NCBI RefSeq assembly: GCF_014651915.1
Contig: NZ_BMXU01000001.1
Span: 744,001-808,000 of the forward strand
Reading direction: 5' to 3'
Length of the DNA stretch: 64,000 nucleotides
Origin: Parvularcula lutaonensis
Lineage (GTDB): Bacteria; Pseudomonadota; Alphaproteobacteria; Caulobacterales; Parvularculaceae
Made by a program: the position numbers and the translations under genes. The notes beneath the pieces were generated by a model. That model saw nothing but the letters and a program-made list of their open reading frames with translations. It did not search any database and had not been told where the DNA came from. This document shows, in pieces, positions 1 to 64,000 of the stretch (its first letter is position 1; the number at the start of each line of letters is the position of its first letter).

Positions 1-420
1 TCCATTCCAGCAACCGAGCGTTTCTATGCAGGCGGCGGCGGCTCCCTGCGCGGCTTCGCTTTCCAGGAAGCCAGTCCCATCGATCGCCTGACCGGCGAAA
101 TCCTGGGCGGCGCCTCCCTCGGCGAGTTCAACATCGAACTGCGCCAGCACGTCACCGAAGCCATTGAACTCGCGGTCTTCAGCGATATCGGCGGCGCTTT
201 CGAAGACAACACGCCTTCCTTCGACCAGGTCCTCGTCGGCGCGGGGGTCGGCGTCCGTTACCACACGGCCATCGGTCCGGTCCGGGTCGATGTCGCAGTG
301 CCTGTCAATCGCCGCCGCTTCACCATCGCTGACACGATCCGCGATGAAAACACCGATCCTGATGTGGTTTTCGAGGATAGCGCTTTCGAGATCTATATCG
401 GTCTGGGGCAGCCCTTCTGA
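1..420 (+). CDS. tamA: TamA/Omp85-family outer membrane assembly protein, C-terminal part (5' end outside window)
   Basis: The window opens inside this reading frame; about 139 residues are visible before the TGA. They read as the last strands of an Omp85 (BamA/TamA) beta-barrel: an SLRGF motif near residue 16 (the family's VRGF/Y signature on the barrel-lining loop), a late GVGVRYHTAIGPVRVD strand typical of the end of surface-antigen domains, and a terminal Phe (GLGQPF*) as expected for BAM-recognised barrels. The stop codon overlaps the ATG of the next gene by one base, and that gene is a TamB homologue, so TamA is preferred over BamA. TamA and TamB form an inner-to-outer membrane complex for outer-membrane protein or lipid delivery. 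Confidence 0.9.
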   Translation, partial: SIPATERFYAGGGGSLRGFAFQEASPIDRLTGEILGGASLGEFNIELRQHVTEAIELAVFSDIGGAFEDNTPSFDQVLVGAGVGVRYHTAIGPVRVDVAVPVNRRRFTIADTIRDENTDPDVVFEDSAFEIYIGLGQPF

Positions 421-3400
421 TGTTGCGCCGTGTCCTGACCTATATTGGCATCGGACTTCTGGTCCTGATCGGCCTCGTGCTCCTGTCGCTCATCCCGTTG
501 ACGCAGACAGCGCTCGGCATCTCGCTGGCTGACCGGTTTTCGCGCCCGATCATCGAAGACCTCGTCGCAGACCGGCTTGGCTCGGAGGTCTCCTATGCTC
601 CTCTCGCAGGCCGCCTGCCCAATCAGATCGTCATCCGCGACCTCGAGCTGAGGAAGGACGGCGAGGTCTGGGCCCGTGCGGAGCGTTTCGCCTTGCGCTG
701 GGACGCAATGAAGCTCCTCTCCGGCGAGATCCATATCCGCGAGATCGTGCTTGCCGATGCCGCACTCCTCGACGAACCGACCATCGAACCGAGCGAAAAG
801 CCTGATGAAGATCCTGACGATGAACCCCTCAGCCTGCCCGACATCCGGGTCGACGCCCTGGTCATCGACGACTTTCTCATTGGCGAGAGAATCTTCGGCC
901 AGCCCTACGGCTTCTCGCTCCAGGGCGAAGGCCGCTACCAGGACCCGGGCCTGCGCTTCTCGCTCTTCGCGGAGACTGATGAGGGCACGGACAGCCTAAG
1001 GATGAGCGGCCTCTTTGACGGAAAAGCCATCGACGGCGACATTTCTGTTCTCAGCCGCGACAACGGGATCATCTCCACCCTCGCAAAGGCCGAAGGCCCC
1101 ATCGCTCTCGAAGCCGTCGCTACCGGCCCGCTCGAAAACCTCCGTGCTGAGATCAAGGCCGATGCCGCGATCTACGGCAAGCTGGAAGGCACGCTCGGCG
1201 GCTCGATGGACGAGATGGACGCTCTCTCCGCAACACTCACTTACGCGCCGGGCAGCCTCCTTCCCGAGGACGCTCGCAAGGCACTTGGCGATGCTGTTCG
1301 GCTCACCGCCACGGGTATCTACCGCGAGGAGCGCGCCACACTGACGATCGACACGTTCGAAGGCGCTTTCGGTGCCATCAATGGCGAGATTTCGGCGGAT
1401 CTTGGCGAGGTCCGCGCCGCCAACGCGGTGCTCCGCGGTGAGATCGATCCCGATGTCCTCGCTCCTTACGACGCCGAAGAGCTCGGAGGAGCAATGGAGC
1501 TCGACGCGGGCATCGAGGAAAGCGGTGATGGTTTTCTCTTCTCCGGTGCCGTCACCGCAGGCCAGGCGCGCCTTGCGGTTCGCGAAGGCCAGTCATCAAA
1601 CGAGGTCCCCTTCTCGGGCAAAGTCAACATTCGCGCTAAAGGCTTGACCATCCAAGACCCGCGCATCGACCCCATGCTGCGCGAAGGCGCCACCGTTGAA
1701 GCCATTGTCCGCTACAATGCAGACGGGCTCATTCGTGCCCGGAATATCAACGCAGTCATCGGCACGACGCAGGGCCGTCGCCTGATGCTGACGGGCGATG
1801 CGCGCTACGGCCTCGAAAGCACCGCTCTTGACGCCGATGTCACCCTGCGCGCAGGCCCCCAGGCTCTTGCTCTTCTCGCAGGCACTGGCTCCTACCAGTC
1901 ACCTCTCACCCTCACCGCGACCGCCAACGGGACGGCCCAGCAGTTCAAGCTCGATGCCAACGCCGCCCTCCCCGCGGGCGCGATCGACGGCAATGCCTTC
2001 GGTGCAGGCAACCTCACGGCCCAGATCCGCGGCCTTCCCTCCGCGCCCTCGGGCACCATCAGGCTCACCTCGGCAGGAGATGACTATAACGGAGAAGTCG
2101 CCTTCGACGTGCGCGGCAAGGACCTCAACGTGACGCGCATTGACCTCAATGCAGGCGCGATCAGGGCCGAAGGGCGTGCCCGGATCAATCTTGACACGCA
2201 GGCCGCGACTGTGGACCTGACGATTGACGCAGGCCGCCGCTCGACCCTGGTCACGGGGCAGGTCGTCGGTGGACAGATCGATCTCGACGCGAATATCGGC
2301 AAGGGACTGAACCCTGTCGCAGTGACGCTCAGCGGCAGGGACCTTCGTTTCGAAGAGAACGAGATCGGCGACCTGACGCTTGATGCGAACGGCCCCCGCA
2401 GCGCTGTGCGCTTCAACCTCGCCACAACTGACATCAGCGCTGGTTCTGTCCTCCTGCAATCTGTCCAGAGCGAAGGCTCCATCGACTTGCGCGACGACCA
2501 GGCTCTTTATCTTGAGCGCCTGCGCATGACCCTTCTCGGAGACGATGACCAAGTGGTCGAACTCTCCACGCCGACGGTCATCTCGTGGCGCGAGGGCATC
2601 TCCATCGCTCCGACCACAGTCGATTATTTCGGCGGCGGCGAACTCAACCTCTCCGCCGACATCGGCAAGAGTCGCTGGCAAGCCAGTATCGACGCCAAAG
2701 CCATGCCCGTGCCCAGGGCCAACGCCATCGCGGACTTCAATCTCGATCTCGATACATCTGCCCCAACCCCGGCCACCTTTGCGCTTAAAGCGCAGGCGAA
2801 CACCGATGACGACGAATACAGCCTCGTCGCTGACGGTGCATGGTCGGGCAGTCTCGTCACCCTCGATGCCGCGATCCTGCGCGGGACCAGCGAACAGCTC
2901 GGTACGATTGACGCCCAGCTCCCCGTGCGGCTCGTCCGTAGTCCGAGCATCGGCGTGGAAGTTGGCGACCGCGATCTCGATATCCGCATCGCCTATTCCG
3001 ATCGAATTGCGCCGCTTTGGGCCTTCGTACCGATCGATGGCCAGCCGGTCACAGGGGAGATCGCGGCGGATATCCGCATTACGGGCTCCCCATCTGAGCC
3101 CCTCACGGAGGGCACGATCAAGCTCAAAGGCGGCCGGTTCGAGGAAAGCACGATCGGCATCACCCTGACGAACCTCAATGGCACGGCCAGCTTCAATGTC
3201 GCGCCCGGCGGAACCCGTGGAGAGGTGAACATCACCGGCTCAGGGGCCTCGGGACGCAACGAATCGGTCAGGCTTTCCGGAACTGTCAGCACACGCGGCA
3301 CCGAATCCTCCCTCGACCTCAACCTCGATCTCGATAATGCCCAGATCGCGGACAGCCCCGAACTCGAAGCCCGCGTCACGGCCAGTCTCGACCTTGAAGG

Positions 3401-4292
3401 CAGCTTCACGGAGATGACGCTCAGCGGGCCAATTATCCTCGACGAACTCGACATCCACATCCCCGAGATCGAATCCTCCGACAGCGTCCCGACCTTCGCC
3501 CCTGTCAACGTCGTCCGCATCGACGGCACCGAAGAAGACCGTGCCAGAAAGGTCGAGACGCCCGATGAGACCCCTGTCACCGTCAATCTCGATATCTCCG
3601 TGGAGGCGCGCAATGGCGTCTTCATCCGCGGTCGCGGCCTTGAGAGCGAATGGGCCGCGGATCTCGAGATCCGAGGGACGGCAGATGCTCCGATCATCGG
3701 CGGCGACGTCAATCTGCTGGATGGTTCGCTCGACCTCGCAGGCCGCGAGTTCGACATCACCAAAGGCGCTATCGCTTTCCAGCGGACCAAGAAAATCGAC
3801 CCGATCATCGAAATGGAAGCTGAGACCGAAGCTGGCGACCCGCCTGATACCGTCACCGCCATCGTCAATGTCTCAGGTCCGGCTTCGGACCCGACAATCT
3901 CGTTCCGATCGAACCCGAGCCTGCCGGAGGAGGACGTCCTTGCGCTCATCCTCTTCGGCCGCAGGGCATCCGAGCTGGGCGCAGGCGAGGCCCTGCAGCT
4001 CGCCCAGGCCGCCGCACAGCTTTCGGGCGCGTTTGGCGTCGGCCCCGGCATCGGCGGCACGCTCCGCTCTGGGCTGGGGCTCGACAGGCTCAGCATCGAC
4101 CCGACCGGGCGGTCACTGACGGTCGGCAAATATGTCTCGGATGACGTCTATATCTCGGCGCGTCAGGGGTTCGGCACCGTCGGCACCGTGATCAGCGTGG
4201 TCTACGAAGTGTCCCGTTTCTTCAACCTCGAAGCGACGCTCCAGCCCGACGGCGCGCAGACCATCGGTGCGAACTACAAGCGGGACTACTGA
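420..4292 (+). CDS. tamB: TamB: translocation and assembly module, inner-membrane-anchored periplasmic protein
   Basis: 1290 residues, the usual size for alphaproteobacterial TamB. An N-terminal signal anchor (about residues 5-27, hydrophobic IGIGLLVLIGLVLL) is followed by a very long repetitive beta-rich region and a C-terminal DUF490/TamB domain (about residues 960-1290). The ATG overlaps the stop of the upstream Omp85 gene by one base, so the two are translationally coupled, which matches the widespread tamA-tamB arrangement. The family spans the periplasm as a beta-taco groove and partners TamA; roles in autotransporter insertion and in phospholipid transport have been described. No defects are seen. 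Confidence 0.95.
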   Translation: MLRRVLTYIGIGLLVLIGLVLLSLIPLTQTALGISLADRFSRPIIEDLVADRLGSEVSYAPLAGRLPNQIVIRDLELRKDGEVWARAERFALRWDAMKLLSGEIHIREIVLADAALLDEPTIEPSEKPDEDPDDEPLSLPDIRVDALVIDDFLIGERIFGQPYGFSLQGEGRYQDPGLRFSLFAETDEGTDSLRMSGLFDGKAIDGDISVLSRDNGIISTLAKAEGPIALEAVATGPLENLRAEIKADAAIYGKLEGTLGGSMDEMDALSATLTYAPGSLLPEDARKALGDAVRLTATGIYREERATLTIDTFEGAFGAINGEISADLGEVRAANAVLRGEIDPDVLAPYDAEELGGAMELDAGIEESGDGFLFSGAVTAGQARLAVREGQSSNEVPFSGKVNIRAKGLTIQDPRIDPMLREGATVEAIVRYNADGLIRARNINAVIGTTQGRRLMLTGDARYGLESTALDADVTLRAGPQALALLAGTGSYQSPLTLTATANGTAQQFKLDANAALPAGAIDGNAFGAGNLTAQIRGLPSAPSGTIRLTSAGDDYNGEVAFDVRGKDLNVTRIDLNAGAIRAEGRARINLDTQAATVDLTIDAGRRSTLVTGQVVGGQIDLDANIGKGLNPVAVTLSGRDLRFEENEIGDLTLDANGPRSAVRFNLATTDISAGSVLLQSVQSEGSIDLRDDQALYLERLRMTLLGDDDQVVELSTPTVISWREGISIAPTTVDYFGGGELNLSADIGKSRWQASIDAKAMPVPRANAIADFNLDLDTSAPTPATFALKAQANTDDDEYSLVADGAWSGSLVTLDAAILRGTSEQLGTIDAQLPVRLVRSPSIGVEVGDRDLDIRIAYSDRIAPLWAFVPIDGQPVTGEIAADIRITGSPSEPLTEGTIKLKGGRFEESTIGITLTNLNGTASFNVAPGGTRGEVNITGSGASGRNESVRLSGTVSTRGTESSLDLNLDLDNAQIADSPELEARVTASLDLEGSFTEMTLSGPIILDELDIHIPEIESSDSVPTFAPVNVVRIDGTEEDRARKVETPDETPVTVNLDISVEARNGVFIRGRGLESEWAADLEIRGTADAPIIGGDVNLLDGSLDLAGREFDITKGAIAFQRTKKIDPIIEMEAETEAGDPPDTVTAIVNVSGPASDPTISFRSNPSLPEEDVLALILFGRRASELGAGEALQLAQAAAQLSGAFGVGPGIGGTLRSGLGLDRLSIDPTGRSLTVGKYVSDDVYISARQGFGTVGTVISVVYEVSRFFNLEATLQPDGAQTIGANYKRDY

Positions 4293-4361
4293 CCGAGCGA
4301 AGGACTGCCCGGTCTCGACACTTTGCAACTGCAAGATCACCTAATGGGGGAGCGACGACCT

Positions 4362-4670
4362 CTACGCAGTGCCAGAACGCCTGAATGGCCTTGAGATCAG
4401 GCTGAAAAACCAGATCGCAAAGATCAGGGCAGCGCTGACCATCGCCCAGATGATGACCAGCGCCGGGATCGCCATCAGGACTGACAGTTCTGCCTGAACG
4501 GCGAGGTTTCCGAAGGAGTCGCCGCGGATGCAGGATATGCCGGACCCCAGCGCGCCCTGGCACCCACCGAAAGCATAGAGCAGTCGCGCGAGAGCCACGA
4601 ACAGGCCGTAGAGGATGGCGGGGCCGAAGATCAGCGCGAAGATCGCGAGGGCTTTTCCAAAGATCCGCAT
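4362..4670 (-). CDS. Small hypothetical membrane protein
   Basis: 102 residues, family not recognised. It has one hydrophobic segment at about residues 5-30 and a second at about 62-92, ending in a basic tail (SRPFRRS), so a two-helix inner-membrane protein is likely. It lies convergent to tamB and downstream of the HNH nuclease gene on the same strand. No strong Shine-Dalgarno precedes the ATG, so the gene is plausible but not certain. Confidence 0.5.
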   Translation of the reverse strand: MRIFGKALAIFALIFGPAILYGLFVALARLLYAFGGCQGALGSGISCIRGDSFGNLAVQAELSVLMAIPALVIIWAMVSAALIFAIWFFSLISRPFRRSGTA

Positions 4671-4772
4671 ACGAAAACGGTCGCTGTGTTCTTGGCAGAC
4701 GACAAGCTCTTTCAGCAGTGCAATGAAGACGTGTTTTCCACCTTGCAGCGCAAGACAAGGCGCGACAAGAAA

Positions 4773-5339
4773 TCAAGGCTCGAGTTCGGTGTCCCAGTAG
4801 AGGTAGTCCTGCCAGCTTTCATGCAGGTAGTTCGGCGGGAACGACCGGCCCTTTTCATTGAGCTCGAACATGTTCGGCTGGCGCGGTGACTGTGCAGGCC
4901 ACATGCGCGCGTCCCTCGGCATCTTCCCGCCCTTGCGAAGATTGCACGGGCTGCAGGCGGCAACGATGTTGTCCCAAGTCGTCTTGCCCCCCTTCGAACG
5001 CGGAATGACGTGATCGAAGGTCAGCTCCTCACGGTCCCCCTTGCCGCAATACTGGCAGGAAAAGCTGTCGCGCAGGAAGACGTTGAACCTCGTGAAGGCC
5101 GGCTTGCGGCTGTGGTTCACGTAGCTTTTCAGAGAGACGACGGAGGGCAACCGCATCGAGCGCGACACCGAATGCACTTCAGTGTCGTACTCCGCCACCA
5201 CATCGACACGATCGAGAAAGACCGCCTTCAGGGTGTCCTGCCAAGACCACAGCGAGAGGGGGAAGTAGCTCAGCGGTCTGAAATCGGCATTCAGGACCAG
5301 AGCGGGACACCCATCGGGGGCTTGGCGGACGACGTTCAT
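4773..5339 (-). CDS. HNH endonuclease
   Basis: 188 residues. The C-terminal half holds a classical HNH/zinc module: CQYCGK at about residue 95, then DHVIPRSKGG (the DH catalytic pair), an Asn, and a second CxxC (ACSPCNLRKGG). Two CxxC pairs would bind a structural zinc. The N-terminal part (LVLNADFRPLSYFPLSLWSW) matches the stand-alone HNH proteins common in alphaproteobacteria and cyanobacteria. The substrate is unknown; such proteins occur as housekeeping orphans and are not evidence of a mobile element here. Confidence 0.9.
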   Translation of the reverse strand: MNVVRQAPDGCPALVLNADFRPLSYFPLSLWSWQDTLKAVFLDRVDVVAEYDTEVHSVSRSMRLPSVVSLKSYVNHSRKPAFTRFNVFLRDSFSCQYCGKGDREELTFDHVIPRSKGGKTTWDNIVAACSPCNLRKGGKMPRDARMWPAQSPRQPNMFELNEKGRSFPPNYLHESWQDYLYWDTELEP

Positions 5340-5584
5340 GGCTTTCTAGCTCCTGCACCTCGGGAAGCGCAGGCACCGCATTCGAAAGTGGCTTTCCATT
5401 CGGCCACTCACGAAAGGGATCATATGCAGGTCAGCGATGCTGAAGGCGCCCGGCTCCGTTGGTTCTTCCCATAAGGGTTACACCACAAAAGCTTAGCCGA
5501 TTCTATGTGACAGTTCGATCATAACGCCCTGGCGGCAAACTTTTTCGCCCCGCAACGCAACATCCTGCTCAGAAGCGCAGTGAA

Positions 5585-6727
5585 TCAAGGCTTTGTATAG
5601 AACTGGACGTCGTATCTACGGTTGCGAAGGCAGGCATCCGAAACCCCGGTCGTATCGGCCCAGAACTTCCCGACCTGCTTCACCGCTCGTTCGCCGAAAC
5701 GGTCAGCGGGGATCTCGGCCAGCAGCCGCTCACCTTCCACCTTGCCGTCTCGGTTCAGGTGGAAGCCGACGATCACCGCGCCATTATATCCCGACTGGGA
5801 CGCCGGGAAACGCATCGGGTTCTTCTTCCACTTGATCGCGTCGCAGCGTTCCGAGCGGATGATCCCGGTCCTTCTCCTTGGAAGGCTCGCGATGAAGGCC
5901 TCGACTCTCGGCCCGTTCGCATAGCTTCGGTAATAGGCCGTGGTGAGGCCCTCCGAGGCCTCGGTCTTGGCAAGGACGGGGTTGTAGGTCTCGATCGATT
6001 TCTGTGGTGGGAAGCGATTCATGTGCCGCCGCCAGTCGAAGAGCACTTTCTCCAATCGGTCGATGAACGTGTCCGCGCCCACTTCCGGCTGCAGGTTGGT
6101 GAACCGCTCACCGATCGGCAGGTCGGAAAACGCCGCCACCATTCTGAGCGACAGGTCCGCCTGCAGAGCTTCAAGGTCATAGCCCTCTTTAGAGAACGCC
6201 TGATCCGTCAGCGGCGTCATCAAGTCGAATGCCTTATCGCCTGCCTCGCGCTCAATAAGGCGTTTGGCGAGCAGCCGCCGCGCCAGCGCGCTGTGCGGCG
6301 CGAGGATGGCATTCCCCGTGACGCCCTCCGCAGCCTCAACCGCAGCGAGCGCGAGGGCCATGTTCCGCGGCTTCTCGGCAGACCGGACATAGGCCCTGAA
6401 GAACAGGAGGTTCGGCAGATCGTAATTCGACGTCCCGAACCCCTGCTCCGCGTGCAGAATGGCATCCTCCAGCGCAGGCAGCGCCGCTGCGGGATCATCC
6501 GAGAACATCGCAATGGTCGCGAAGTTCTGTGCAAGTGCCGCCCGGTTTTCCGAGACCGGGAGAGACACCTTCGCGTCCTCCCAAGCTGTGCGGGCGTGGA
6601 CGAGAGCCGCCTGCCCGTCACCGGACTGCATCGCGGCCTGATAGGCCCGGTAGCTCTCTTTCCAGTCCGCAGACGCGAAGCCCAAGGAAAGCGCGGCCAT
6701 GGCGAACGCAGCTGCGAAAGATCTCAT
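5585..6727 (-). CDS. Exported protein with C-terminal TonB-like domain (paralogue 1)
   Basis: 380 residues. The start at 6727 is chosen because it gives a clean signal peptide (MRSFAAAFAMAALSLGFASA) and has a GGGGGACC element just upstream. The middle (about 25-250) looks helical, probably TPR-like (repeated Ala-rich stretches such as AALPALEDAILHAEQGFG). The last about 90 residues resemble a TonB C-terminal domain (NGAVIVGFHLNRDGKVEGERLL, then an Ala/Val helix and a Trp). Unlike a real TonB there is no retained N-terminal membrane anchor or Pro-rich spacer, so it is probably a soluble periplasmic or outer-membrane-associated protein. It lies 34 bases after the paralogue at 6762-7922 and is likely co-transcribed with it. 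Role unknown. Confidence 0.85.
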   Translation of the reverse strand: MRSFAAAFAMAALSLGFASADWKESYRAYQAAMQSGDGQAALVHARTAWEDAKVSLPVSENRAALAQNFATIAMFSDDPAAALPALEDAILHAEQGFGTSNYDLPNLLFFRAYVRSAEKPRNMALALAAVEAAEGVTGNAILAPHSALARRLLAKRLIEREAGDKAFDLMTPLTDQAFSKEGYDLEALQADLSLRMVAAFSDLPIGERFTNLQPEVGADTFIDRLEKVLFDWRRHMNRFPPQKSIETYNPVLAKTEASEGLTTAYYRSYANGPRVEAFIASLPRRRTGIIRSERCDAIKWKKNPMRFPASQSGYNGAVIVGFHLNRDGKVEGERLLAEIPADRFGERAVKQVGKFWADTTGVSDACLRNRRYDVQFYTKP

Positions 6728-6761
6728 ATTGGTCCCCCGGGATAAGCTTGGCGTGGAACGA

Positions 6762-7922
6762 TCAGATGCCGGCTTCGGTGTAGAAGCTGTGGATCTGGAG
6801 CTGATTGATCCGGCATTCCTCGCGGACATTGCTCACATCGGCGCGCCAGGTCGAGACGAACCGTTCGACCGCGTCGGCGAAACGCTTGCCGGGAGCCTCG
6901 GACAGTACACGGATGTTCGTGGTGCGACCTTTGTCGTCGAGGTCATAGGCATAGACCACGACGCCGTTGTAACCGAATTCGCTGGTTGGGAACCGGCCAT
7001 CCCGCGGCTTGTACTGGATGGTCGGGCAGTTTGCGGGAACGTAGATCAGCGGCTTGCCGTTCCCGAGCCTGTCGAGGAACTTCCTGCCATCATTCGAACC
7101 GAGATAGCTGTACGCGAACGTCGCGAGGAACTCTTCATAGGCGAAGAGCTGCGCGAGATTGTCATCAAAGGACGTCACGCTCTGCTAGATCGGGTAGACG
7201 GCGCGGGCGCGCCGGATGGCACGAATGCCTTCGCCAACCCTGTCGAGGAACTCTCCGACCTTCGGGTCCTTCACCCGGGCACGCGATGTCGCAACGCCAT
7301 TCTCGCCCAGCGGCTTGGTGTTCGAGATCGCCACGGCCCTGATGCCTTCGGCATTGACGATCAGGGAGCGCGCACCGCGAGCGTTCTGCAGGTCCTCGCT
7401 GAGCTGGCCGGCGAAGCTCGCCGCATCTTCCGGCCGGTTGTGCGACAGGAGGCGCCGCGCCACGAGCATTCGTGCAAGCACCACTTCGGGCAGCATCGCG
7501 TCGGCGGGATCGACCTTGCTGAACGCTTCGAAGGCACGGTTCGTCGCGCCGCGGTTGCGCTGGTTCAGCCATGCCTCGGCGGACTCGAGCAGAAACTGCA
7601 GCGTCGCCACGGGCATGTTGTCATTGCCATAGCCAAGCTCACCCAGGCGGACTGCGTCCTTCAGCGGCTCGATCGCGGCCTCCATGTCGGACTGGTAGAC
7701 CAGCTCGACATAGTTCTGCGCGAGATAGGCTTTCGTGTCGCCGTCAGGCAGAGCCTTGCGGCTGCCCCGCCATGCGCTTTCCGCCGCCGTGCGGGCCTTG
7801 TCCCACTGCCGCGCCTCCATCGCCGCCGAATAACTCCGGTAGTCGTCCTGCCAATCCAGCGCCTGCGCGAAACCGGTTGCTGCCGCGACGCAAGCTGCGG
7901 CCCCAATCACTAGAATTTTCAA
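6762..7922 (-). pseudogene. Exported TonB-like-domain protein (paralogue 2) split by an in-frame amber codon
   Basis: One reading frame runs from about 7922 to 6762 but is cut by TAG at 7187-7185. Upstream is the signal peptide and helical domain (about 245 residues); downstream 140 residues hold the TonB-like C-terminus (NGVVVYAYDLDDKGRTTN). There is no frameshift. The amber falls where both paralogues have Gln (PPQKS at 5585-6727, GPQES at 9368-10510; here I-stop-Q-S), so a single CAG to TAG change explains it. The TTG at 7922 lines up with the paralogues' signal peptides and gives about 386 codons against 380 in each; an upstream ATG at 7952 is the alternative. Possible fates are a pseudogene, a truncated exported protein with internal GTG restart, readthrough, or a sequencing error. 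Confidence 0.8.
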
Positions 7923-8072
7923 TTTCTTGCCCCAAATTCTCGCCTCGAGCATTAAGGTTGAGAGACCCGAGATCAAACCCCTTCGGCAGAATTTGGCCTG
8001 CGGTCACGCGCTTGCCCTTTATCCCCGCGGCGTGGCACCGTCTGGGGGAACTTTTGTCGGATAGGGCCCACC

Positions 8073-9353
8073 ATGCGCAGCCGTGTTTTTCTTTCGATCT
8101 CGCTTCTCGCAGCAGCCGCTGCTCCGGCACAGGCAGAGACCCTCCTTGTCACCGCCGACCGGCTCATCAATCCGGGTTCGGAGCGGATGGTCGAGGATGC
8201 AGCGGTGCTGATCGAGGACGGTGTCATCGTCGCGAGCGGTCCGGTGTCGTCCGTCTCCGCGCCGGAAGGAGCACAGACCATCGCGCTGGGCGCCATGACC
8301 CTCCTGCCCGGCCTCATCGACATGCACACCCATCTCGAAGGCCCCTCGGACAAGGGGCGGGGTTATGACCGCTATCAATATGCCCAGGACCGGGCGACGA
8401 TCTGGGCCGTGGCAAACGCCAAGAAGACCCTCGACGCAGGTTTCACGACAGTGCGGAATGTCGGCGGAACCTTCGGCATGCTTTCGGTCCGTGACGCAAT
8501 CAACGAGGGCGAGATCCCCGGCCCAAGGCTCTTCGTTGCAGGTCCGCCGGTAGGCGTCACGGGAAGTCACTGCGCCGATGACAACTATCTCCCCTATGAC
8601 CGCCCGACGACCGGCGAAGGTGTCGCCGATGGCCCCTGGGCCCTGCGCGCCAAGGTCCGGCGAAACATCAAATACGGCGTCGACCTCATCAAGACATGCT
8701 CCACGGGCGGCGTTTTCTCCCGCGGCACGGTCCTCGGCGCGCCGCAGTCCACCCTGGAAGAGCTGAAGGCCATCGTCGACGAGGCCCATCTGCGAGGCTT
8801 GAAGGTCGCCGTGCACGCTCACGGGACCCAAGGTATCAAGAACGCCATCGAAGCGGGTGCCGACACGATCGAGCACGCCTCGATCCTCGACCGCGAGGCA
8901 ATCCGCATGGCCGTCCGCAACGGCACCTTCTTGTCGATGGACATTTATAACACCGAATACACGCTCGCGAAGGGCGAGGAACTCGGCATCCCCGAGGAGA
9001 GCATGGCCAAGGAACGCGAGGTCGGCCAGGTCCAGCGCGAAAGCTTCCGCAATGCCGTCAACGCAGGTGCAAAGGTGATGCTCGGCACCGATGCTGCCAT
9101 CTATCCGCATGGAGACAATGCCAAACAGCTACGCGTGATGACCGAGTTCGGCATGAGCCCGATGCAGGCCATCCGCGCGGCAACCATCGTGCCCGCAGAA
9201 GCCTTGGGCCGCGAAGGCAAACTCGGTTGCGTGACCGAGGGCTGTCATGCCGACCTCATCGCGGTCAGCGGCAACCCTCTCGAGGATATCCAGACGCTCG
9301 AAACCGTCAGCTTCGTGATGAAGGACGGCGAGGTGGTCAAGGGCGGTCAGTAG
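8073..9353 (+). CDS. Exported metal-dependent amidohydrolase (imidazolonepropionase-like / Xaa-Pro dipeptidase group)
   Basis: 426 residues with a signal peptide (about 1-22, ending AQA). The amidohydrolase metal site is complete: DMHTHLEG (HxH, about residue 91), a Lys in IKTCSTGG (about 209), HAHG (about 247), EHAS (about 267) and GTDAA (about 345). These are features of the binuclear amidohydrolase subgroup that includes prolidase-like and Xaa-Arg dipeptidases; an exported dipeptidase is likely, but the substrate cannot be read from sequence. It is transcribed divergently from the TonB-like paralogue at 7922 and convergently with the one at 9368-10510, so it sits inside that family cluster. 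Confidence 0.9.
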   Translation: MRSRVFLSISLLAAAAAPAQAETLLVTADRLINPGSERMVEDAAVLIEDGVIVASGPVSSVSAPEGAQTIALGAMTLLPGLIDMHTHLEGPSDKGRGYDRYQYAQDRATIWAVANAKKTLDAGFTTVRNVGGTFGMLSVRDAINEGEIPGPRLFVAGPPVGVTGSHCADDNYLPYDRPTTGEGVADGPWALRAKVRRNIKYGVDLIKTCSTGGVFSRGTVLGAPQSTLEELKAIVDEAHLRGLKVAVHAHGTQGIKNAIEAGADTIEHASILDREAIRMAVRNGTFLSMDIYNTEYTLAKGEELGIPEESMAKEREVGQVQRESFRNAVNAGAKVMLGTDAAIYPHGDNAKQLRVMTEFGMSPMQAIRAATIVPAEALGREGKLGCVTEGCHADLIAVSGNPLEDIQTLETVSFVMKDGEVVKGGQ

Positions 9354-9367
9354 GCTGACCTCACCCT

Positions 9368-10510
9368 CTAACGAATGGTGTAGAGGCTGAGCACCGCTGT
9401 GCGGTCACGCATGCAGGTCCCGGAGAGGTTGGTGACATCGGCTTGCCACTTCGCCACCTGCTGCAACATGGCATCGCCGAACCGCTCGGAGGGCAACTCC
9501 GACAGGATGCGCAGCCCGGTCGTCCTGCCATCATCGTCGAGATGATAGCCGATCACCACGGCCCCGTTATAGCCGCTCATCCGATCGGGGAAGTCCAGCG
9601 GCTGCCGCTCCCAGGGAATTTCCATCTTGCAGGCCCCCTGCAGAACGGTGGGCGCCACCGGCATTCTCCGGTCCCTCCCCCGCGCATCTGGGTCGTAGGA
9701 GCCCTGATAAGCCGTGACCATGGTGTGCCACGCCATGGCCTGCGCCAGGAACGGATCGAACCGCTCAAGAGATTCCTGCGGCCCGATTTCCTTCTGGATC
9801 GCTGCAAAACGCTCGACGCTCGCATCCATCCTCTTGGCGTAGCGTCTCCCCTCTCGGCCCTCGTCCATCGTCGTTGCTCCGCGGTGGCCGTCGCGCGGTG
9901 GATCGGAGAGCACCGCAATAAAGCGCAGTGCTTCTGCTTCTATCTTTCTCTGTGCACTGACATCGGGCATCGAAGCGTAGTCGTCGCTCATGCCGCCAGC
10001 GACCGCCTCCAGCGAACCCCACTGGCGCTTCTCCTCGGAGAGGGAACGCAGGCGAATGCGGGCCTTGAGGATCGGCTCGGAGGTTCTCTCCTGTAGGGAG
10101 ATACGAGGGATGAGGTCCGCGGCCCGACCGATCGTGCGTCCCGAAGGCGACATCGCAGCCTCCGCTTCGGCCACAAGAAAACGGAGCGTGTCCGGACCAT
10201 AATTCTGCACGCCGAAACCCCGCTCGCTCAGGGCGAGCGCGTCCTTGAGCGCCGGAAGCGCTGCGCCCGGATCCGAAGTGCCGGCCATCAGGCCGGAATT
10301 TTGTGCCAGGAGAGCGCGGTTCTCGCCGGGTTCACGCTGCCTGCTCGCGGCAAGCCACGCAGCCTCTGCGTGCTGGATGGCAGCCGCCTCGTCACCGGCC
10401 GTCATCGCAGCGGCGAATGCCCGGTAGTGCTCGCGCCACGACGTCTCCCCCGCTTCGACAGGTGACATGCTGGCGAGAGTCAGGAACATCGCCGACAGGA
10501 TTGAACGCAT
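9368..10510 (-). CDS. Exported protein with C-terminal TonB-like domain (paralogue 3)
   Basis: 380 residues, the same length and layout as the protein at 5585-6727: signal peptide (MRSILSAMFLTLASMSPVEA), a helical middle with the shared WREHYRAFAAAM opening (compare WKESYRAYQAAM), and a TonB-like C-terminal domain (NGAVVIGYHLDDDGRTTGLR). A Cys near the end (GTCMRD) matches Cys in paralogues 1 (DACLRN) and 2 (EECRIN) and could pair with an upstream Cys (QGACKMEI). It follows the AlkA-like gene by 58 bases on the same strand. Function unknown; a role in energy transduction is not supported because no membrane anchor remains after signal cleavage. Confidence 0.85.
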   Translation of the reverse strand: MRSILSAMFLTLASMSPVEAGETSWREHYRAFAAAMTAGDEAAAIQHAEAAWLAASRQREPGENRALLAQNSGLMAGTSDPGAALPALKDALALSERGFGVQNYGPDTLRFLVAEAEAAMSPSGRTIGRAADLIPRISLQERTSEPILKARIRLRSLSEEKRQWGSLEAVAGGMSDDYASMPDVSAQRKIEAEALRFIAVLSDPPRDGHRGATTMDEGREGRRYAKRMDASVERFAAIQKEIGPQESLERFDPFLAQAMAWHTMVTAYQGSYDPDARGRDRRMPVAPTVLQGACKMEIPWERQPLDFPDRMSGYNGAVVIGYHLDDDGRTTGLRILSELPSERFGDAMLQQVAKWQADVTNLSGTCMRDRTAVLSLYTIR

Positions 10511-10569
10511 TGAGATTCCCTCGATCCAAACCAGTTACGCACAGGCAAGACCTCGGATCAACCGCCCCG

Positions 10570-11211
10570 TCAGAGCGGCGCGCGGCCCCGGACATGAGCG
10601 ATCTGCCCCCAGAGGATGTGCGCCGCCACCCCGCGATGCGGGGCATAGAATTCCTCCGCCCACGCATCGAAGGCCTTGATGTCCTGCCGCCCGAAGGTAC
10701 CCCCGGCCATTAGGTGGGCGGCAAGAAGCGCAACATCGCCTCTCGGCCAGAGATCGCGGCGGCCCTCGCAAAAGAGGAGATAAACCGCCGCAGTCCAGCG
10801 TCCGACGCCGAGAAGTCCCTCAAGCGCTTCGGACGCCTGCCGGTCATCAAGGCGCTGAAGCTCAGCGAAATCAAAACGGCCCTCCGTCACGTCCGCCGCC
10901 AGAACCTTCAGGTAACGGATCTTTGGCCGCGACAGGCCGAGGCTGCGCAGGTTGTCTTCACTGGTACGCAGCACATGCTCCGGGTCGAGGCCTGCGGTGG
11001 CTGCCTGCACCCGCTCAAGGATGGCGTTCGCGCTTGCGACCGAGAGCTGCTGCTCGATGATGATGCGAGAGAGGCCCTGATAGCCGCCCTCGCGGGCACG
11101 CCAGCGCGGCGGGCCTGTCACGTCGAGGATGTTGGACAGGACACGGCATCGCGCCGCCAGCTCCCGGCAGGCTTCCGCCGTCCGGCGGTCACCGCCGCGC
11201 AAGCCCGTCAA
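10570..11211 (-). CDS. AlkA-like DNA-3-methyladenine glycosylase (HhH-GPD family)
   Basis: About 213 residues. The core HhH-GPD fold is visible: IIIEQQLSVASANAI early on, the hairpin LLGVGRWTAAVYLL, and PRGDVALLAAH carrying the catalytic Asp. There is no C-terminal Fe-S cluster, as in AlkA/MPG-type enzymes, which excise alkylated purines in base excision repair. I chose the TTG at 11211 because its TTGA overlaps the stop of the glutamate-cysteine ligase gene by three to four bases; a reading frame continues upstream to a possible start at 11277 but would overlap gshA by 70 bases. It probably belongs to the ssb-rsmE-gshA string. Confidence 0.85.
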   Translation of the reverse strand: MTGLRGGDRRTAEACRELAARCRVLSNILDVTGPPRWRAREGGYQGLSRIIIEQQLSVASANAILERVQAATAGLDPEHVLRTSEDNLRSLGLSRPKIRYLKVLAADVTEGRFDFAELQRLDDRQASEALEGLLGVGRWTAAVYLLFCEGRRDLWPRGDVALLAAHLMAGGTFGRQDIKAFDAWAEEFYAPHRGVAAHILWGQIAHVRGRAPL

Positions 11212-12578
11212 AAGGCGTAGCGCTCGAACAGGGTCCGTTGATCGGCCCCCGCCTCGACATCCCGCAGAAGCTGGCACGCGAAGCTCTCGCCCTTGCGCGC
11301 AATATCGAAAAGCGGGGCGAGGAAGCCGCTTTCATCCGCACCCATCGTGTCTTGTTCCGCGCGGCGCTTGAGCCCTGCACTGGAAATCTCCAGCGCCTTG
11401 AGCGCAACGTCCTGGACCTTGATGCGCCCGACCTCTGCCGCCATCCCGTCCTTGGCCGCAGCCCCGCGCAATGCCTCGCGCTCCTCTTGCGTCCAGTCCT
11501 TCACGAGGTCCCAGGCCTCGGCGAGGCTCTGGCTGTCGTAAAGAAGCCCGACCCACAGGGCAGGCAGGGCACAGATCCGGCCCCAAGACCCTGAGTCCGC
11601 CCCGCGCATCTCGAGAAACGTCTTGAGCCGCACCTCGGGAAACGCCGTAGACAGATGGTCTTTCCAGTCCTCGATATTGGGTTTCTGCCCCGGCGCGACA
11701 TCGAGCTTGCCTTCGAGGAAGTCTCGGAAGCTTTTCCCGGTAGCGTCGAGGTACTTGCCATCGCGCCAGACGAAATACATCGGGACGTCCAGCATGTACT
11801 CCGTATAGCGCTCGAAGCCAAAATCGTCGTCGAAGACGAAATGGAGCATGCCCGTGCGGTCAGGGTCCGTGTCCGTCCAGATATGCGCCCGCCAGCTCCT
11901 GAAGCCGTTGGGCTTTCCTTCCGTCAGCGGAGAATTGGCGAACATCGCCGTTGCTATCGGCTGCAGCGCGAGGGACGTGCGGAACTTCTGCACCATGTCT
12001 TCTTCGCTCTCGAAGTCGAGGTTCACCTGCACGGTGGCGGTGCGGTGCATCATGTCGAGCCCGAGATTGCCGCGCTTTGGCATGTATCGCCGCATGATCT
12101 CATAGCGCGGCTTGGGGACCTTGGGCATTTGTTCCCTGGTCCAGTATGGCGCAGCGCCAAAGCCGATAAAACCGACATTCATCGGCTCACAGATGGTTTT
12201 CAGCTGGTCGAGGTGGTCATGCACCTCGTTGCAGGTCTGGTGGATGTGCGAGAGCGGCGCACCGGAAAGCTCGAACTGGCCGCCGGGCTCCAGGGTGATA
12301 GACGCGCCCTCCTTCTTCAGCGCCACGAGGTGGCCTTCTTCCTCGAGCCTTCCCCAGCCGAACTGCCGGGACAAACCATCGAGCACCGCCTGGATCGAGC
12401 GCTCGCCCGAGAAAGGCAGTGGCTCCAGCGTGTCGCGGAGGAAACCGAACTTTTCGTGTTCCGTTCCGATCCGCCACTGGTCCTTCGGCTTGCAGCCCGA
12501 GCGCAGATAGGCCGTCAGTTCGGCCTTGTCCTCAACGGGCTCGAGGTTCTGGCGGGCACTGGCGTCGAGCTGGGTCAC
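11208..12578 (-). CDS. gshA: Glutamate-cysteine ligase, plant/alphaproteobacterial type
   Basis: 456 residues from the GTG at 12578, the typical length for this class. It catalyses ATP-dependent gamma-glutamylcysteine formation, the first step of glutathione synthesis. Recognisable blocks are WRIGTEHEKFGF near residue 37, SITLEPGGQFELSGAPL (about 92), MMHRTATVQVNLDFESE (about 180) and RSWRAHIWTDTDPDR (about 230). The start is preceded by an AAAGAGA ribosome-binding element; an upstream ATG (12701) would run into rsmE and add residues foreign to the family. It overlaps the AlkA-like gene downstream. Confidence 0.95.
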   Translation of the reverse strand: MTQLDASARQNLEPVEDKAELTAYLRSGCKPKDQWRIGTEHEKFGFLRDTLEPLPFSGERSIQAVLDGLSRQFGWGRLEEEGHLVALKKEGASITLEPGGQFELSGAPLSHIHQTCNEVHDHLDQLKTICEPMNVGFIGFGAAPYWTREQMPKVPKPRYEIMRRYMPKRGNLGLDMMHRTATVQVNLDFESEEDMVQKFRTSLALQPIATAMFANSPLTEGKPNGFRSWRAHIWTDTDPDRTGMLHFVFDDDFGFERYTEYMLDVPMYFVWRDGKYLDATGKSFRDFLEGKLDVAPGQKPNIEDWKDHLSTAFPEVRLKTFLEMRGADSGSWGRICALPALWVGLLYDSQSLAEAWDLVKDWTQEEREALRGAAAKDGMAAEVGRIKVQDVALKALEISSAGLKRRAEQDTMGADESGFLAPLFDIARKGESFACQLLRDVEAGADQRTLFERYAF

Positions 12579-12687
12579 GGCATCTCTTTCGGCAAACGCA
12601 GGGCCTGAACTTCGCCCTCCAGCGCCGTTGAGCAAGCTTCTTCTCGAGTGCGAAGGGAAAAATGCTGCCCAGCGGCGATAGATTCCC

Positions 12688-13440
12688 TCACGCAAGATCA
12701 CCGAAGCGAAGCTGCCAGAGGGTCAGCGCCACGATCGCTGCCGTTTCCGCGCGTAGGATGCGCGGTCCGAGCGAGATCGGGAGCGCCCGCGAATCGGCCC
12801 GCAGCCTGGCCCGTTCCTCAGGCGTGAAGCCGCCTTCCGGGCCGATCAGGATTGCCCGCGGAGACGCATCCGTGGACCCGAAAACCTTTGCAGCGAGCGG
12901 GGCCCGCCCTTCATCGCCGCCCCACGGCTCGCTCTCGTTGTCACCGGCTTCGTCGCAGAACACGAACCCGTCGACCGCCGAAAGGGCCGCGTCCAGTGCA
13001 ACCGGCTCTTCGACCCGCGGGATTGTCAGACGCTCGCACTGCTCGGCAGCCTCGATCGCGATGGTCTCCATCCGGTCGGTGCGCAGCTTGTCGCGATTGG
13101 TCCGCGCGGTGATGACGGGCTGGAGCGTGCCGACGCCGAGCTCGGTGGCCTTTTGGACAAGGATTTCCGTCGGCCCGCGCTTCAGCGGTGCGAAAAGAAG
13201 TGTCGGCCCTTCAGCCTCGACCTGCTCGCGCCGGTGCTCCAAGGGTCGGGCCTCGCCGGACCGCTTCGTGATCTCGGTGATCTCATAGACCCACTCGCCG
13301 TCCCTACCATTGAACAGGCGCACGGTATCCCCAGCGCCGAGGCGCAGGACCGATCCGAGATACCGTGCCTGGGCCTGGTCGAAGCTGAAGCTTCCACGGC
13401 CAAGGCCGGCTTCGGTGTAAAGGCGCGGCGCAGGACGCAT
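12688..13440 (-). CDS. rsmE: RsmE: 16S rRNA (uracil1498-N3)-methyltransferase
   Basis: 250 residues with an N-terminal PUA-like part (AQARYLGSVLRLGAGD...LFNGRDGEW) and a C-terminal SPOUT methyltransferase domain. The trefoil-knot SAM site is visible as LIGPEGGFTPEERARL at about residue 205 and ISLGPRILRAETAAIVAL at the end. It methylates U1498 in the ribosomal decoding region. It starts 9 bases after the ssb stop codon, so the two are probably co-transcribed. Confidence 0.95.
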   Translation of the reverse strand: MRPAPRLYTEAGLGRGSFSFDQAQARYLGSVLRLGAGDTVRLFNGRDGEWVYEITEITKRSGEARPLEHRREQVEAEGPTLLFAPLKRGPTEILVQKATELGVGTLQPVITARTNRDKLRTDRMETIAIEAAEQCERLTIPRVEEPVALDAALSAVDGFVFCDEAGDNESEPWGGDEGRAPLAAKVFGSTDASPRAILIGPEGGFTPEERARLRADSRALPISLGPRILRAETAAIVALTLWQLRFGDLA

Positions 13441-13449
13441 CAGTCGCTC

Positions 13450-13935
13450 TTAGAACGGAATGTCGTCGTCCAGGTCGTAGTCATTGCCGCCGCGCTGCTG
13501 CTGGCCGCCACCCTGGCCGCCAAAATCACTGCCGCCGGAGATCTGCTGGCCGTAGCCGCCGCCCATCTGGTCACCGCCACCCGAACGGCCGTCCAGCATC
13601 GTCAGCTCCGAGCGGTACGGCCGCAGCACGACCTCGGTGGTATAGCGGTCCTGGCCGTTTTGGTCTTGCCATTTCCGCGTCTCGAGCTGGCCTTCGATGT
13701 AAACCTTCGAACCCTTTTTCAGGTAGTTCTGAGCCACCCGGATCAGCGGTTCGGAAAAGATGGCGACCCGGTGCCATTCGGTCTTCTCGCGCCGCTCGCC
13801 GCTTTGCTTGTCTTTCCAGGTTTCCGACGTCGCAATCGACAGGTTGCACACCTGCCCGCCATTGCCGAACTGCCGGACTTCCGGATCCTGTCCCAGATTA
13901 CCGATCAGGATCACCTTGTTGACGCTTCCCGCCAT
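13450..13935 (-). CDS. ssb: Single-stranded DNA-binding protein SSB
   Basis: 161 residues from the ATG at 13935, which has a GGAGG five to six bases upstream. It has an N-terminal OB fold (about residues 1-112: [18 protein letters not shown], then the WHRVAIF and [16 protein letters not shown] strands), a Gly/Gln-rich linker and the acidic tail DLDDDIPF that recruits repair and replication partners. A perfect GTTC-N7-GTTC LexA box lies 77 bases upstream, so SOS control is expected. Confidence 0.97.
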
Positions 13936-14011
13936 CACCAACCTCCATACCTTGCCCACAGGCGTAGGGAGCATCGCCCTCCCCGGCCAAGTGCATGTTT
14001 TCCACTTGCGC

Positions 14012-14026
14012 GTTCGCAGAATGTTC
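14012..14026. promoter_or_regulatory. LexA (SOS) box upstream of ssb
   Basis: GTTCGCAGAATGTTC is an exact match to GTTC-N7-GTTC, the LexA operator known from alphaproteobacteria. It lies 77 bases upstream of the ssb start and about 136 bases upstream of the divergent beta-barrel gene at 14162, so either or both could be controlled. Confidence 0.75.
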
Positions 14027-14161
14027 CGGCGCCGTCAAATCTCTGCCACAGTTGGGGTGCATGACCGATTTTGAATTCCCGCAAGGCGAGTGCCTTGGGG
14101 TACGGTTAATTGATCGCTGCGAAAGCCACGGGGCGGGTGCGATCGCACGAAAGGGCACGTC

Positions 14162-14803
14162 ATGAAAAAGCTTCTCCTCACCGCCGGTGTCGCGCTGGCC
14201 AGCATCTCCACGGCCCACGCGGGCGGCGGCTATATCCAGGTCCATGGCGGCCTTTTCCAGCCGACCGAAGACACGGTCGAGTTCGCAAGTGACAATTTCC
14301 TCGGCAACATCCTTGACCAGCAAGTGGATAGCGGTGCGGACATGGGCTACGCCGTCGGTGGCCTGATTGGCACCTACATCCTGCCCTTCATCGCTCTCGA
14401 AGGCGAAGTGACGCTCCGCACGACCAGCACGGATGACGTCTCCATCGGCAATGCCGGCGCGGCGATCACCGACGATCCCCGCACCATCGCCTTCATGGGC
14501 AACGCGGTCCTTCGCCCGACCCTTCCGCTCCTGCCAGACCCCTATATCGGCATTGGCGCAGGCTACCTCACCTCGAACCTCGAGACCGTCGATGGCGAGG
14601 ATGTGGACGGCCAGTTCGCCTATCAGGTGAAGGCCGGCGTCGGCTTCGGCTTCCCGCTCGTGCCCGGCACGATCGGCATCGAGGCAAACTACCTCGCCAC
14701 CGACGACTTCGATCTCTCTGGCGATGTCGGGACCGACATCGTCGAAGCCAACTTCGCCTATGGCGGCTTTACGGGTCTCGTGACCTGGAAGATTGGCTTC
14801 TAG
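14162..14803 (+). CDS. Outer-membrane beta-barrel protein (OMP 1 of 3)
   Basis: 213 residues: signal peptide ending STAHA, then alternating beta strands of a small Opa/OmpA-like barrel and a terminal Phe (WKIGF*). It begins GGGYIQVHGGLF, nearly the same as GDNYIQVHGGSF in the next gene, so the two are tandem duplicates. GIGAGYLTS and GVGFGFPL are typical strand sequences. Probably a surface or porin-like protein of unknown ligand. Confidence 0.85.
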   Translation: MKKLLLTAGVALASISTAHAGGGYIQVHGGLFQPTEDTVEFASDNFLGNILDQQVDSGADMGYAVGGLIGTYILPFIALEGEVTLRTTSTDDVSIGNAGAAITDDPRTIAFMGNAVLRPTLPLLPDPYIGIGAGYLTSNLETVDGEDVDGQFAYQVKAGVGFGFPLVPGTIGIEANYLATDDFDLSGDVGTDIVEANFAYGGFTGLVTWKIGF

Positions 14804-14862
14804 GCCAACCTCGCCTACCCTCCTCCTCGGGACATCGGTCGATCTCGAGGAGGAGTGTTTCA

Positions 14863-15528
14863 GTGATCCGGTCGGCCTTGCTGCTCAGTGCAGCCATCTT
14901 CGCAACGTCCGCCGCACATGCGGGCGACAACTACATCCAGGTCCACGGCGGCTCGTTCTCGCTGACGGATGACGACATCCGCTTCCAGCAGAGTACGCTC
15001 ACGGGCACACCGGTCAGCGGACCGGACGGCGGCGACTACGACTCGGGCAGCACCTTCGGTGTGCTCATCGGCTACCGCCTCTTTCCCGACATCGTGCTCG
15101 AAGGCGAAGCGACCAAGCGCACCGCCGATCTCGACATGCTCACCTTCTCGGGCGCGGAGCCTGCGGGCGTGACGCTCGAGAACGCGCAGGAGGCCTGGGC
15201 GTTCATGGCCAACGTCGTGTGGGAGCCTGACCTACCGATCCCGCTCGTCACCCCCTATGTCGGCGTCGGCATTGGCTACGCGCTACCGGCTCTTGAAGGT
15301 TTGCGCGGCGAGAATCCCGACGACACCATCGCCTACCAGATCAAGGGCGGCATAAGGATCAACGTCCCGGTCATCCCCGGCGAGGTCGGCCTCGAAGCCA
15401 ACCACTTCGCCACCGAAGACGTCGACGTCCCCGGCCTCGTCGAGACCTCAGCAGGCATCGAGGAGACCGACTACATCTTCGCTTTCGGCGGAACGAGCGT
15501 CCTCTTCACTTACCGCATCGGTTTCTGA
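14863..15528 (+). CDS. Outer-membrane beta-barrel protein (OMP 2 of 3)
   Basis: 221 residues from the GTG at 14863, which has a strong GAGGAGGAG upstream. Signal peptide ends SAAHA; the mature start (GDNYIQVHGGSFSL), central strand (TPYVGVGIGYALPALEGL) and last strand (VLFTYRIGF*) parallel OMP 1 across their full length. It follows OMP 1 by 59 bases and may be co-transcribed with it. Confidence 0.85.
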   Translation: MIRSALLLSAAIFATSAAHAGDNYIQVHGGSFSLTDDDIRFQQSTLTGTPVSGPDGGDYDSGSTFGVLIGYRLFPDIVLEGEATKRTADLDMLTFSGAEPAGVTLENAQEAWAFMANVVWEPDLPIPLVTPYVGVGIGYALPALEGLRGENPDDTIAYQIKGGIRINVPVIPGEVGLEANHFATEDVDVPGLVETSAGIEETDYIFAFGGTSVLFTYRIGF

Positions 15529-15606
15529 CAGCACAGGCGAAATTGCGCTTGTAAATCCCTCAAATCAAGGGATGATTGCCACCGTTTCTCAACGGGACAA
15601 TCATCC

Positions 15607-16221
15607 ATGCTCCGCACCCTTACCGCTGGCATTGCCTGCGCCATCGCCAGCTTGTCTCTCGCTTCCGCGGAAGACGCCACGAACCCCTGGTATGTCGGCT
15701 ACAACGCAGGTCTCGGCATTGAGTCCCGGGATTATTCGGGCAGCGAGACGCAAAACGGAATGATCACGCCGTTCGGCTTTACGAACGACGAGCCAGGACT
15801 TGCCACGAGCCTTTACCTCGGCCGCAGGCTGACCTCCGCTCTTTCAGCAGAACTTGAGACGTTTGCGCTGTCGAACGACTTCGACAGTCACCGGACCTTG
15901 GGGTTCAACCTCTCGGCCAAGGCTGATCTCGGCGAGCGGTTCTACGCCTATGCTGCGCCCGGCGGGGCCCTGCTTGCCCGAGACAACGTTCTTGGCGACG
16001 ATGACGTCTCCCTCAGGCCGACCGTCAAGGCAGGCCTCGGCGTCAGGACCGGTGCGTATGGGTCGCTCGTTCTTGAGGCCCGCTGGATTTCTCTCGTCTC
16101 CAATGCCGAGGACTCTTTCTCCTATGATGTCGGAGGCGCGACGCCAGATCCGGTCGTCGTCCAACGGACCTTCGACGCCAGCGCTACGTCCTATACGATT
16201 GGCTACCGCTTCAACTTCTAA
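15607..16221 (+). CDS. Outer-membrane beta-barrel protein (OMP 3 of 3)
   Basis: 204 residues: signal peptide (ending ASA), then WYVGYNAGLGIESRDY and further barrel strands, finishing SYTIGYRFNF* with the terminal Phe. It belongs to the same broad class as OMP 1 and 2 but is more divergent, lacking their shared YIQVHGG opening. It is the last gene before the uvrA promoter region. Confidence 0.8.
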   Translation: MLRTLTAGIACAIASLSLASAEDATNPWYVGYNAGLGIESRDYSGSETQNGMITPFGFTNDEPGLATSLYLGRRLTSALSAELETFALSNDFDSHRTLGFNLSAKADLGERFYAYAAPGGALLARDNVLGDDDVSLRPTVKAGLGVRTGAYGSLVLEARWISLVSNAEDSFSYDVGGATPDPVVVQRTFDASATSYTIGYRFNF

Positions 16222-16241
16222 ACCGTCACACACCTGCGCCC

Positions 16242-16256
16242 GTTCGTCCCTTGTTC
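16242..16256. promoter_or_regulatory. LexA (SOS) box upstream of uvrA
   Basis: GTTCGTCCCTTGTTC is an exact GTTC-N7-GTTC match, 58 bases upstream of the uvrA ATG, in the gap between OMP 3 and uvrA. uvrA is a classical LexA target. Confidence 0.8.
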
Positions 16257-16314
16257 TAGGGGGCGCAGGGGCATAGAGGCCTAGCTTTCCGGCAGAAGAC
16301 GGTAAGGCGGTTTC

Positions 16315-19224
<2,910 letters not shown>

Positions 19225-19238
19225 ACGAAACGCCCGCC

Positions 19239-19260
19239 CCTCTCCCGCAAGCAGGAGAGG
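19239..19260 (+). terminator. Hairpin after uvrA, possible weak terminator
   Basis: CCTCTCC and GGAGAGG form a perfect 7-bp stem with an 8-base loop 14 bases after the uvrA stop. No run of T follows directly, so termination is only a possibility. Confidence 0.35.
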
Positions 19261-19475
19261 CACTTTGAACCACTTCCCGATTTTTTTCACGCCGCCTTTC
19301 AATTCGCGCTGCCCTGCTGGTCGCTGCGGAGAGCCGCAGGGCGGTCCGCTTGCTCCACGGTCGCCGCGCGCGCCGCCGATCATTCCTGCGCGCTCCCTGA
19401 CTGCATTTGATGGATGACACCTCTCGTGGCAGGCATAGACTTCCCGGCCGTAGGCTCACACAAAGGGAGAAAGCC

Positions 19476-19685
19476 ATGTCACTCTCCAACATGGGCGGAT
19501 CCGACCGGATCATTCGCCTCGTCGTCGGCGTCGCTATCCTCGCCCTGACATACTTCACGGGTGCCGTCCCGACCGGGCTGCTCACCATCATCGCCTATAT
19601 CGTGGGCGCCATCATGGTGGTGACGGCCGTCACCGGGATCTGTCCGCTCTATACGTTGCTAGGGATCAAAACAAAGAAGGGCTGA
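19476..19685 (+). CDS. DUF2892 (YgaP-type) small membrane protein
   Basis: 69 residues from the ATG at 19476, preceded by AAGGGAG. It has the family pattern NMGGSDRIIRLVVG at the start, two transmembrane helices, and GICPLYTLLGI near the end (the conserved CPLY). DUF2892 proteins are small inner-membrane proteins, in some organisms fused to rhodanese domains; function is not established. It stands alone after uvrA. Confidence 0.85.
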   Translation: MSLSNMGGSDRIIRLVVGVAILALTYFTGAVPTGLLTIIAYIVGAIMVVTAVTGICPLYTLLGIKTKKG

Positions 19686-19775
19686 CAGGCCGACCGCACC
19701 CGCAATTCCGCCACGGCCAGAACGAGGTGAGCCCCCGCGGTTGCATCACCCCAACGCGGCAACTACCGTTGGCGG

Positions 19776-20279
19776 ATGCACATCCTCGGGCTCCTCATCA
19801 CCGTCCTTATCGGTATCTCTGTCTGGTGGTGGCGATTGCGCATGTTGAAGGAGGCGAGTGACACCGTCATCGACGCCGCGGACAGGTTCCGCGGCGCGCA
19901 GCGGCGGAAGGAAATCGCGAGCCGGACAGAGATGTCGCCGATTACGGCGATCGACCACCCGGTTACCGCCGCTGCCACCTACATCCACATGGTCATCGGT
20001 CGCGAGGACTGGCCCATGGCGAGCGGTCGCGTCAAGATGCAACTGGCCGAAGTCAGCAGCGAATCCGAAGCCGACGATGCGATCACCTATGCCGAATGGG
20101 CCGTGCGCCAACCAATCGACCAGCAGATGGCCCTCCGCCTGCTGACGGAAATGCTACGCGACTGGCTGACCCTCGAAGAGCGTGAGGATCTCGCCGAGAT
20201 GCTGCGCAGCGCCGCCGAAAGCAGCGACGCCGTGGTCCAGTCCGAAGCCAGCCGACAGGCCATCGCCCTCATCAACTAG
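19776..20279 (+). CDS. Hypothetical protein with N-terminal membrane anchor
   Basis: 167 residues, family not recognised. One N-terminal transmembrane helix (about 2-20, LGLLITVLIGISVWWW) is followed by a charged, helical cytoplasmic domain with many Asp/Glu/Arg. The all-helical C-terminal part is loosely reminiscent of TerB-like domains, but I cannot support that assignment. Its TAG stop shares the palindrome CTAG with the stop of the convergent gene at 20276-21166. Confidence 0.65.
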   Translation: MHILGLLITVLIGISVWWWRLRMLKEASDTVIDAADRFRGAQRRKEIASRTEMSPITAIDHPVTAAATYIHMVIGREDWPMASGRVKMQLAEVSSESEADDAITYAEWAVRQPIDQQMALRLLTEMLRDWLTLEEREDLAEMLRSAAESSDAVVQSEASRQAIALIN

Positions 20280-21166
20280 GGAAGCTTGCGCCGTGCCTCG
20301 ACCGCTGCCTTGCGCAGCGCCACCAGCCGCGGCTGATCGCTGCCATAAAGCGTGACAATCATAGCGTTGAGGAACGCCCGCGTGTTGTGGAGCCTGCCAA
20401 GCCCGGCCTCCGAATTCATCGCTGCCTGCCACGTCCAGCCCGAAGGCTCGGCAAGCGAGAAGAAGGCTTCCCGCATCGCCTCGGCCTCGATCTCCGAGCC
20501 GAGATAGAGATAGGCTACTGCCCGCGCCACGCGTTCAGGTTCGCCGAAGCGGAAGAAGACCTTCCCCGGAGGCTGGATCTTTCCGGTCAGGACCTTGATG
20601 AGTTCCAGTCGCTGCTCGTCCGTCACCCGCGGGTTCAGTCCCAGTTGCATGGCGAGATCCGAGGCATGGGCGAGATGGTGACGCCAGCCCTGCTCATCGT
20701 CGAAGCCGCGAAAGTCGTTCACGTTGTAGATCACGAACTCGGTCAGATCGACGAGGTCAGCGAGTTCCTCGTCGGTCAGGAACGGCTCGATCCGGTCCAC
20801 ACGAACAATCTCGGTGAAGTAGAGCGTCAGGAACGAAGGGCGCAGGCCCCGGTTTTTCTTCCTGGTCCCGCGATCAAGATAGCGCGGCAGGATCCGAAGC
20901 AGCTCCGTGTACTGTCCGTAGAGCTCACGCACGGTCTCTTCACTGACATCGCCGCTGCGAAGGATCGTGGCCATGCCTTCATAGCCGATCCGGTCGCGCA
21001 GGAAGGGATCGGGCTCACCGGCGCAATCCGCGAGATCGAAAAGGAAGGCATCCCGCTCCTCCGCGCTCTCGATCGCGAACTCGGCATTGCGCAGTGCCTC
21101 CAGCCCGTCACGGTCTAGGCCCAGCGGCGAACAGGATGCAGCCAGTGCGGCGAGAAATGAGAGCAC
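20276..21166 (-). CDS. DUF2785 domain lipoprotein
   Basis: 296 residues from the GTG at 21166, which has GGGAGG upstream and gives a lipoprotein signal peptide (MLSFLAALAASC, lipobox LAASC). The body matches the DUF2785 pattern: LRDRIGYEGMATIL at about residue 55, then FRGFDDEQGWRHHLAHASDLAMQL at about 160 and a final GEPERVARAVAYLYLG. Members occur as cytoplasmic or exported proteins with no fixed function; lipidation here places it at the membrane. It begins four bases past the stop of the membrane protein at 21169-22110, suggesting coupling. Confidence 0.8.
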   Translation of the reverse strand: MLSFLAALAASCSPLGLDRDGLEALRNAEFAIESAEERDAFLFDLADCAGEPDPFLRDRIGYEGMATILRSGDVSEETVRELYGQYTELLRILPRYLDRGTRKKNRGLRPSFLTLYFTEIVRVDRIEPFLTDEELADLVDLTEFVIYNVNDFRGFDDEQGWRHHLAHASDLAMQLGLNPRVTDEQRLELIKVLTGKIQPPGKVFFRFGEPERVARAVAYLYLGSEIEAEAMREAFFSLAEPSGWTWQAAMNSEAGLGRLHNTRAFLNAMIVTLYGSDQPRLVALRKAAVEARRKLP

Positions 21167-21168
21167 GG

Positions 21169-22110
21169 CTAGGCCTCCCGGAACTGGCGGACGATGGCCC
21201 CGAAAAACCCTGAGACAATGCCCAGCGTGAAAGCCTCGAAAAGGATCGAGATCCCATAGCCGATCAGCAGGCTCGTCCAGGTACCGAGCTCGGAAATCCA
21301 GCCCTCCGCTGCGAAATCGAGCCCGAAGCCACCCAGCAGCTGCGGAATGAAGGCAAAGAGCCCCGCGATGAAAAAGCCCAGCGAAGCGATCAGCTGCGCG
21401 GCCCACGACGTGACCCAGAACAGGAACCACAGGACCGCGAGCACGAGCAGAAGGCGAATGATGTTGAACCCGGCGCTCGCTTTCAGTGTGCGGCGGAAGA
21501 CCTTCCCTGTGCCCGCCGCCACGAAGCTGGGAAGCAGGAGGAGTCGCAGGGCGACATAGCCCATGCCTGCGAAAGCGACGACAGTGATCGGCAATTCAAG
21601 GTTCCGGATCGGATGGCCGTCTTCGTAAAGCAGGTTCTTGCTGCCCTGGTGGAGGCTCCCCTCAACGAAGCGATAGACCTCGATCGTTTCCTGCTGTCGG
21701 GCGAAGGCGTCGAGGAATTGGAGGCTGTAATTGTAAGGTCCCCAGAGCAACAGGCCAACCATCCCGATCCCCAGAAGCCCCGACAGGACATAGAGGAATT
21801 CGCGCGGCCCGATTGCGAGATGGGCGCTGCGGTGATGCGGCGGATAGCCGTTCACCGCTGTCCTGATGAGCGCGACCATGACGCTGGCCTGCAGCAGCAC
21901 CGAAAGAGGCGCGAAGATGAGCCAGAAAAGGAACTCCGGCTGGATGCCCCAGCCCGGTCCCTGCGCCACGGCAAAATTCGCGATCCCCGGCCCAGCCAGC
22001 ATGATGAGAGCGATCGGGAGCCAGCTCAGGCGCAGGACTTCGCTGTAGCGGCCCGCGGCGAAGCCGAGCCCATCATGGAAGGCGCCGACAATGTCGATCT
22101 TCTGAAACAT
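21169..22110 (-). CDS. Multi-pass hypothetical membrane protein
   Basis: 313 residues with about six hydrophobic helices (for example WLPIALIMLAGPGIANFAV, FLYVLSGLLGIGMVGLLLWG, LLLVLAVLWFLFWVTSWAAQL). No catalytic motif is recognised. The layout resembles the membrane proteins with glycerophosphodiester-phosphodiesterase-like membrane domains seen in alphaproteobacteria, but this is only an impression. It is probably co-transcribed with the DUF2785 lipoprotein downstream. Confidence 0.75.
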   Translation of the reverse strand: MFQKIDIVGAFHDGLGFAAGRYSEVLRLSWLPIALIMLAGPGIANFAVAQGPGWGIQPEFLFWLIFAPLSVLLQASVMVALIRTAVNGYPPHHRSAHLAIGPREFLYVLSGLLGIGMVGLLLWGPYNYSLQFLDAFARQQETIEVYRFVEGSLHQGSKNLLYEDGHPIRNLELPITVVAFAGMGYVALRLLLLPSFVAAGTGKVFRRTLKASAGFNIIRLLLVLAVLWFLFWVTSWAAQLIASLGFFIAGLFAFIPQLLGGFGLDFAAEGWISELGTWTSLLIGYGISILFEAFTLGIVSGFFGAIVRQFREA

Positions 22111-22169
22111 GTTAACAGCTTGGACAGGGAACTTCCGGGCCGCAAGCGCGAAATGCGCCGGAGGGCCTG

Positions 22170-22787
22170 CTAGCGCCTCAGAAGCGAGAAGGCGAAGTCC
22201 GTCCCGTGCCCCTGCTTGATCGCCAGGGTGATGACGAGCCAGGCCAGTTCTTCGAGCTGGCGTGCATGTTCGAGCCCCCGCACCACCACGGTGTCGAAGC
22301 CAAGATCGTCAGAGAGCTGACGGACGACAGAGGCTGCCACCTCGTCATTGGCGCAGACAAGGCTCAGCACCTTGCCACCGGGATAGTCCGCATTCGCCAT
22401 GTTCGATGCGGTGGTGTGGTTGAAAGCCTTCACTACACGCGCCCTTGGCAGGAGCTGCTTGATGTATTGCGCGCCAGAATGGGCACCGCGGCGGTCGAGC
22501 CCGTCGAAGCTCTCGTTGATCGGGTTGGTGGCATCGACGAGGATACCCCCGAAATTCTCTCCGATCCCGGCGCAAGCGTCATCGATCGCGCTCCACGGTA
22601 CGGCCAGCACGGTCACGTCGCTCTTCGTCAGGCCGCTTCCGACAGTCTTGCGCTTCTCTCCCGGAAGGTCCGCATATTTGGGATCGTCAGGATTCCGAAG
22701 GTTCCAGACGATCTCATGCCCGGCCCTGTGCCAGACCCCGCCAAGGGCCCGGCCCACATTGCCCGCTCCGACGATCGCAATACGCAC
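22170..22787 (-). CDS. NADPH-dependent F420 reductase-like dehydrogenase
   Basis: 205 residues from the GTG at 22787, preceded by GAAGGAGAGG; an upstream in-frame GTG at 22811 lacks such a site. An N-terminal Rossmann fold (IAIVGAGNVGRALG) is followed by VVKAFNHTTASNM and VVRGLEHARQLEELAWL, the pattern of the F420-dependent NADP reductase family. Most bacterial relatives without F420 are annotated as NAD(P)-binding oxidoreductases of unknown substrate, and the same caution applies here. Confidence 0.85.
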   Translation of the reverse strand: MRIAIVGAGNVGRALGGVWHRAGHEIVWNLRNPDDPKYADLPGEKRKTVGSGLTKSDVTVLAVPWSAIDDACAGIGENFGGILVDATNPINESFDGLDRRGAHSGAQYIKQLLPRARVVKAFNHTTASNMANADYPGGKVLSLVCANDEVAASVVRQLSDDLGFDTVVVRGLEHARQLEELAWLVITLAIKQGHGTDFAFSLLRR

Positions 22788-22892
22788 TTCAGCCTCTCCT
22801 TCACCGGACACTTGCTAGCGTATTGTCCACCGCCAGACCTGTCCAGCATGGCATCGGCGACCCCGCCCTGAGGGGCAGGATCGCGCGTTCCA

Positions 22893-24098
22893 TCAGTCAG
22901 CTGAGCGCCGATGCACGGGTTCACCGTCCAGAATGACTGCCGTGACATGGGTCCGGTACTCGAAGGGGTCGCCGTCGAACAGGACCAGGTCCGCGTCCCT
23001 GCCATCGGCAATGCTTCCTACACTGTCATCGACTCCCAGAAGCTCCGCAGGAGCCTTGGTCATCGCGGCGATCGCCGCTTCATCAGGCAGGCCATTCGCC
23101 ACCGCCATCGCAGCTTCGAAAAGCAGGACCCGCGTCTTCGGCACGTATCCTTCCTGATGCGTGGCAAAGACGATCGGCACGCCTGCGTCATGCAGGATCG
23201 CCGCGTTCTCCAGCGACGCGTTCAGCGTCTCGAGGCTCCCCGCCGCGCGGCCGAGAACAGGGGTCACGATAACCGTCACCCCCTTCTCCGCCAGCTTGTC
23301 GGCGATAAGATAACCCTCTGTGCCGTAGGCGATATGCGGCGTGAAGCCGAACTCCTCGCCGATCCTAATCGCCGTCATGATGTCGTCGGCACGGTGCGCC
23401 GCGAACACGGCGTCGAGGTCGCCGGAAAGCACCTTGGCCAGCGCTTCCTTCTCGAGGTCGACGCCCGCGTCTTCCTTCTCCGACCATTCCTTGGCTTCAA
23501 TAAAGGCCTTGCGGATGAGCGCGGCCGTCGCCATCCGTGTCGACGGACCGCCATTTCCTCCGTAGACGTTCTTCGGGGTCTCGCCGAGGTTGAAGAGGAG
23601 CGCCGCGCTCTCCGACAGCATGGCCTCGTCCAGCCGTTCGCCAACGGTCTTCATTACCGCCGACTGGCCGGAGATCGGGTTCACGTCGCCCGGCGTGACA
23701 TGCATCGTCGTCACGCCATAGGCGCGGACATACTCGATCAGCGGCTCCAGCGGGTTGTAGGCGTCAATCACCCGCAGCTCGGCGCCATTCGGATCGGTGT
23801 CTTCGTCCGCATCCTGATCGGCATCGACATTGTAGAGGCCGTTGACCCCGACCACCGTGCGTCCGTCGACAAAGCCCGGCGTCACCACCGCAGCTTCCAT
23901 CATCTCCGCATCGTCATCCCATTCCATGTCGTCAGCAGCGCCGACGTCCATGATCTTGCCGTCTTCGATCAGGACCGCGGCATCCTCGATCACGCCATCG
24001 CCGGTGAAGAGCTTGCCCGCCATCACCACCATGTCCTGGGCCGAAGCAAAACCAACGAGTGCCGCCGCCGAGGCGGCCGTCAGAAGAAACTTTCTCAT
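22893..24098 (-). CDS. Exported amidohydrolase-like protein lacking the metal ligands
   Basis: 401 residues with a signal peptide (ending FASAQ) and the amidohydrolase TIM-barrel layout. The usual HxH after beta-strand 1 is replaced: VVTPGFVDGRTVVG has neither His. The later positions are also changed (HIAYGTEGY instead of a QHGSEA-type motif, FATHQEGY instead of HTDDP). It can be aligned along its length with the intact partner at 24104-25456 (shared RADDI, TRM, GRDADLVLFDGDP), so it is a diverged duplicate, probably without metal-dependent catalysis, perhaps a binding or structural subunit. Only five bases separate it from the upstream partner's stop. Confidence 0.85.
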   Translation of the reverse strand: MRKFLLTAASAAALVGFASAQDMVVMAGKLFTGDGVIEDAAVLIEDGKIMDVGAADDMEWDDDAEMMEAAVVTPGFVDGRTVVGVNGLYNVDADQDADEDTDPNGAELRVIDAYNPLEPLIEYVRAYGVTTMHVTPGDVNPISGQSAVMKTVGERLDEAMLSESAALLFNLGETPKNVYGGNGGPSTRMATAALIRKAFIEAKEWSEKEDAGVDLEKEALAKVLSGDLDAVFAAHRADDIMTAIRIGEEFGFTPHIAYGTEGYLIADKLAEKGVTVIVTPVLGRAAGSLETLNASLENAAILHDAGVPIVFATHQEGYVPKTRVLLFEAAMAVANGLPDEAAIAAMTKAPAELLGVDDSVGSIADGRDADLVLFDGDPFEYRTHVTAVILDGEPVHRRSAD

Positions 24099-24103
24099 CG
24101 TCC

Positions 24104-25456
24104 TTACTCCCCCCGGTCCGGATAGCGGTCGCCGGCATAGAACCCGCCGGTCGCATAGCGCCTGTCGTCTTCATCCGAGCGGTCGAAGACCTTCTCGCCT
24201 TCGATCCAGGTTTCAAGGACCTTGGTCCTGAGGGCGAAGGGCTCTCCGGACAGCACCACGAAATCCGCATCCTTGCCCGGCGTCAGCGTGCCGACCCGGT
24301 CCTCGAGACCCAGCATCACCGCACCATTGACCGTCAGAGCCTGGAGCGCGCCTTCTTCGCTCATCCCCTCACGGATCGCCAGCGCGCCCGTCCTCAGGAA
24401 GAACCGCGAGCCGATGATCGGGTCGTCCGTGTGAAGAGCGACCTTCACGCCAGCTTTCTCCATGATGCCCGCGCCCGAAAGCAGCAGGTTCACGGCCTCA
24501 TGCTTACCGCCCGGCGCGTCGATCATGATGAAGCTCACCGGGATGTCCTTTTCCGCCAGCACGTCCGCCACCTTCCAGGCTTCTGAGCCGTGCTGGATCA
24601 CCACCGGGAAGCCGAACTCCTCGGACAGCCGCACCACGGTCAGGATATCGTCCGCGCGGTGGGTGTGGTGATGAACGATCCGTTCACCCCGCATCGCTTC
24701 GAGCAGGGCTTCCTTGCCTAGGTCCCTGGGCGGAGAGGTGAAATCGTCCTCGTCATCATCGCCGCCGAAGACGCGCTCGATGAAGCCGGGTTCGTCCTCC
24801 TCGGGCGGGGTCGCCTTCTCGCCATATTCCTTGGCTTCGAGATAGGCTTTCCGCGCCAGGGCCGTGACGCCCATCCGCGTCGTCGGCGCAGAGCCCCTCC
24901 GGCCGTAGCCCTTGGGGTTTTCGCCATTGGCCATCTTCAGGCCGCCGATCTCGCCCTCGATCAGCATCTCGTCCAGCGTGTCGCCGCGATACTTCACGTA
25001 AGCCGTCTGTCCACCGATCACATTCCCGGAGCCGGGCATGATGTTCGCCGTCGTGATACCGCCCGATGTCGCCATGCGAATGCCGGGGTCTGCGGGATTG
25101 ATGGCATCGATCGCGCGAAGCTGCGGCTGAACCGGACCGGAGCGCTCGTTCGAGTCGCTATCCCCGCCCCTCGTGCTGATGCCGACGTGGCTGTGCGTGT
25201 CCACCAGTCCGGGGATCACCACCTTGCCCGAGAGGTCTACCGTCTCGGCGTCCTCGGGCACGTCGACGTCGTCAGCCGTGCCGATCTCCGTGATCTTCCC
25301 CCCGGAGACCAGCATCACGCCGTCCTCGATCGCCTCGCCGTCCACCGGGTAGATTTTCGCCCCGGTATAGGCCGTCACTTCCTGGGCGCTTGCGAAGGAC
25401 AACGACAGCGCCGTCCCCACCATCAGGCCGAACGCGGCCCTCTTCACTCCGGGCAT
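24104..25456 (-). CDS. Exported amidohydrolase with intact metal site
   Basis: 450 residues; signal peptide about 1-24. Metal-site motifs are present: GLVDTHSHVG (HxH, near residue 84), HHHTHRADD (about 265), VIQHGSEAW (about 288) and LHTDDPIIG (about 342). An acidic insertion (FGGDDDEDDF, about 230) sits before the third motif. It is the first gene of a two-gene unit with the metal-site-less paralogue. The substrate is unknown; related exported pairs are annotated only as amidohydrolase family proteins. Confidence 0.9.
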   Translation of the reverse strand: MPGVKRAAFGLMVGTALSLSFASAQEVTAYTGAKIYPVDGEAIEDGVMLVSGGKITEIGTADDVDVPEDAETVDLSGKVVIPGLVDTHSHVGISTRGGDSDSNERSGPVQPQLRAIDAINPADPGIRMATSGGITTANIMPGSGNVIGGQTAYVKYRGDTLDEMLIEGEIGGLKMANGENPKGYGRRGSAPTTRMGVTALARKAYLEAKEYGEKATPPEEDEPGFIERVFGGDDDEDDFTSPPRDLGKEALLEAMRGERIVHHHTHRADDILTVVRLSEEFGFPVVIQHGSEAWKVADVLAEKDIPVSFIMIDAPGGKHEAVNLLLSGAGIMEKAGVKVALHTDDPIIGSRFFLRTGALAIREGMSEEGALQALTVNGAVMLGLEDRVGTLTPGKDADFVVLSGEPFALRTKVLETWIEGEKVFDRSDEDDRRYATGGFYAGDRYPDRGE

Positions 25457-25647
25457 AAGCCCTCCCTTGCGATACTCAGCAACGGCTAGCAGCGGGTGCG
25501 GTGCGGTAGGAAGGGGGGTGGGCAGTGACTGTGAATCAACCAGCCGAACGCAACGACCTTCTTCGAAACACCGGGATTGATCGCACTTGCTGGCTTCAGA
25601 GCTTCGTCTAAGGTCCCGTTCCGAGGGGCTATTCGGGGACCGGGGCA

Positions 25648-26445
25648 GTGTCGGATGATAACGTGATGGCTGACACGCCGATTGCGCGGCGTGCGTTCAT
25701 GATGATCGGCGCGAGCCTTCTTCTCGCAATGGGATCGATGGCATCAGGTTTTGAGTGGAGAAGCTTTGGCACCGAGCCGGGCGAACTCCCACTTTCCATC
25801 TTTCTCGGCTTGAACGCCCTGACCTTCGTCCTCGCAGGTCAAGTGACGAAGAGAAACCCATTCCTCGCCTTCAACGTGGCTTTCCCGGCATCGATCGCCT
25901 GCCTCTTCGTTGGGGGCGCTCCATTTTTCTTAGATTATCCTGAAGGAAGCGAAGCTGCACGGGGAGGTATCACTGGGGAGCACGTCTGGGCGCTCGCGCT
26001 TTTCGCTCAGGGCCTGGTGGGCTTCGCTCCGTCATTGGCTATGATCATTTTCAGAAAGCCCGGTCTCGCCCAGGGCTCCGGAATGAGTGTCGATGAAGCG
26101 GCCGAGGCGTTCTCGGGAATCGATGAGGACGATCCGCCGACTTTCAGCATGCTGACGCCTTTTGGATACGCGCTGCTCACTCCGGCCGCGATGGTGGCGT
26201 TCTGCGTCGGTGCCGCAGGCGTGACCCTGTTGATCGACCGCCAATTCGACGAGATCATACTTCCAGCGTCGCAGTACTTGGCTGACTACGCGGAGATTTT
26301 TTCTGACGACGCCATCATAATTCTTATCGTGTTCGGGTCGATGGCTTATTTCGCGGCCGGGTGGGATACCGATTCTCTCCGCGAAGCTCCGTTACGCAAA
26401 ACTCTCAAAATTGGGCACAGCAGCTTCAAGACCGTTCACTGCTGA
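25648..26445 (+). CDS. Hypothetical multi-pass membrane protein
   Basis: 265 residues, family not recognised. About six hydrophobic segments alternate with short loops (ARRAFMMIGASLLLAMGS, LPLSIFLGLNALTFVLAG, WALALFAQGLVGFAPSLA, ALLTPAAMVAFCVGAAGV, DDAIIILIVFGSMAYFAAG). It is followed 16 bases later by another unrecognised membrane protein, so the two probably form an operon. AT-richer stretches and less biased codons than the neighbours are noticeable by eye. Confidence 0.65.
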   Translation: MSDDNVMADTPIARRAFMMIGASLLLAMGSMASGFEWRSFGTEPGELPLSIFLGLNALTFVLAGQVTKRNPFLAFNVAFPASIACLFVGGAPFFLDYPEGSEAARGGITGEHVWALALFAQGLVGFAPSLAMIIFRKPGLAQGSGMSVDEAAEAFSGIDEDDPPTFSMLTPFGYALLTPAAMVAFCVGAAGVTLLIDRQFDEIILPASQYLADYAEIFSDDAIIILIVFGSMAYFAAGWDTDSLREAPLRKTLKIGHSSFKTVHC

Positions 26446-26461
26446 GGAACGGGAGTTCGTC

Positions 26462-27358
26462 ATGGACGCGGCCGAAAGGGCCGCTGATTGGATCGAAGAG
26501 GCTGTCCCGCCGCTCAAAGTCTCGTGGCAAGTCCTGCAGCAGGTTGCGGTCAGTGTACCCCTGCTCGGTTGGCCCATTTTCTTAGCGCTTGATCCGTTCA
26601 GCTTCGCCTTCTCCGATTTCTTTGCCGAGCGCCTTTTGACCGAGGAAAGCTTGCTGTTAATCGATGCGCCTGGACCAGGAGACGTCCTCTTCATCCCGGT
26701 AGGTCTGGCTACGGGAGGTCTTGCCGCTCTGACCTGGTGGAGCATCCGTTCGGACGAGGCAGCGGCGCTATCCCTTGCCAGCCAGCATGAGGGAATTCAT
26801 TGCTGCAAGGCCAATCTCGAAACGCTCGGCCGCGAAATCCGCACAAAGACTGTTGATATTCGTCAGCCCTTCGACCCCGCAGCATTCTTCGCTCGTCGCC
26901 ATAAAGCGTATGCTACCCTTGTCCTGCGCATTTCTATCCCCGTCTTCTTGCTCGGGGTCGTGTTCTTTGGCCTTGAGCGAATGACATACGTCGCGTTCTT
27001 CGAAACAAGGATTGAGTTCCGAACGCTGATGAACTTGTCCGCCACGAGCGTGGATTACCGTGATCTGTCCGAGCTAAGTGTCGTGTGCGGCGAGGGAGAG
27101 ATCGAACCGAGGCTCGCCTGGACGCTCGATGGTCCGAAGGGGGAGGAACTTGGTCCAGCACCATCGCCAGGCGCCGTCCGATCGTTGGCGGAGGAAGACC
27201 TGGCAGTCTGGCGTCTGATCGACCGTGCCATCCGAACCGGCGGCGTGCCCTTCAATACCGAACGCTACGACCCTGAGACCTGCCCGGCGGAGCTGGCGGA
27301 TTTCCTCGGCCCCGACTTGGCCCGCGAGGTGGAACCCCTCTTCACCCCGACCCCCTAA
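26462..27358 (+). CDS. Hypothetical membrane protein
   Basis: 298 residues from the ATG at 26462, which has GGGAG six bases upstream and begins just after the preceding gene; a TTG at 26411 would overlap that gene. Hydrophobic segments are at about residues 30-50, 75-95 and 155-175, followed by a soluble C-terminal region (about 125 residues, SVDYRDLSELSVVCGEGEIE...). No family recognised. Its stop overlaps by three bases with that of the convergent LuxR gene. Likely partner of the membrane protein upstream. Confidence 0.65.
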   Translation: MDAAERAADWIEEAVPPLKVSWQVLQQVAVSVPLLGWPIFLALDPFSFAFSDFFAERLLTEESLLLIDAPGPGDVLFIPVGLATGGLAALTWWSIRSDEAAALSLASQHEGIHCCKANLETLGREIRTKTVDIRQPFDPAAFFARRHKAYATLVLRISIPVFLLGVVFFGLERMTYVAFFETRIEFRTLMNLSATSVDYRDLSELSVVCGEGEIEPRLAWTLDGPKGEELGPAPSPGAVRSLAEEDLAVWRLIDRAIRTGGVPFNTERYDPETCPAELADFLGPDLAREVEPLFTPTP

Positions 27359-28056
27359 GGCCGGATCAGTCCTGCGGTCAGCGCCTTCGCCACCGCTTCG
27401 GGAAGCGTCCTCGCCCCAAGCTTCTGCCGCGCGGTCCTGAGGTGCACACTGACGGTCACTTCCGCCAGCGCCAGCCGGTGCGCGATGTCCGCGACCCGCG
27501 AGCCCATTGCGGTAAGGGTGAGACATTCCCGCTCCCGCGCGGTCAAGGCGCTCCAGCCTTGCGCCTCGCCATATATCATCGGCGTGAGCTGCTGCTCGAC
27601 GGAAAGCAGGAAGGCGACGATTCCCGCGCCGTGGTTCTCCAGCAGCCTGTCGAAACCCTCTGCATCCTCAGAGCTCCAGAGCGCGAAGCCGCTCGCCACT
27701 TCCTCCTTCCCGATCCGCGACCAGCGCGGTACGGTCAAGCCACTGACGATCCCGACCTCTGCCTGCTCGTCGAACATCCGGGTCTCCGCGGCGGACATGT
27801 CATCATAGAGATCACTGTAGGCCTGTCCGACCTTCAGCATCGCCGGGTCGCGCTCGATCGCGTGCTTCCGCAGGCCGTAATCCGCCTGCGCCAGGTCCTC
27901 GGTCTGGTAATAAGCAAACCAGTCCGGATCGACATGGGCGATCCACTGCACGCCGAGCCGCCGGTGAGGCCCGGTTTCGCTCTCCTCCGCCGTGATCAAA
28001 GCCGCGGTGTAGGAATGGATGTCATACCGTTCGAGAAACCGAGCAACCGTCTCCAC
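27355..28056 (-). CDS. LuxR-family regulator with autoinducer-binding-like domain (LuxR solo)
   Basis: 233 residues from a GTG at 28056 with GAGG five bases upstream. The N-terminal about 160 residues look like an acyl-homoserine-lactone binding domain: DPDWFAYY, ADYGLRKHAI and SGLTVPRW keep the Trp, Tyr, Asp and Gly of the TraR/LuxR pocket, but the usual second Trp region reads AYSDL. The C-terminal HTH (LTARERECLTLTAMGSRVADIAHRLALAEVTVSVHL) is complete. No luxI synthase is in the window. The frame stays open upstream for 30 more codons that read like protein but contain no standard start, so the N-terminus may be longer or degraded. Confidence 0.8.
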   Translation of the reverse strand: METVARFLERYDIHSYTAALITAEESETGPHRRLGVQWIAHVDPDWFAYYQTEDLAQADYGLRKHAIERDPAMLKVGQAYSDLYDDMSAAETRMFDEQAEVGIVSGLTVPRWSRIGKEEVASGFALWSSEDAEGFDRLLENHGAGIVAFLLSVEQQLTPMIYGEAQGWSALTARERECLTLTAMGSRVADIAHRLALAEVTVSVHLRTARQKLGARTLPEAVAKALTAGLIRP

Positions 28057-28481
28057 AAGCGCCTCGGCGCTCTCGGCGTCCTGCGCCGCTTGGATCGCAT
28101 CAAGGACATGCGCATCGAGAATAGCCCGGTCCTCCCGGACCCGATCCTAGCGAGCGCACCGGCGAAAGCAAAAAAGGTGCGCAGTCCACGAGACATCCCA
28201 CGGCCTTTCAAGGCGCTGGCTCAGGCGAGACTATCGTTTCTGATAATGGAACCGATGCTGGGCTTCCGGTATGAAGAGCTGTCCCTGAGGGGGGACCCTG
28301 ACACCGGCGGGTTGCTTTCTCACCAGGGCAGCCCGTCGGAAGAGCTGCGTCTTCGGAGTCGGTTCGCGCGCAGCTCGCCAACCTCCGGCGGGTCGCGGCG
28401 GCAGAGCGTAACCCGCCCCTCTTTTCCCACGGCACAAGGCCACGCCTTTATTCACAGGTCCGCACCCGCTATCCCCCGGCC
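28057..28481 (+). ncRNA. Intergenic region with structured RNA candidate ahead of trmFO
   Basis: Gene-free gap between the divergent luxR-type gene and trmFO. On the plus strand it can form four consecutive hairpins: GTCCC 28281-28285 with GGGAC 28292-28296; an 11-bp stem 28305-28315 with 28328-28338 that uses two G-U pairs; an 8-bp stem GAGCTGCG 28342-28349 with CGCAGCTC 28369-28376; and GGCGGGT 28387-28393 with ACCCGCC 28411-28417 followed by CCTCTTTT. The G-U pairs favour transcription in the plus direction. This could be a small RNA with its own terminator, or a leader that controls trmFO. It matches no riboswitch I know. TATC-N6-GATA at 28232-28245 is the only other element noticed. Confidence 0.4.
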
Positions 28482-29873
28482 ATGACAAAGATCCACATCA
28501 TCGGCGCGGGGCTCGCAGGCTCCGAAGCCGCCTGGCAGGCTGCTGAAGCCGGTGCGCAAGTGACGCTCCACGAGATGCGCGGCGTGCGCGGCACCGAAGC
28601 GCACAAGACCGACCACTGCGCGGAACTCGTCTGCTCGAATTCCTTCCGCTCCGACGACCACGAGTACAACGCCGTGGGCCTCCTCCACGAGGAGATGCGC
28701 CGCTGCGGCTCGCTGATCCTGCGCGAGGCGGACAGCCACAAGCTCCCCGCCGGCGGCGCGCTGGCCGTGGACCGCGACGGGTTCTCCCAAGCCGTTACCC
28801 GCGCGCTGGAGGCGCACCCGAACATCACCATCGTCCGTGAGGAGATCAAGCGCCTGCCGCCCGAGGATTGGGGCCCGACCATCATCGCCACCGGCCCCCT
28901 GACCTCCGAAAGCCTCGCGGCGGAGATCCTGAAGCTCACCGGCGAGGACGAACTCGCCTTCTTCGATGCGATCGCCCCGATCGTCTACAAGGACTCGATC
29001 GACTTCTCGAAGGCGTGGTTCCAGTCGCGCTACGACAAGGTCGGACCCGGCGGTGACGGAAAGGACTACATCAACCTTCCGCTCGACGAAGATCAGTATA
29101 ACGCGCTTCTCGATGCGATCATCGAGGGCGAGAAAACCGACTTCAAGGAGTGGGAGAAAGATACCCAGTACTTCGACGGCTGCCTGCCTATCGAAGAGAT
29201 GGCCCGCCGCGGTCGCGAAACCTTGCGCTTCGGCCCAATGAAACCGGTTGGCCTCACCAACCCGCACAACCCGACCGTGAAACCCTATGCCGTCGTCCAG
29301 CTCAGGCAGGATAATGCTCTGGGTACGCTCTATAATATGGTGGGCTTCCAGACCAAACTGAAATACGGGGCGCAGGGCGACGTCCTGCGCATGATCCCGG
29401 GGCTGGAAAATGCCCGTTTCGCAAGGCTCGGCGGCATCCACCGCAACACCTTCATCAATTCGCCCAAGCTTCTCGATCGGGAAATGCGCCTCAAGGTGCG
29501 TCCCCAGTTCCGCTTCGCTGGCCAGATCACAGGTGTCGAGGGCTATCTCGAGTCAGCCGCGATCGGCCTGCTCACCGGCCGCCTCGCCGCTGCGGAAGCT
29601 CTCGGTACGGAAGGCCGCCTGCCCCCACGGACAACCGCGCTCGGCGCCCTCCACCACCACATCACCGAAGGCCACGTCGACGGCGGCAAGGGCAGCTTCC
29701 AGCCCATGAACGTCAATTTCGGCCTCTTTCCCGAGATCGAGCAGCCCACCAAGGACGCCGAAGGCAACCGCATCAAGGGCAAGGAGAAGGGCCGTGCAAG
29801 GAAGAAAGCCATGACGACGAGGGCGCTGGCAGATCTCGGCGCATGGCTGCAAGGCGATCTCAAGGCGGCCTGA
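28482..29873 (+). CDS. trmFO: TrmFO: folate- and FAD-dependent tRNA (uracil-54-C5) methyltransferase
   Basis: 463 residues. The N-terminal FAD motif [17 protein letters not shown] and the following [16 protein letters not shown] are diagnostic of TrmFO, as is the [13 protein letters not shown] block near residue 135. It methylates U54 of tRNA using methylenetetrahydrofolate rather than SAM, the alternative to TrmA used in many alphaproteobacteria. The C-terminus is basic ([16 protein letters not shown]). A structured plus-strand region lies just upstream. Confidence 0.97.
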
Positions 29874-29969
29874 GCGCGTCTCCGACAAGGTCCGATCCTT
29901 CATTCTCGCGGGAACGTCCGGCTTCTCGCCCTGTTCGCTCCTCGAAGACTTATTGAAAGGAGCACAGAC

Positions 29970-30656
29970 ATGGCGAAAAAGGTTCTCATGGTCCTCACAT
30001 CGCACGACAAGCTCGGCGATACCGGTGAGAAGACCGGTTTCTGGCTCGAGGAGTTCGCGGCGCCCTATTACGTGCTGAAGGATGCAGGGGTGGAGGTCAC
30101 CCTCGCCTCGCCCAAGGGCGGGCAGCCTCCCCTAGACCCGAAAAGCGACAGCGAAGACGCCCAGACCGACGCCACCCGGCGGTTCAAGAGTGACGAGGAA
30201 GCCCAGAAGCGCCTCACCAACACGGTAAAGCTGTCCGAAGTATCGGCCGACGATTTTGACGCCGTCTTCTACCCCGGTGGCCACGGCCCCCTCTGGGACC
30301 TCCACAATGACGAGAAATCGATCGAGCTGATCGAGACTTTCTGGGAGAGCGGCAAGCCCGTCGCCGCAGTCTGCCATGCGCCGACCGTCCTTCTCAATGC
30401 GAAGGACAAGGACGGTGCGCCCCTGGTCCGCAACCGCAAGGTCACCGGCTTTTCCAACAGCGAGGAAGAAGCCGTCGGCCTCAGCGATGTCGTGCCGCAT
30501 CTTGTCGAGGACGCCCTCAAGGAAAAGGGTGGCCTTTACGCCAAGGCGGGCGACTTCGAGCCCTTCGTGCTGGAGGACGGCCACCTCATCACTGGCCAGA
30601 ACCCGGCATCGTCCGAACCTGCAGCGAAGGCGCTCCTGAAGCAGCTTGGCCTTTGA
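29970..30656 (+). CDS. DJ-1/PfpI family protein, Hsp31-like type 1 glutamine amidotransferase domain
   Basis: 228 residues. The nucleophile elbow is AAVCHAP (Cys near residue 136), the acidic partner lies in TGEKTGFWLEE (about 18-27), and YPGGHGPLWDL is the family's glycine-rich loop. This pattern belongs to the Hsp31/YhbO branch, whose members act as chaperones, glyoxalases or deglycases. A GAAAGGAGC ribosome-binding site precedes the ATG. The gene appears monocistronic, with a strong hairpin right after it. Confidence 0.9.
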   Translation: MAKKVLMVLTSHDKLGDTGEKTGFWLEEFAAPYYVLKDAGVEVTLASPKGGQPPLDPKSDSEDAQTDATRRFKSDEEAQKRLTNTVKLSEVSADDFDAVFYPGGHGPLWDLHNDEKSIELIETFWESGKPVAAVCHAPTVLLNAKDKDGAPLVRNRKVTGFSNSEEEAVGLSDVVPHLVEDALKEKGGLYAKAGDFEPFVLEDGHLITGQNPASSEPAAKALLKQLGL

Positions 30657-30662
30657 CCTCAG

Positions 30663-30689
30663 GCGGCGCGGTTGACGAAACCGCGCCGC
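30663..30689 (+). terminator. Strong GC hairpin after the DJ-1 family gene
   Basis: An 11-bp perfect stem (30663-30673 with 30679-30689) and a five-base loop lie six bases after the stop at 30656. There is no T-run, so it is a candidate terminator or mRNA-stabilising hairpin rather than a classical intrinsic terminator. Confidence 0.45.
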
Positions 30690-30705
30690 GCGCCCACGCG
30701 AAGGG

Positions 30706-31416
30706 ATGGCTTCCCTCTTCGAAGAACTCGATTACGCGGCGACGCCCATCGGTCCGATCACCCTGCGCCGCCGTTTCGACCCGACGCTGCGAAAAGACGT
30801 CTTCGAAGTGAAGCTCGGCGAGGAGTTCCTGATGTCGAGTGCCTACACGGCGTCGGAGGTCGCGCTCTCGAAACTCGCGCTCGATCGCCTCGAAGGCGAG
30901 AACCTCGACATTCTCGTGGCGGGGCTGGGCCTCGGTTACACCGCCAAGACCGCCCTCGATGACCCCAAAACGGGCAAGCTCCTGATCGTGGAGTATCTCG
31001 AGCCGGTCATCGACTGGCACCGCAGGGGGCTTCTGCCGATGGGTACAGCCATCCCCGGCGATCCGCGCACGGAGTTCGTTCTCGGAGACTTCTTCAGGCT
31101 CGTAGAGGGGCAGCGCTTTGGCTCAGCCTCCGGCCCACAGAGCCTCGACGCCATCCTTGTCGACATCGACCACTCCCCTGAAGCCCTCCTCTCAGACCAC
31201 AGCAGGCCGTTCTACTCCAAGGAAAGCCTCGAAAGGCTCAGCACCATGCTCCGCCCCGGCGGCATTTTCGGTCTGTGGTCAGACGACCCACCAGACGAGC
31301 GCTTCACGCAGATCCTCGAAGCATCCTTCGGCAGCGCCACCGCCGAGCCCGTCACCATCGAACGCCCCCTCGCAGGCACCCCGATCATCCAGACGGTCTA
31401 CCTCGCTCAGACCTGA
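30706..31416 (+). CDS. Spermidine synthase-like (polyamine aminopropyltransferase fold) protein
   Basis: 236 residues. The Rossmann methyltransferase-like core has the nucleotide loop VAGLGLGYTAK near residue 70, IVEYLEPVI after strand 2 and DAILVDIDHSPE after strand 4, as in spermidine-synthase-like proteins. The N-terminal tetramerisation hairpin of true SpeE is short, and the aminopropyl-acceptor residues cannot be confirmed, so it may be a methyltransferase of unknown substrate. The ATG has AAGGG directly against it, poor spacing for a ribosome-binding site. A REP-like repeat follows the stop. Confidence 0.8.
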   Translation: MASLFEELDYAATPIGPITLRRRFDPTLRKDVFEVKLGEEFLMSSAYTASEVALSKLALDRLEGENLDILVAGLGLGYTAKTALDDPKTGKLLIVEYLEPVIDWHRRGLLPMGTAIPGDPRTEFVLGDFFRLVEGQRFGSASGPQSLDAILVDIDHSPEALLSDHSRPFYSKESLERLSTMLRPGGIFGLWSDDPPDERFTQILEASFGSATAEPVTIERPLAGTPIIQTVYLAQT

Positions 31417-31420
31417 CCCC

Positions 31421-31510
31421 GTAGGGCGGATTGCGAAGCCATCCGCCGTCCGATCTTTCCAGCAGCGCAGCGCGAGGGCCCACTGCGGTTGGCTCTGCAA
31501 TCCGCCCTAC
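31421..31510. repeat. REP-like palindromic element, inverted pair
   Basis: GTAGGGCGGATTGC at 31421-31434 and its exact complement GCAATCCGCCCTAC at 31497-31510 frame a 62-base centre. Inside the left arm GGCGGA (31425-31430) can also pair with TCCGCC (31442-31447). A single related copy lies at 32553-32579. The make-up is that of extragenic REP/BIME elements found between proteobacterial genes. Confidence 0.75.
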
Positions 31511-31573
31511 GCGCCCGCGACCTCTCATCGCCGAACAACGGGACTGCGACCGCCCATTGACTCACGTTTCGAC

Positions 31574-31585
31574 GTTTATCTAAAC
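31574..31585. promoter_or_regulatory. Candidate operator for the ArsR/SdpR-type repressor
   Basis: GTTTATCTAAAC is a perfect 5+5 palindrome with a two-base centre, in an AT-rich stretch 8 bases upstream of the ArsR-family start codon. ArsR-type repressors usually bind such palindromes over their own promoter. Confidence 0.45.
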
Positions 31586-31593
31586 ATCAAAAC

Positions 31594-31896
31594 ATGAGCA
31601 CGGTCTTCAAAGCCCTCTCGGACCCCACAAGGCGGAAAGTTCTCGAGCTTCTCCGCAAGGGCCCGATGTCCGCAGGGGACCTCGCGGACCACTTCTCAGT
31701 GTCCAAGGCGACCATGTCCTCGCACTTCGCGGTCCTCCGCGAGGCGGGCCTCGTCGTCTCGGAGAAGGACGGCAAGCAGGTCATCTACCACCTGCGCCTC
31801 ACCGTCCTCGAAGACGCGCTCTTCGAATTCACCCGCCTCTTCGGCTGGAGCCTTGCGCCTGCGGAAGAAAAACCGACAGAGAAGGAGACGCCATGA
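31594..31896 (+). CDS. ArsR-family repressor, SdpR-like
   Basis: 100 residues: FKALSDPTRRKVLELLRKGPMSAGDLADHFSVSKATMSSHFAVLREAGLV is a full winged-helix ArsR domain written here only in part by motif (LSDPTRR, SKATMSSHF, LREAGLV). No metal-binding Cys pair is present in the recognition helix, which points to the autorepressor SdpR group rather than arsenic sensing. The stop overlaps the next gene by ATGA. SdpR in Bacillus is controlled by sequestration at the membrane by SdpI, its operon partner. Confidence 0.9.
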   Translation: MSTVFKALSDPTRRKVLELLRKGPMSAGDLADHFSVSKATMSSHFAVLREAGLVVSEKDGKQVIYHLRLTVLEDALFEFTRLFGWSLAPAEEKPTEKETP

Positions 31897-32462
31897 CAAC
31901 GCCAGGCCGAGCATCCCTTATCGCAGGCGGCATCGTCCTCGCGCTCCTCGCGGCAGGCGTCGTCACGAAGCTCGGTATCGAGGGTGGCGACGGCGCGGCC
32001 CGCCTGGTCACGCTCAGCGCCTTCGGCCTTCTACTGGCCGTCCTCGGCAACCTCGTACCGAAGATCGCTCCGCCTGCGGACGGTGCCTCGGACCTCCGGC
32101 AGCGCAGCGCAGGCCGCACCCTCTTCCTGACGGGCCTCGCAGTCCTCGCGACGGCCCTCATCGCCCCGCCTGGCGCAGCCCTGGCAGCAGGTTCAGCCCT
32201 CGGCCTCCTCGGCCTCGCCTTCGCAGGCGGAACCATCTTCCTCAGCCGATCCAGAAAGGATCACACCACCATGTCGGAGAAACCATCCCCCATCAGCAGG
32301 GCCATCCTCCTCCTCTTCGTAGGCCTCGGAGGCGCCTTCGGGCTCATCATCCTCGACCGCCTCTTCGGCGACCAGGTCGCGCAGTGGAGCGCTGTCGTCT
32401 GGGTCCTGATCCTCGGCTTTGTCGCCGCGGCGACAACCACCGGCCTCCTCGGCAGGCGCTAG
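31893..32462 (+). CDS. SdpI-like membrane protein
   Basis: 189 residues with about five hydrophobic helices. The LLLAVLGNLVPKIAPP segment (about residues 47-62) resembles the GN-xx-P/GK motif of the SdpI family. The gene overlaps the SdpR-like repressor by four bases, the same order as sdpRI. A second part (from MSEKPSPISRAILLLF, about residue 127) looks like a separate two-helix unit and might be a distinct small gene starting at about 32271. No sdpABC toxin genes are in the window. Confidence 0.7.
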   Translation: MTTPGRASLIAGGIVLALLAAGVVTKLGIEGGDGAARLVTLSAFGLLLAVLGNLVPKIAPPADGASDLRQRSAGRTLFLTGLAVLATALIAPPGAALAAGSALGLLGLAFAGGTIFLSRSRKDHTTMSEKPSPISRAILLLFVGLGGAFGLIILDRLFGDQVAQWSAVVWVLILGFVAAATTTGLLGRR

Positions 32463-32552
32463 AAACCGGCTTCGACGGCTGGCCCCGGCCAGCGAGCCCC
32501 AGTCCAGCCGCCTCAGAGGCGCGACAACCGACCCGGCCTGACTCGCAGGACC

Positions 32553-32579
32553 GTAGGGCGGGAGGCCAAGCCATCCGCC
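32553..32579. repeat. Single REP-like element
   Basis: 27 bases that match the left half of the element at 31421-31447: GTAGGGCGG, a six-base variable centre, then AAGCCATCCGCC. The pair brackets the SdpR/SdpI-like operon. Confidence 0.65.
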
Positions 32580-32608
32580 ACCGCACTTCTCAATTCACCG
32601 CCGCTGCA

Positions 32609-32647
32609 GAACACTGCAAGAACATTCTTGATGTTCTTTTTCTGTTC
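32609..32647. promoter_or_regulatory. Two mirror-image LexA (SOS) boxes
   Basis: GAACACTGCAAGAAC at 32609-32623 is GAAC-N7-GAAC, the box read on the minus strand; GTTCTTTTTCTGTTC at 32633-32647 is GTTC-N7-GTTC. They are nine bases apart and point away from each other, giving GAAC-N7-GAAC-N9-GTTC-N7-GTTC. The second ends 16 bases before the ATG of the EndoIII-like gene, so bound LexA would cover its promoter. Confidence 0.75.
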
Positions 32648-32663
32648 CCTTAGTCTCCGCACC

Positions 32664-33407
32664 ATGCAAGCGCCACTGACCTTCGCCGTCGACAACCGCC
32701 TTCCGGAGATCCTCGAACGGGTGCTCCAGCTTCTGCCCAAGCAGCGCCCGGTCGCGGACACCAATCCGCTGGACCAGTTGCTCTACGGCGTCGTGGCCCA
32801 GGGGCTTTCGTCCGCTGGTGCCACGGCCTGCTTCCGACGGGTGAAAGAGCGTTTCCCCAGCTTCGTGTCCCTGCGCGATGCCGAACCCGAGACTCTCCGC
32901 AGCCTGATGGTGGGGGTGCCGTCCGCGGCACTCAAGGCCGCCGCGATCCCGGACATCCTCCGGCTGATCGAGGAGGCTTTCGGCAGTCTTTCCCTCGAGC
33001 CGCTGTCCCGGCTCGACCAGGAGCTGGCCTTGCGCTTTCTCACCCGCCTGCCTCGGGTGACCGAAGAGATCGCCGTGTCGGTGCTCCGTTTCACGGGCAC
33101 CGACCGGCTGGTCCTTCACATAGACAGGGATGTCGCGCGGCCCCTCCGCCGCCTCGGCCTCGCCGAGCCCGGCGCGCCGCTCTCCGCCCTGCCGCGTCAG
33201 TTGATCGAGCGCTCACCGGTCGCGTGGCGCTCAGAGGATTTCGCAGCCCTCAGCCGCGGTCTCACCCGCGTTGCTGATCGCTTCTGCCACCAGGGTCGGC
33301 CCGATTGCTCGAGCTGCCCGCTGGCGAGCCTCTGTCCGGCTGCGGAGAAAACCGAAGGGAAAGTCGTCACCTTCCCCTTTGGCAAGCGAAAGGCCAGCCT
33401 CGCCTAG
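32664..33407 (+). CDS. Endonuclease III-like Fe-S HhH-GPD protein with altered active site
   Basis: 247 residues from the ATG at 32664. The Fe-S motif is complete: Cys-x6-Cys-x2-Cys-x5-Cys within FCHQGRPDCSSCPLASLC (about residues 206-223). The helix-hairpin-helix that reads LPGVGRKTA in EndoIII is LPRVTEEIA here, losing both Gly and the catalytic Lys. The general acid/base Asp seems kept (HIDRDVAR in place of VDTHxxR). Loss of Lys suggests no beta-lyase activity; it may be a monofunctional glycosylase like MutY, or a DNA-binding protein. No ribosome-binding site is evident. A double LexA box precedes it, and its stop shares CTAG with the convergent gene. Confidence 0.85.
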   Translation: MQAPLTFAVDNRLPEILERVLQLLPKQRPVADTNPLDQLLYGVVAQGLSSAGATACFRRVKERFPSFVSLRDAEPETLRSLMVGVPSAALKAAAIPDILRLIEEAFGSLSLEPLSRLDQELALRFLTRLPRVTEEIAVSVLRFTGTDRLVLHIDRDVARPLRRLGLAEPGAPLSALPRQLIERSPVAWRSEDFAALSRGLTRVADRFCHQGRPDCSSCPLASLCPAAEKTEGKVVTFPFGKRKASLA

Positions 33408-34174
33408 GCCCTGCCCGTCAGGACACCGCGAAGGATCGCCAGCTTCTGGCCCAGCGGATTCTTGATGCGGATCACCCGCTCGCCTTGCGCCTTCGTCAGG
33501 CGCAGCGGCAGCGCCGGCAGCGGAAGCTCCTTATCCCGACGGCTTGCGCGGTAGGATAGAATGGCCTGTGCCAACTCCGCTTCCAGGGTCTTGCTCCGCC
33601 CCAAGGCACGCGAGAACCGGCGCGCGGGCGGCTCCACACCGTCCTCGCCAGGCAGGGCGTCGCCGTCGGGCGCGCTGCGGCTGAGCGCGTGAAGGACGAG
33701 GCCATCGCCGCCGCCGGGCGTCCCTGCAAGCGCGCCGAGCGTTTCAGCCAGCGCGCCATAAACCGGACGCCGCACCTCAAGCGCTGCCTCGATCGAGCTG
33801 TCGGTGCCGTGGGAAAGGAAAGCCTCCATCCCGTCGATCACCTGCTCCAGCCTGGCGCGAAGCTCGACATGCGGACGAAGCGTCGTCGCCAGCGCCCCGA
33901 CCCCCGGATGCTCGCGCACAGCGCCATCGCTGAACACCTCGTCCAGCGCCTCGCGCCACCATTGGAGCCTGATCCGCCCGAGCATGCCATTTGACACCCG
34001 CCCCGGCGCGCCGATCGCCTCGGCGGCAAAAGCGAGGACGGCCAGCCAACCGCCCCGTGCCTCGTCGGGCACATAAGGAAGAACAAGAGCCCAGTCCGGC
34101 TCAAACGCCTCCACCTGCGCGAGCAGGTAGGAGGCATCCTGAGGATCGAGCGGAGAAAACCCCTCCGGCTTCAC
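33404..34174 (-). CDS. Squalene/phytoene synthase-family protein, NDUFAF6-like
   Basis: 256 residues from the GTG at 34174, whose GTGA overlaps the secF stop. Family features include WALVLPYVPDEARGGWLAVLAFAAEA and RLQWWREALDEVF. The two Asp-rich motifs that bind prenyl diphosphates in true synthases are not evident (the first region reads RLQWWREALDE), as in the mitochondrial complex I assembly factor NDUFAF6 and its alphaproteobacterial relatives downstream of secDF. A role in respiratory assembly is possible; carotenoid or hopanoid synthesis is less likely. Confidence 0.8.
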   Translation of the reverse strand: MKPEGFSPLDPQDASYLLAQVEAFEPDWALVLPYVPDEARGGWLAVLAFAAEAIGAPGRVSNGMLGRIRLQWWREALDEVFSDGAVREHPGVGALATTLRPHVELRARLEQVIDGMEAFLSHGTDSSIEAALEVRRPVYGALAETLGALAGTPGGGDGLVLHALSRSAPDGDALPGEDGVEPPARRFSRALGRSKTLEAELAQAILSYRASRRDKELPLPALPLRLTKAQGERVIRIKNPLGQKLAILRGVLTGRA

Positions 34175-35151
34175 GGCCGGGCGTCGGCCGTGGCCGGCGT
34201 CTTGTTCTCCGACCAATCCCGCTTCACCCCCGTCGAGACGAGCAGCGGCGCCGCGATGAACACGGTCGAATAGGTGCCGACCAGCACGCCCCAGATCAGC
34301 GCAAAGCTGAACCCGCGGAGGACCTCGCCGCCAAACAGGAACAGCGAAACCACCGCCAGGAGGGTCGTCAACGAGGTCATGATCGTCCGCCCGAGGGTCT
34401 GGTTGATCGACAGGTTGATCACGTCACGCAAGGGCATCGCCTTGTACTTGCGCAGGTTCTCCCGGATCCGGTCGTAAATGACGACCGTGTCGTTCATCGA
34501 ATAGCCGATGATCGTCAGCAGCGCCGCGATGATGGCCAGCGTGAACTCGAACTGCGTGACGCAGAACACGCCGATGGTCAGGATGACGTCGTGGGTCAGG
34601 GCGAGGATCGCGCCGATCGAGAACTGCCACTCGAAGCGGAACCAGATATAGGCGAGCATGAGCAGGATCGCGACGACCAGCGCGGTGACCCCGGCCTGAA
34701 CCAGCTCCCCGGAGACCGTCGGCGTCACCGAGTCCACCCGGCGCATCTCGATGTCGGCTCCGAGGGCTTGGCGCAGGGCTTCCTGCACTTCGCCGGCGAC
34801 GGCGGCCTGCCGTTCCTGGCCACCCTGCTCTTCAGTGATCGCCTCGACCGCGACCACAATGCCATCCGCGGCGCCAGCGGTTCCGCCGATCGACTGCACC
34901 TGCACATCGCCAAGGCCAAGGGCTCCCACGGCGCTGCGCGCGGCGCTCAGGCTCTGGTCATCGAAGGTCTCGCCGGGTGGCGGCCCCACCTCGACAGTCA
35001 CCCCGCCGCGGAAGTCGATGCCGAAATTGAGGCCCAAGGTGAAAAAGGCCGTGATCGAACCAATGATCGCCAGCGCGCTGATGACCTGCGCAATGCGACG
35101 GTACTTGATGAAGTCGATCTTCGTGTCGGACGGGATCAGCTGAAGTGCCAT
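34171..35151 (-). CDS. secF: SecF: protein translocase subunit
   Basis: 326 residues from the ATG at 35151. A first helix (ISALAIIGSITAFFTLGL) is followed by NFGIDFRGGVTVEV, the periplasmic domain and five more helices, with GYSMNDTVVIYDRIRENL (about residue 215), the SecF RND signature with the key Asp. With SecD it uses proton-motive force to complete Sec export. It follows secD by 10 bases. Confidence 0.97.
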   Translation of the reverse strand: MALQLIPSDTKIDFIKYRRIAQVISALAIIGSITAFFTLGLNFGIDFRGGVTVEVGPPPGETFDDQSLSAARSAVGALGLGDVQVQSIGGTAGAADGIVVAVEAITEEQGGQERQAAVAGEVQEALRQALGADIEMRRVDSVTPTVSGELVQAGVTALVVAILLMLAYIWFRFEWQFSIGAILALTHDVILTIGVFCVTQFEFTLAIIAALLTIIGYSMNDTVVIYDRIRENLRKYKAMPLRDVINLSINQTLGRTIMTSLTTLLAVVSLFLFGGEVLRGFSFALIWGVLVGTYSTVFIAAPLLVSTGVKRDWSENKTPATADARP

Positions 35152-35161
35152 GCCAGCCTCC

Positions 35162-36751
35162 TCAAATCGCCAGCGTCTTCGGGCGGGCCTTGAGGACGTA
35201 ATGGCCGGCGAAGATGCGGGTGATGACAAATGCAGTGAAAACGGAGGTGACGACGCCGATACCCAGCGTCACGGCGAAGCCGCGCACTGGCCCGGAGCCC
35301 AGCATGAACATGATGAACGCCGCGATCAGCGTCGTCAGGTTCGCGTCGATGATCGCTGACAGCGCATTGCGGTAGCCTGACTCGACGGCCGCCACCGGCC
35401 CTTTGCCGCTGGCCAGTTCCTCGCGGATCCGTTCGAAGATCAGCACGTTGGCGTCGACCGCCATGCCGATGGTCAGAACGATCCCCGCAATACCGGGAAG
35501 CGTCAGGGTCGCCCCAAGGAGCGACAGGGCGCCCGCGATCAGCAGGACATTGGCGAGAAGCGCGATGTCTGCGTAGATTCCGAACCGGCCATAGGTCACC
35601 GCCATGTAGATGATGACCAGGCCAAAACCGATCAGCAACGCGATCGTTCCCGCACGGACCGAGTCCGCGCCCAAGTTCGCGCCGACCGTCCGCTGGTCGA
35701 GAACCGTCAGCGGTGCAGGGAGCGCGCCCGACTTGATGAGAATCGCGAGCTCATTCGCTTCTTCAGGCGTGAACCGGCCGGTGATGCGGCCCGAACCGCC
35801 CAGGATCGGCGTCTGGATCGTCGGTGCCGAGATGATCTCGTCATCGAGGACGATGGCGAAGCGACGGCCAAGATTTTCACGCGTCACGTCGGCGAAGCGG
35901 CGTTGGCCCCGCGCGTCGAAGGCGAAGTTCACCTGGAAGCCGCCGCCGTCGGTGTTCGGCGTCGCCGACGCATCGGTAATCATGTCGCCGGTGATGTCAG
36001 CGGTTTCAAACAGCGCGAGCTGGCCGCCCGTATCGACATTGGGAAGCACGATCCGCCGCGGCGGGATGCGCCCTGCCGCGATATCGCTCGGGGAAACCGT
36101 GTCATCGACCATGTGGAAGGTCAGCTGGCCCGTTCGTCCGATCACGGACTTGAGGCGTTCGCTGTCGCCATCGCCCGGCACCTGCACCACGAGGCGGTCT
36201 TCGCCCTGGCGCTGGATCTGCGGCTCGGTCGTGCCGAGCGCGTCGATGCGGTTACGGACGGCGGTGATGGACGAGGTCACGGCATCGTCAATATAGAAGT
36301 CCTTCGCTTCTTCCGTCAGCGTGATCGAGAGGCGGCGATTGGCCTCGTCGGCGATGATCCGGGTGTCGCGGCCCGGCGCACCGGGTAGCGGGCGCGACAA
36401 GCGGCGCAGCCGTTGCTCGGCAGCCTTGAAGTCCTGCCCTTCCGGAATACGCATGGTGATCATGTCGCCTTCGCGGCGCAGCTCGGCAAAACGGATGCGC
36501 GGATTGGCGGTCCTGAATTGCCGGGTCACCTCACCGCGCAGGTTGTCGATCCGCGCGTCGATGACTTCCTCCGTACCCACACCGAGCAGGAGATAGGAGC
36601 CACCCTGCAGGTCGAGGCCCAGGGTCACGCCCGTGTCCGGAAAGCCGGGCACCGGTTTGTCCTTCGGGAAGAAGTTGGGAACCGTGACGTAGGCAGCGAG
36701 GGCTATCAGCACCGCGATGCCGATGATCTGCCAGCGGTTGAAGCGAAGCAA
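35162..36751 (-). CDS. secD: SecD: protein translocase subunit
   Basis: 529 residues. N-terminal helix (IIGIAVLIALAAYVTVPNFF), then GVTLGLDLQGGSYLLLGV, a periplasmic P1 domain, and the transmembrane block with GIVLTIGMAVDANVLIFERIREEL (about residue 425), the DAN/FERIxEE signature. It lies between yajC and secF in the standard order. Confidence 0.97.
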   Translation of the reverse strand: MLRFNRWQIIGIAVLIALAAYVTVPNFFPKDKPVPGFPDTGVTLGLDLQGGSYLLLGVGTEEVIDARIDNLRGEVTRQFRTANPRIRFAELRREGDMITMRIPEGQDFKAAEQRLRRLSRPLPGAPGRDTRIIADEANRRLSITLTEEAKDFYIDDAVTSSITAVRNRIDALGTTEPQIQRQGEDRLVVQVPGDGDSERLKSVIGRTGQLTFHMVDDTVSPSDIAAGRIPPRRIVLPNVDTGGQLALFETADITGDMITDASATPNTDGGGFQVNFAFDARGQRRFADVTRENLGRRFAIVLDDEIISAPTIQTPILGGSGRITGRFTPEEANELAILIKSGALPAPLTVLDQRTVGANLGADSVRAGTIALLIGFGLVIIYMAVTYGRFGIYADIALLANVLLIAGALSLLGATLTLPGIAGIVLTIGMAVDANVLIFERIREELASGKGPVAAVESGYRNALSAIIDANLTTLIAAFIMFMLGSGPVRGFAVTLGIGVVTSVFTAFVITRIFAGHYVLKARPKTLAI

Positions 36752-36763
36752 AGCGCTGCTCCC

Positions 36764-37126
36764 TTAGCTTTTCGTGTCGTTGGCAACCTCGGCCGGCTCG
36801 CCCTTGACGCGCACGTCGGCGAGAGTGGCCTTGATCACCTGGACCTCGACACCATCGGCGAGCTTGACGGTCACTTCGGGTCCATCGGAGACCTTGGTCA
36901 CCTTGCCGACCAGGCCGCCGGCGGTAACGACAGTGTCGCCGCGCTTCACGCCTTCGACCATCTGCTGGTGCTTCTTCCGGGCCTGCTGCTGGGGCCGGAT
37001 CAAGAGGAAGTAGAAGATCACGAAGATCAGAAGGAACGGGATCATCTGCGCGATAAGGCTGGGGGCGCCGGGGGCACCGGCATCCTGGGCTGCGGCCGTG
37101 CCGATGAAGAAGGTCAGAGCAAGCAT
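36764..37126 (-). CDS. yajC: YajC: preprotein translocase accessory subunit
   Basis: 120 residues: a single transmembrane helix (MIPFLLIFVIFYFLLIRP) followed by QQQARKKHQQMVEGVKRGDTVVTAGGLVGKV, the YajC signature. It is encoded 12 bases upstream of secD. An N-terminal extension (FFIGTAAAQDAGAPGA) of about 25 residues precedes the helix, common in alphaproteobacteria. Confidence 0.95.
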   Translation of the reverse strand: MLALTFFIGTAAAQDAGAPGAPSLIAQMIPFLLIFVIFYFLLIRPQQQARKKHQQMVEGVKRGDTVVTAGGLVGKVTKVSDGPEVTVKLADGVEVQVIKATLADVRVKGEPAEVANDTKS

Positions 37127-37174
37127 GAGGCGGGCTTTCGTTGTGTGAGAAAGATCGTTTCGGATCAGCGAGGG

Positions 37175-38032
37175 CTATAAGCTGCCCTTGGGGCGGACCG
37201 CAACCATCCGCGGGTGTCCCGCAGCGTCCTGTTTCGTCCCGACATCCCTGCCGGGCAGTGCATCGCGGTAGATCGCCTCGGCGCTCTCGCCCTGGTCATG
37301 GCCGATTTCGATGAAGGCGGACCCCGAAGGCGCGAGCATGTTGGCGATGACCTGGGCCACTTCGCGGTGGGCGTCGAGGCCGTCTTCGCCGCTGAAAAGC
37401 GCTTCCTGAGGTTCGTGATGCGCGACGCTGACAGGCAGCTCTGTGCCTCTGGGAATATAGGGCGGGTTCGAGAGGATCAGGTCAAAGAGCTGCCCGCGCA
37501 GCATCACAGGCGCTTCGGAAAAGCGCATCTTCTGCAGCTCCGATCGGTCAGCGACGCGCAGGGCCTGCCTGTTCCGCTCCGCGATCAGGAGTGCCTCACC
37601 GCTGGCATCGATTCCGATACCGGTCGCCTCGGGGATCTCGAGCAGTGCGGAGAAGAGAAGACAGCCCGAGCCTGTCCCGAGGTCCAAAATTCGCCGGGCA
37701 TGGAGGTGCTGGCACGCATCGATCAACATTTCGGTCTCGGGCCGCGGGATGAGCACGCCCGGCCCCACCGAGAAGTCGCGGCCATAAAATTCCTGCCGCC
37801 GCGTGATGTAGGCGACCGGCTCTCCTTCCCGCCGCCGCTTCAGATAGCCCGCATAGCGGTCGAGCACGTCGTCCGGCACGACATCGTTCCCATGGGCGAT
37901 CAGCGCTGCGTGGTCGTAGCCTGAGGCCAGCATCATCAGGACCCGCGCGTCGAGGTCAGGGGTCGGCGACTCCCTCAGCCGCCGCCGCCCGCGCGCCAGC
38001 GCATGGGCGTAGGTCTCTTTGCGGAACATCAT
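37175..38032 (-). CDS. prmC: PrmC: N5-glutamine methyltransferase of release factors
   Basis: 285 residues. The SAM site [16 protein letters not shown] (about residue 115) and the diagnostic LILSNPPYI (NPPY, about 187), which positions the Gln of the release-factor GGQ motif, are present. The ATG overlaps the prfA stop by ATGA, so the enzyme and its substrate are made from one transcript. Confidence 0.97.
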
Positions 38033-39105
38033 GATGGGTCGTCGTTCATCGCAGCCAGCCTCTCCGTCTGGTCCTGCAAGATCAGTGCATCGATGAGTTC
38101 ATCAAGGGCCTCCCCGGCAATGATCTTGTCGAGCTTGTGGAGCGTCAGGCCAATCCGGTGGTCCGTCACCCGGCTCTGCGGGAAGTTGTAGGTGCGGATC
38201 CGCTCCGAGCGGTCGCCCGAGCCGACCTGGCTCTTGCGGTCTGCGGAGCGCTCGGCGTCGATCCGGGCCCGCTCGGCGTCATAGAGCCGGGCGCGGAGGA
38301 CCTTCATCGCCTTTTCGCGGTTCTTGTGCTGCGATTTCTCGTCCTGCTGGCTGACCACGACCCCCGTGGGCAGGTGCGTGATGCGCACGGCGGAGTCCGT
38401 CGTGTTCACGGACTGGCCGCCGGGACCGGATGCGCGGAAAACATCGATCCTGAGATCACCTTCATTGATCTGGATGTCGACATCCTCGGGCTCCGGCAGG
38501 ACGGCGACCGTCGCAGCCGAGGTGTGGATGCGCCCCTGCGTTTCCGTCTCCGGGACCCTCTGCACCCGGTGGACGCCGCTCTCGAATTTCAGGCGGCCGA
38601 AGACATTGTCGCCCTGGATCGAGGCCTGGATCTCCTTGTAGCCGCCGACGCCGCTCTCGGAGGCTTCCAGCACCTCGACCTTCCAGCCCTTGTCGGCGGC
38701 GTAGCGCTGGTACATCCGGAACAGGTCGCCTGCGAAGAGCGCGGCCTCGTCCCCGCCAGTGCCGGCCCGCACCTCGAGGATGACCGGTGCGTTGTCCGCC
38801 TTGTCCTTCGGCAACAGCATGATCTGCAGCCGCTCTTCGAGGGCGGGAATCCGCTCTTTGAGGGTCGCCACCTCCTCCCGCGCCATCTCCGCCATGTCGG
38901 CGTCGTCGCCAGCAGCCATCTCCTCGGCGTCTGCCAGCTCCTTCCGGGCCGCCGTCAGTTCCCGCGCCGCATCGGCAATCGGCTTCAGCTCGGCATGCTC
39001 CTTGGAGAGCTTGACGATCGCGTCCGCGTCCGAGGCGGTCTGCATCTCTTTTTCGACGGCATCAAATCGGGCGATGACGGCGTCGAGCTTGTCCTGAGGA
39101 ATCAT
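38029..39105 (-). CDS. prfA: Peptide chain release factor 1
   Basis: 358 residues, standard length. The peptidyl hydrolysis motif is in [15 protein letters not shown] (about residue 230) and the anticodon-like region [24 protein letters not shown] (about 195) is typical of RF1. It reads UAA and UAG, relevant to the amber-split gene at 7187-7185. It is the first gene of the prfA-prmC-yajC-secDF string. Confidence 0.97.
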
Positions 39106-39275
39106 CCGCTGCGCTTAGAGCGATGCGCACGCGCTGTCAGCACAGGAAACCGGCGTGCTGGCACTCGCGGGTTTGCCACAGTCCGCAGCAGCGGTCGGTG
39201 CGAAGCTCCTGAGAGGGTTTTCAGCATCTCCAAGAGCACCGCGGCGGGCGCAGGCCTCGCCCAGCCTTCCGCGGG

Positions 39276-40475
39276 CTAGGCAGCTTCGGCACCGCTGGCC
39301 TCGGGCACCTTGTCCGTATAAAGATAGTCCCGCGTCAGGGGCACCACCTCGCGGCTTGCTGCAAGCTGGAGCTGGAACACAACTTGGTCTCCCGCCGTAA
39401 AGGCCGCCTCGGAGCCACAGAGATAGAAGCGCCAGAGCCGCACGAAGTCCTCGCCCTTCTCCCGCTCAATATGATCCGCGTGCTGTTCGAAACGCTCCCG
39501 CCAGGCGCGCAGGGTCTTGGCGTAGTGCAGCCGCAGCACCTCGAGATCGGTCAGCCAAAGCCCCGAACTCTCCAGCGGAGAGGCAAGGTCCGACAGCGCC
39601 GGAAGGTGCCCGCCGGGGAAGATGTATTTCTTGATCCATGGACTGGTCTGGCGCGGCGGTCCCGCCCTGCCGATGGAATGGACAAGGGCCGCCCCGTCCG
39701 GCTCCAGGAGCTGTGCCAGCCGCCGGAAATAGACCGGCAGGTCCCGCGGGCCGACATGCTCCAGCATACCCACGGACACCACCCGGTCGAAACGCTCCTC
39801 GATCTCACGGTAATCCGTAAGCAGAAAACGGACCCGACCGGAAAGGCCCGCACGCTCTGCGCGCGCCTCGGCGTGAGCAAGCTGGCTCGGCGACAGCGTG
39901 ATGCCCGTCACCTCCGCGCCATAGTCCCGAGCCAGGGTCAGCGCCATGCCACCCCAGCCGCAACCGACATCGAGCACGCGCATCCCCGGCTTGATCAACA
40001 GCTTCTCGGCAATGTGCCGCTTCTTGGCCTCCTGCGCCTCCTCCAGCGTACGCACGCCAGGTCCCCAGTAGGCGCAGGAATATTGCAGGTCCTCGTCGAG
40101 GAAGAGCCGGTAGAAGTCGTTGCCGAGATCATAATGATGCTCGACATTGTGCCGGGAGGTTTCGGGCGGGTTCCGCCAACGGCTGAATCGCCTCGTCGGA
40201 GCACTCGGTCCGCCTCTCGGAGGCAGGAGCGCTTCGATCACTTCGACCAGCTCGCCGCGCAACAGCTCGATCTTGCCTTCCGTGTACAGCTCACCGAAGG
40301 CTAACGGCGGGTTCAGGCATAGCCGCCGCGCCGCGTCCTTGCCGTGGAGGGCAACCTCGAACGGTGTCTCCGCTCCCGTCGACGGGCGCAGAACGCGACC
40401 GCTCGGAAGATGAACAGTGAACAGATGGCCCGCGGCTTCACGCCGGATGGCGCGGGCGAGAAACACTTCCCACAT
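39276..40475 (-). CDS. cfa: Cyclopropane-fatty-acyl-phospholipid synthase-type methyltransferase
   Basis: 399 residues from the ATG at 40475. The SAM-binding motif VLDVGCGWGGMAL (about residue 168), preceded by HYDLGNDFYRLFLDEDLQYSCAYW, is characteristic of CFA synthases, and SVGMLEHVG matches the MxEHVG element. It adds a methylene bridge across double bonds of membrane unsaturated fatty acids. It is transcribed alone, with about 420 gene-free bases upstream. Confidence 0.92.
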   Translation of the reverse strand: MWEVFLARAIRREAAGHLFTVHLPSGRVLRPSTGAETPFEVALHGKDAARRLCLNPPLAFGELYTEGKIELLRGELVEVIEALLPPRGGPSAPTRRFSRWRNPPETSRHNVEHHYDLGNDFYRLFLDEDLQYSCAYWGPGVRTLEEAQEAKKRHIAEKLLIKPGMRVLDVGCGWGGMALTLARDYGAEVTGITLSPSQLAHAEARAERAGLSGRVRFLLTDYREIEERFDRVVSVGMLEHVGPRDLPVYFRRLAQLLEPDGAALVHSIGRAGPPRQTSPWIKKYIFPGGHLPALSDLASPLESSGLWLTDLEVLRLHYAKTLRAWRERFEQHADHIEREKGEDFVRLWRFYLCGSEAAFTAGDQVVFQLQLAASREVVPLTRDYLYTDKVPEASGAEAA

Positions 40476-40901
40476 AACGCACCGGTCTTCTATCGCACTT
40501 CGTTTGACCACATCAGCCTACCCATAGGCTTGTGTTGAATCAAATCCGAAGAACTCGCTGGTTGCAGTAGGTTTTATTCATGAATGCGTGAGCGAAAGCG
40601 CGATGAAGGTGATAAAGACACGGACCGCGCAGCTCAGGTCACAACCGGCAGCGTCGTGACCGACGGCACGTGTCCAGCCCCCGCGGCGAACATGCCGACG
40701 CGCCCGAAGTTCTACCCGTCTCCGCAGAAGTCGCAGCGCCAAGACGGCCTGGCGACATGGTTTGTTCTACCGCCGGCAGGACGGTGAATGATCGGCATTG
40801 ATGGAGAGAGACGCGCGACCGATCCAACCGGCTCTGATTGCCCGCGATCGTGCCAAACGCGACATCGAGCTCCGCAGCAGGACCGTCATCCCCTGAAGGG
40901 A
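40476..40901. other. Gene-free stretch between cfa and ispG
   Basis: About 425 bases. It contains the cfa upstream region and the sequence 3' of ispG. Short frames here lack ribosome-binding sites and recognisable homology. The only structure noticed is a small hairpin AGCCTA-CCCA-TAGGCT at 40515-40530. No tRNA, repeat or transposase remnant was seen with confidence. Confidence 0.5.
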
Positions 40902-42014
40902 CTATTCCGCAGCGGTCTGCGCGGCTTCGATCTCGGCTGCTTTCTCTTCACACAGAGCAACCAGCTTGTCGATCATGTCCTCGTTCTTGAGCTTCGAGGC
41001 CGGGACACCACCAAGATAAAGCATACCTGCCTCTGCGCCGCCGCCGGTGAAACCGATATCGGTCTCCCGCGCTTCGCCGGGGCCGTTCACGACACATCCG
41101 ATCACGGACAACGACATCGGCGTCGAGATATGGCTGAGGCGCTTCTCGAGCTTCTCCACCGTGCGGATGACATCGAAGCCCTGCCGCGCGCAGGACGGGC
41201 AGGAAATGACGTTCACGCCGCGATGCCGGAGGCCGAGCGATTTCAGGATGTCGAAGCCGACGCGGATTTCTTCTTCCGGCTCGGCCGAGAGCGACACGCG
41301 AATCGTATCGCCGATGCCTGCCCAGAGCAGGTTGCCCAGGCCGATCGAGCTCTTGATCGTCCCCGACATCAGGCCACCTGCCTCGGTGATCCCGAGGTGC
41401 AGCGGCGCTTCCGTCGCTTCGGCCAGGGCATGGTAGGCGGCGACGGTCAGGAAGACATCCGACGCCTTCACCGAGATCTTGTAATCCTGGAAGTCGTGCT
41501 CCTCGAGGATGTTGGCATGATAGAGCGCGCTTTCCACCATCGCCTCGGGACATGGCTCGCCATACTGCTCGAGCAGGTGCTTTTCCAAGGAGCCGCCATT
41601 GACGCCGATGCGCATCGAGCAGCCGTGGTCCTTCGCGGCCTGCACCACCTCGGCCACCCGCTCCTTCGAGCCGATATTACCGGGGTTGATGCGCAGGCAG
41701 GCCGCACCGTTCATCGCGGCCTCGATGCCGCGCTTATAGTGGAAATGGATGTCGGCCACGATCGGCACCGGAGAATGCTTGGTGATCTCCTTCATCGCGG
41801 CGGTGGAGTCTTCGTTCGGGCAGGAGACGCGGATGATGTCCGCTCCGGCCTCCGCGATGCGCTCGATCTGCTCGAGGGTCGCCTTGGCGTCCGCGGTGTC
41901 AGTGTTGGTCATCGACTGGACCGCGATCGGGGCATCGCCGCCGACGGGAACGTTGCCGACCATGATCTGACGGGACTTGCGCCGCTCGATGTCTCTCCAA
42001 GGACGAACACTCAT
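40902..42014 (-). CDS. ispG: IspG: 4-hydroxy-3-methylbut-2-enyl-diphosphate synthase
   Basis: 370 residues. The N-terminal [20 protein letters not shown] and the C-terminal Fe-S motifs [12 protein letters not shown] (about residue 270) and [10 protein letters not shown] (about 305) identify the [4Fe-4S] enzyme of the MEP isoprenoid pathway. It follows the RodZ-like gene by 78 bases, a neighbour relation seen across proteobacteria. Confidence 0.97.
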
Positions 42015-42092
42015 GCCGGATGGTCCTGCTGCCGCTTTCGCCCACAGTTAGGCCGCGCCGCCCTATTCCTCAACGGAAGAAAACCTGCCGCG

Positions 42093-43106
42093 TCAGTAGG
42101 GCCTGTCGAAGGAGAAGCGGGTGACCTGCCGCGCATTGTCCGCCGTCACGGTCGCCGGGTCGTAGCGCCAGCGCGTCAGCGCCGCCAGCGCCGCTCCGTT
42201 GAAGCACGGGTTGGTCGACGAGGTGATTCGCGGATTGATCGGCCTTCCCCGGCTCGAAACGGTGAAGGCCACGGTGACCGTCTCGATCTCGGCGGCCGCC
42301 GCCTCGCAAAGGGGCGGATAAACCGGATCAACGGCCACGAGACGACGGAGTTCCAAGGCTTCGGCGACCGGTTCTTCCTCTACCGGCACGGCCTGGTCGG
42401 CGGGTGCCGTCTCGGAAATGCCAACCTCCCCAGCGGCCGCATCCACCGCCGCAGCCATATCGGCACCCCCGGAGGGCCCGTCTTCGGCGACAGGCTCGTC
42501 GGCCGGGGCGGTGCCGTCCTCCACAGGCTCTTCGACCACGGTTTCGGTGACACCGACAGGCTCGTTCGCCGGGACGATCACAGCCGTCGCCGTGTCATCC
42601 TTGGTGAACGCAAAGCGGGACGAATCATCCGGCGTCTCGGGCGCAGCAGAAATCAGAAGCTTCCACGCGGCAAAGAGGACAAGTCCGAGGATCGCAAACA
42701 ACGCGAGGAAGCTCAGCTCCCGTCCTCCTTCGGCGTCCCCTTCCCTGCGCACCGGCTTGATCCCCGGCGCGAAATCCCGGCGTTCGTAACCGGCCTGCTG
42801 ACGGAAACGGTCCATCAGCGCCTCTTCGGGCAGCGCCACTTCCCGCGCATAGGCGCGCACGAAACCCATCGTATAGGGCTGCGAAGGCAGGCGCTCGATC
42901 GCCATCTCTTCGATCGCCTCGATATGGGAAGGTTTGATGTTCGTCCGGGCGGCGACATCGGCGATCGTCAGTTTCAACGCCTCCCGCGCCGCGCGCAGCA
43001 TGCCGCCTGCGGTGTTGAGGGCGCTATCCGCTTCGGCGGCGCGCTTCTGGCGCTCGTCGTCGAGAGCGACGACATCGGCAACCGACTGCATGTCTGCCTG
43101 GCCCAT
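42093..43106 (-). CDS. RodZ-like HTH membrane protein with C-terminal TonB domain
   Basis: 337 residues in three parts. About 30-115: a RodZ-type HTH (MLRAAREALKLTIADVAART, then MGFVRAYAREVALP). About 132-152: one transmembrane helix (LSFLALFAILGLVLFAAWKLL). About 160-260: an acidic Pro/Glu/Ala-rich spacer. The last about 75 residues resemble a TonB C-terminal domain (VYPPLCEAAAAEIE...VTVAFTVSSRGRPINPRI...AALAALTRWRYDP). RodZ normally ends in a beta-rich DUF4115 domain. The ispG neighbour supports the RodZ lineage, which links MreB to the envelope; the fusion suggests an added envelope contact. Confidence 0.8.
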   Translation of the reverse strand: MGQADMQSVADVVALDDERQKRAAEADSALNTAGGMLRAAREALKLTIADVAARTNIKPSHIEAIEEMAIERLPSQPYTMGFVRAYAREVALPEEALMDRFRQQAGYERRDFAPGIKPVRREGDAEGGRELSFLALFAILGLVLFAAWKLLISAAPETPDDSSRFAFTKDDTATAVIVPANEPVGVTETVVEEPVEDGTAPADEPVAEDGPSGGADMAAAVDAAAGEVGISETAPADQAVPVEEEPVAEALELRRLVAVDPVYPPLCEAAAAEIETVTVAFTVSSRGRPINPRITSSTNPCFNGAALAALTRWRYDPATVTADNARQVTRFSFDRPY

Positions 43107-43335
43107 CGAAACTTCCTTCCAGCGTAACCCGATACGCCCTCACGCAAAAGGGCGATCGGGCGGGTTCTTTCCCAGCCCCCGACAACCGATGCGAGAAATG
43201 TGCCGCGCCGGAGGCTTCGCCCTGAACCGCGAAACCTCCGCGCGCCCGAGAGTTCCCGCGCCTCGCAGGCTTGTTCGCCCTCCCCTCCAGTCTTGTTCCT
43301 TCCCAATTCCGCCGATCCGCCCCATCAAGGGACGG

Positions 43336-43566
43336 ATGAACGAATTTCTCGACCTGCGAGGGCTTAGATGCCCGATTCCGGTGATCAAACTCGAAGCAGC
43401 GATGCGGAAATTGTCACCAGGCCAGCAAATCCGTGTCGCCGCGGATGATCCGCTGGCGAAAATCGACCTTCCCCATGCCGCCCAGGAGGCCGGAATGGCC
43501 TGTGAACCGTTGCCTTCAGAGCACCCCGGCAGCTTCGAATTCAGGATAATTGCGCCCGGTCGGTGA
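43336..43566 (+). CDS. TusA/SirA-like sulfurtransferase
   Basis: 76 residues from the ATG at 43336. The diagnostic LDLRGLRCPIPVIKLEAAM (Cys in CPxP, about residue 11) carries the persulfide-accepting Cys of the TusA family, which passes sulfur for tRNA thiolation and other uses. Length is normal. It is divergent from the RodZ-like gene and separated from the next gene by about 115 bases. Confidence 0.9.
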   Translation: MNEFLDLRGLRCPIPVIKLEAAMRKLSPGQQIRVAADDPLAKIDLPHAAQEAGMACEPLPSEHPGSFEFRIIAPGR

Positions 43567-43680
43567 AAAGAGTGGCCGAAGGGGATGGGCGTTGGGGTAA
43601 AGAACTGTTAATACGTTCAACCAGCGACTCCTGTCCCAAGGTGGACAGAAGTGAAGGGCCAAGGCTTGGGGAGCTTGAAC

Positions 43681-45048
43681 ATGACGGCGTGGCGCAAGAT
43701 TCAGGGGTTGGGAATCGCGACCATTGCTTCGGCATTGGCGCTGAGTGTCGCCCCCGCAGCGGCTGATTACGAGAACGCACTGGCGACGTATTTGTCGGCC
43801 AAGGACAGCGACGTCCGGGCTAATGCGGTGATTGGGGCGATCGACCTGTGGCAGAAATCGGCGCTGGCCGGTGATGTCCGGTCGGCGCGGATTCTCGGTG
43901 ACCTCTACAGCTACCAGGACCTCCTGCCAGGCACGGCGGACATGCTGCCCGAAGACACGGGCGTCGTGCCGAACGACAAGGTCGAGGCGCTGGCGTGGTA
44001 CATCATCGCCGCGACCCACGACTTCAAAGACTACCAGCAGTTCAACCCGACGCCTGACGCGATCGCCGCCAAGACCGTGGCCCAGCGCCGAATCCCCGAG
44101 CTTCGCATGCAGATGACCGATGCGGCCGTCGCTGGCGCCGAAGCCCGTGTCGAACAGTTGCTCGGTGGCGGTTCGGGCTTTGACCTGCTGCGTCTCGGCA
44201 AGATGCGGGCGGCGGGCAACGGCCTCGCCAAGGATAATATCGAGGCACTCAAATATCTCTATCTCGCCCGTGGCCGCGGTCGTGGCGCGAACCTCGAAGC
44301 GACCCGCCTGATCGAAAATCTCGAAGGCCTCATGGTCCGCAGCAGCGTGGAAGCCGCCGAGAAGCGCGCCGAAAGCTGGCAGCCGCCGCTGCCCGAAACC
44401 TATGCCGCCCTGACCCAGAGCGAGCGGAACGACGGCCAGCGCCTGACCGCACTCCAGTACCAGGAGCTGCGCGACAACCTCGAAGAGCTCAACCGACAGT
44501 TCAAAGGCAATGACGAAGTCATCGAAAAAGCCCTGCAAGCGCTCGGCTACTACTACGATGACGATAATGACGGGAAGCTCGAAAAGAACGAGAAGATGAA
44601 CGCCATCAAGCGTTTCCAGACCTCGCTCTTCGTTGACCGCCGGGACAGCGACCGTCGGGGAGAGCCCCTCTCCGATGAAGAGCGCGCAATGGCCAAGGAC
44701 ATCGCCACCGGGACGCTGACCGACCTGCAGACTGTCGAGCTGATGCGCCAGGCTGCCAACCGCGGCCACGCGCCGTCGCAGCACATCTACGGCGTCATGC
44801 TCGGCCGCGGCATCGGCGTCCGCAAGAACGGTCAGGAAGCGATCGAAATGCTCCGCGCTTCGGCCGACCAGAACTATCCGCTGGCCCATTACTCCGCCGG
44901 CATTTTCTTCGTCGAGGGGATCACCGCCGAACAGCCGCTCCGCCCGAGTGTGCGCGAGGCGTGCTACCACTTCGCCACTGCTGTGGCACTCGAACCGGGC
45001 TACAAGCCGGCTTCGGATGCCCAGAAGCTTTACTGCACGTTCGACTAA
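43681..45048 (+). CDS. Exported Sel1-repeat protein with peptidoglycan-binding-like domain
   Basis: 455 residues from the ATG at 43681 (GGGGAG upstream); signal peptide ends APAAA. Sel1-like helices appear at about 45-65 (GDVRSARILGDLYSY), 165-190 and in the last third (RGHAPSQHIYGVMLGRGIGV, NYPLAHYSAGIFFVEG). Between them (about 280-320) lies VIEKALQALGYYYDDDNDGKLE...AIKRFQTSL, the pattern of peptidoglycan-binding domain 1. Its loop DDDNDGKLEKNE also fits a canonical EF-hand calcium loop at all key positions. Nine bases separate it from the beta-helix gene, so they should work together at the envelope. Confidence 0.8.
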   Translation: MTAWRKIQGLGIATIASALALSVAPAAADYENALATYLSAKDSDVRANAVIGAIDLWQKSALAGDVRSARILGDLYSYQDLLPGTADMLPEDTGVVPNDKVEALAWYIIAATHDFKDYQQFNPTPDAIAAKTVAQRRIPELRMQMTDAAVAGAEARVEQLLGGGSGFDLLRLGKMRAAGNGLAKDNIEALKYLYLARGRGRGANLEATRLIENLEGLMVRSSVEAAEKRAESWQPPLPETYAALTQSERNDGQRLTALQYQELRDNLEELNRQFKGNDEVIEKALQALGYYYDDDNDGKLEKNEKMNAIKRFQTSLFVDRRDSDRRGEPLSDEERAMAKDIATGTLTDLQTVELMRQAANRGHAPSQHIYGVMLGRGIGVRKNGQEAIEMLRASADQNYPLAHYSAGIFFVEGITAEQPLRPSVREACYHFATAVALEPGYKPASDAQKLYCTFD

Positions 45049-45056
45049 GGGGACGG

Positions 45057-46205
45057 ATGACCATGGGTAGGAACATCACGACCAAGGCCCTTCTCGCTGG
45101 CGCAGCGCTGGCCTTCGCCTTCCCGTCCGTAGCGGCGGCGCAGATCGGTGGCTTCGACACCGAGATCAAGAAAGAGAAGAAAGCGGCGAAGCCGAAAAAA
45201 CAGGACATCGTCTATGTTTCGGTCGATCCGCGGCATCCCGGACCGAAATCGGTTTCCGACGCCCTCGATGTGGTCAAGGAAGGCGGCGAGATCATCGTCC
45301 ACCCCGGCGTCTACCGGCCTGAGAACATCAAGCTAAGGAAGACAGTCAGCATCCGCGGCATCCGCGATGATTACGGCAAGGCCCCGACGCTGACCGCCTC
45401 GGGCGGCTGCCTCTCGGTCTCCCGCGTCGATGTGCAAGCCCGGGTCAGCGACCTCGTTTTCCGCGCCTCGGACCAGACCTGCATCTCCGTGACGAAGGGA
45501 AGCCTCGAGCTGATTGACAGCGAAATCCGCGGCAAACACGCAGGCTACGGCTACCAGCCGCAGTCGGACCACCTTCGTCCGTTCAACGAGGCGGCTGCGA
45601 TCGGTGCGCGATCTGCCCTCGTCTCGATCAAGGGTGGCCGGGTGCGGATCGCCAACTCCGTCATTACAGGCGGTGAGACTGGCGTGAAGATCAGCCCCGT
45701 CGCCAGCGGCAACGGGTTCGAGCATGTCGAACTGCAGAACAACGTCATCTCTCAGATGATCGGCGCGGGCGTCGTCATGACGGGGAGTGTCGATGCGACG
45801 CTCGCCAACAACACGATCGTCAACAACCAGATGAGCGGTATCGTCTACTCGGCCGAAGGTCATGCGCGTCTGGTTGGCAACATCATCTCCAACAACGCCT
45901 ATAACGGGCTCTATGTCTCCGCGGCCGGCGACGCGATCTCGATCGAGCGCAACAAGATCCACGGCAACACCGAGGACGGCATCGAAGTGCGTTCAGGCAC
46001 GGCGATCCTCGTCGGCAATGAGATCGGCGAGCATAATGGCTGCCGCGTGAACCGGAACGCCTTCGCCGAGGGTACCAGCGGCCACCTCGCCAAGCCGCCG
46101 ATCACGCTCCTCGCGGACCTTCAAGGCGTGAACACGTTCGATGCTTCGGCCACCTGCAAGCAGAAGCCGAAGAAGAAGCAGCGTTCCGGCCGTCGCACCC
46201 GCTAG
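45057..46205 (+). CDS. Exported right-handed parallel beta-helix protein
   Basis: 382 residues from the ATG at 45057 (AAGGGGACGG upstream; ATG at 45063 is an alternative). Signal peptide ends VAAAQ. The core shows PGPKSVSDALDVVKEGGEIIVHPGVY, the opening of pectate-lyase/NosD-like helices, followed by coil repeats (NNTIVNNQMSGIVYS, GNIISNNAYNGLYVS, RNKIHGNTEDGIEVR). The C-terminus is strongly basic (KPKKKQRSGRRTR). No catalytic residues can be assigned; it could be a polysaccharide-binding or -modifying protein. Confidence 0.85.
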   Translation: MTMGRNITTKALLAGAALAFAFPSVAAAQIGGFDTEIKKEKKAAKPKKQDIVYVSVDPRHPGPKSVSDALDVVKEGGEIIVHPGVYRPENIKLRKTVSIRGIRDDYGKAPTLTASGGCLSVSRVDVQARVSDLVFRASDQTCISVTKGSLELIDSEIRGKHAGYGYQPQSDHLRPFNEAAAIGARSALVSIKGGRVRIANSVITGGETGVKISPVASGNGFEHVELQNNVISQMIGAGVVMTGSVDATLANNTIVNNQMSGIVYSAEGHARLVGNIISNNAYNGLYVSAAGDAISIERNKIHGNTEDGIEVRSGTAILVGNEIGEHNGCRVNRNAFAEGTSGHLAKPPITLLADLQGVNTFDASATCKQKPKKKQRSGRRTR

Positions 46206-46313
46206 GACTGTTCTTCAGCGCCCGAGGCAGCATGGAACGGATGGCGGATGTGCCCGAAGGGGTGCCTTCCGTTCGCCATTCCTGACGCCAATCGCGCGTT
46301 TCTAGCCCTTTCT

Positions 46314-46407
46314 TGTCATTCCGGCGCCTCGCGCAGCAGGAGCTCGGAATCCAAACGGTGCCGCCCATGGGTCCCGGGCCCGTTCTGCCGAGTGCCCTGG
46401 GATGACA
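46314..46407. repeat. Intergenic element with inverted ends
   Basis: The stretch begins TGTCATTCC and ends GGGATGACA, complementary at eight of nine positions, and has internal GC-rich palindromes (CCCATGGG, CCCGGGCCCG). This resembles the small palindromic interspersed elements with TGTCATYCC ends common in alphaproteobacterial genomes. A fragment (GGATGACA at 46562-46569) may be a second, decayed copy. Confidence 0.6.
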
Positions 46408-46708
46408 GCCCATAAGGCGCTTCCCACGGCCAGGCCGTCGGGAGGGTCAGGACAGAAACCCCCGCACGCTCCAGCCAACATACCCTGACCGTCCTCACTG
46501 CTGTTCAGGACAATCCGGGTTCGTCACGGTTTGGCAGCAGGGCGGTGTTCCTCGACGCTACGGATGACAACCCTTGGGCGCTGGACGAGGGCTTAAGGTG
46601 CTCTGTGGGCCCCTTGCAGAAAAACACCGGGAGCGGACGCGAAAGGACCGCCTACAGATTATACGAGAAGCGAACCTTCGCGTCCGTTCCGTTACCTGCT
46701 CGCCGCTG

Positions 46709-46811
46709 TCCTCAAACAGCGAAGCGATAGGACAGACGAAAGGTCCTCAAACAGCGAAGCGATAGGACAGACGAAAGGTCCTCAAACAGCGAAGCGATAG
46801 GACAGACGAAA
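46709..46811. repeat. Three tandem 35-base direct repeats
   Basis: Units start at 46709, 46744 and 46779, each opening TCCTCAAACAGCGAAGCG and continuing ATAGGACAGACGAAAGG; units 1 and 2 are identical and unit 3 differs only in its last bases. TCCT near the start of each unit can pair with AGGA further in, and the first copy extends to CTGTCCT/AGGACAG, so each unit can fold. Units are directly abutted without spacers, so it is not a CRISPR array. Confidence 0.85.
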
Positions 46812-46906
46812 ACCACAACCACCCACGGGTGGCTCAACCTGCTGCCTGTCAGCTCGAAGAGCCAGCCCGGGACCCTTGGCGTGGTCTTTCCCGGAGCGCC
46901 GGGCAC

Positions 46907-46937
46907 AAAAAAGCCCGCGCCGGAGCGCGGGCTTTTT
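46907..46937 (-). terminator. Intrinsic terminator after rplA
   Basis: GCCCGCGC (46913-46920) and GCGCGGGC (46925-46932) form a perfect stem with loop CGGA, flanked by six A and five T. On the minus strand it ends in TTTTTT, 23 bases after the rplA stop. It can act in both directions. Confidence 0.9.
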
Positions 46938-46959
46938 CAGCTTACTGAAAAGCTGGAAC

Positions 46960-47661
46960 TCATGCAGTGCCGAGGGCGTCCTGCGGGTCGATCTTCACGC
47001 CCGGACCCATGGTCGAGCTGAGAGCGATTTTCTTGATGTAGGTGCCTTTGGCGCCGGAAGGACGAGCCTTCTGAATCGCATCAATCATGGCCCTGACGTT
47101 CTCGGCGATCTTCTGGGTGTCGAAGCTGGCCTTGCCCACACCGGCGTGGACGATGCCGTTCTTCTCCACACGGAACTGGACCGCGCCGCCCTTGGCGTCT
47201 TCGACGGCCTTGGCGACATTCGGGGTCACCGTGCCGACCTTCGGGTTCGGCATCAGGCCGCGCGGGCCGAGCTGCTTACCGAGGCGGCCGACGAGCGGCA
47301 TCATGTCCGGGGTCGCGATCAGGCGATCGAAGTCCATCTTGCCGGCCTGGATCTCTTCCATGAGATCCTCGGCGCCGACGATATCGGCACCAGCAGCCTT
47401 GGCTTCTTCAGCCTTGGCATCACGGGCGAAGACAGCGACGCGGACGTTCTTGCCCGTGCCGTGTGGCAGCGAGGCCACGCCGCGGACCATCTGGTCGGCG
47501 TAGCGGGGGTCAACGCCCAGGTTCACGGCAAGTTCGATCGTTTCGTCGAACTTCGCCGTCGCCCGTTCTTTCACGGCGGCGGCGGCTTCTTCGACGGTGT
47601 GGAGCTTCTCGCGGTCGAGACCTTCGAGATTCTTGGCAACGCGCTTTGCAAGTTTCACCAC
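46960..47661 (-). CDS. rplA: Ribosomal protein L1
   Basis: 233 residues, standard length. [14 protein letters not shown] (about residue 42), [12 protein letters not shown], and [18 protein letters not shown] (about 125) are L1 landmarks. It follows rplK by three bases and ends before a strong terminator, so rplJ and rplL are not in this transcript. Confidence 0.98.
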
Positions 47662-47664
47662 GGC

Positions 47665-48093
47665 TTAGCCCTCCACCTTCAGGCCCATCGACCGAGCCGA
47701 ACCGGCGATGATTTTCGCTGCCTGCTCGATGGTGTTGGCATTGAGATCGGCCATCTTGGCTTCGGCGATCTCTTCAAGCTGTTTCTGGGTGATCGTACCG
47801 GCAACCTCGCGGCCCGGAGTCTGACTTCCCTTTTGCAGCTTCGCTGCCTTTTTGAGGAAGTAGGACGCAGGCGGGGACTTGGTCTCGAACGTGAAGGACT
47901 TGTCCGAGTAGATCGTGATGATCGTGGGGATCGGCATCCCCTTTTCCTTGTCCTGCGTGGCGGCGTTGAACGCCTTGCAGAACTCCATGATGTTCAGGCC
48001 GCGCTGACCGAGAGCGGGACCGATCGGCGGCGACGGGTTCGCCGCCCCTGCGGGCACCTGAAGCTTCAGGTAACCGGCAATCTTCTTTGCCAT
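47665..48093 (-). CDS. rplK: Ribosomal protein L11
   Basis: 142 residues from the ATG at 48093. [30 protein letters not shown] is represented by its landmarks: the N-terminal Lys-rich start, [13 protein letters not shown], and [11 protein letters not shown] at the end. Normally nusG and secE lie just upstream; here the upstream neighbour is a divergent lipoprotein gene. Confidence 0.98.
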
Positions 48094-48279
48094 GGGACAC
48101 CTCTGTGTTTCGAAGTGAGCGTGGTCAGGGTGGCGCCCTCCCACGCGTAGGAACGCGGCGGATAAGCGAAGAACTGGGGAAAAGCAAGGCTGTCAGAAGC
48201 CTCTTCGGTCCGTGACATTTTCACGGCAGACCGGCACCACCGGCGACCAGTTATCCACCCCTCGCATGAGAGCCCTATA

Positions 48280-48996
48280 ATGCGGAATTTCCTTCCCACA
48301 GTTGCACTTACCCTTGTGCTGACAGCCTGCACACACATCGACGACCCGGAAATCAGAGTCCCCACAGATTTCTCTGGTGCGGAGACCACGACGCTTGAGA
48401 TCTCCGGCATCAATGGTTGGCGCAAGGGCACCTTCACCGCCGACGGCTATCGTGGCGCGGCGGACTGGACCGCCAGCCGCACTGGGCTGCTCGGTGGCCT
48501 CCGGACCTTCCGCAGTACGGTCTTCGCCACGGTGGAGGCTGAAGGCCTGCCCGAGCTATCCGCCCGGTGCGTTGCCGACGAGGCCGTCATCGCCGGCGAG
48601 CTGAAAGGCGTCGATGTCGCCATTCCCCTGAAGGAAGTAGGGCTGCACTGCTCCTTCGCGGAGGCGGGAAATGCCATCGAGGGCACCCTTCTCCTGCGTA
48701 AGGACGAGGGCCGTGGTCCGCTCGGCGCTGCAGCGTTCGGTCGAGACGGCCTCGTGCGCTTCGGGGCGAAGACCTGGAAGATCGACTCGATCCACCACCT
48801 CGCCACGGCAAGGGTCGGCGTGCCCGGGCCGATCGGCTACAGCCTCACCCGAGGCGATGAGACCCTGGCGGTGATCGACCAGACCGAGCGGAAACCCGAA
48901 GTGCAGATGCTGGACAGCCTGACCGATGTGGAGCGTCAGCGGGTCATGCTGACCGCCGTGATCCTCTCGACTTACGTCGATCCGACCGAGTTCTGA
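48280..48996 (+). CDS. Hypothetical lipoprotein
   Basis: 238 residues. A lipoprotein signal peptide (MRNFLPTVALTLVLTAC, lipobox LTAC with Cys at 17) is followed by a mostly beta-structured domain with no recognised family. Two further Cys (about 107 and 129) could form a disulfide. The +2 residue is Thr, not Asp, so outer-membrane sorting is possible. Confidence 0.75.
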   Translation: MRNFLPTVALTLVLTACTHIDDPEIRVPTDFSGAETTTLEISGINGWRKGTFTADGYRGAADWTASRTGLLGGLRTFRSTVFATVEAEGLPELSARCVADEAVIAGELKGVDVAIPLKEVGLHCSFAEAGNAIEGTLLLRKDEGRGPLGAAAFGRDGLVRFGAKTWKIDSIHHLATARVGVPGPIGYSLTRGDETLAVIDQTERKPEVQMLDSLTDVERQRVMLTAVILSTYVDPTEF

Positions 48997-49248
48997 GGAT
49001 GCGACGGGCTGATTCCTTAACAGTTATTGCCCCTCCCTATGTGACATCGTCGCATCACTGGTGCAGCTTTGCCACAAAGCCCCGTTGTCTTCGCCTTTCG
49101 GCAGCCTTCACTGAAGGAACTGTTCGACCGCAAGCGTGTCCACTGTTCTGATTGCAGAAAAGATGGCCCGCACGGTTTGAGTCGATTTTTAGAGAAATGT
49201 TACTTTCTCACATCATGGTCGGTTCAGCCCTGAAGGGAGGAAACGACC

Positions 49249-49446
49249 ATGACGAACGACATCGCAGACATGCTGCCGGATTTCGACCAGGCTTCACCGC
49301 CGGCACGGCCCCTGTGTTCGGAGCCTCGTTTCAAGAAGCTCGCTTCGCTGCGCTCCTATGCCGAATCCGGCACGGCACCGCTCGTCGACGCGCCCGCCTG
49401 GGATCCTGACGACGACGCATCGCGTCCGTCGTCCTTTTTCGGCTAG
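49249..49446 (+). CDS. Small hypothetical protein
   Basis: 65 residues, acidic and Pro-rich (PAWDPDDDASRPSSFFG at the end), no signal or membrane segment, no family recognised. A near-perfect Shine-Dalgarno (AGGGAGGA, eight bases before the ATG) supports translation. It stands alone, about 90 bases short of the convergent desaturase-family gene. Confidence 0.55.
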   Translation: MTNDIADMLPDFDQASPPARPLCSEPRFKKLASLRSYAESGTAPLVDAPAWDPDDDASRPSSFFG

Positions 49447-49537
49447 ACTTCCGGGTCAAGGCGTGCCGGTAGCGAGCAGGACGGCTTCGCGGTCAGCCTT
49501 CCTGCCCGGCCCGATGGGAGGCGCGTTGAGATCAGGC

Positions 49538-50314
49538 TCAACCCGGCGATGCGGGACGGACAGCGGCCATGGGATCGCCTGACATATCGTCCGTCCCCAT
49601 CGCCTTGTCCCAGAAACGGAAGTAGAGGCCATAGTTCCTCTGAAACTTCGTGTGATGAAGATTGTGGTGGCGCGCGGTGATGAGCCAACGCCCCACCGGT
49701 CCGTCGAGGAAGCTTCTGGGAAAGATCTCCCACCCTGCGTGATTGGTCACGGCCCAGATCGTGGCAAGCGTGAGATAGGCCAACAACACGCCGAAGTGAA
49801 TCGGCACCACGAAAGCGAGTGCCGGGACGAACCAGGCGGCAATGATCGCCTCCCACGGATGGAAAGCGAAGCTCGCAAAGGCCGTCGGCTGCTTCGAGAT
49901 GTGATGGGTCTGGTGCGTCGCGCGGTAGAGCCGTGGATGATGCATCGCCCGGTGCGTCCAGTAGAAATAGGCATCATGGGTGAGCAGAAGCACTGCCAAG
50001 GAGCCAGGTAGCCACAGCCAGCCCGCCAGCGTCTGCGGCGCGTGGAGATAGAGCGCCGTCCCGCCTTCCTTGTACGCATGAATGAGGACCGTAGCGGGCA
50101 AGGCGTAGATGAGCGACGCGGCCAAGGCTGTCCTGCCTTCGCGCCAGAGATGCTCGGCCTGCGGCTTGTTCCTCGCAAGCCGGAACGCAAAAGGGGCGAG
50201 CTTTTGCCCGCCCCAAAAAAGACCGTGCACGGCGGAAGCCACAAGCACGTATCGGAGAAGCATCGGGATGAGCAGCCAGAGATAGGTTTCGATGAACCCG
50301 ATGGCTGGCACCAT
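49538..50314 (-). CDS. Sterol desaturase / fatty acid hydroxylase superfamily membrane protein
   Basis: 258 residues with about four transmembrane helices and the three His clusters that bind the di-iron centre: HDAYFYWTHRAMHH (about residue 113), HQTHH (about 135) and HHNLHH (about 215). The family introduces hydroxyl groups or double bonds into lipids such as carotenoids, sterols and sphingoid or fatty chains; the substrate is not evident. It follows the SapC gene by 15 bases. Confidence 0.9.
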   Translation of the reverse strand: MVPAIGFIETYLWLLIPMLLRYVLVASAVHGLFWGGQKLAPFAFRLARNKPQAEHLWREGRTALAASLIYALPATVLIHAYKEGGTALYLHAPQTLAGWLWLPGSLAVLLLTHDAYFYWTHRAMHHPRLYRATHQTHHISKQPTAFASFAFHPWEAIIAAWFVPALAFVVPIHFGVLLAYLTLATIWAVTNHAGWEIFPRSFLDGPVGRWLITARHHNLHHTKFQRNYGLYFRFWDKAMGTDDMSGDPMAAVRPASPG

Positions 50315-50329
50315 GCTCCCCTTTTCGGT

Positions 50330-51136
50330 TTAGCTGAGTTGCGGTTTCAGCACGTTCTCAGCGGTGAGCTGGTGACGAACGGCGCGCCGGTCCAGGACAT
50401 TGCGCCAGTTCCCCATCGACATCAACTGCGCGTACAGGATCGGCAGGATGTTCTGCTTGCGCAGGTCAAGGAACTTGTCATCGGCAAGGTCTTTCAGACG
50501 CTGCTCGTCGACACCGACATAGCGGGCGAAGGCCACCTGCTCCTTACCGTCCGGGGAGTACTGGGCCATCTGCTGCGTCAGGATGTCGAACTCCTTGAGC
50601 ACATCGGCAAGACGCTGGGTCTGGATGCGGTCGCGCTCGTAGCTCTGGCAGAATTCCATCGCCTGCTGCATCTGCTCGGACGGTTTGTCGCCGTCGAAGA
50701 AAGGTGTGTCGCCACCCTCGACAATGCCTTCGTATTCGCGGTCGATGATGATCGCCATACGCGGGTTTTCCGGATCGCCGGTCTTGTCCGCGGCGAGGGC
50801 GAACGGATAGCGGCGGATATAGCCGGGAATGTAGGCGCCCTGCTCCCATTCTCCGTCTTCATTGATGAAGAGGTTCTCATCGTCGACGAGGCCGAGGACA
50901 GCCAGCGGGATCGGGTTTTCGACCGAGCTGAAGATCACGGGATAGAAACGCATTGCGGTCGTGATCTCGCCGATCGTCAGCGGCACGGCACGGGCCTTGG
51001 CGCAGAAGTCGAGCGGCTTCTCCGGGCGGGAAACGCCGAGATGGCCGTGATGCTCGCGGGTGACCAGCTCCGGCTTGCGGAAAAGGTACATCTGGCCTTC
51101 GACGGAAGGCGCGCTTGCAGGAGGGGTCTGGCTCAT
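50330..51136 (-). CDS. SapC family protein
   Basis: 268 residues with the SapC pattern: an N-terminal HLGVSRPEKPLDFCAKARAVPL-like block (motif ARAVPLTIGE), FYPVIFSS, VLGLVDDENLFI, YIPGYIRRYPFALA, and SEQMQQAMEFCQSYERDR. SapC proteins are associated with S-layer type C-1-like or peptide-related functions by annotation only; they often neighbour TonB-dependent receptor or tryptophan halogenase genes, absent here. Confidence 0.9.
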   Translation of the reverse strand: MSQTPPASAPSVEGQMYLFRKPELVTREHHGHLGVSRPEKPLDFCAKARAVPLTIGEITTAMRFYPVIFSSVENPIPLAVLGLVDDENLFINEDGEWEQGAYIPGYIRRYPFALAADKTGDPENPRMAIIIDREYEGIVEGGDTPFFDGDKPSEQMQQAMEFCQSYERDRIQTQRLADVLKEFDILTQQMAQYSPDGKEQVAFARYVGVDEQRLKDLADDKFLDLRKQNILPILYAQLMSMGNWRNVLDRRAVRHQLTAENVLKPQLS

Positions 51137-51202
51137 TGGTTAGTCCTGAACATCCAAGTGTGTTGTCGAAGCCCATGGGCGATAGCAAAGCCGGGCCTCG
51201 CG

Positions 51203-52063
51203 TCAAACCCTCGGCAAAGAAGACGTTAACAAATTTGCTCGCATCCAGGCCGCGACGCCCTGCGGGTCCTCCAACGGCAGCATGTGAGAGCCCTTCTCCT
51301 CAGTCAGGCGCGCGCCCAGTTTTCCGGCCCTCGCGCGCTGAGCCAGCGGAAAGGTCGTCGCCTTCTCGGCCGCGAGGATCGAGACCGGGACCTTGCGATC
51401 ACACACATGCTTCAGGTGCGGCCAGAAGCCATGGCCCTGCGCGCCGAACATGGCGCTCTCCCAGTCGGGCCGGCAGGCGAGGGTGACGCCGTCCTTGGTG
51501 TCATGGAACCCCTCACCGACATAGCCTCTGAGGGCATCCTCATGCCACGAAGCGAAGAAGGGCTTTGCGCGGTAGGCCGCCAGGGCGGCTTCGCGGCTGG
51601 CAAAGTCCGTACGCCGTGCAGCGGCCCGCCGGGCGATCGGAAGCTGGCGCGTCGTGAAATGGCGCAGCGGTGTACGGGCAAGCCTCGCCACCACTGTCGG
51701 CACGACCACAGGCTCGATCATCAGGAGGAGGTCCGGGGCGATGTTCCGGGCGGCGAGCAGGGCCGTCACCGCTCCTGCAGAGTGCCCGGCAAGGACCAGC
51801 GGTCCGCCGTCCCTACGCGCGCCCACGAATCGCGTGATGTCATCGGCAAAGACATCCCAGGTGGTGAGGCCGAGCGCATCGGCAGGCAGGGTTGTCCTGC
51901 CATGGCCGCGCAGGGTCGGGACAATGACCTGTCCGTCAAATTCGAGAGCCTCGACCAGCGGCCTGTAGGCCGAGCCGTTGAGCCCGGTGGCATGGAGGAA
52001 GACGAGCGTCCCGTCGGGACCCTTCTCTCCGAAGATCTGGGTGAACAGCGGCGTCGAGCTCAT
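51203..52063 (-). CDS. Alpha/beta hydrolase
   Basis: 286 residues. Nucleophile elbow AGHSAGAV (Ser about residue 95), oxyanion loop LHATGLNGSAY (about 23-33) and catalytic-His region KGSHMLPLEDP (about 262) give a full catalytic set. There is no signal peptide, so it is cytoplasmic. Substrate unknown. It begins directly at the end of the exonuclease-like gene, so the two are coupled. Confidence 0.88.
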   Translation of the reverse strand: MSSTPLFTQIFGEKGPDGTLVFLHATGLNGSAYRPLVEALEFDGQVIVPTLRGHGRTTLPADALGLTTWDVFADDITRFVGARRDGGPLVLAGHSAGAVTALLAARNIAPDLLLMIEPVVVPTVVARLARTPLRHFTTRQLPIARRAAARRTDFASREAALAAYRAKPFFASWHEDALRGYVGEGFHDTKDGVTLACRPDWESAMFGAQGHGFWPHLKHVCDRKVPVSILAAEKATTFPLAQRARAGKLGARLTEEKGSHMLPLEDPQGVAAWMRANLLTSSLPRV

Positions 52064-52510
52064 TCAGGCTGTTTGCGCGACGCCGGCCTCCTCACGCAAG
52101 CGCACAACGACATCTTCCGCACGGTGAAGGCCTTGGAGATTGGCATCGGCCATCGGGTGGAGGCGGAAGTTCGGCTCGACACCAGCGGCCTTGTAGAGCT
52201 TGTAAAGCCAGAGACTGTCCGTCTCAGGCGCGCCCGCATAAACGTCACTCTGGCCAAGCGCTGCATTGAGGATGAGGCAGGCATCGAGCGCTGGCTTGCC
52301 CTCCTGAAGCAGGGTCTCGAGCCCGATCTTGTGATCCGCTTCGCAACCCTTGTTCCAGGCAGCAAGCGACCAGCTTCCTGCCGGTTTCAGCAGCATCGTC
52401 CTGATCTCTCCGGCAGCAAAGCCCCAGCCGACCTCGATCGGCCATGAGTCAGGAGACTTCCCGCAGCTGATGACGGAGAGATAGGAGGAAGGGCGCGAAC
52501 TCTGAACCAT
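52064..52510 (-). CDS. DnaQ-like 3'-5' exonuclease-fold protein lacking catalytic residues
   Basis: About 148 residues from the ATG at 52510 (a GTG at 52558 is possible). The SWPIEVGWGF segment, then WSLAAWNKGCEADHKI, LEEG-like LLQEGKPALDACLILNAAL, and VYAGAPETDSLWLYKLYKAAGV follow the order of an alphaproteobacterial exonuclease-like family (WPIEVGW, W..W, HGI, VYSD.P..D..WL). The motif I Asp-x-Glu that should lie about ten residues before SWP is replaced (SVISCG). Nuclease activity is therefore doubtful. Assignment is from pattern memory. Confidence 0.6.
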   Translation of the reverse strand: MVQSSRPSSYLSVISCGKSPDSWPIEVGWGFAAGEIRTMLLKPAGSWSLAAWNKGCEADHKIGLETLLQEGKPALDACLILNAALGQSDVYAGAPETDSLWLYKLYKAAGVEPNFRLHPMADANLQGLHRAEDVVVRLREEAGVAQTA

Positions 52511-52599
52511 CTTGTTGGAATGAATCCCTTCGCCGAAAGCGTCAAATGCCTTCGCCACCGCAGCAAAGTTCTCAATTCATTGAAGGAACGGGCGGTGCG

Positions 52600-52806
52600 T
52601 CAATCCTGCTCAGCGATGCCATAGACGCCGGTATGAGCATTTCGCTCGAGATCAATGACGTCCTTGTCCCGCATTCTGGCTGTACCCTTTCGCATCGTCC
52701 GGGCACGCTCGGGAGCGTTGCGCATCCGTTTGCGAAGCGCGCGGATGGCCTTGATCGAACCTGCGGTGACCGCAGCCGTCGCGAGAAGGGTGGCGAGCGC
52801 ATTCAT
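52600..52806 (-). CDS. Small conserved-type hypothetical protein
   Basis: 68 residues from the ATG at 52806: a hydrophobic start (LATLLATAAVTAG), a basic helix (KAIRALRKRMRNAPERARTMRK) and a C-terminal DKDVIDLERNAHTGVYGIAE. The VIDLExNxxTGVY ending recalls small alphaproteobacterial proteins encoded next to sppA-like genes. Likely membrane-associated; function unknown. Confidence 0.6.
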   Translation of the reverse strand: MNALATLLATAAVTAGSIKAIRALRKRMRNAPERARTMRKGTARMRDKDVIDLERNAHTGVYGIAEQD

Positions 52807-52858
52807 GCCCAAGGGGTAGCATCCGAACGCGGCGAAGTCATGTCGCCGCGCGTGATCG

Positions 52859-53707
52859 CTATCGTCCGAGCCGGGCATTCAGTCCATCGTTCTTGAGCCT
52901 GACTGCAACGGCATCGACGAGACCGCCCATGATCTGCGCTCCCAGCTTGCCAAGCAGGCCAGCGCGCTGGGCCGTGATCACCTTGATCTTCACATCGGTG
53001 CCATAGCGGCTTTTCAGGATCTGGCGCAGATCGCCGACACCGTCGACGAGGCCCAGTTCCTCGCCCTTCCCCGCGAGGAAGAAATCACCGCTGAAAATCT
53101 CGCTTTCGTCGCCTTTCAGGCGATCGCCGCGATGGGTTTTGACGAGATCGATAAAGATGCGGTGGGTTTCATCGAGGATGGTTTCGAGCTTCTCTGCGTC
53201 TTCAGGCTTCTCCGGCATGAAGGGATCGAGGCGGAGCTTTTTTTCACCCGCCGTATGGACCCGGCGCTCGACGCCGATCTTTGCGATTGCGTCGTGGAAA
53301 CCGAAGCCGGCGGAGACGACGCCGATCGAGCCGACGATGGCGAAGGGATCGGCGAGGATTTCCTCGCCCGCCAGCGCGATGAGATAGCCGCCCGAAGCAC
53401 CGACATCTTCGATGTAGCTGATGCAGGGGATCTGTTTTTCCAGCGCCAGCCCCCGTGCGCGCTCCATGATCATCCGCGCCTGTGCCGGGGCGCCTCCCGG
53501 CGAATTGATAGCCAGGACCACAGCCTTGGAACTTTTTCTCCGGAACGCCTTCTTCAGACTGCTCTCGACCGAATAGGCCGACAAGCCACGGCCCGGACGG
53601 GCCTCTATCCCAATAGGGCCTTGCAATTCGACGACGGTGACGGTCGGTTTGTCGGTGCCGAGAAGGCGGCGGAACGGGGCGCCAAGCGCGTTAAGGACGG
53701 AGGACAT
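52859..53707 (-). CDS. S49-family (SppA/SohB-like) signal peptide peptidase
   Basis: 282 residues, a single-domain S49 protein. INSPGGAPAQARMI (about residue 67), EDVGASGGYLIAL with the nucleophile Ser (about 100) and DPFAIVGSIGVV (about 118) are present. The short form lacks a clear N-terminal transmembrane helix, so it may be cytoplasmic or peripheral. The family degrades cleaved signal peptides. Confidence 0.92.
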   Translation of the reverse strand: MSSVLNALGAPFRRLLGTDKPTVTVVELQGPIGIEARPGRGLSAYSVESSLKKAFRRKSSKAVVLAINSPGGAPAQARMIMERARGLALEKQIPCISYIEDVGASGGYLIALAGEEILADPFAIVGSIGVVSAGFGFHDAIAKIGVERRVHTAGEKKLRLDPFMPEKPEDAEKLETILDETHRIFIDLVKTHRGDRLKGDESEIFSGDFFLAGKGEELGLVDGVGDLRQILKSRYGTDVKIKVITAQRAGLLGKLGAQIMGGLVDAVAVRLKNDGLNARLGR

Positions 53708-53839
53708 CAGGGCTGGCTCCTAGGGCAAAGCTCTTTAACGGTTCAACATGGGAGGTTCCGCGGCTAAGGCGCGCTTTGCCGCGTGCAATACGGTCGTTGA
53801 GAGCACACATAGTGACGACCGGCTCGAAGGAGAGGTTCC

Positions 53840-54856
53840 ATGGCGCTTGCCGCTGAAACGAGAGATGACGCTCAGGGCCTGGCGTTCACCGAGGCCGCCG
53901 CGCAGCTGAAGTCTGCCCTGCGGCACGAACTGGACGCCACAAACGAGGTCATTCTCGCTCACCTTGGCAGCCGTGTGCATCTCATACCGGAGGTGGCGAA
54001 GCACCTGATCGGCGCGGGCGGCAAAAGGCTGCGGCCGTTGATCGCGCTCGCTTCGGCGAAGATCGCGGGCGCGGACATGACGAACGCGCGTTACCTCGCT
54101 GCTGCCGTCGAGCTTATCCATGCGGCCACCCTGCTGCACGACGATGTCGTCGATGACAGCGCCCTTCGCCGAGGTTTCAAGACGGCGAATGTCGTCTTTG
54201 GCAACAAGGAATCGGTCCTCGTCGGAGACTTCCTCTTCGCGCGGGCTTTCGAGCTGATGGTGAAGACCGGGCAGCTGCCGGTGCTGAACCTGCTCAGCCG
54301 GGCGAGCTGCACCATCTCCGAAGGCGAAGTCCTGCAGCTCGAAACGCAGGGCAATATCGAAACGACCGAGGCGATGCACCTCGATGTCATCCGGGCCAAG
54401 ACGGCGATGCTGTTCGAAGCCGCTGCGCGCGCTGGGGCTATCTCGTCAGGCCCTTCGGACGCGGAAGAAGCGCTCGGTTCCTATGCCGAGAATTTCGGGA
54501 TCGCCTACCAGCTGGTCGACGACGCGCTGGACTATGGCCATGGTGCGCTCGGGCTTGGCAAGACGATCGGTGACGACTTCCGTGAACGGAAGATGACCAT
54601 GCCGGTGATTCTCGCCTATCGCGCTGCGCGGACGGACGAGGAACGGGAGTTCTGGCGCGAGGCCTTCTCGCGCGGGGATGCGGATTTCGACCGGGCGAAG
54701 AGCCTGATCGAACGCGATGGCATCGGGAAAGCTGCGCTGGAGCACGCGCAGGGCTTTGCCGATCTTGCGGTGAACGCCCTGACGGCGCTGCCAGATCATC
54801 CGCTCAAAGATGTTCTTCGGGAGATGGCTGCCGCTTCAGCGGAGCGTCCCTTCTAG
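53840..54856 (+). CDS. Polyprenyl (octaprenyl/decaprenyl-type) diphosphate synthase
   Basis: 338 residues. First Asp-rich motif in LIHAATLLHDDVVDDS (about residue 95) and second in YQLVDDALDYGHG (about 225), with GGKRLRPLI near residue 57. This is the long-chain trans-prenyl synthase (IspB type) that makes the ubiquinone side chain. A GAAGGAGAGG ribosome-binding site precedes it. Its last 21 bases overlap the 3' end of the convergent glycosyltransferase gene. Confidence 0.93.
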   Translation: MALAAETRDDAQGLAFTEAAAQLKSALRHELDATNEVILAHLGSRVHLIPEVAKHLIGAGGKRLRPLIALASAKIAGADMTNARYLAAAVELIHAATLLHDDVVDDSALRRGFKTANVVFGNKESVLVGDFLFARAFELMVKTGQLPVLNLLSRASCTISEGEVLQLETQGNIETTEAMHLDVIRAKTAMLFEAAARAGAISSGPSDAEEALGSYAENFGIAYQLVDDALDYGHGALGLGKTIGDDFRERKMTMPVILAYRAARTDEEREFWREAFSRGDADFDRAKSLIERDGIGKAALEHAQGFADLAVNALTALPDHPLKDVLREMAAASAERPF

Positions 54857-55882
54857 GCCGGCGCCCCTGCGCAGCTTGATGAAGAGCATGCCGTAAAGCG
54901 CTGCGGCCCATAACAGAACGATGAAGAGCGCCGAAAGCCAGTAGACAGATGGCCTGTCGGCACAAGCTCGCCACATCGACGTGGCCACGAGCAGTGCCAT
55001 CACCCCGGTGAAGAGCAGGGTGACCGACGCGGCCTGGTGCGACCAGCCTGCTGCCTTGATCCGTTGGTAGAGGTGCTCGCGATGCGGCTCGGACAACCGG
55101 GCGCCGCGGGCTGCGCGCCTGACCAGGGTCAGCGCGACATCGGCAATGAGCGGTAGGCAGACAAGCGGGATCAGCCAGAAGCCCCTGCTCTCTTCGTTTG
55201 CCACAAGGGGCGCCGCGCCGAGAAGGAAGCCGAGCGACAGACTGCCTGCATCGCCGAGAAAGATGCGTCCTTCGAAAACGTTGCAGAAGAGGAAACCGAG
55301 GACGGCGACCTGCGCGGCAAGGAGCGGCCAGGAAGGCTCGCTCCACAAGGTCCCTGCCGCGGCGAGGACAAGCACGGCGTAGGAGCCCGCGAGACCGTTG
55401 AGTCCGTCCATGAAATTGACGACGTTGACGATGGACAGGAGCCAGAAGCCCGCCACCACGACGCCAAGCCAGTGAGGGATGGCGACCCAGCCTGCCAAAG
55501 GGATCGGCAGCTCGGCCACCGGGCCGAGCAGCACGGCCCCTGCGAAGGCGAGGATATTCAGGAGCAGGATCTTCACCTGCGGGCGCAGGGTCAGGAAATC
55601 GTCTGCAATGCCGATCGCGCCTGCCGCCATGGTCAGGACAAGGAGCATCCCGCTTTCAGGACTGAGAAGCCCGGCCATGGCGAGAATCGTCGTCGCTCCG
55701 GCAAGCCCGCCAATGACCGCCATGCCGCCAAGGCGCGGCGTTGGCTGGCTGTGATTCGAACGCTCGGAGACGTGGTCGAGGCCGATCCGCGTGCGGATGG
55801 CGGCGAGACTGAGCGCATTGGAGAGAAGCCCCGCGAGGAGTGCTGCAAGGAGCCCCCAGACCACTGCGTCACTGACTGGCAC
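54836..55882 (-). CDS. WecA/WbpL-like polyprenyl-phosphate sugar-1-phosphate transferase
   Basis: 348 residues from the GTG at 55882, with about ten transmembrane helices. Motifs of the MraY/WecA family are clear: HSQPTPRLGGMAV (about residue 45), IGIADDFLTLRPQVK (about 95), VNFMDGLNGLAGSY (about 165), FLGDAGSLSLGFLLG (about 215) and PHREHLYQRI (about 270). The last is the WecA/WbpL HxxH-type motif rather than MraY. It should load a sugar phosphate on undecaprenyl phosphate to start a surface polysaccharide. Confidence 0.9.
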   Translation of the reverse strand: MPVSDAVVWGLLAALLAGLLSNALSLAAIRTRIGLDHVSERSNHSQPTPRLGGMAVIGGLAGATTILAMAGLLSPESGMLLVLTMAAGAIGIADDFLTLRPQVKILLLNILAFAGAVLLGPVAELPIPLAGWVAIPHWLGVVVAGFWLLSIVNVVNFMDGLNGLAGSYAVLVLAAAGTLWSEPSWPLLAAQVAVLGFLFCNVFEGRIFLGDAGSLSLGFLLGAAPLVANEESRGFWLIPLVCLPLIADVALTLVRRAARGARLSEPHREHLYQRIKAAGWSHQAASVTLLFTGVMALLVATSMWRACADRPSVYWLSALFIVLLWAAALYGMLFIKLRRGAGLEGTLR

Positions 55883-55904
55883 GTTCTGCCCAGCCTCCCT
55901 CGCC

Positions 55905-56762
55905 CTAACCGGGCAGAATGAACGACGATTCGGCCCAATAGCCTCGCGCCTGAAGATCGCGGGTGGCCCGCACTGCCGACGCGCGGCTTGCATGGATGGC
56001 AAAGCAGGTAGCGCCCGAGCCGGACATGGCCGCCGTCTCCGTGCCCGGCTGGCCGGTCATCACGTCGAGCAGGTCAGCAATCTCCGGCGCGAGGGAAACG
56101 GCAGGCTGGAAGAGGTCATTGCCATTGGCGCGCTGGAGCAGCGAGACATCGCGGCCCGTGATCCTGACTTCCTCCAGTGGCTCCGGTCCATCCGAATCGA
56201 AACGGCTGAAAACCGCCCCTGTCGAGACCGGGACACCCGGATTGGCAAGGACGATGGCCTTTGGTTCGCAGCGGCCAAGATGCTCGACCTTCTCCCCGAT
56301 CCCCCTTGCACGGAGGATGCCGCCGCCGTGGATCTGCCCGGCCATGCAGACCGGGCCATCAGCCCCGAGGCCGAGCGCGCGGCGCTCAAGCTGCCGCGCA
56401 TCGAAGCCGAGCCCGAGCACTTCGTTCAGGAGCAGCATCGCAGCGACACCGTCAGCCGTTCCCGCTCCGATACCAGAGGCGATCGGCGTTTCCTTTTGCA
56501 GGAAAAAGCGGCCCTGGGGTTCGAGATCGAGGAGACGGAAGGCGCGCCAGAGAAGGTTGGTCTGCGGATCTTCGTTCGAGAGATCGGCACCGAAGGTGCC
56601 GCCGAAATCGATCCCTGCCTGCGCTTCGGGCTCGTAGGAGATGACATCCCCGATCATCGGGAAGACACAAAGCGTATCGACGGGATGGTAGCCGTCAGCA
56701 CGCAGAGGGCCGACATGGAGCGCAAGGTTGATCTTGACCGGCGCGAAGATGGCCGGGGTCAC
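55905..56762 (-). CDS. ispE: IspE: 4-diphosphocytidyl-2-C-methyl-D-erythritol kinase
   Basis: 285 residues from a GTG whose GTGA overlaps the stop of the TPR lipoprotein gene. GHMP kinase motifs: APVKINLALHVGPLRADGYH at the N-terminus, PIASGIGAGTADGVAAMLL (the ATP loop, about residue 95) and MSGSGATCFAI (about 250). The loop reads GAGTADG rather than the more common GGGSSDA, a conservative variation. Fourth enzyme of the MEP pathway. Confidence 0.95.
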   Translation of the reverse strand: MTPAIFAPVKINLALHVGPLRADGYHPVDTLCVFPMIGDVISYEPEAQAGIDFGGTFGADLSNEDPQTNLLWRAFRLLDLEPQGRFFLQKETPIASGIGAGTADGVAAMLLLNEVLGLGFDARQLERRALGLGADGPVCMAGQIHGGGILRARGIGEKVEHLGRCEPKAIVLANPGVPVSTGAVFSRFDSDGPEPLEEVRITGRDVSLLQRANGNDLFQPAVSLAPEIADLLDVMTGQPGTETAAMSGSGATCFAIHASRASAVRATRDLQARGYWAESSFILPG

Positions 56763-58600
56763 GAGCGGTCCTCGCGCCCTGCGAGGGTCGCAAAGGTGCG
56801 GAAATCCTTGTCGAGCTTGGCCCGGACCTCTGCCCGGAGCTCGTCATCGGCGTCGTCGAGGGTCAGCACCCGCTGCCATTCGTAGCGCGCATCGCGGTCG
56901 CGCCCGACCATATAATAGGCATCACCCAGATGGTCCGTAATCACCGCATCGCCCGGCTCAAGACTGACCGCCTCTTCGAGATAGCGAACGGCCTCGGCGT
57001 AGTTGCCCCGTTGGAAATGCGCCCAACCCAGACTGTCCACGATGGCGCCGTTCTGTGGGTCGATGGCAAGGGCGCGCTCGATCATGCCGAAAGCCCGGTC
57101 GAGGTCCTCGCCCCGCTCGACATAGGTATAGCCGAGGTGATTGAGGATCACTGGCTCGTCCGGCGCGAGTTCCAGCGCCTTTTCGAGGTCAGCGCGGGCA
57201 CCGGGCCAGTTGCCGCCCTCATGGCGGGCTGCGCCCCGCGCGAAGTAGTAGCGCCAGAGCGATGATGGCAGCACGCCCCAGCGTTCCGCCGCTTCGATGG
57301 CCATGGTGCCGTATTTGTCGGCCTCCTCGTAGCGCTCCTCCGAAGCAAGGTAGATATGCGCCTGCAAGGCCCATTGGGGGACCGGCGCTCCGTCAGTAGC
57401 GAGAGCGCTCTTCAGCGTTCGCAGGGCCGCCTCGGTGTCGCCGCTGTCGAACTGTGCCGTGGCGGTTTCGAGGACGGCATAGGTGTAGAGCCAGCTTGCC
57501 GGTCGGATGGCGCTGGAGGCTTTGATCGATTCTTCCGGGGTCTGATAATAGCCGAAGATCAGGGCTGCCAGATAGTTGGCAGTGTCGTTCTGGGGATCCA
57601 CCGTACGCGCGAGGTTGGCGAGGCCGAGAGGGATCACCATCGCCGATCGGCGGACCTGCTCTGCCTGCTGGTTGCTGGCCTGGACACTCACGGCCTGCTC
57701 GAAGCCGAGCCATGCGAAACCGCTGAGCGCGTGGGAGAACACGGCCTTCGCATTGCGCGCCAGCGGTGGCTGGCGGTCCGCGGTGCGGGCGAAGCTCCTG
57801 CCTTCGTTCTCGAGCTTACCGAGGCGGACGAGGCCCATGCGCCCTGCCCGGCTGTAAAGCCCCGAATCCTGGATCATCCGTGTGTAGATCGTCGCTGCTT
57901 CCTCGCTACGCCCGTCACGTTCGAGGAGGCGGGCAAAGCCGAGGGCTGCGATTTCGCCGCGCGGGGCGCTGATCGCCTGCCTGTAGGCCGCTTCGGCCGA
58001 CTGGGCATCGCCTTCAAGCTCGAACAGGAAGGCCGCGTGCAGCGGGACGAGACCGCGGAAGGAGCCGGGCTCCTGCTCTGCGAGAATTTTCGTGGCCGCC
58101 TCGATACCCTCGGCATCGTAGATCGCCGCGCTGCGCAACAGGACCGAGAGGGACTGGCCGAGGCTGGAACGCATGGGGCGGCTAAGAAGATCAGCCGCAC
58201 GCTGTGAATCGCCGTCGCGCATCGCCGCGGCTGCGAGGGTCAGGCGCGGCATGTCGGCCTGGATGCCCGGCTCGCCCGTCTCGTCGCCTTCAGCGGCCAG
58301 GCGCTGGGCGATCACGAGCCGGGCCTGGCGCTCTGCCTCGTCGATGTCACCTGACGCGAGGGCGTAGCCGAATGCCGTGCGGCTGCCTTCCGGTCCCTCC
58401 GTCCGGCGGGCGACCTCCTCGAAAGCATCACCAGCGGTTGGAATGTCGAAAGCCTGCGCGGCGAAACGGCCCTGTAGATAGGCGCCGGAGACAGAGGCCT
58501 CGTCACTCTCCGAAGAAATCTGACGCCCCGACCCGAAGGTGGAGCAGCCTGCGAGGACCAGCACGAGCGCCAAGGGCGCGAGACAGCGAGAAAAACCCAT
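56759..58600 (-). CDS. TPR-repeat lipoprotein
   Basis: 613 residues from the ATG at 58600, giving a lipoprotein signal (LALVLVLAGC). The body is tetratricopeptide repeats, clearest near the C-terminus (LNHLGYTYVERGEDLDRAFGMIERALAIDPQNGAIVDSLGWAHFQRG spans two canonical repeats; landmarks are LNHLGYTYVERGE and DSLGWAHFQRG). It is translationally coupled to ispE, a common alphaproteobacterial neighbour pair. Probably an outer-membrane assembly or scaffold lipoprotein. Confidence 0.85.
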   Translation of the reverse strand: MGFSRCLAPLALVLVLAGCSTFGSGRQISSESDEASVSGAYLQGRFAAQAFDIPTAGDAFEEVARRTEGPEGSRTAFGYALASGDIDEAERQARLVIAQRLAAEGDETGEPGIQADMPRLTLAAAAMRDGDSQRAADLLSRPMRSSLGQSLSVLLRSAAIYDAEGIEAATKILAEQEPGSFRGLVPLHAAFLFELEGDAQSAEAAYRQAISAPRGEIAALGFARLLERDGRSEEAATIYTRMIQDSGLYSRAGRMGLVRLGKLENEGRSFARTADRQPPLARNAKAVFSHALSGFAWLGFEQAVSVQASNQQAEQVRRSAMVIPLGLANLARTVDPQNDTANYLAALIFGYYQTPEESIKASSAIRPASWLYTYAVLETATAQFDSGDTEAALRTLKSALATDGAPVPQWALQAHIYLASEERYEEADKYGTMAIEAAERWGVLPSSLWRYYFARGAARHEGGNWPGARADLEKALELAPDEPVILNHLGYTYVERGEDLDRAFGMIERALAIDPQNGAIVDSLGWAHFQRGNYAEAVRYLEEAVSLEPGDAVITDHLGDAYYMVGRDRDARYEWQRVLTLDDADDELRAEVRAKLDKDFRTFATLAGREDRS

Positions 58601-58658
58601 GGCCTGCCGTCTGGCACGCGCCGCGGCTCTGGACAATGCGTCGGACACTAAACTGTCG

Positions 58659-60032
58659 TCAGCCTGAATCGCCGGAGCCTCCAGCAAGACGCGCTTCGAC
58701 GCCGGACTGTTCGAAATAGTCATCGACGCCATCGGCAATCGCCGTTGCAGCTGAGCGCCGCCAGCTGCTGCTGGTCAGGTTGGCTTCATCCTTCGTGTTC
58801 GAGATGAAGGCGAGTTCGACCAGGACTGCCGGCACGTCCGGCGAGAGCAGCACGAGCAGCGCGCCGCGCCGCTTGGGGTTCTTCAACAGCGGCATGGTCG
58901 GCCGCATGTTGTCGATCAGCGCGGTCGCGAGGCGGTCGGAGTTATGCCGCGTGGCGGTCTGGGCGAGGTCGAGCAGGATGTCGCCGACACCGTCGTCATT
59001 CGAAACCTCGACATCGAAAAGCTGGAACTGTCCGTGGCTCCGGATCTCGTCTTCGAGCTTCTCCGAGCGGCGGGCCGAGAGCGTGTAAACCGAGCCGCCC
59101 CGAAGGGTCTTGTCCTCATGGCTGTCGGCATGGATCGACATGAAGAGGTCGGCCTGCATTTCGCGGGCGAGCCCGATGCGGTCCTCGTGCTTGACGTAGC
59201 TGTCGTCGTCGCGGGTCAGAAGAACGTCATAGCCCCGGCGTTCGAGAATGATCTCGAGAGCCTTGGCGAAGCTGAGCGTGACGCTTTCCTCGCGCGTGCC
59301 GTTCTGGCCGATGGAGCCAGGCTCATACCCGCCATGGCCAGGGTCGAGGACGATCAGCGGGCGTTGCTTGAGGATCGGCGCCACCGGCTCGGGTGGCAGC
59401 TCGGGCATGTCATAGACGAGAATATCCGGCTCATCCTCGACAAGAGGGACGGAGTTCGGGCGCTGCGGTTTGAGGGAGGGTGGCCCGAGGGATTTTGCCT
59501 CCGCCATCACCGGGTTTCGCTGCGGCTCCGCGACGGCTGGCATTGGCGCAGGTTCGGGATCGGGAAGGGCATGAAGCGGCTCCCGGAATTCCGAGGCCGC
59601 CTTTTCGAATTCGGTGGAGGAAACTCCGTCGAGGTCGATAACGAGGCGATAGTGCTCGATCTTGCCCGATGGCGGCAGGACGAAGCTCCGGGTCGGAAGG
59701 GCAAAGCCATCAAGCCTGATCCTGACAACGTCAGGAGCCCACTCGACGCGGTCGATGACGCCCTTGCCTTCCATGTCGCCGGTGCCGTTCGCGGTCATCG
59801 CGAAGCTGCCGCCGTCGAGATGGAGAACGAGCTCGGGCTCTACGCCCTCGACCGGGCCGACCATGAAGGCCGGGCGCTTGTCGAGATCGAGCACGATGCG
59901 TGTCTGCCCCTTGGCGTCGACGCCCATGCGGATGCCCGAAACCTCGACGCTCGATCCAGCCTCTTCCGACACGGCCAGGAAGCCGCAGAGGAGGACGATC
60001 AACAGCGGTGGAAGAACGAGCAGACGACGCAT
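58659..60032 (-). CDS. N-acetylmuramoyl-L-alanine amidase, AmiC type (AMIN + Amidase_3)
   Basis: 457 residues from the ATG at 60032 (AGGAG five bases upstream). Signal sequence about 1-25; AMIN domain about 30-140 (QTRIVLDLDKRPAFMV); Pro-rich linker about 150-220; Amidase_3 zinc domain from about 225, with LDPGHGGYEPG (first His), TREESVTLSFAKAL (Glu), SIHADSH (His) and VLVELAFISN (Glu). It cleaves septal peptidoglycan for daughter-cell separation. It precedes the TPR lipoprotein by 58 bases. Confidence 0.93.
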   Translation of the reverse strand: MRRLLVLPPLLIVLLCGFLAVSEEAGSSVEVSGIRMGVDAKGQTRIVLDLDKRPAFMVGPVEGVEPELVLHLDGGSFAMTANGTGDMEGKGVIDRVEWAPDVVRIRLDGFALPTRSFVLPPSGKIEHYRLVIDLDGVSSTEFEKAASEFREPLHALPDPEPAPMPAVAEPQRNPVMAEAKSLGPPSLKPQRPNSVPLVEDEPDILVYDMPELPPEPVAPILKQRPLIVLDPGHGGYEPGSIGQNGTREESVTLSFAKALEIILERRGYDVLLTRDDDSYVKHEDRIGLAREMQADLFMSIHADSHEDKTLRGGSVYTLSARRSEKLEDEIRSHGQFQLFDVEVSNDDGVGDILLDLAQTATRHNSDRLATALIDNMRPTMPLLKNPKRRGALLVLLSPDVPAVLVELAFISNTKDEANLTSSSWRRSAATAIADGVDDYFEQSGVEARLAGGSGDSG

Positions 60033-60493
60033 GGACACTCCTATACCCCGACTCGTGCGCTGGCATGCAGGGACTTAATGGGCCGTTAAGCCTACCTTGC
60101 GAGGACGAAACAATGGGAACCTCGCCTCCCCTTCTTGATGTTCATCGGGAAGTGGCGCAAAGGTTCTCTGTCCAGATCGGAGCCACCCCGCGCGAGCAAG
60201 ATCGTCGCGGCCGCCCGGTCTGCCCGGCGGGCTTGCTTCGGCCCCCGCAAGGCCCGACCTCAGGTCGCCGGCGACGACGGAGCTTCCCGGTGCCTTTCCC
60301 GGCACCAAACCTAACACGCGCCACCCCGGACATTCGGGAGTGAGTGCATCCGAAAGACACGCGATGGCCTTGACGAGACCTCACACCGCGATCCGCCCCA
60401 TGGGCGATCTGCGCGAGGCTGTCCGGCCTACCGCCCTCACCCGATCAAGGATCACGGCTGGCCCGGCGTATCGCCGCAGCCGCGGAGTAATTC
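60033..60493. other. Long gene-free region upstream of rne, possible 5' leader
   Basis: About 460 bases between the divergent amidase gene and rne. No gene is supported. It contains several potential hairpins on the plus strand, the clearest GGTGCC (60289-60294) with GGCACC (60301-60306), and GC-rich complementary stretches around 60200-60275. RNase E in other bacteria controls its own mRNA through a structured long leader, so a similar element is plausible. Confidence 0.4.
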
Positions 60494-63361
60494 ATGCCCA
60501 AAACCATGCTGATCGACGCTTACCACCCGGAGGAGACGCGCGTTGCCGTCTGCCAAGGTGGCAAGGTCGAGGACTTCGACTTCGAGTACGCCTCCCGTAA
60601 GCCACTTCGAGGGAATATTTACCTGGCCCGGGTCACCCGGGTCGAGCCCAGCCTTCAGGCCGCTTTCGTCGAGTATGGCGGAAACCGTCACGGGTTCCTG
60701 GCGTTCAGCGAAATCCACCCTGACTACTACCAGATTCCGGTCGCAGACCGTGAAGTCCTGCGCAAGGCGGAAGCCCTGGAGGTCGAGCTGGCCAAGAAAC
60801 TGGCCGAGCTGAACCAGGACGCCGATGCAGACGACATCGACCCCGACGAAGACGACCTGAGCCCCAAAACCGACCTGGACGAGGCGCAGGACGTTGATCA
60901 GGACGACACTGAGGCCGGGGCCGCCGATACGGGCGATGGCGAGGAACTACCTGCCGACTATGCCCCGGGCACGGACGAGCAGGACACCGGCGAATGGCAC
61001 GGCGCCGACGAAAGCCTCCTCGAGGTGGTCGGCGCGCCTTCCGACGCAGCCTCCACGACGGACGATGACCAGGAGCAGGGCGACGCGCCGGATGCTTCCG
61101 CCGCCCTCGACATCGCCATCGAGAACGCCCTCAGGAGCTCCGAAGACGAGGTCGTCGTGAATGCCGAAGACGCTTCGGCTGACGAGGATGGCACCGCCTC
61201 TTCCACGTCCAGCGCTGACGGTGAAAAGGACGGCGAGCAGGAACTGTCGGAGGAAGAACTGGCCGCCCGCGAGCGCCAGAAGGAGATCGACGAGCTTCGC
61301 GCGCGCTATGAAGAGGCCAAGCGTGAACGCAACCGGCTCCTGCGCGCTTACAAGATCCAGGAAGTCATCAAGCGTCGCCAGATCATGCTGGTGCAGGTCG
61401 TGAAGGAGGAGCGCGGCAACAAAGGCGCGGCCCTCACCACCTATCTCAGCCTCGCAGGCCGTTACGGCGTCCTGATGCCAAACACGGCGCGCGGCGGCGG
61501 TATCTCCCGCAAGATCACTTCGCAGTCCGACCGCAAGCGCCTGAAGAAGGCGATGAGCGAGCTCGACATCGCGCCGAACATGGGCCTCATCATCAGGACC
61601 GCCGGCGCGAAACGCTCGAAGACCGAGATCAAGCGCGACTACGACTATCTCAACCGCCTTTGGGAGACGATCCGGGAAAAGACCCTGGAAAGCGTCGCGC
61701 CTGCGTTGATCTATGAGGAAGCGAGCCTGATGAAACGGGCCATCCGCGACCTCTATGACAAGGACACCGAGCAGATCATTGTCCAGGGCGACGAGGGCTA
61801 CCGTGAAGCGAAAGACTTCATGAAGATGCTCATGCCGTCCCACGCCAAGAACGTGCAGCGGTACAAATCGGACATCCCGATCTTCCTGAAATACAAGGTC
61901 GAGCAGCAGCTCGATGAGATGTTCCAGCCGGTCGTGCAGCTGAAATCCGGCGGTTACCTCGTCATCCAGCAGACCGAGGCGCTCGTCTCGATCGACGTCA
62001 ACTCGGGCAAGGCGACGAAAGAGCGGAACGTCGAGCAGACCGCGCTCAAGACGAACTCCGAGGCTGCCGTGGAAGTGGCGCGCCAGTGCCGCCTGCGCGA
62101 CCTTGCGGGCCTCATCGTGGTCGATTTCATCGACATGGAGGAGAACCGCAACAACCGGGCCGTGGAGAAAAAGCTCAAGGACGCGATGAAGAATGATCGC
62201 GCCCGCACGCAGATCGGCTCGATCAGCTCCTTCGGACTTCTCGAAATGTCCCGCCAGCGCCGTCGCTCCGGCATCGTGGACGGCACCACCCAGGCCTGTC
62301 CGGTCTGCGAGGGAGCTGGCCACGTGCGCAGTCATGAGATGGCCGCACTCCGTATCCTGAGAGCTGCGGAAGGCGAGGCAGCCACCGGCAAGCACGGTCT
62401 CATCACGGTGAAGACCTCGACCGACGTCGCGCTCTACATCCTGAACACGAAGCGTGCATGGCTCGACCGGATCGAAAAGGTCTATGGCGTCAAGGCCAAT
62501 GTCCTCGCCGATAGCGGAAAGTTCGGTGACCAGTACGAGGTCGCCGCCTCGGGCAGCCCTTCCGAAGCCGTGTCGCTGAAAGACACGATCGGCGATGACG
62601 GACCGCTCTCCGACTTCGAGGCGCCGGAGCTGCCGGGAGACAAGAGCGCGAAGGACAGTGACACCGCCTCTTCCTCCGATGACGAAGACAGCGACGACAA
62701 GCCCAAGCGCCGCCGTCGCCGTCGCCGCCGCCGGAAAGGCGACGCCGAGGACCGTGCCGAGGACGGACAGGAGAACGCCAAGGCCGACGACGAAGACGGT
62801 CAGTCTTCCGAGGACGCAACCGACGAGGCGGAAGCGAAGACCTCGGACGAAGTCGAAAGCGCAGACGAGGACGCTGATGGCGAGCCCAAGCGCCGCCGCC
62901 GTCGCGGACGCCGCGGGGGCCGACGGAACCGCCGCAAGTCCGAAGCCGCCAATGAGAATGGCGAGAACGCTGGTGACAATGGTGACGCTGACGATCAGTC
63001 GGCAGACGGGTCTTCCGACGACCAAGCCGCAGCGAAAGCCGATGACGGGGCGGAACCGTCCGAGGAGCCCAAGACCGAAGCGCCTGTAGCCGAAGCGCCT
63101 GCCGAGGACGGAAAGGCTGCCGAAGCCGACGCGACCGCCGAACCGGCGAACGACGAAGGCCAGACTGAAAGCGCGGACGACGCGCCGTCTACCGAAGCCA
63201 CGGAACCTGCAGAAGTCGAAGCGACCGAAGCCGAGGACGAGCCTGAGCCTGAGCCCCAGCCCGAAGAGGCTCCGCGCCCCGCCGCGATCAGCCGTGAAGA
63301 CACCAGGTCCGATGGCCCGCGCAGGCAGGGCTGGTGGCAACGCGCCTTCAACAAGAACTGA
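60494..63361 (+). CDS. rne: Ribonuclease E
   Basis: 955 residues. The S1 domain (from about 35, RGNIYLARVTRVEPSLQAAFVEYG) is interrupted after about residue 90 by some 170 residues of Asp/Glu-rich sequence and resumes at KIQEVIKRRQIMLVQVVKEE (about 295). The catalytic core follows, with Asp residues in VSIDVNSGKAT (about 497) and LIVVDFIDMEE (about 540), and the Zn-link CPVCEGAGH (about 600). The C-terminal about 270 residues are disordered, alternating acidic runs with Arg-rich RNA-binding islands (KRRRRRRRRR, about 737; KRRRRRGRRGGRRN, about 797), the degradosome scaffold. It ends RQGWWQRAFNKN. Confidence 0.97.
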   Translation: MPKTMLIDAYHPEETRVAVCQGGKVEDFDFEYASRKPLRGNIYLARVTRVEPSLQAAFVEYGGNRHGFLAFSEIHPDYYQIPVADREVLRKAEALEVELAKKLAELNQDADADDIDPDEDDLSPKTDLDEAQDVDQDDTEAGAADTGDGEELPADYAPGTDEQDTGEWHGADESLLEVVGAPSDAASTTDDDQEQGDAPDASAALDIAIENALRSSEDEVVVNAEDASADEDGTASSTSSADGEKDGEQELSEEELAARERQKEIDELRARYEEAKRERNRLLRAYKIQEVIKRRQIMLVQVVKEERGNKGAALTTYLSLAGRYGVLMPNTARGGGISRKITSQSDRKRLKKAMSELDIAPNMGLIIRTAGAKRSKTEIKRDYDYLNRLWETIREKTLESVAPALIYEEASLMKRAIRDLYDKDTEQIIVQGDEGYREAKDFMKMLMPSHAKNVQRYKSDIPIFLKYKVEQQLDEMFQPVVQLKSGGYLVIQQTEALVSIDVNSGKATKERNVEQTALKTNSEAAVEVARQCRLRDLAGLIVVDFIDMEENRNNRAVEKKLKDAMKNDRARTQIGSISSFGLLEMSRQRRRSGIVDGTTQACPVCEGAGHVRSHEMAALRILRAAEGEAATGKHGLITVKTSTDVALYILNTKRAWLDRIEKVYGVKANVLADSGKFGDQYEVAASGSPSEAVSLKDTIGDDGPLSDFEAPELPGDKSAKDSDTASSSDDEDSDDKPKRRRRRRRRRKGDAEDRAEDGQENAKADDEDGQSSEDATDEAEAKTSDEVESADEDADGEPKRRRRRGRRGGRRNRRKSEAANENGENAGDNGDADDQSADGSSDDQAAAKADDGAEPSEEPKTEAPVAEAPAEDGKAAEADATAEPANDEGQTESADDAPSTEATEPAEVEATEAEDEPEPEPQPEEAPRPAAISREDTRSDGPRRQGWWQRAFNKN

Positions 63362-63370
63362 ACTGACTGC

Positions 63371-63390
63371 GGCAGCCCGCGTGGGCTGCC
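63371..63390 (+). terminator. Hairpin after rne
   Basis: GGCAGCCC (63371-63378) pairs perfectly with GGGCTGCC (63383-63390), loop GCGT, nine bases after the rne stop. No T-run follows, so it is a weak terminator or a 3'-end stabiliser. Confidence 0.5.
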
Positions 63391-63408
63391 GCCCGCCGGC
63401 CGGGGGGC

Positions 63409-64000
63409 ATGGTGCCTGAGCTTTTCCTTGATCCGCGTTGGCAGAGCCTGATCGGTTTCGCCGTTTTCAGCGCCATTGCATGGGCGTTTTCCGAGCGGCA
63501 TCTTCGCCTGCCTCCGCTCCGGCGTTTCATCGCCGTGTTCGGCTTCCAGGTCGGTTTCGCCGCGATCTTCCTGCGCATCCCTGCTGCGCGGGAAAGCCTG
63601 ACCGGCCTCAATTCGGTCGTCGGCGCCCTCCGCGCAGCCGTCGAGTCGGGGACGAGCTTCGTCTTCGGCTATGCTGGCCGCTCCACCGGCCTGCCTTTCC
63701 CCGGAGCTGAGGACGGTGGCGGGTTGTTCTTCATCTTCGCCTTCCAGGCGCTGCCTCTTCTGGTGTTCGTGGGCGCGCTGGCAGCGGTGCTCTGGCACTG
63801 GGGGATCCTCAAGATCCTCGTCAGGGGGCTCGCCTTCACGCTGACCCGGCTCTTCGGCACCGGCGGCTCGGTCAGCCTCGCCGCCGCCGCGAACGTCTTG
63901 CTTGGCCAGACCGAGGCCCCGCTGCTGATCCGTCCGATGCTGGCGCGCCTCACCCGGTCCGAGCTACACGCTGTCATCACCTGCGGTTTCGCCACGGTGG
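63409..64000 (+). CDS. Concentrative nucleoside transporter (CNT/NupC family), 5' part; continues past window
   Basis: 197 codons visible from the ATG at 63409. Hydrophobic helices at about 13-28, 37-53 and 108-135 are typical of the CNT N-terminus and the start of its core. FIFAFQALPLLVFVGALAAVL and the signature LGQTEAPLLIRPML (about residue 167) are diagnostic. CNT proteins import nucleosides with Na+ or H+. The 3' end is outside the window. Confidence 0.9.
   Translation, partial: MVPELFLDPRWQSLIGFAVFSAIAWAFSERHLRLPPLRRFIAVFGFQVGFAAIFLRIPAARESLTGLNSVVGALRAAVESGTSFVFGYAGRSTGLPFPGAEDGGGLFFIFAFQALPLLVFVGALAAVLWHWGILKILVRGLAFTLTRLFGTGGSVSLAAAANVLLGQTEAPLLIRPMLARLTRSELHAVITCGFATV

Follow-up and report, generated by a model that had tools for sequence, protein, structure and literature searches.

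The window, that is, the whole 64,000-nucleotide stretch of the Parvularcula lutaonensis genome analysed here (positions 744,001 to 808,000 of contig NZ_BMXU01000001.1), contains a gene for a 247-aa Fe-S protein of the endonuclease III (EndoIII) fold on the plus strand at 32664..33407, just downstream of two LexA-type boxes. Both boxes are exact matches to GTTC-N7-GTTC, the LexA site published for Caulobacter (PMC12700426, PMC9578287), and they are mirrored with nine bases between them (32624-32632), as the preliminary description had read them. The proximal box, GTTCTTTTTCTGTTC, lies on the plus strand at 32633..32647. The distal box, at 32609..32623, is GTTCTTGCAGTGTTC on the minus strand and reads GAACACTGCAAGAAC on the plus strand. 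A TTG start at 32628, inside the operator, was ruled out by alignment, and the ATG at 32664 was used because MQ stands at residues 1-2 in all but one of the 52 aligned relatives; in the exception, L095, a GTG start gives VQ.

In the translated protein, the helix-hairpin-helix sequence LPGVGRKTA of Nth is replaced by a degenerate LPRVTEEIA (residues 129-137; 33048..33074), with Glu135 at the position of the lyase residue Lys120, and alignment confirmed this replacement, which had been noticed earlier. The equivalent of Nth Asp138 is present (Asp154; codon at 33123..33125), as are four Cys residues (208, 215, 218 and 224; 33285..33335) that are invariant in the alignments and presumably form a [4Fe-4S] loop, so that the four-Cys motif and the active-site Asp are kept as originally described. 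Residues 2-7, QAPLTF (32667..32684), constitute a candidate beta-clamp-binding hexapeptide, as judged from the alignment and the published consensus. All of these features are on the plus strand.

The double operator and the LexA regulon

A putative promoter, read by eye from the upstream regions, would span 32628..32656 on the plus strand, with a -35-like TTGATG (32628-32633) and a -10-like TAGTCT (32651-32656) separated by a 17-nt spacer, and most of the proximal box falls inside this spacer. A strict promoter scan found no promoter at the window gene; relative L017 carries a closer match, TTGCAA-17-TATAAT. In the window gene and several relatives of the same clade (clade A, see below), the -10-like element ends approximately 6-7 nt upstream of the ATG; the mRNA would then be leaderless, and the transcript of the window gene may start at or beside the ATG. 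In the clade A genes L016, L080, L081 and L085 the leader is longer, and GGTGA precedes the ATG.

The 64-kb window holds six single exact boxes against 1.88 expected, and the genome holds 113, compared with 74 matches to the reversed pattern, so a lone box carries little weight. Two boxes in mirrored orientation, with a gap of 4-14 nt allowed, are found at a single place in the 2.95-Mb genome, and the reversed control of this pair at zero places. Chance as the origin of the boxes was ruled out by this genome-wide uniqueness and by conservation. At another location, L117 (G000:C1:883123-883156), two exact boxes lie in tandem, in the same orientation and 4 nt apart, ahead of a gene that may encode a radical-SAM protein by hand reading.

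The regulon was checked in 20 regions picked by eye from the 113 box places, with genes named by reading their translations and not from a database, except for lexA, which is a Pfam match. The lexA gene of this genome has a box 26 nt before its start. Boxes also precede uvrA (box at 16242) and ssb (box at 14012), both within the window, as well as uvrD, a parE-like gene, a comM-like gene, two GIY-YIG genes and a glyoxalase-like gene. Four of the 20 regions (L118, L121, L126 and L128) have no ATG-started ORF of at least 60 aa within 120 nt, and many of the boxes in the genome are therefore probably due to chance. No exact box near recA was found in the genome-wide list of 113 places. The window operator is very likely part of a LexA regulon, and box conservation, together with the boxes at lexA and other SOS-type genes, strongly supports SOS control of the window gene.

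Relatives of the window protein and their operators

The window protein scores below the Pfam cut-offs for HhH-GPD (14 of 26.2 bits) and EndIII_4Fe-2S (14.8 of 20.5 bits). An NCBIfam search with E up to 10 returned three matches, no nth model among them, and both the DR2438-type monofunctional DNA glycosylase (36.1 of 400 bits) and MutY (25.6 of 286.5 bits) are below cut-off. The best PDB sequence match is EndoIII-3 of Deinococcus radiodurans (E 5.5e-7), and the best matches in a fold search were D. radiodurans EndoIII-1, followed by EndoIII-3. TM-scores of the predicted structure against EndoIII-1, EndoIII-3 and E. coli EndoIII are 0.61-0.71, by target. The structure was modelled from 52 alignment rows (mean pLDDT 88.4, pTM 0.64), an earlier 14-row model with a pTM of 0.50 having been set aside. 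Assignment to the EndoIII fold thus rests on the PDB sequence matches, the fold search with the predicted structure, and the relatives, which agrees with the HhH-GPD-type protein first proposed for this gene, though the Pfam scores are below cut-off. A PADLOC search gave no match to the window protein at E up to 1, and the reading as a defence gene was set aside. The same genome encodes a separate canonical Nth (L001). A second HhH-GPD match in the window lies on the minus strand at 10726-11064 and is AlkA-like by hand reading (LLGVGRWTA); the exact box nearest to it, at 10319, is on its downstream side.

A profile of 14 relatives, run on a sample of 398 genomes of the order, found matches in 45 genomes, and these fell into two score groups: clade A, which includes the window protein (19 matches, 331-384 bits), and group B (31 matches, 119-180 bits). 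A further sample of 385 genomes covered the class. A search of 62 genomes of the family found clade A in 19, including all 10 from the genus to which the window belongs, and 4 of the 62 have group B alone. The named matches comprise Parvularcula mediterranea (87% identity), P. maris, P. dongshanensis, P. oceani, two Aquisalinus and three metagenome assemblies. Four of the 19 clade A genomes (G007, G022, G124 and G171) also encode a copy that keeps the Lys.

In a tree of 60 rows, clade A lies on one side of a branch with support of 100/100 and has a long stem (1.19). A node with support of 91/84 joins clade A, group B and six class-level rows, and the tree leaves the exact sister of clade A unsettled. 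Six class-level sequences (L139, L140, L141, L143, L144 and L145) are outside alignment A2, and L141 and L145 are also outside the tree. On this evidence, clade A is placed inside a larger set of Nth-like proteins of alphaproteobacteria, most of them SOS-boxed; it was filed as a derived subfamily because the Asp is present and the Lys absent. In that set, the boxed relative L145 (G642) is in two pieces in different frames, which indicates a broken gene or a sequencing error. In G044 (L103), two SOS-Nth-like paralogues are adjacent, with 2 nt from the stop codon of the first to the start of the second (L103b, from 2189); both keep the Lys and the Asp, and only the first has a box of its own.

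Among eight named loci, a trmFO-like gene precedes the EndoIII-like gene in five (L061, L062, L063, L066 and L067), and a convergent gene resembling phytoene/squalene synthase follows it in five (L060, L061, L062, L066 and L067), as in the window. L068 has different neighbours, and a longest-frame filter hid parts of the neighbourhood at L063 and L064. Phage origin was ruled out, as none of 43 pattern-matching viral-contig stretches encodes a relative and the chromosomal neighbourhood is common to several relatives.

Of the 19 clade A genes, 18 carry an exact proximal box that starts 27-49 nt upstream of the ATG; in L015 this box has a single mismatch. In group B it is exact in 30 of 31 genes, the exception being L103b. 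Five of the 10 class-level matches have an exact box; for L139, L140, L141, L143 and L144, whose starts are uncertain, no exact box was found in the stretch searched. The mirrored distal box (up to one mismatch) is present in 9 of the 19 clade A genes, five of them exact, against 0.7% expected from single-base shuffling of 30-nt stretches. Outside clade A it was found in none of 35 testable genes, a set that does not include L103b. In L095, an exact box lies 29 nt upstream of the GTG start, and the mirrored position has three mismatches. All nine double-box genes carry, by eye, a -35-like TTG(A/C) between the boxes (TTGA in seven, TTGC in two), and the proximal box in these genes would fill the spacer up to the -10-like element. 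Whether Lys loss and the double box co-occur had been posed as a check, and they do so at clade level only. The second box was found only in the Lys-less clade, but 10 of the 19 Lys-less members are without it at up to one mismatch, and the double operator is therefore not tied to Lys loss gene by gene. The refuting pattern named beforehand, nearest relatives with an intact Lys and no conserved box, did not appear: the other 18 clade members are all Lys-less, and 17 have an exact box, L015 being the one with a mismatch.

Residue loss and constraint in clade A

The lyase Lys is lost in all 19 clade A proteins and kept in all 31 of group B. The catalytic Asp is lost in seven of the 19 (N in three, G in two, E in one and S in one), against none of the 31. 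On the tree, the Lys position changes once, with class-level rows excluded, and the Asp at least four times. The second hairpin Gly is lost in 18 of the 19 and the first in five, and the four Fe-S Cys residues are complete in all 19. Within clade A, 219 of 247 positions are less variable than the Lys position, and this variability, together with the Asp losses, fits a relaxed need for catalysis. HhH-GPD glycosylases use the catalytic Asp. SOS control together with loss of lyase chemistry is the safest statement. Loss of glycosylase chemistry is probable for clade A, with less certainty in the case of the window protein because Asp154 is kept there. L142 (G457), one of four class-level sequences in alignment A2, has Glu for the Lys, keeps the Asp and the box, and lies on a long branch; it may represent a second, independent Lys loss.

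The clade A genes are under purifying selection. The reading frame is free of stops in all 19, and dN/dS is 0.04-0.28 in five pairs, values that are rough, with dS up to 1.5; they show constraint on the clade A protein as a whole. A pseudogene was ruled out by these ratios, the lack of stops and the conservation. Residues invariant in the clade and variable elsewhere include F7, P14, R162, S174, R178 and F237, and the mean isoelectric point of clade A is 9.3, compared with 9.0 for the other sequences.

The start of the protein is also conserved. Most relatives begin with MQxxLx(F/L), similar to the beta-clamp-binding hexapeptide; the pattern MQxx[LFM]x[LFIVM] is present in all 19 clade A proteins and in 25 of the 33 others, and an exact QLSLx[LF] in 18 of the 31 group B sequences. 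The hexapeptide QL[SP]LPL occurs near the N-terminus of Hda and of Caulobacter HdaA (PMC3836487), and HdaA is reported there to bind DnaN through QFKLPL. QAPLTF of the window protein differs from QL[SP]LPL at three of six positions, and the structure prediction for this N-terminal stretch is of low confidence (block mean pLDDT 65). The candidate peptide of the window protein lies near the N-terminus, like that of Hda and HdaA, but Hda and HdaA are AAA+ proteins of another fold and the window peptide is the looser match. We take the resemblance as a lead and not as membership of the clamp-binding class; the window protein might be tethered to the clamp.

Possible function of the clade A proteins

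Canonical Nth and the window protein have the same fold and the four-Cys loop, and the latter is without the Lys120 equivalent and the hairpin Gly. The SOS-boxed Nth-like paralogues of groups B and C mostly have the same box and an MQ-type start, and they share the Fe-S Cys residues and the common tree; group B keeps the Lys and the Asp, whereas clade A is Lys-less, and the mirrored box was found in none of the 35 genes tested outside clade A. CC2272 and ccna_02355 of Caulobacter are taken here to be the same gene. Under the latter name it is described as an early SOS gene with the box GTTCttgttatGTTC (PMC12700426), and a table in PMC1839093 gives CC2272 as the second C. crescentus nth. The box of L102 is identical to the 15-mer printed for ccna_02355, and the Lys-keeping, SOS-boxed group B probably includes this gene. 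SOS-controlled Nth-like proteins were thus probably already known, and the novelty once attributed to an SOS-controlled EndoIII-like protein in itself does not hold, since Lys-keeping SOS-boxed relatives exist. What appears to be new is the Lys-less clade, the repeated loss of the Asp, the mirrored operator limited to the clade, and the clamp-like peptide common with relatives. A literature search with partial coverage of journals yielded no account of the Lys-less clade that we recognised. EndoIII-3 of D. radiodurans is described as a paralogue that is without detectable EndoIII activity and binds damaged DNA (PMC9268735); it keeps both the Lys and the Asp, whereas the window protein keeps the Asp alone.

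Our main reading, to which we assign a probability of roughly 0.55, is that the gene encodes an SOS-controlled protein that is lyase-less and probably glycosylase-less and that would bind DNA and perhaps the sliding clamp. In undamaged cells, LexA would sit on the proximal box, which separates the -35 element from the -10 element; it would probably cover the mirrored box beyond the -35 element as well. The gene would thereby stay tightly shut until DNA damage led to expression. The product would be a derived paralogue of the SOS-boxed Nth-like proteins in which the two-lobed EndoIII fold and the Fe-S Cys residues were kept, the second hairpin Gly and the lyase Lys were lost, and the clade overall could do without the catalytic Asp. 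The product would then act as a non-excising factor that binds abasic sites or damaged DNA. The N-terminal clamp-binding-like peptide would keep it close to the fork, where it would shield the lesion or steer polymerase or repair traffic. DNA binding may be weak, given the hairpin Gly losses. Other points against this reading are the three mismatches of QAPLTF, the Lys and Asp kept by the precedent, D. radiodurans EndoIII-3, the lack of an exact box near recA and the negative strict promoter scan. The fuller form of this proposal, an SOS-induced, clamp-tethered pseudo-glycosylase that reads lesions or abasic sites, is tentative and less likely than not. In this form, shielding or polymerase steering at damaged forks would have taken the place of base excision, and the mirrored double LexA operator would have evolved along with the protein. 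The preliminary description had envisaged an SOS-induced factor with changed chemistry or with DNA binding only; its SOS control is strongly supported by the conserved boxes, whereas a complete lack of base-excision chemistry now seems more likely than changed chemistry, given that seven of the 19 clade members have lost the Asp too.

The rival that survives best, though somewhat unlikely, is a monofunctional glycosylase of the MutY/AlkA type, in which the Asp alone would remove the damaged base and leave the abasic site to other enzymes. The Asp is present in 12 of the 19 members, the best NCBIfam match is such an enzyme, though at 36.1 of 400 bits, and MutY chains are among the weak PDB matches; since the window protein keeps Asp154, this activity is conceivable in the window species. 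In seven of the 19 members, however, the Asp has become G, N, S or E by at least four changes while the genes are still boxed, and the second hairpin Gly is gone in 18. More doubtful is a protein-only scaffold that has lost DNA binding as well and whose Fe-S fold docks on DnaN or another repair protein. The degenerate hairpin would agree with such a scaffold, as would the clade-invariant residues listed above (F7 to F237), but the mean isoelectric point is as high as in the other sequences and all Fe-S Cys residues are kept.

It is very improbable that the gene is a redundant SOS Nth copy in the course of being lost: the catalytic residues are lost and 4 of the 19 genomes have a Lys-keeping copy, but dN/dS is low, all 19 genes are stop-free, the gene is kept in every genome of the genus and the operator is conserved. 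An ordinary bifunctional enzyme using another nucleophile is equally improbable, as Lys91, invariant in all 52 relatives, is likely structural because the same Lys-Ala occurs, by hand reading, in the canonical Nth of this genome beside the catalytic Lys, and loss of the lyase Lys is accompanied by decay of the hairpin and the Asp.

The clade appears to be a natural example, spread over 19 genomes, of a DNA glycosylase that parted with its chemistry and kept its Fe-S Cys residues and its SOS box. The protein, probably damage-induced and conserved in this marine bacterium and related species, resembles a repair enzyme without a residue required for cutting, and it may act by holding DNA or the replication machinery instead of repairing bases. 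The N-terminal clamp-like peptide, mostly common with the Lys-keeping relatives, offers a specific and cheap test. The clade allows non-cutting roles of Fe-S repair proteins to be tested, and it bears on why alphaproteobacteria place an Nth-like protein under LexA.
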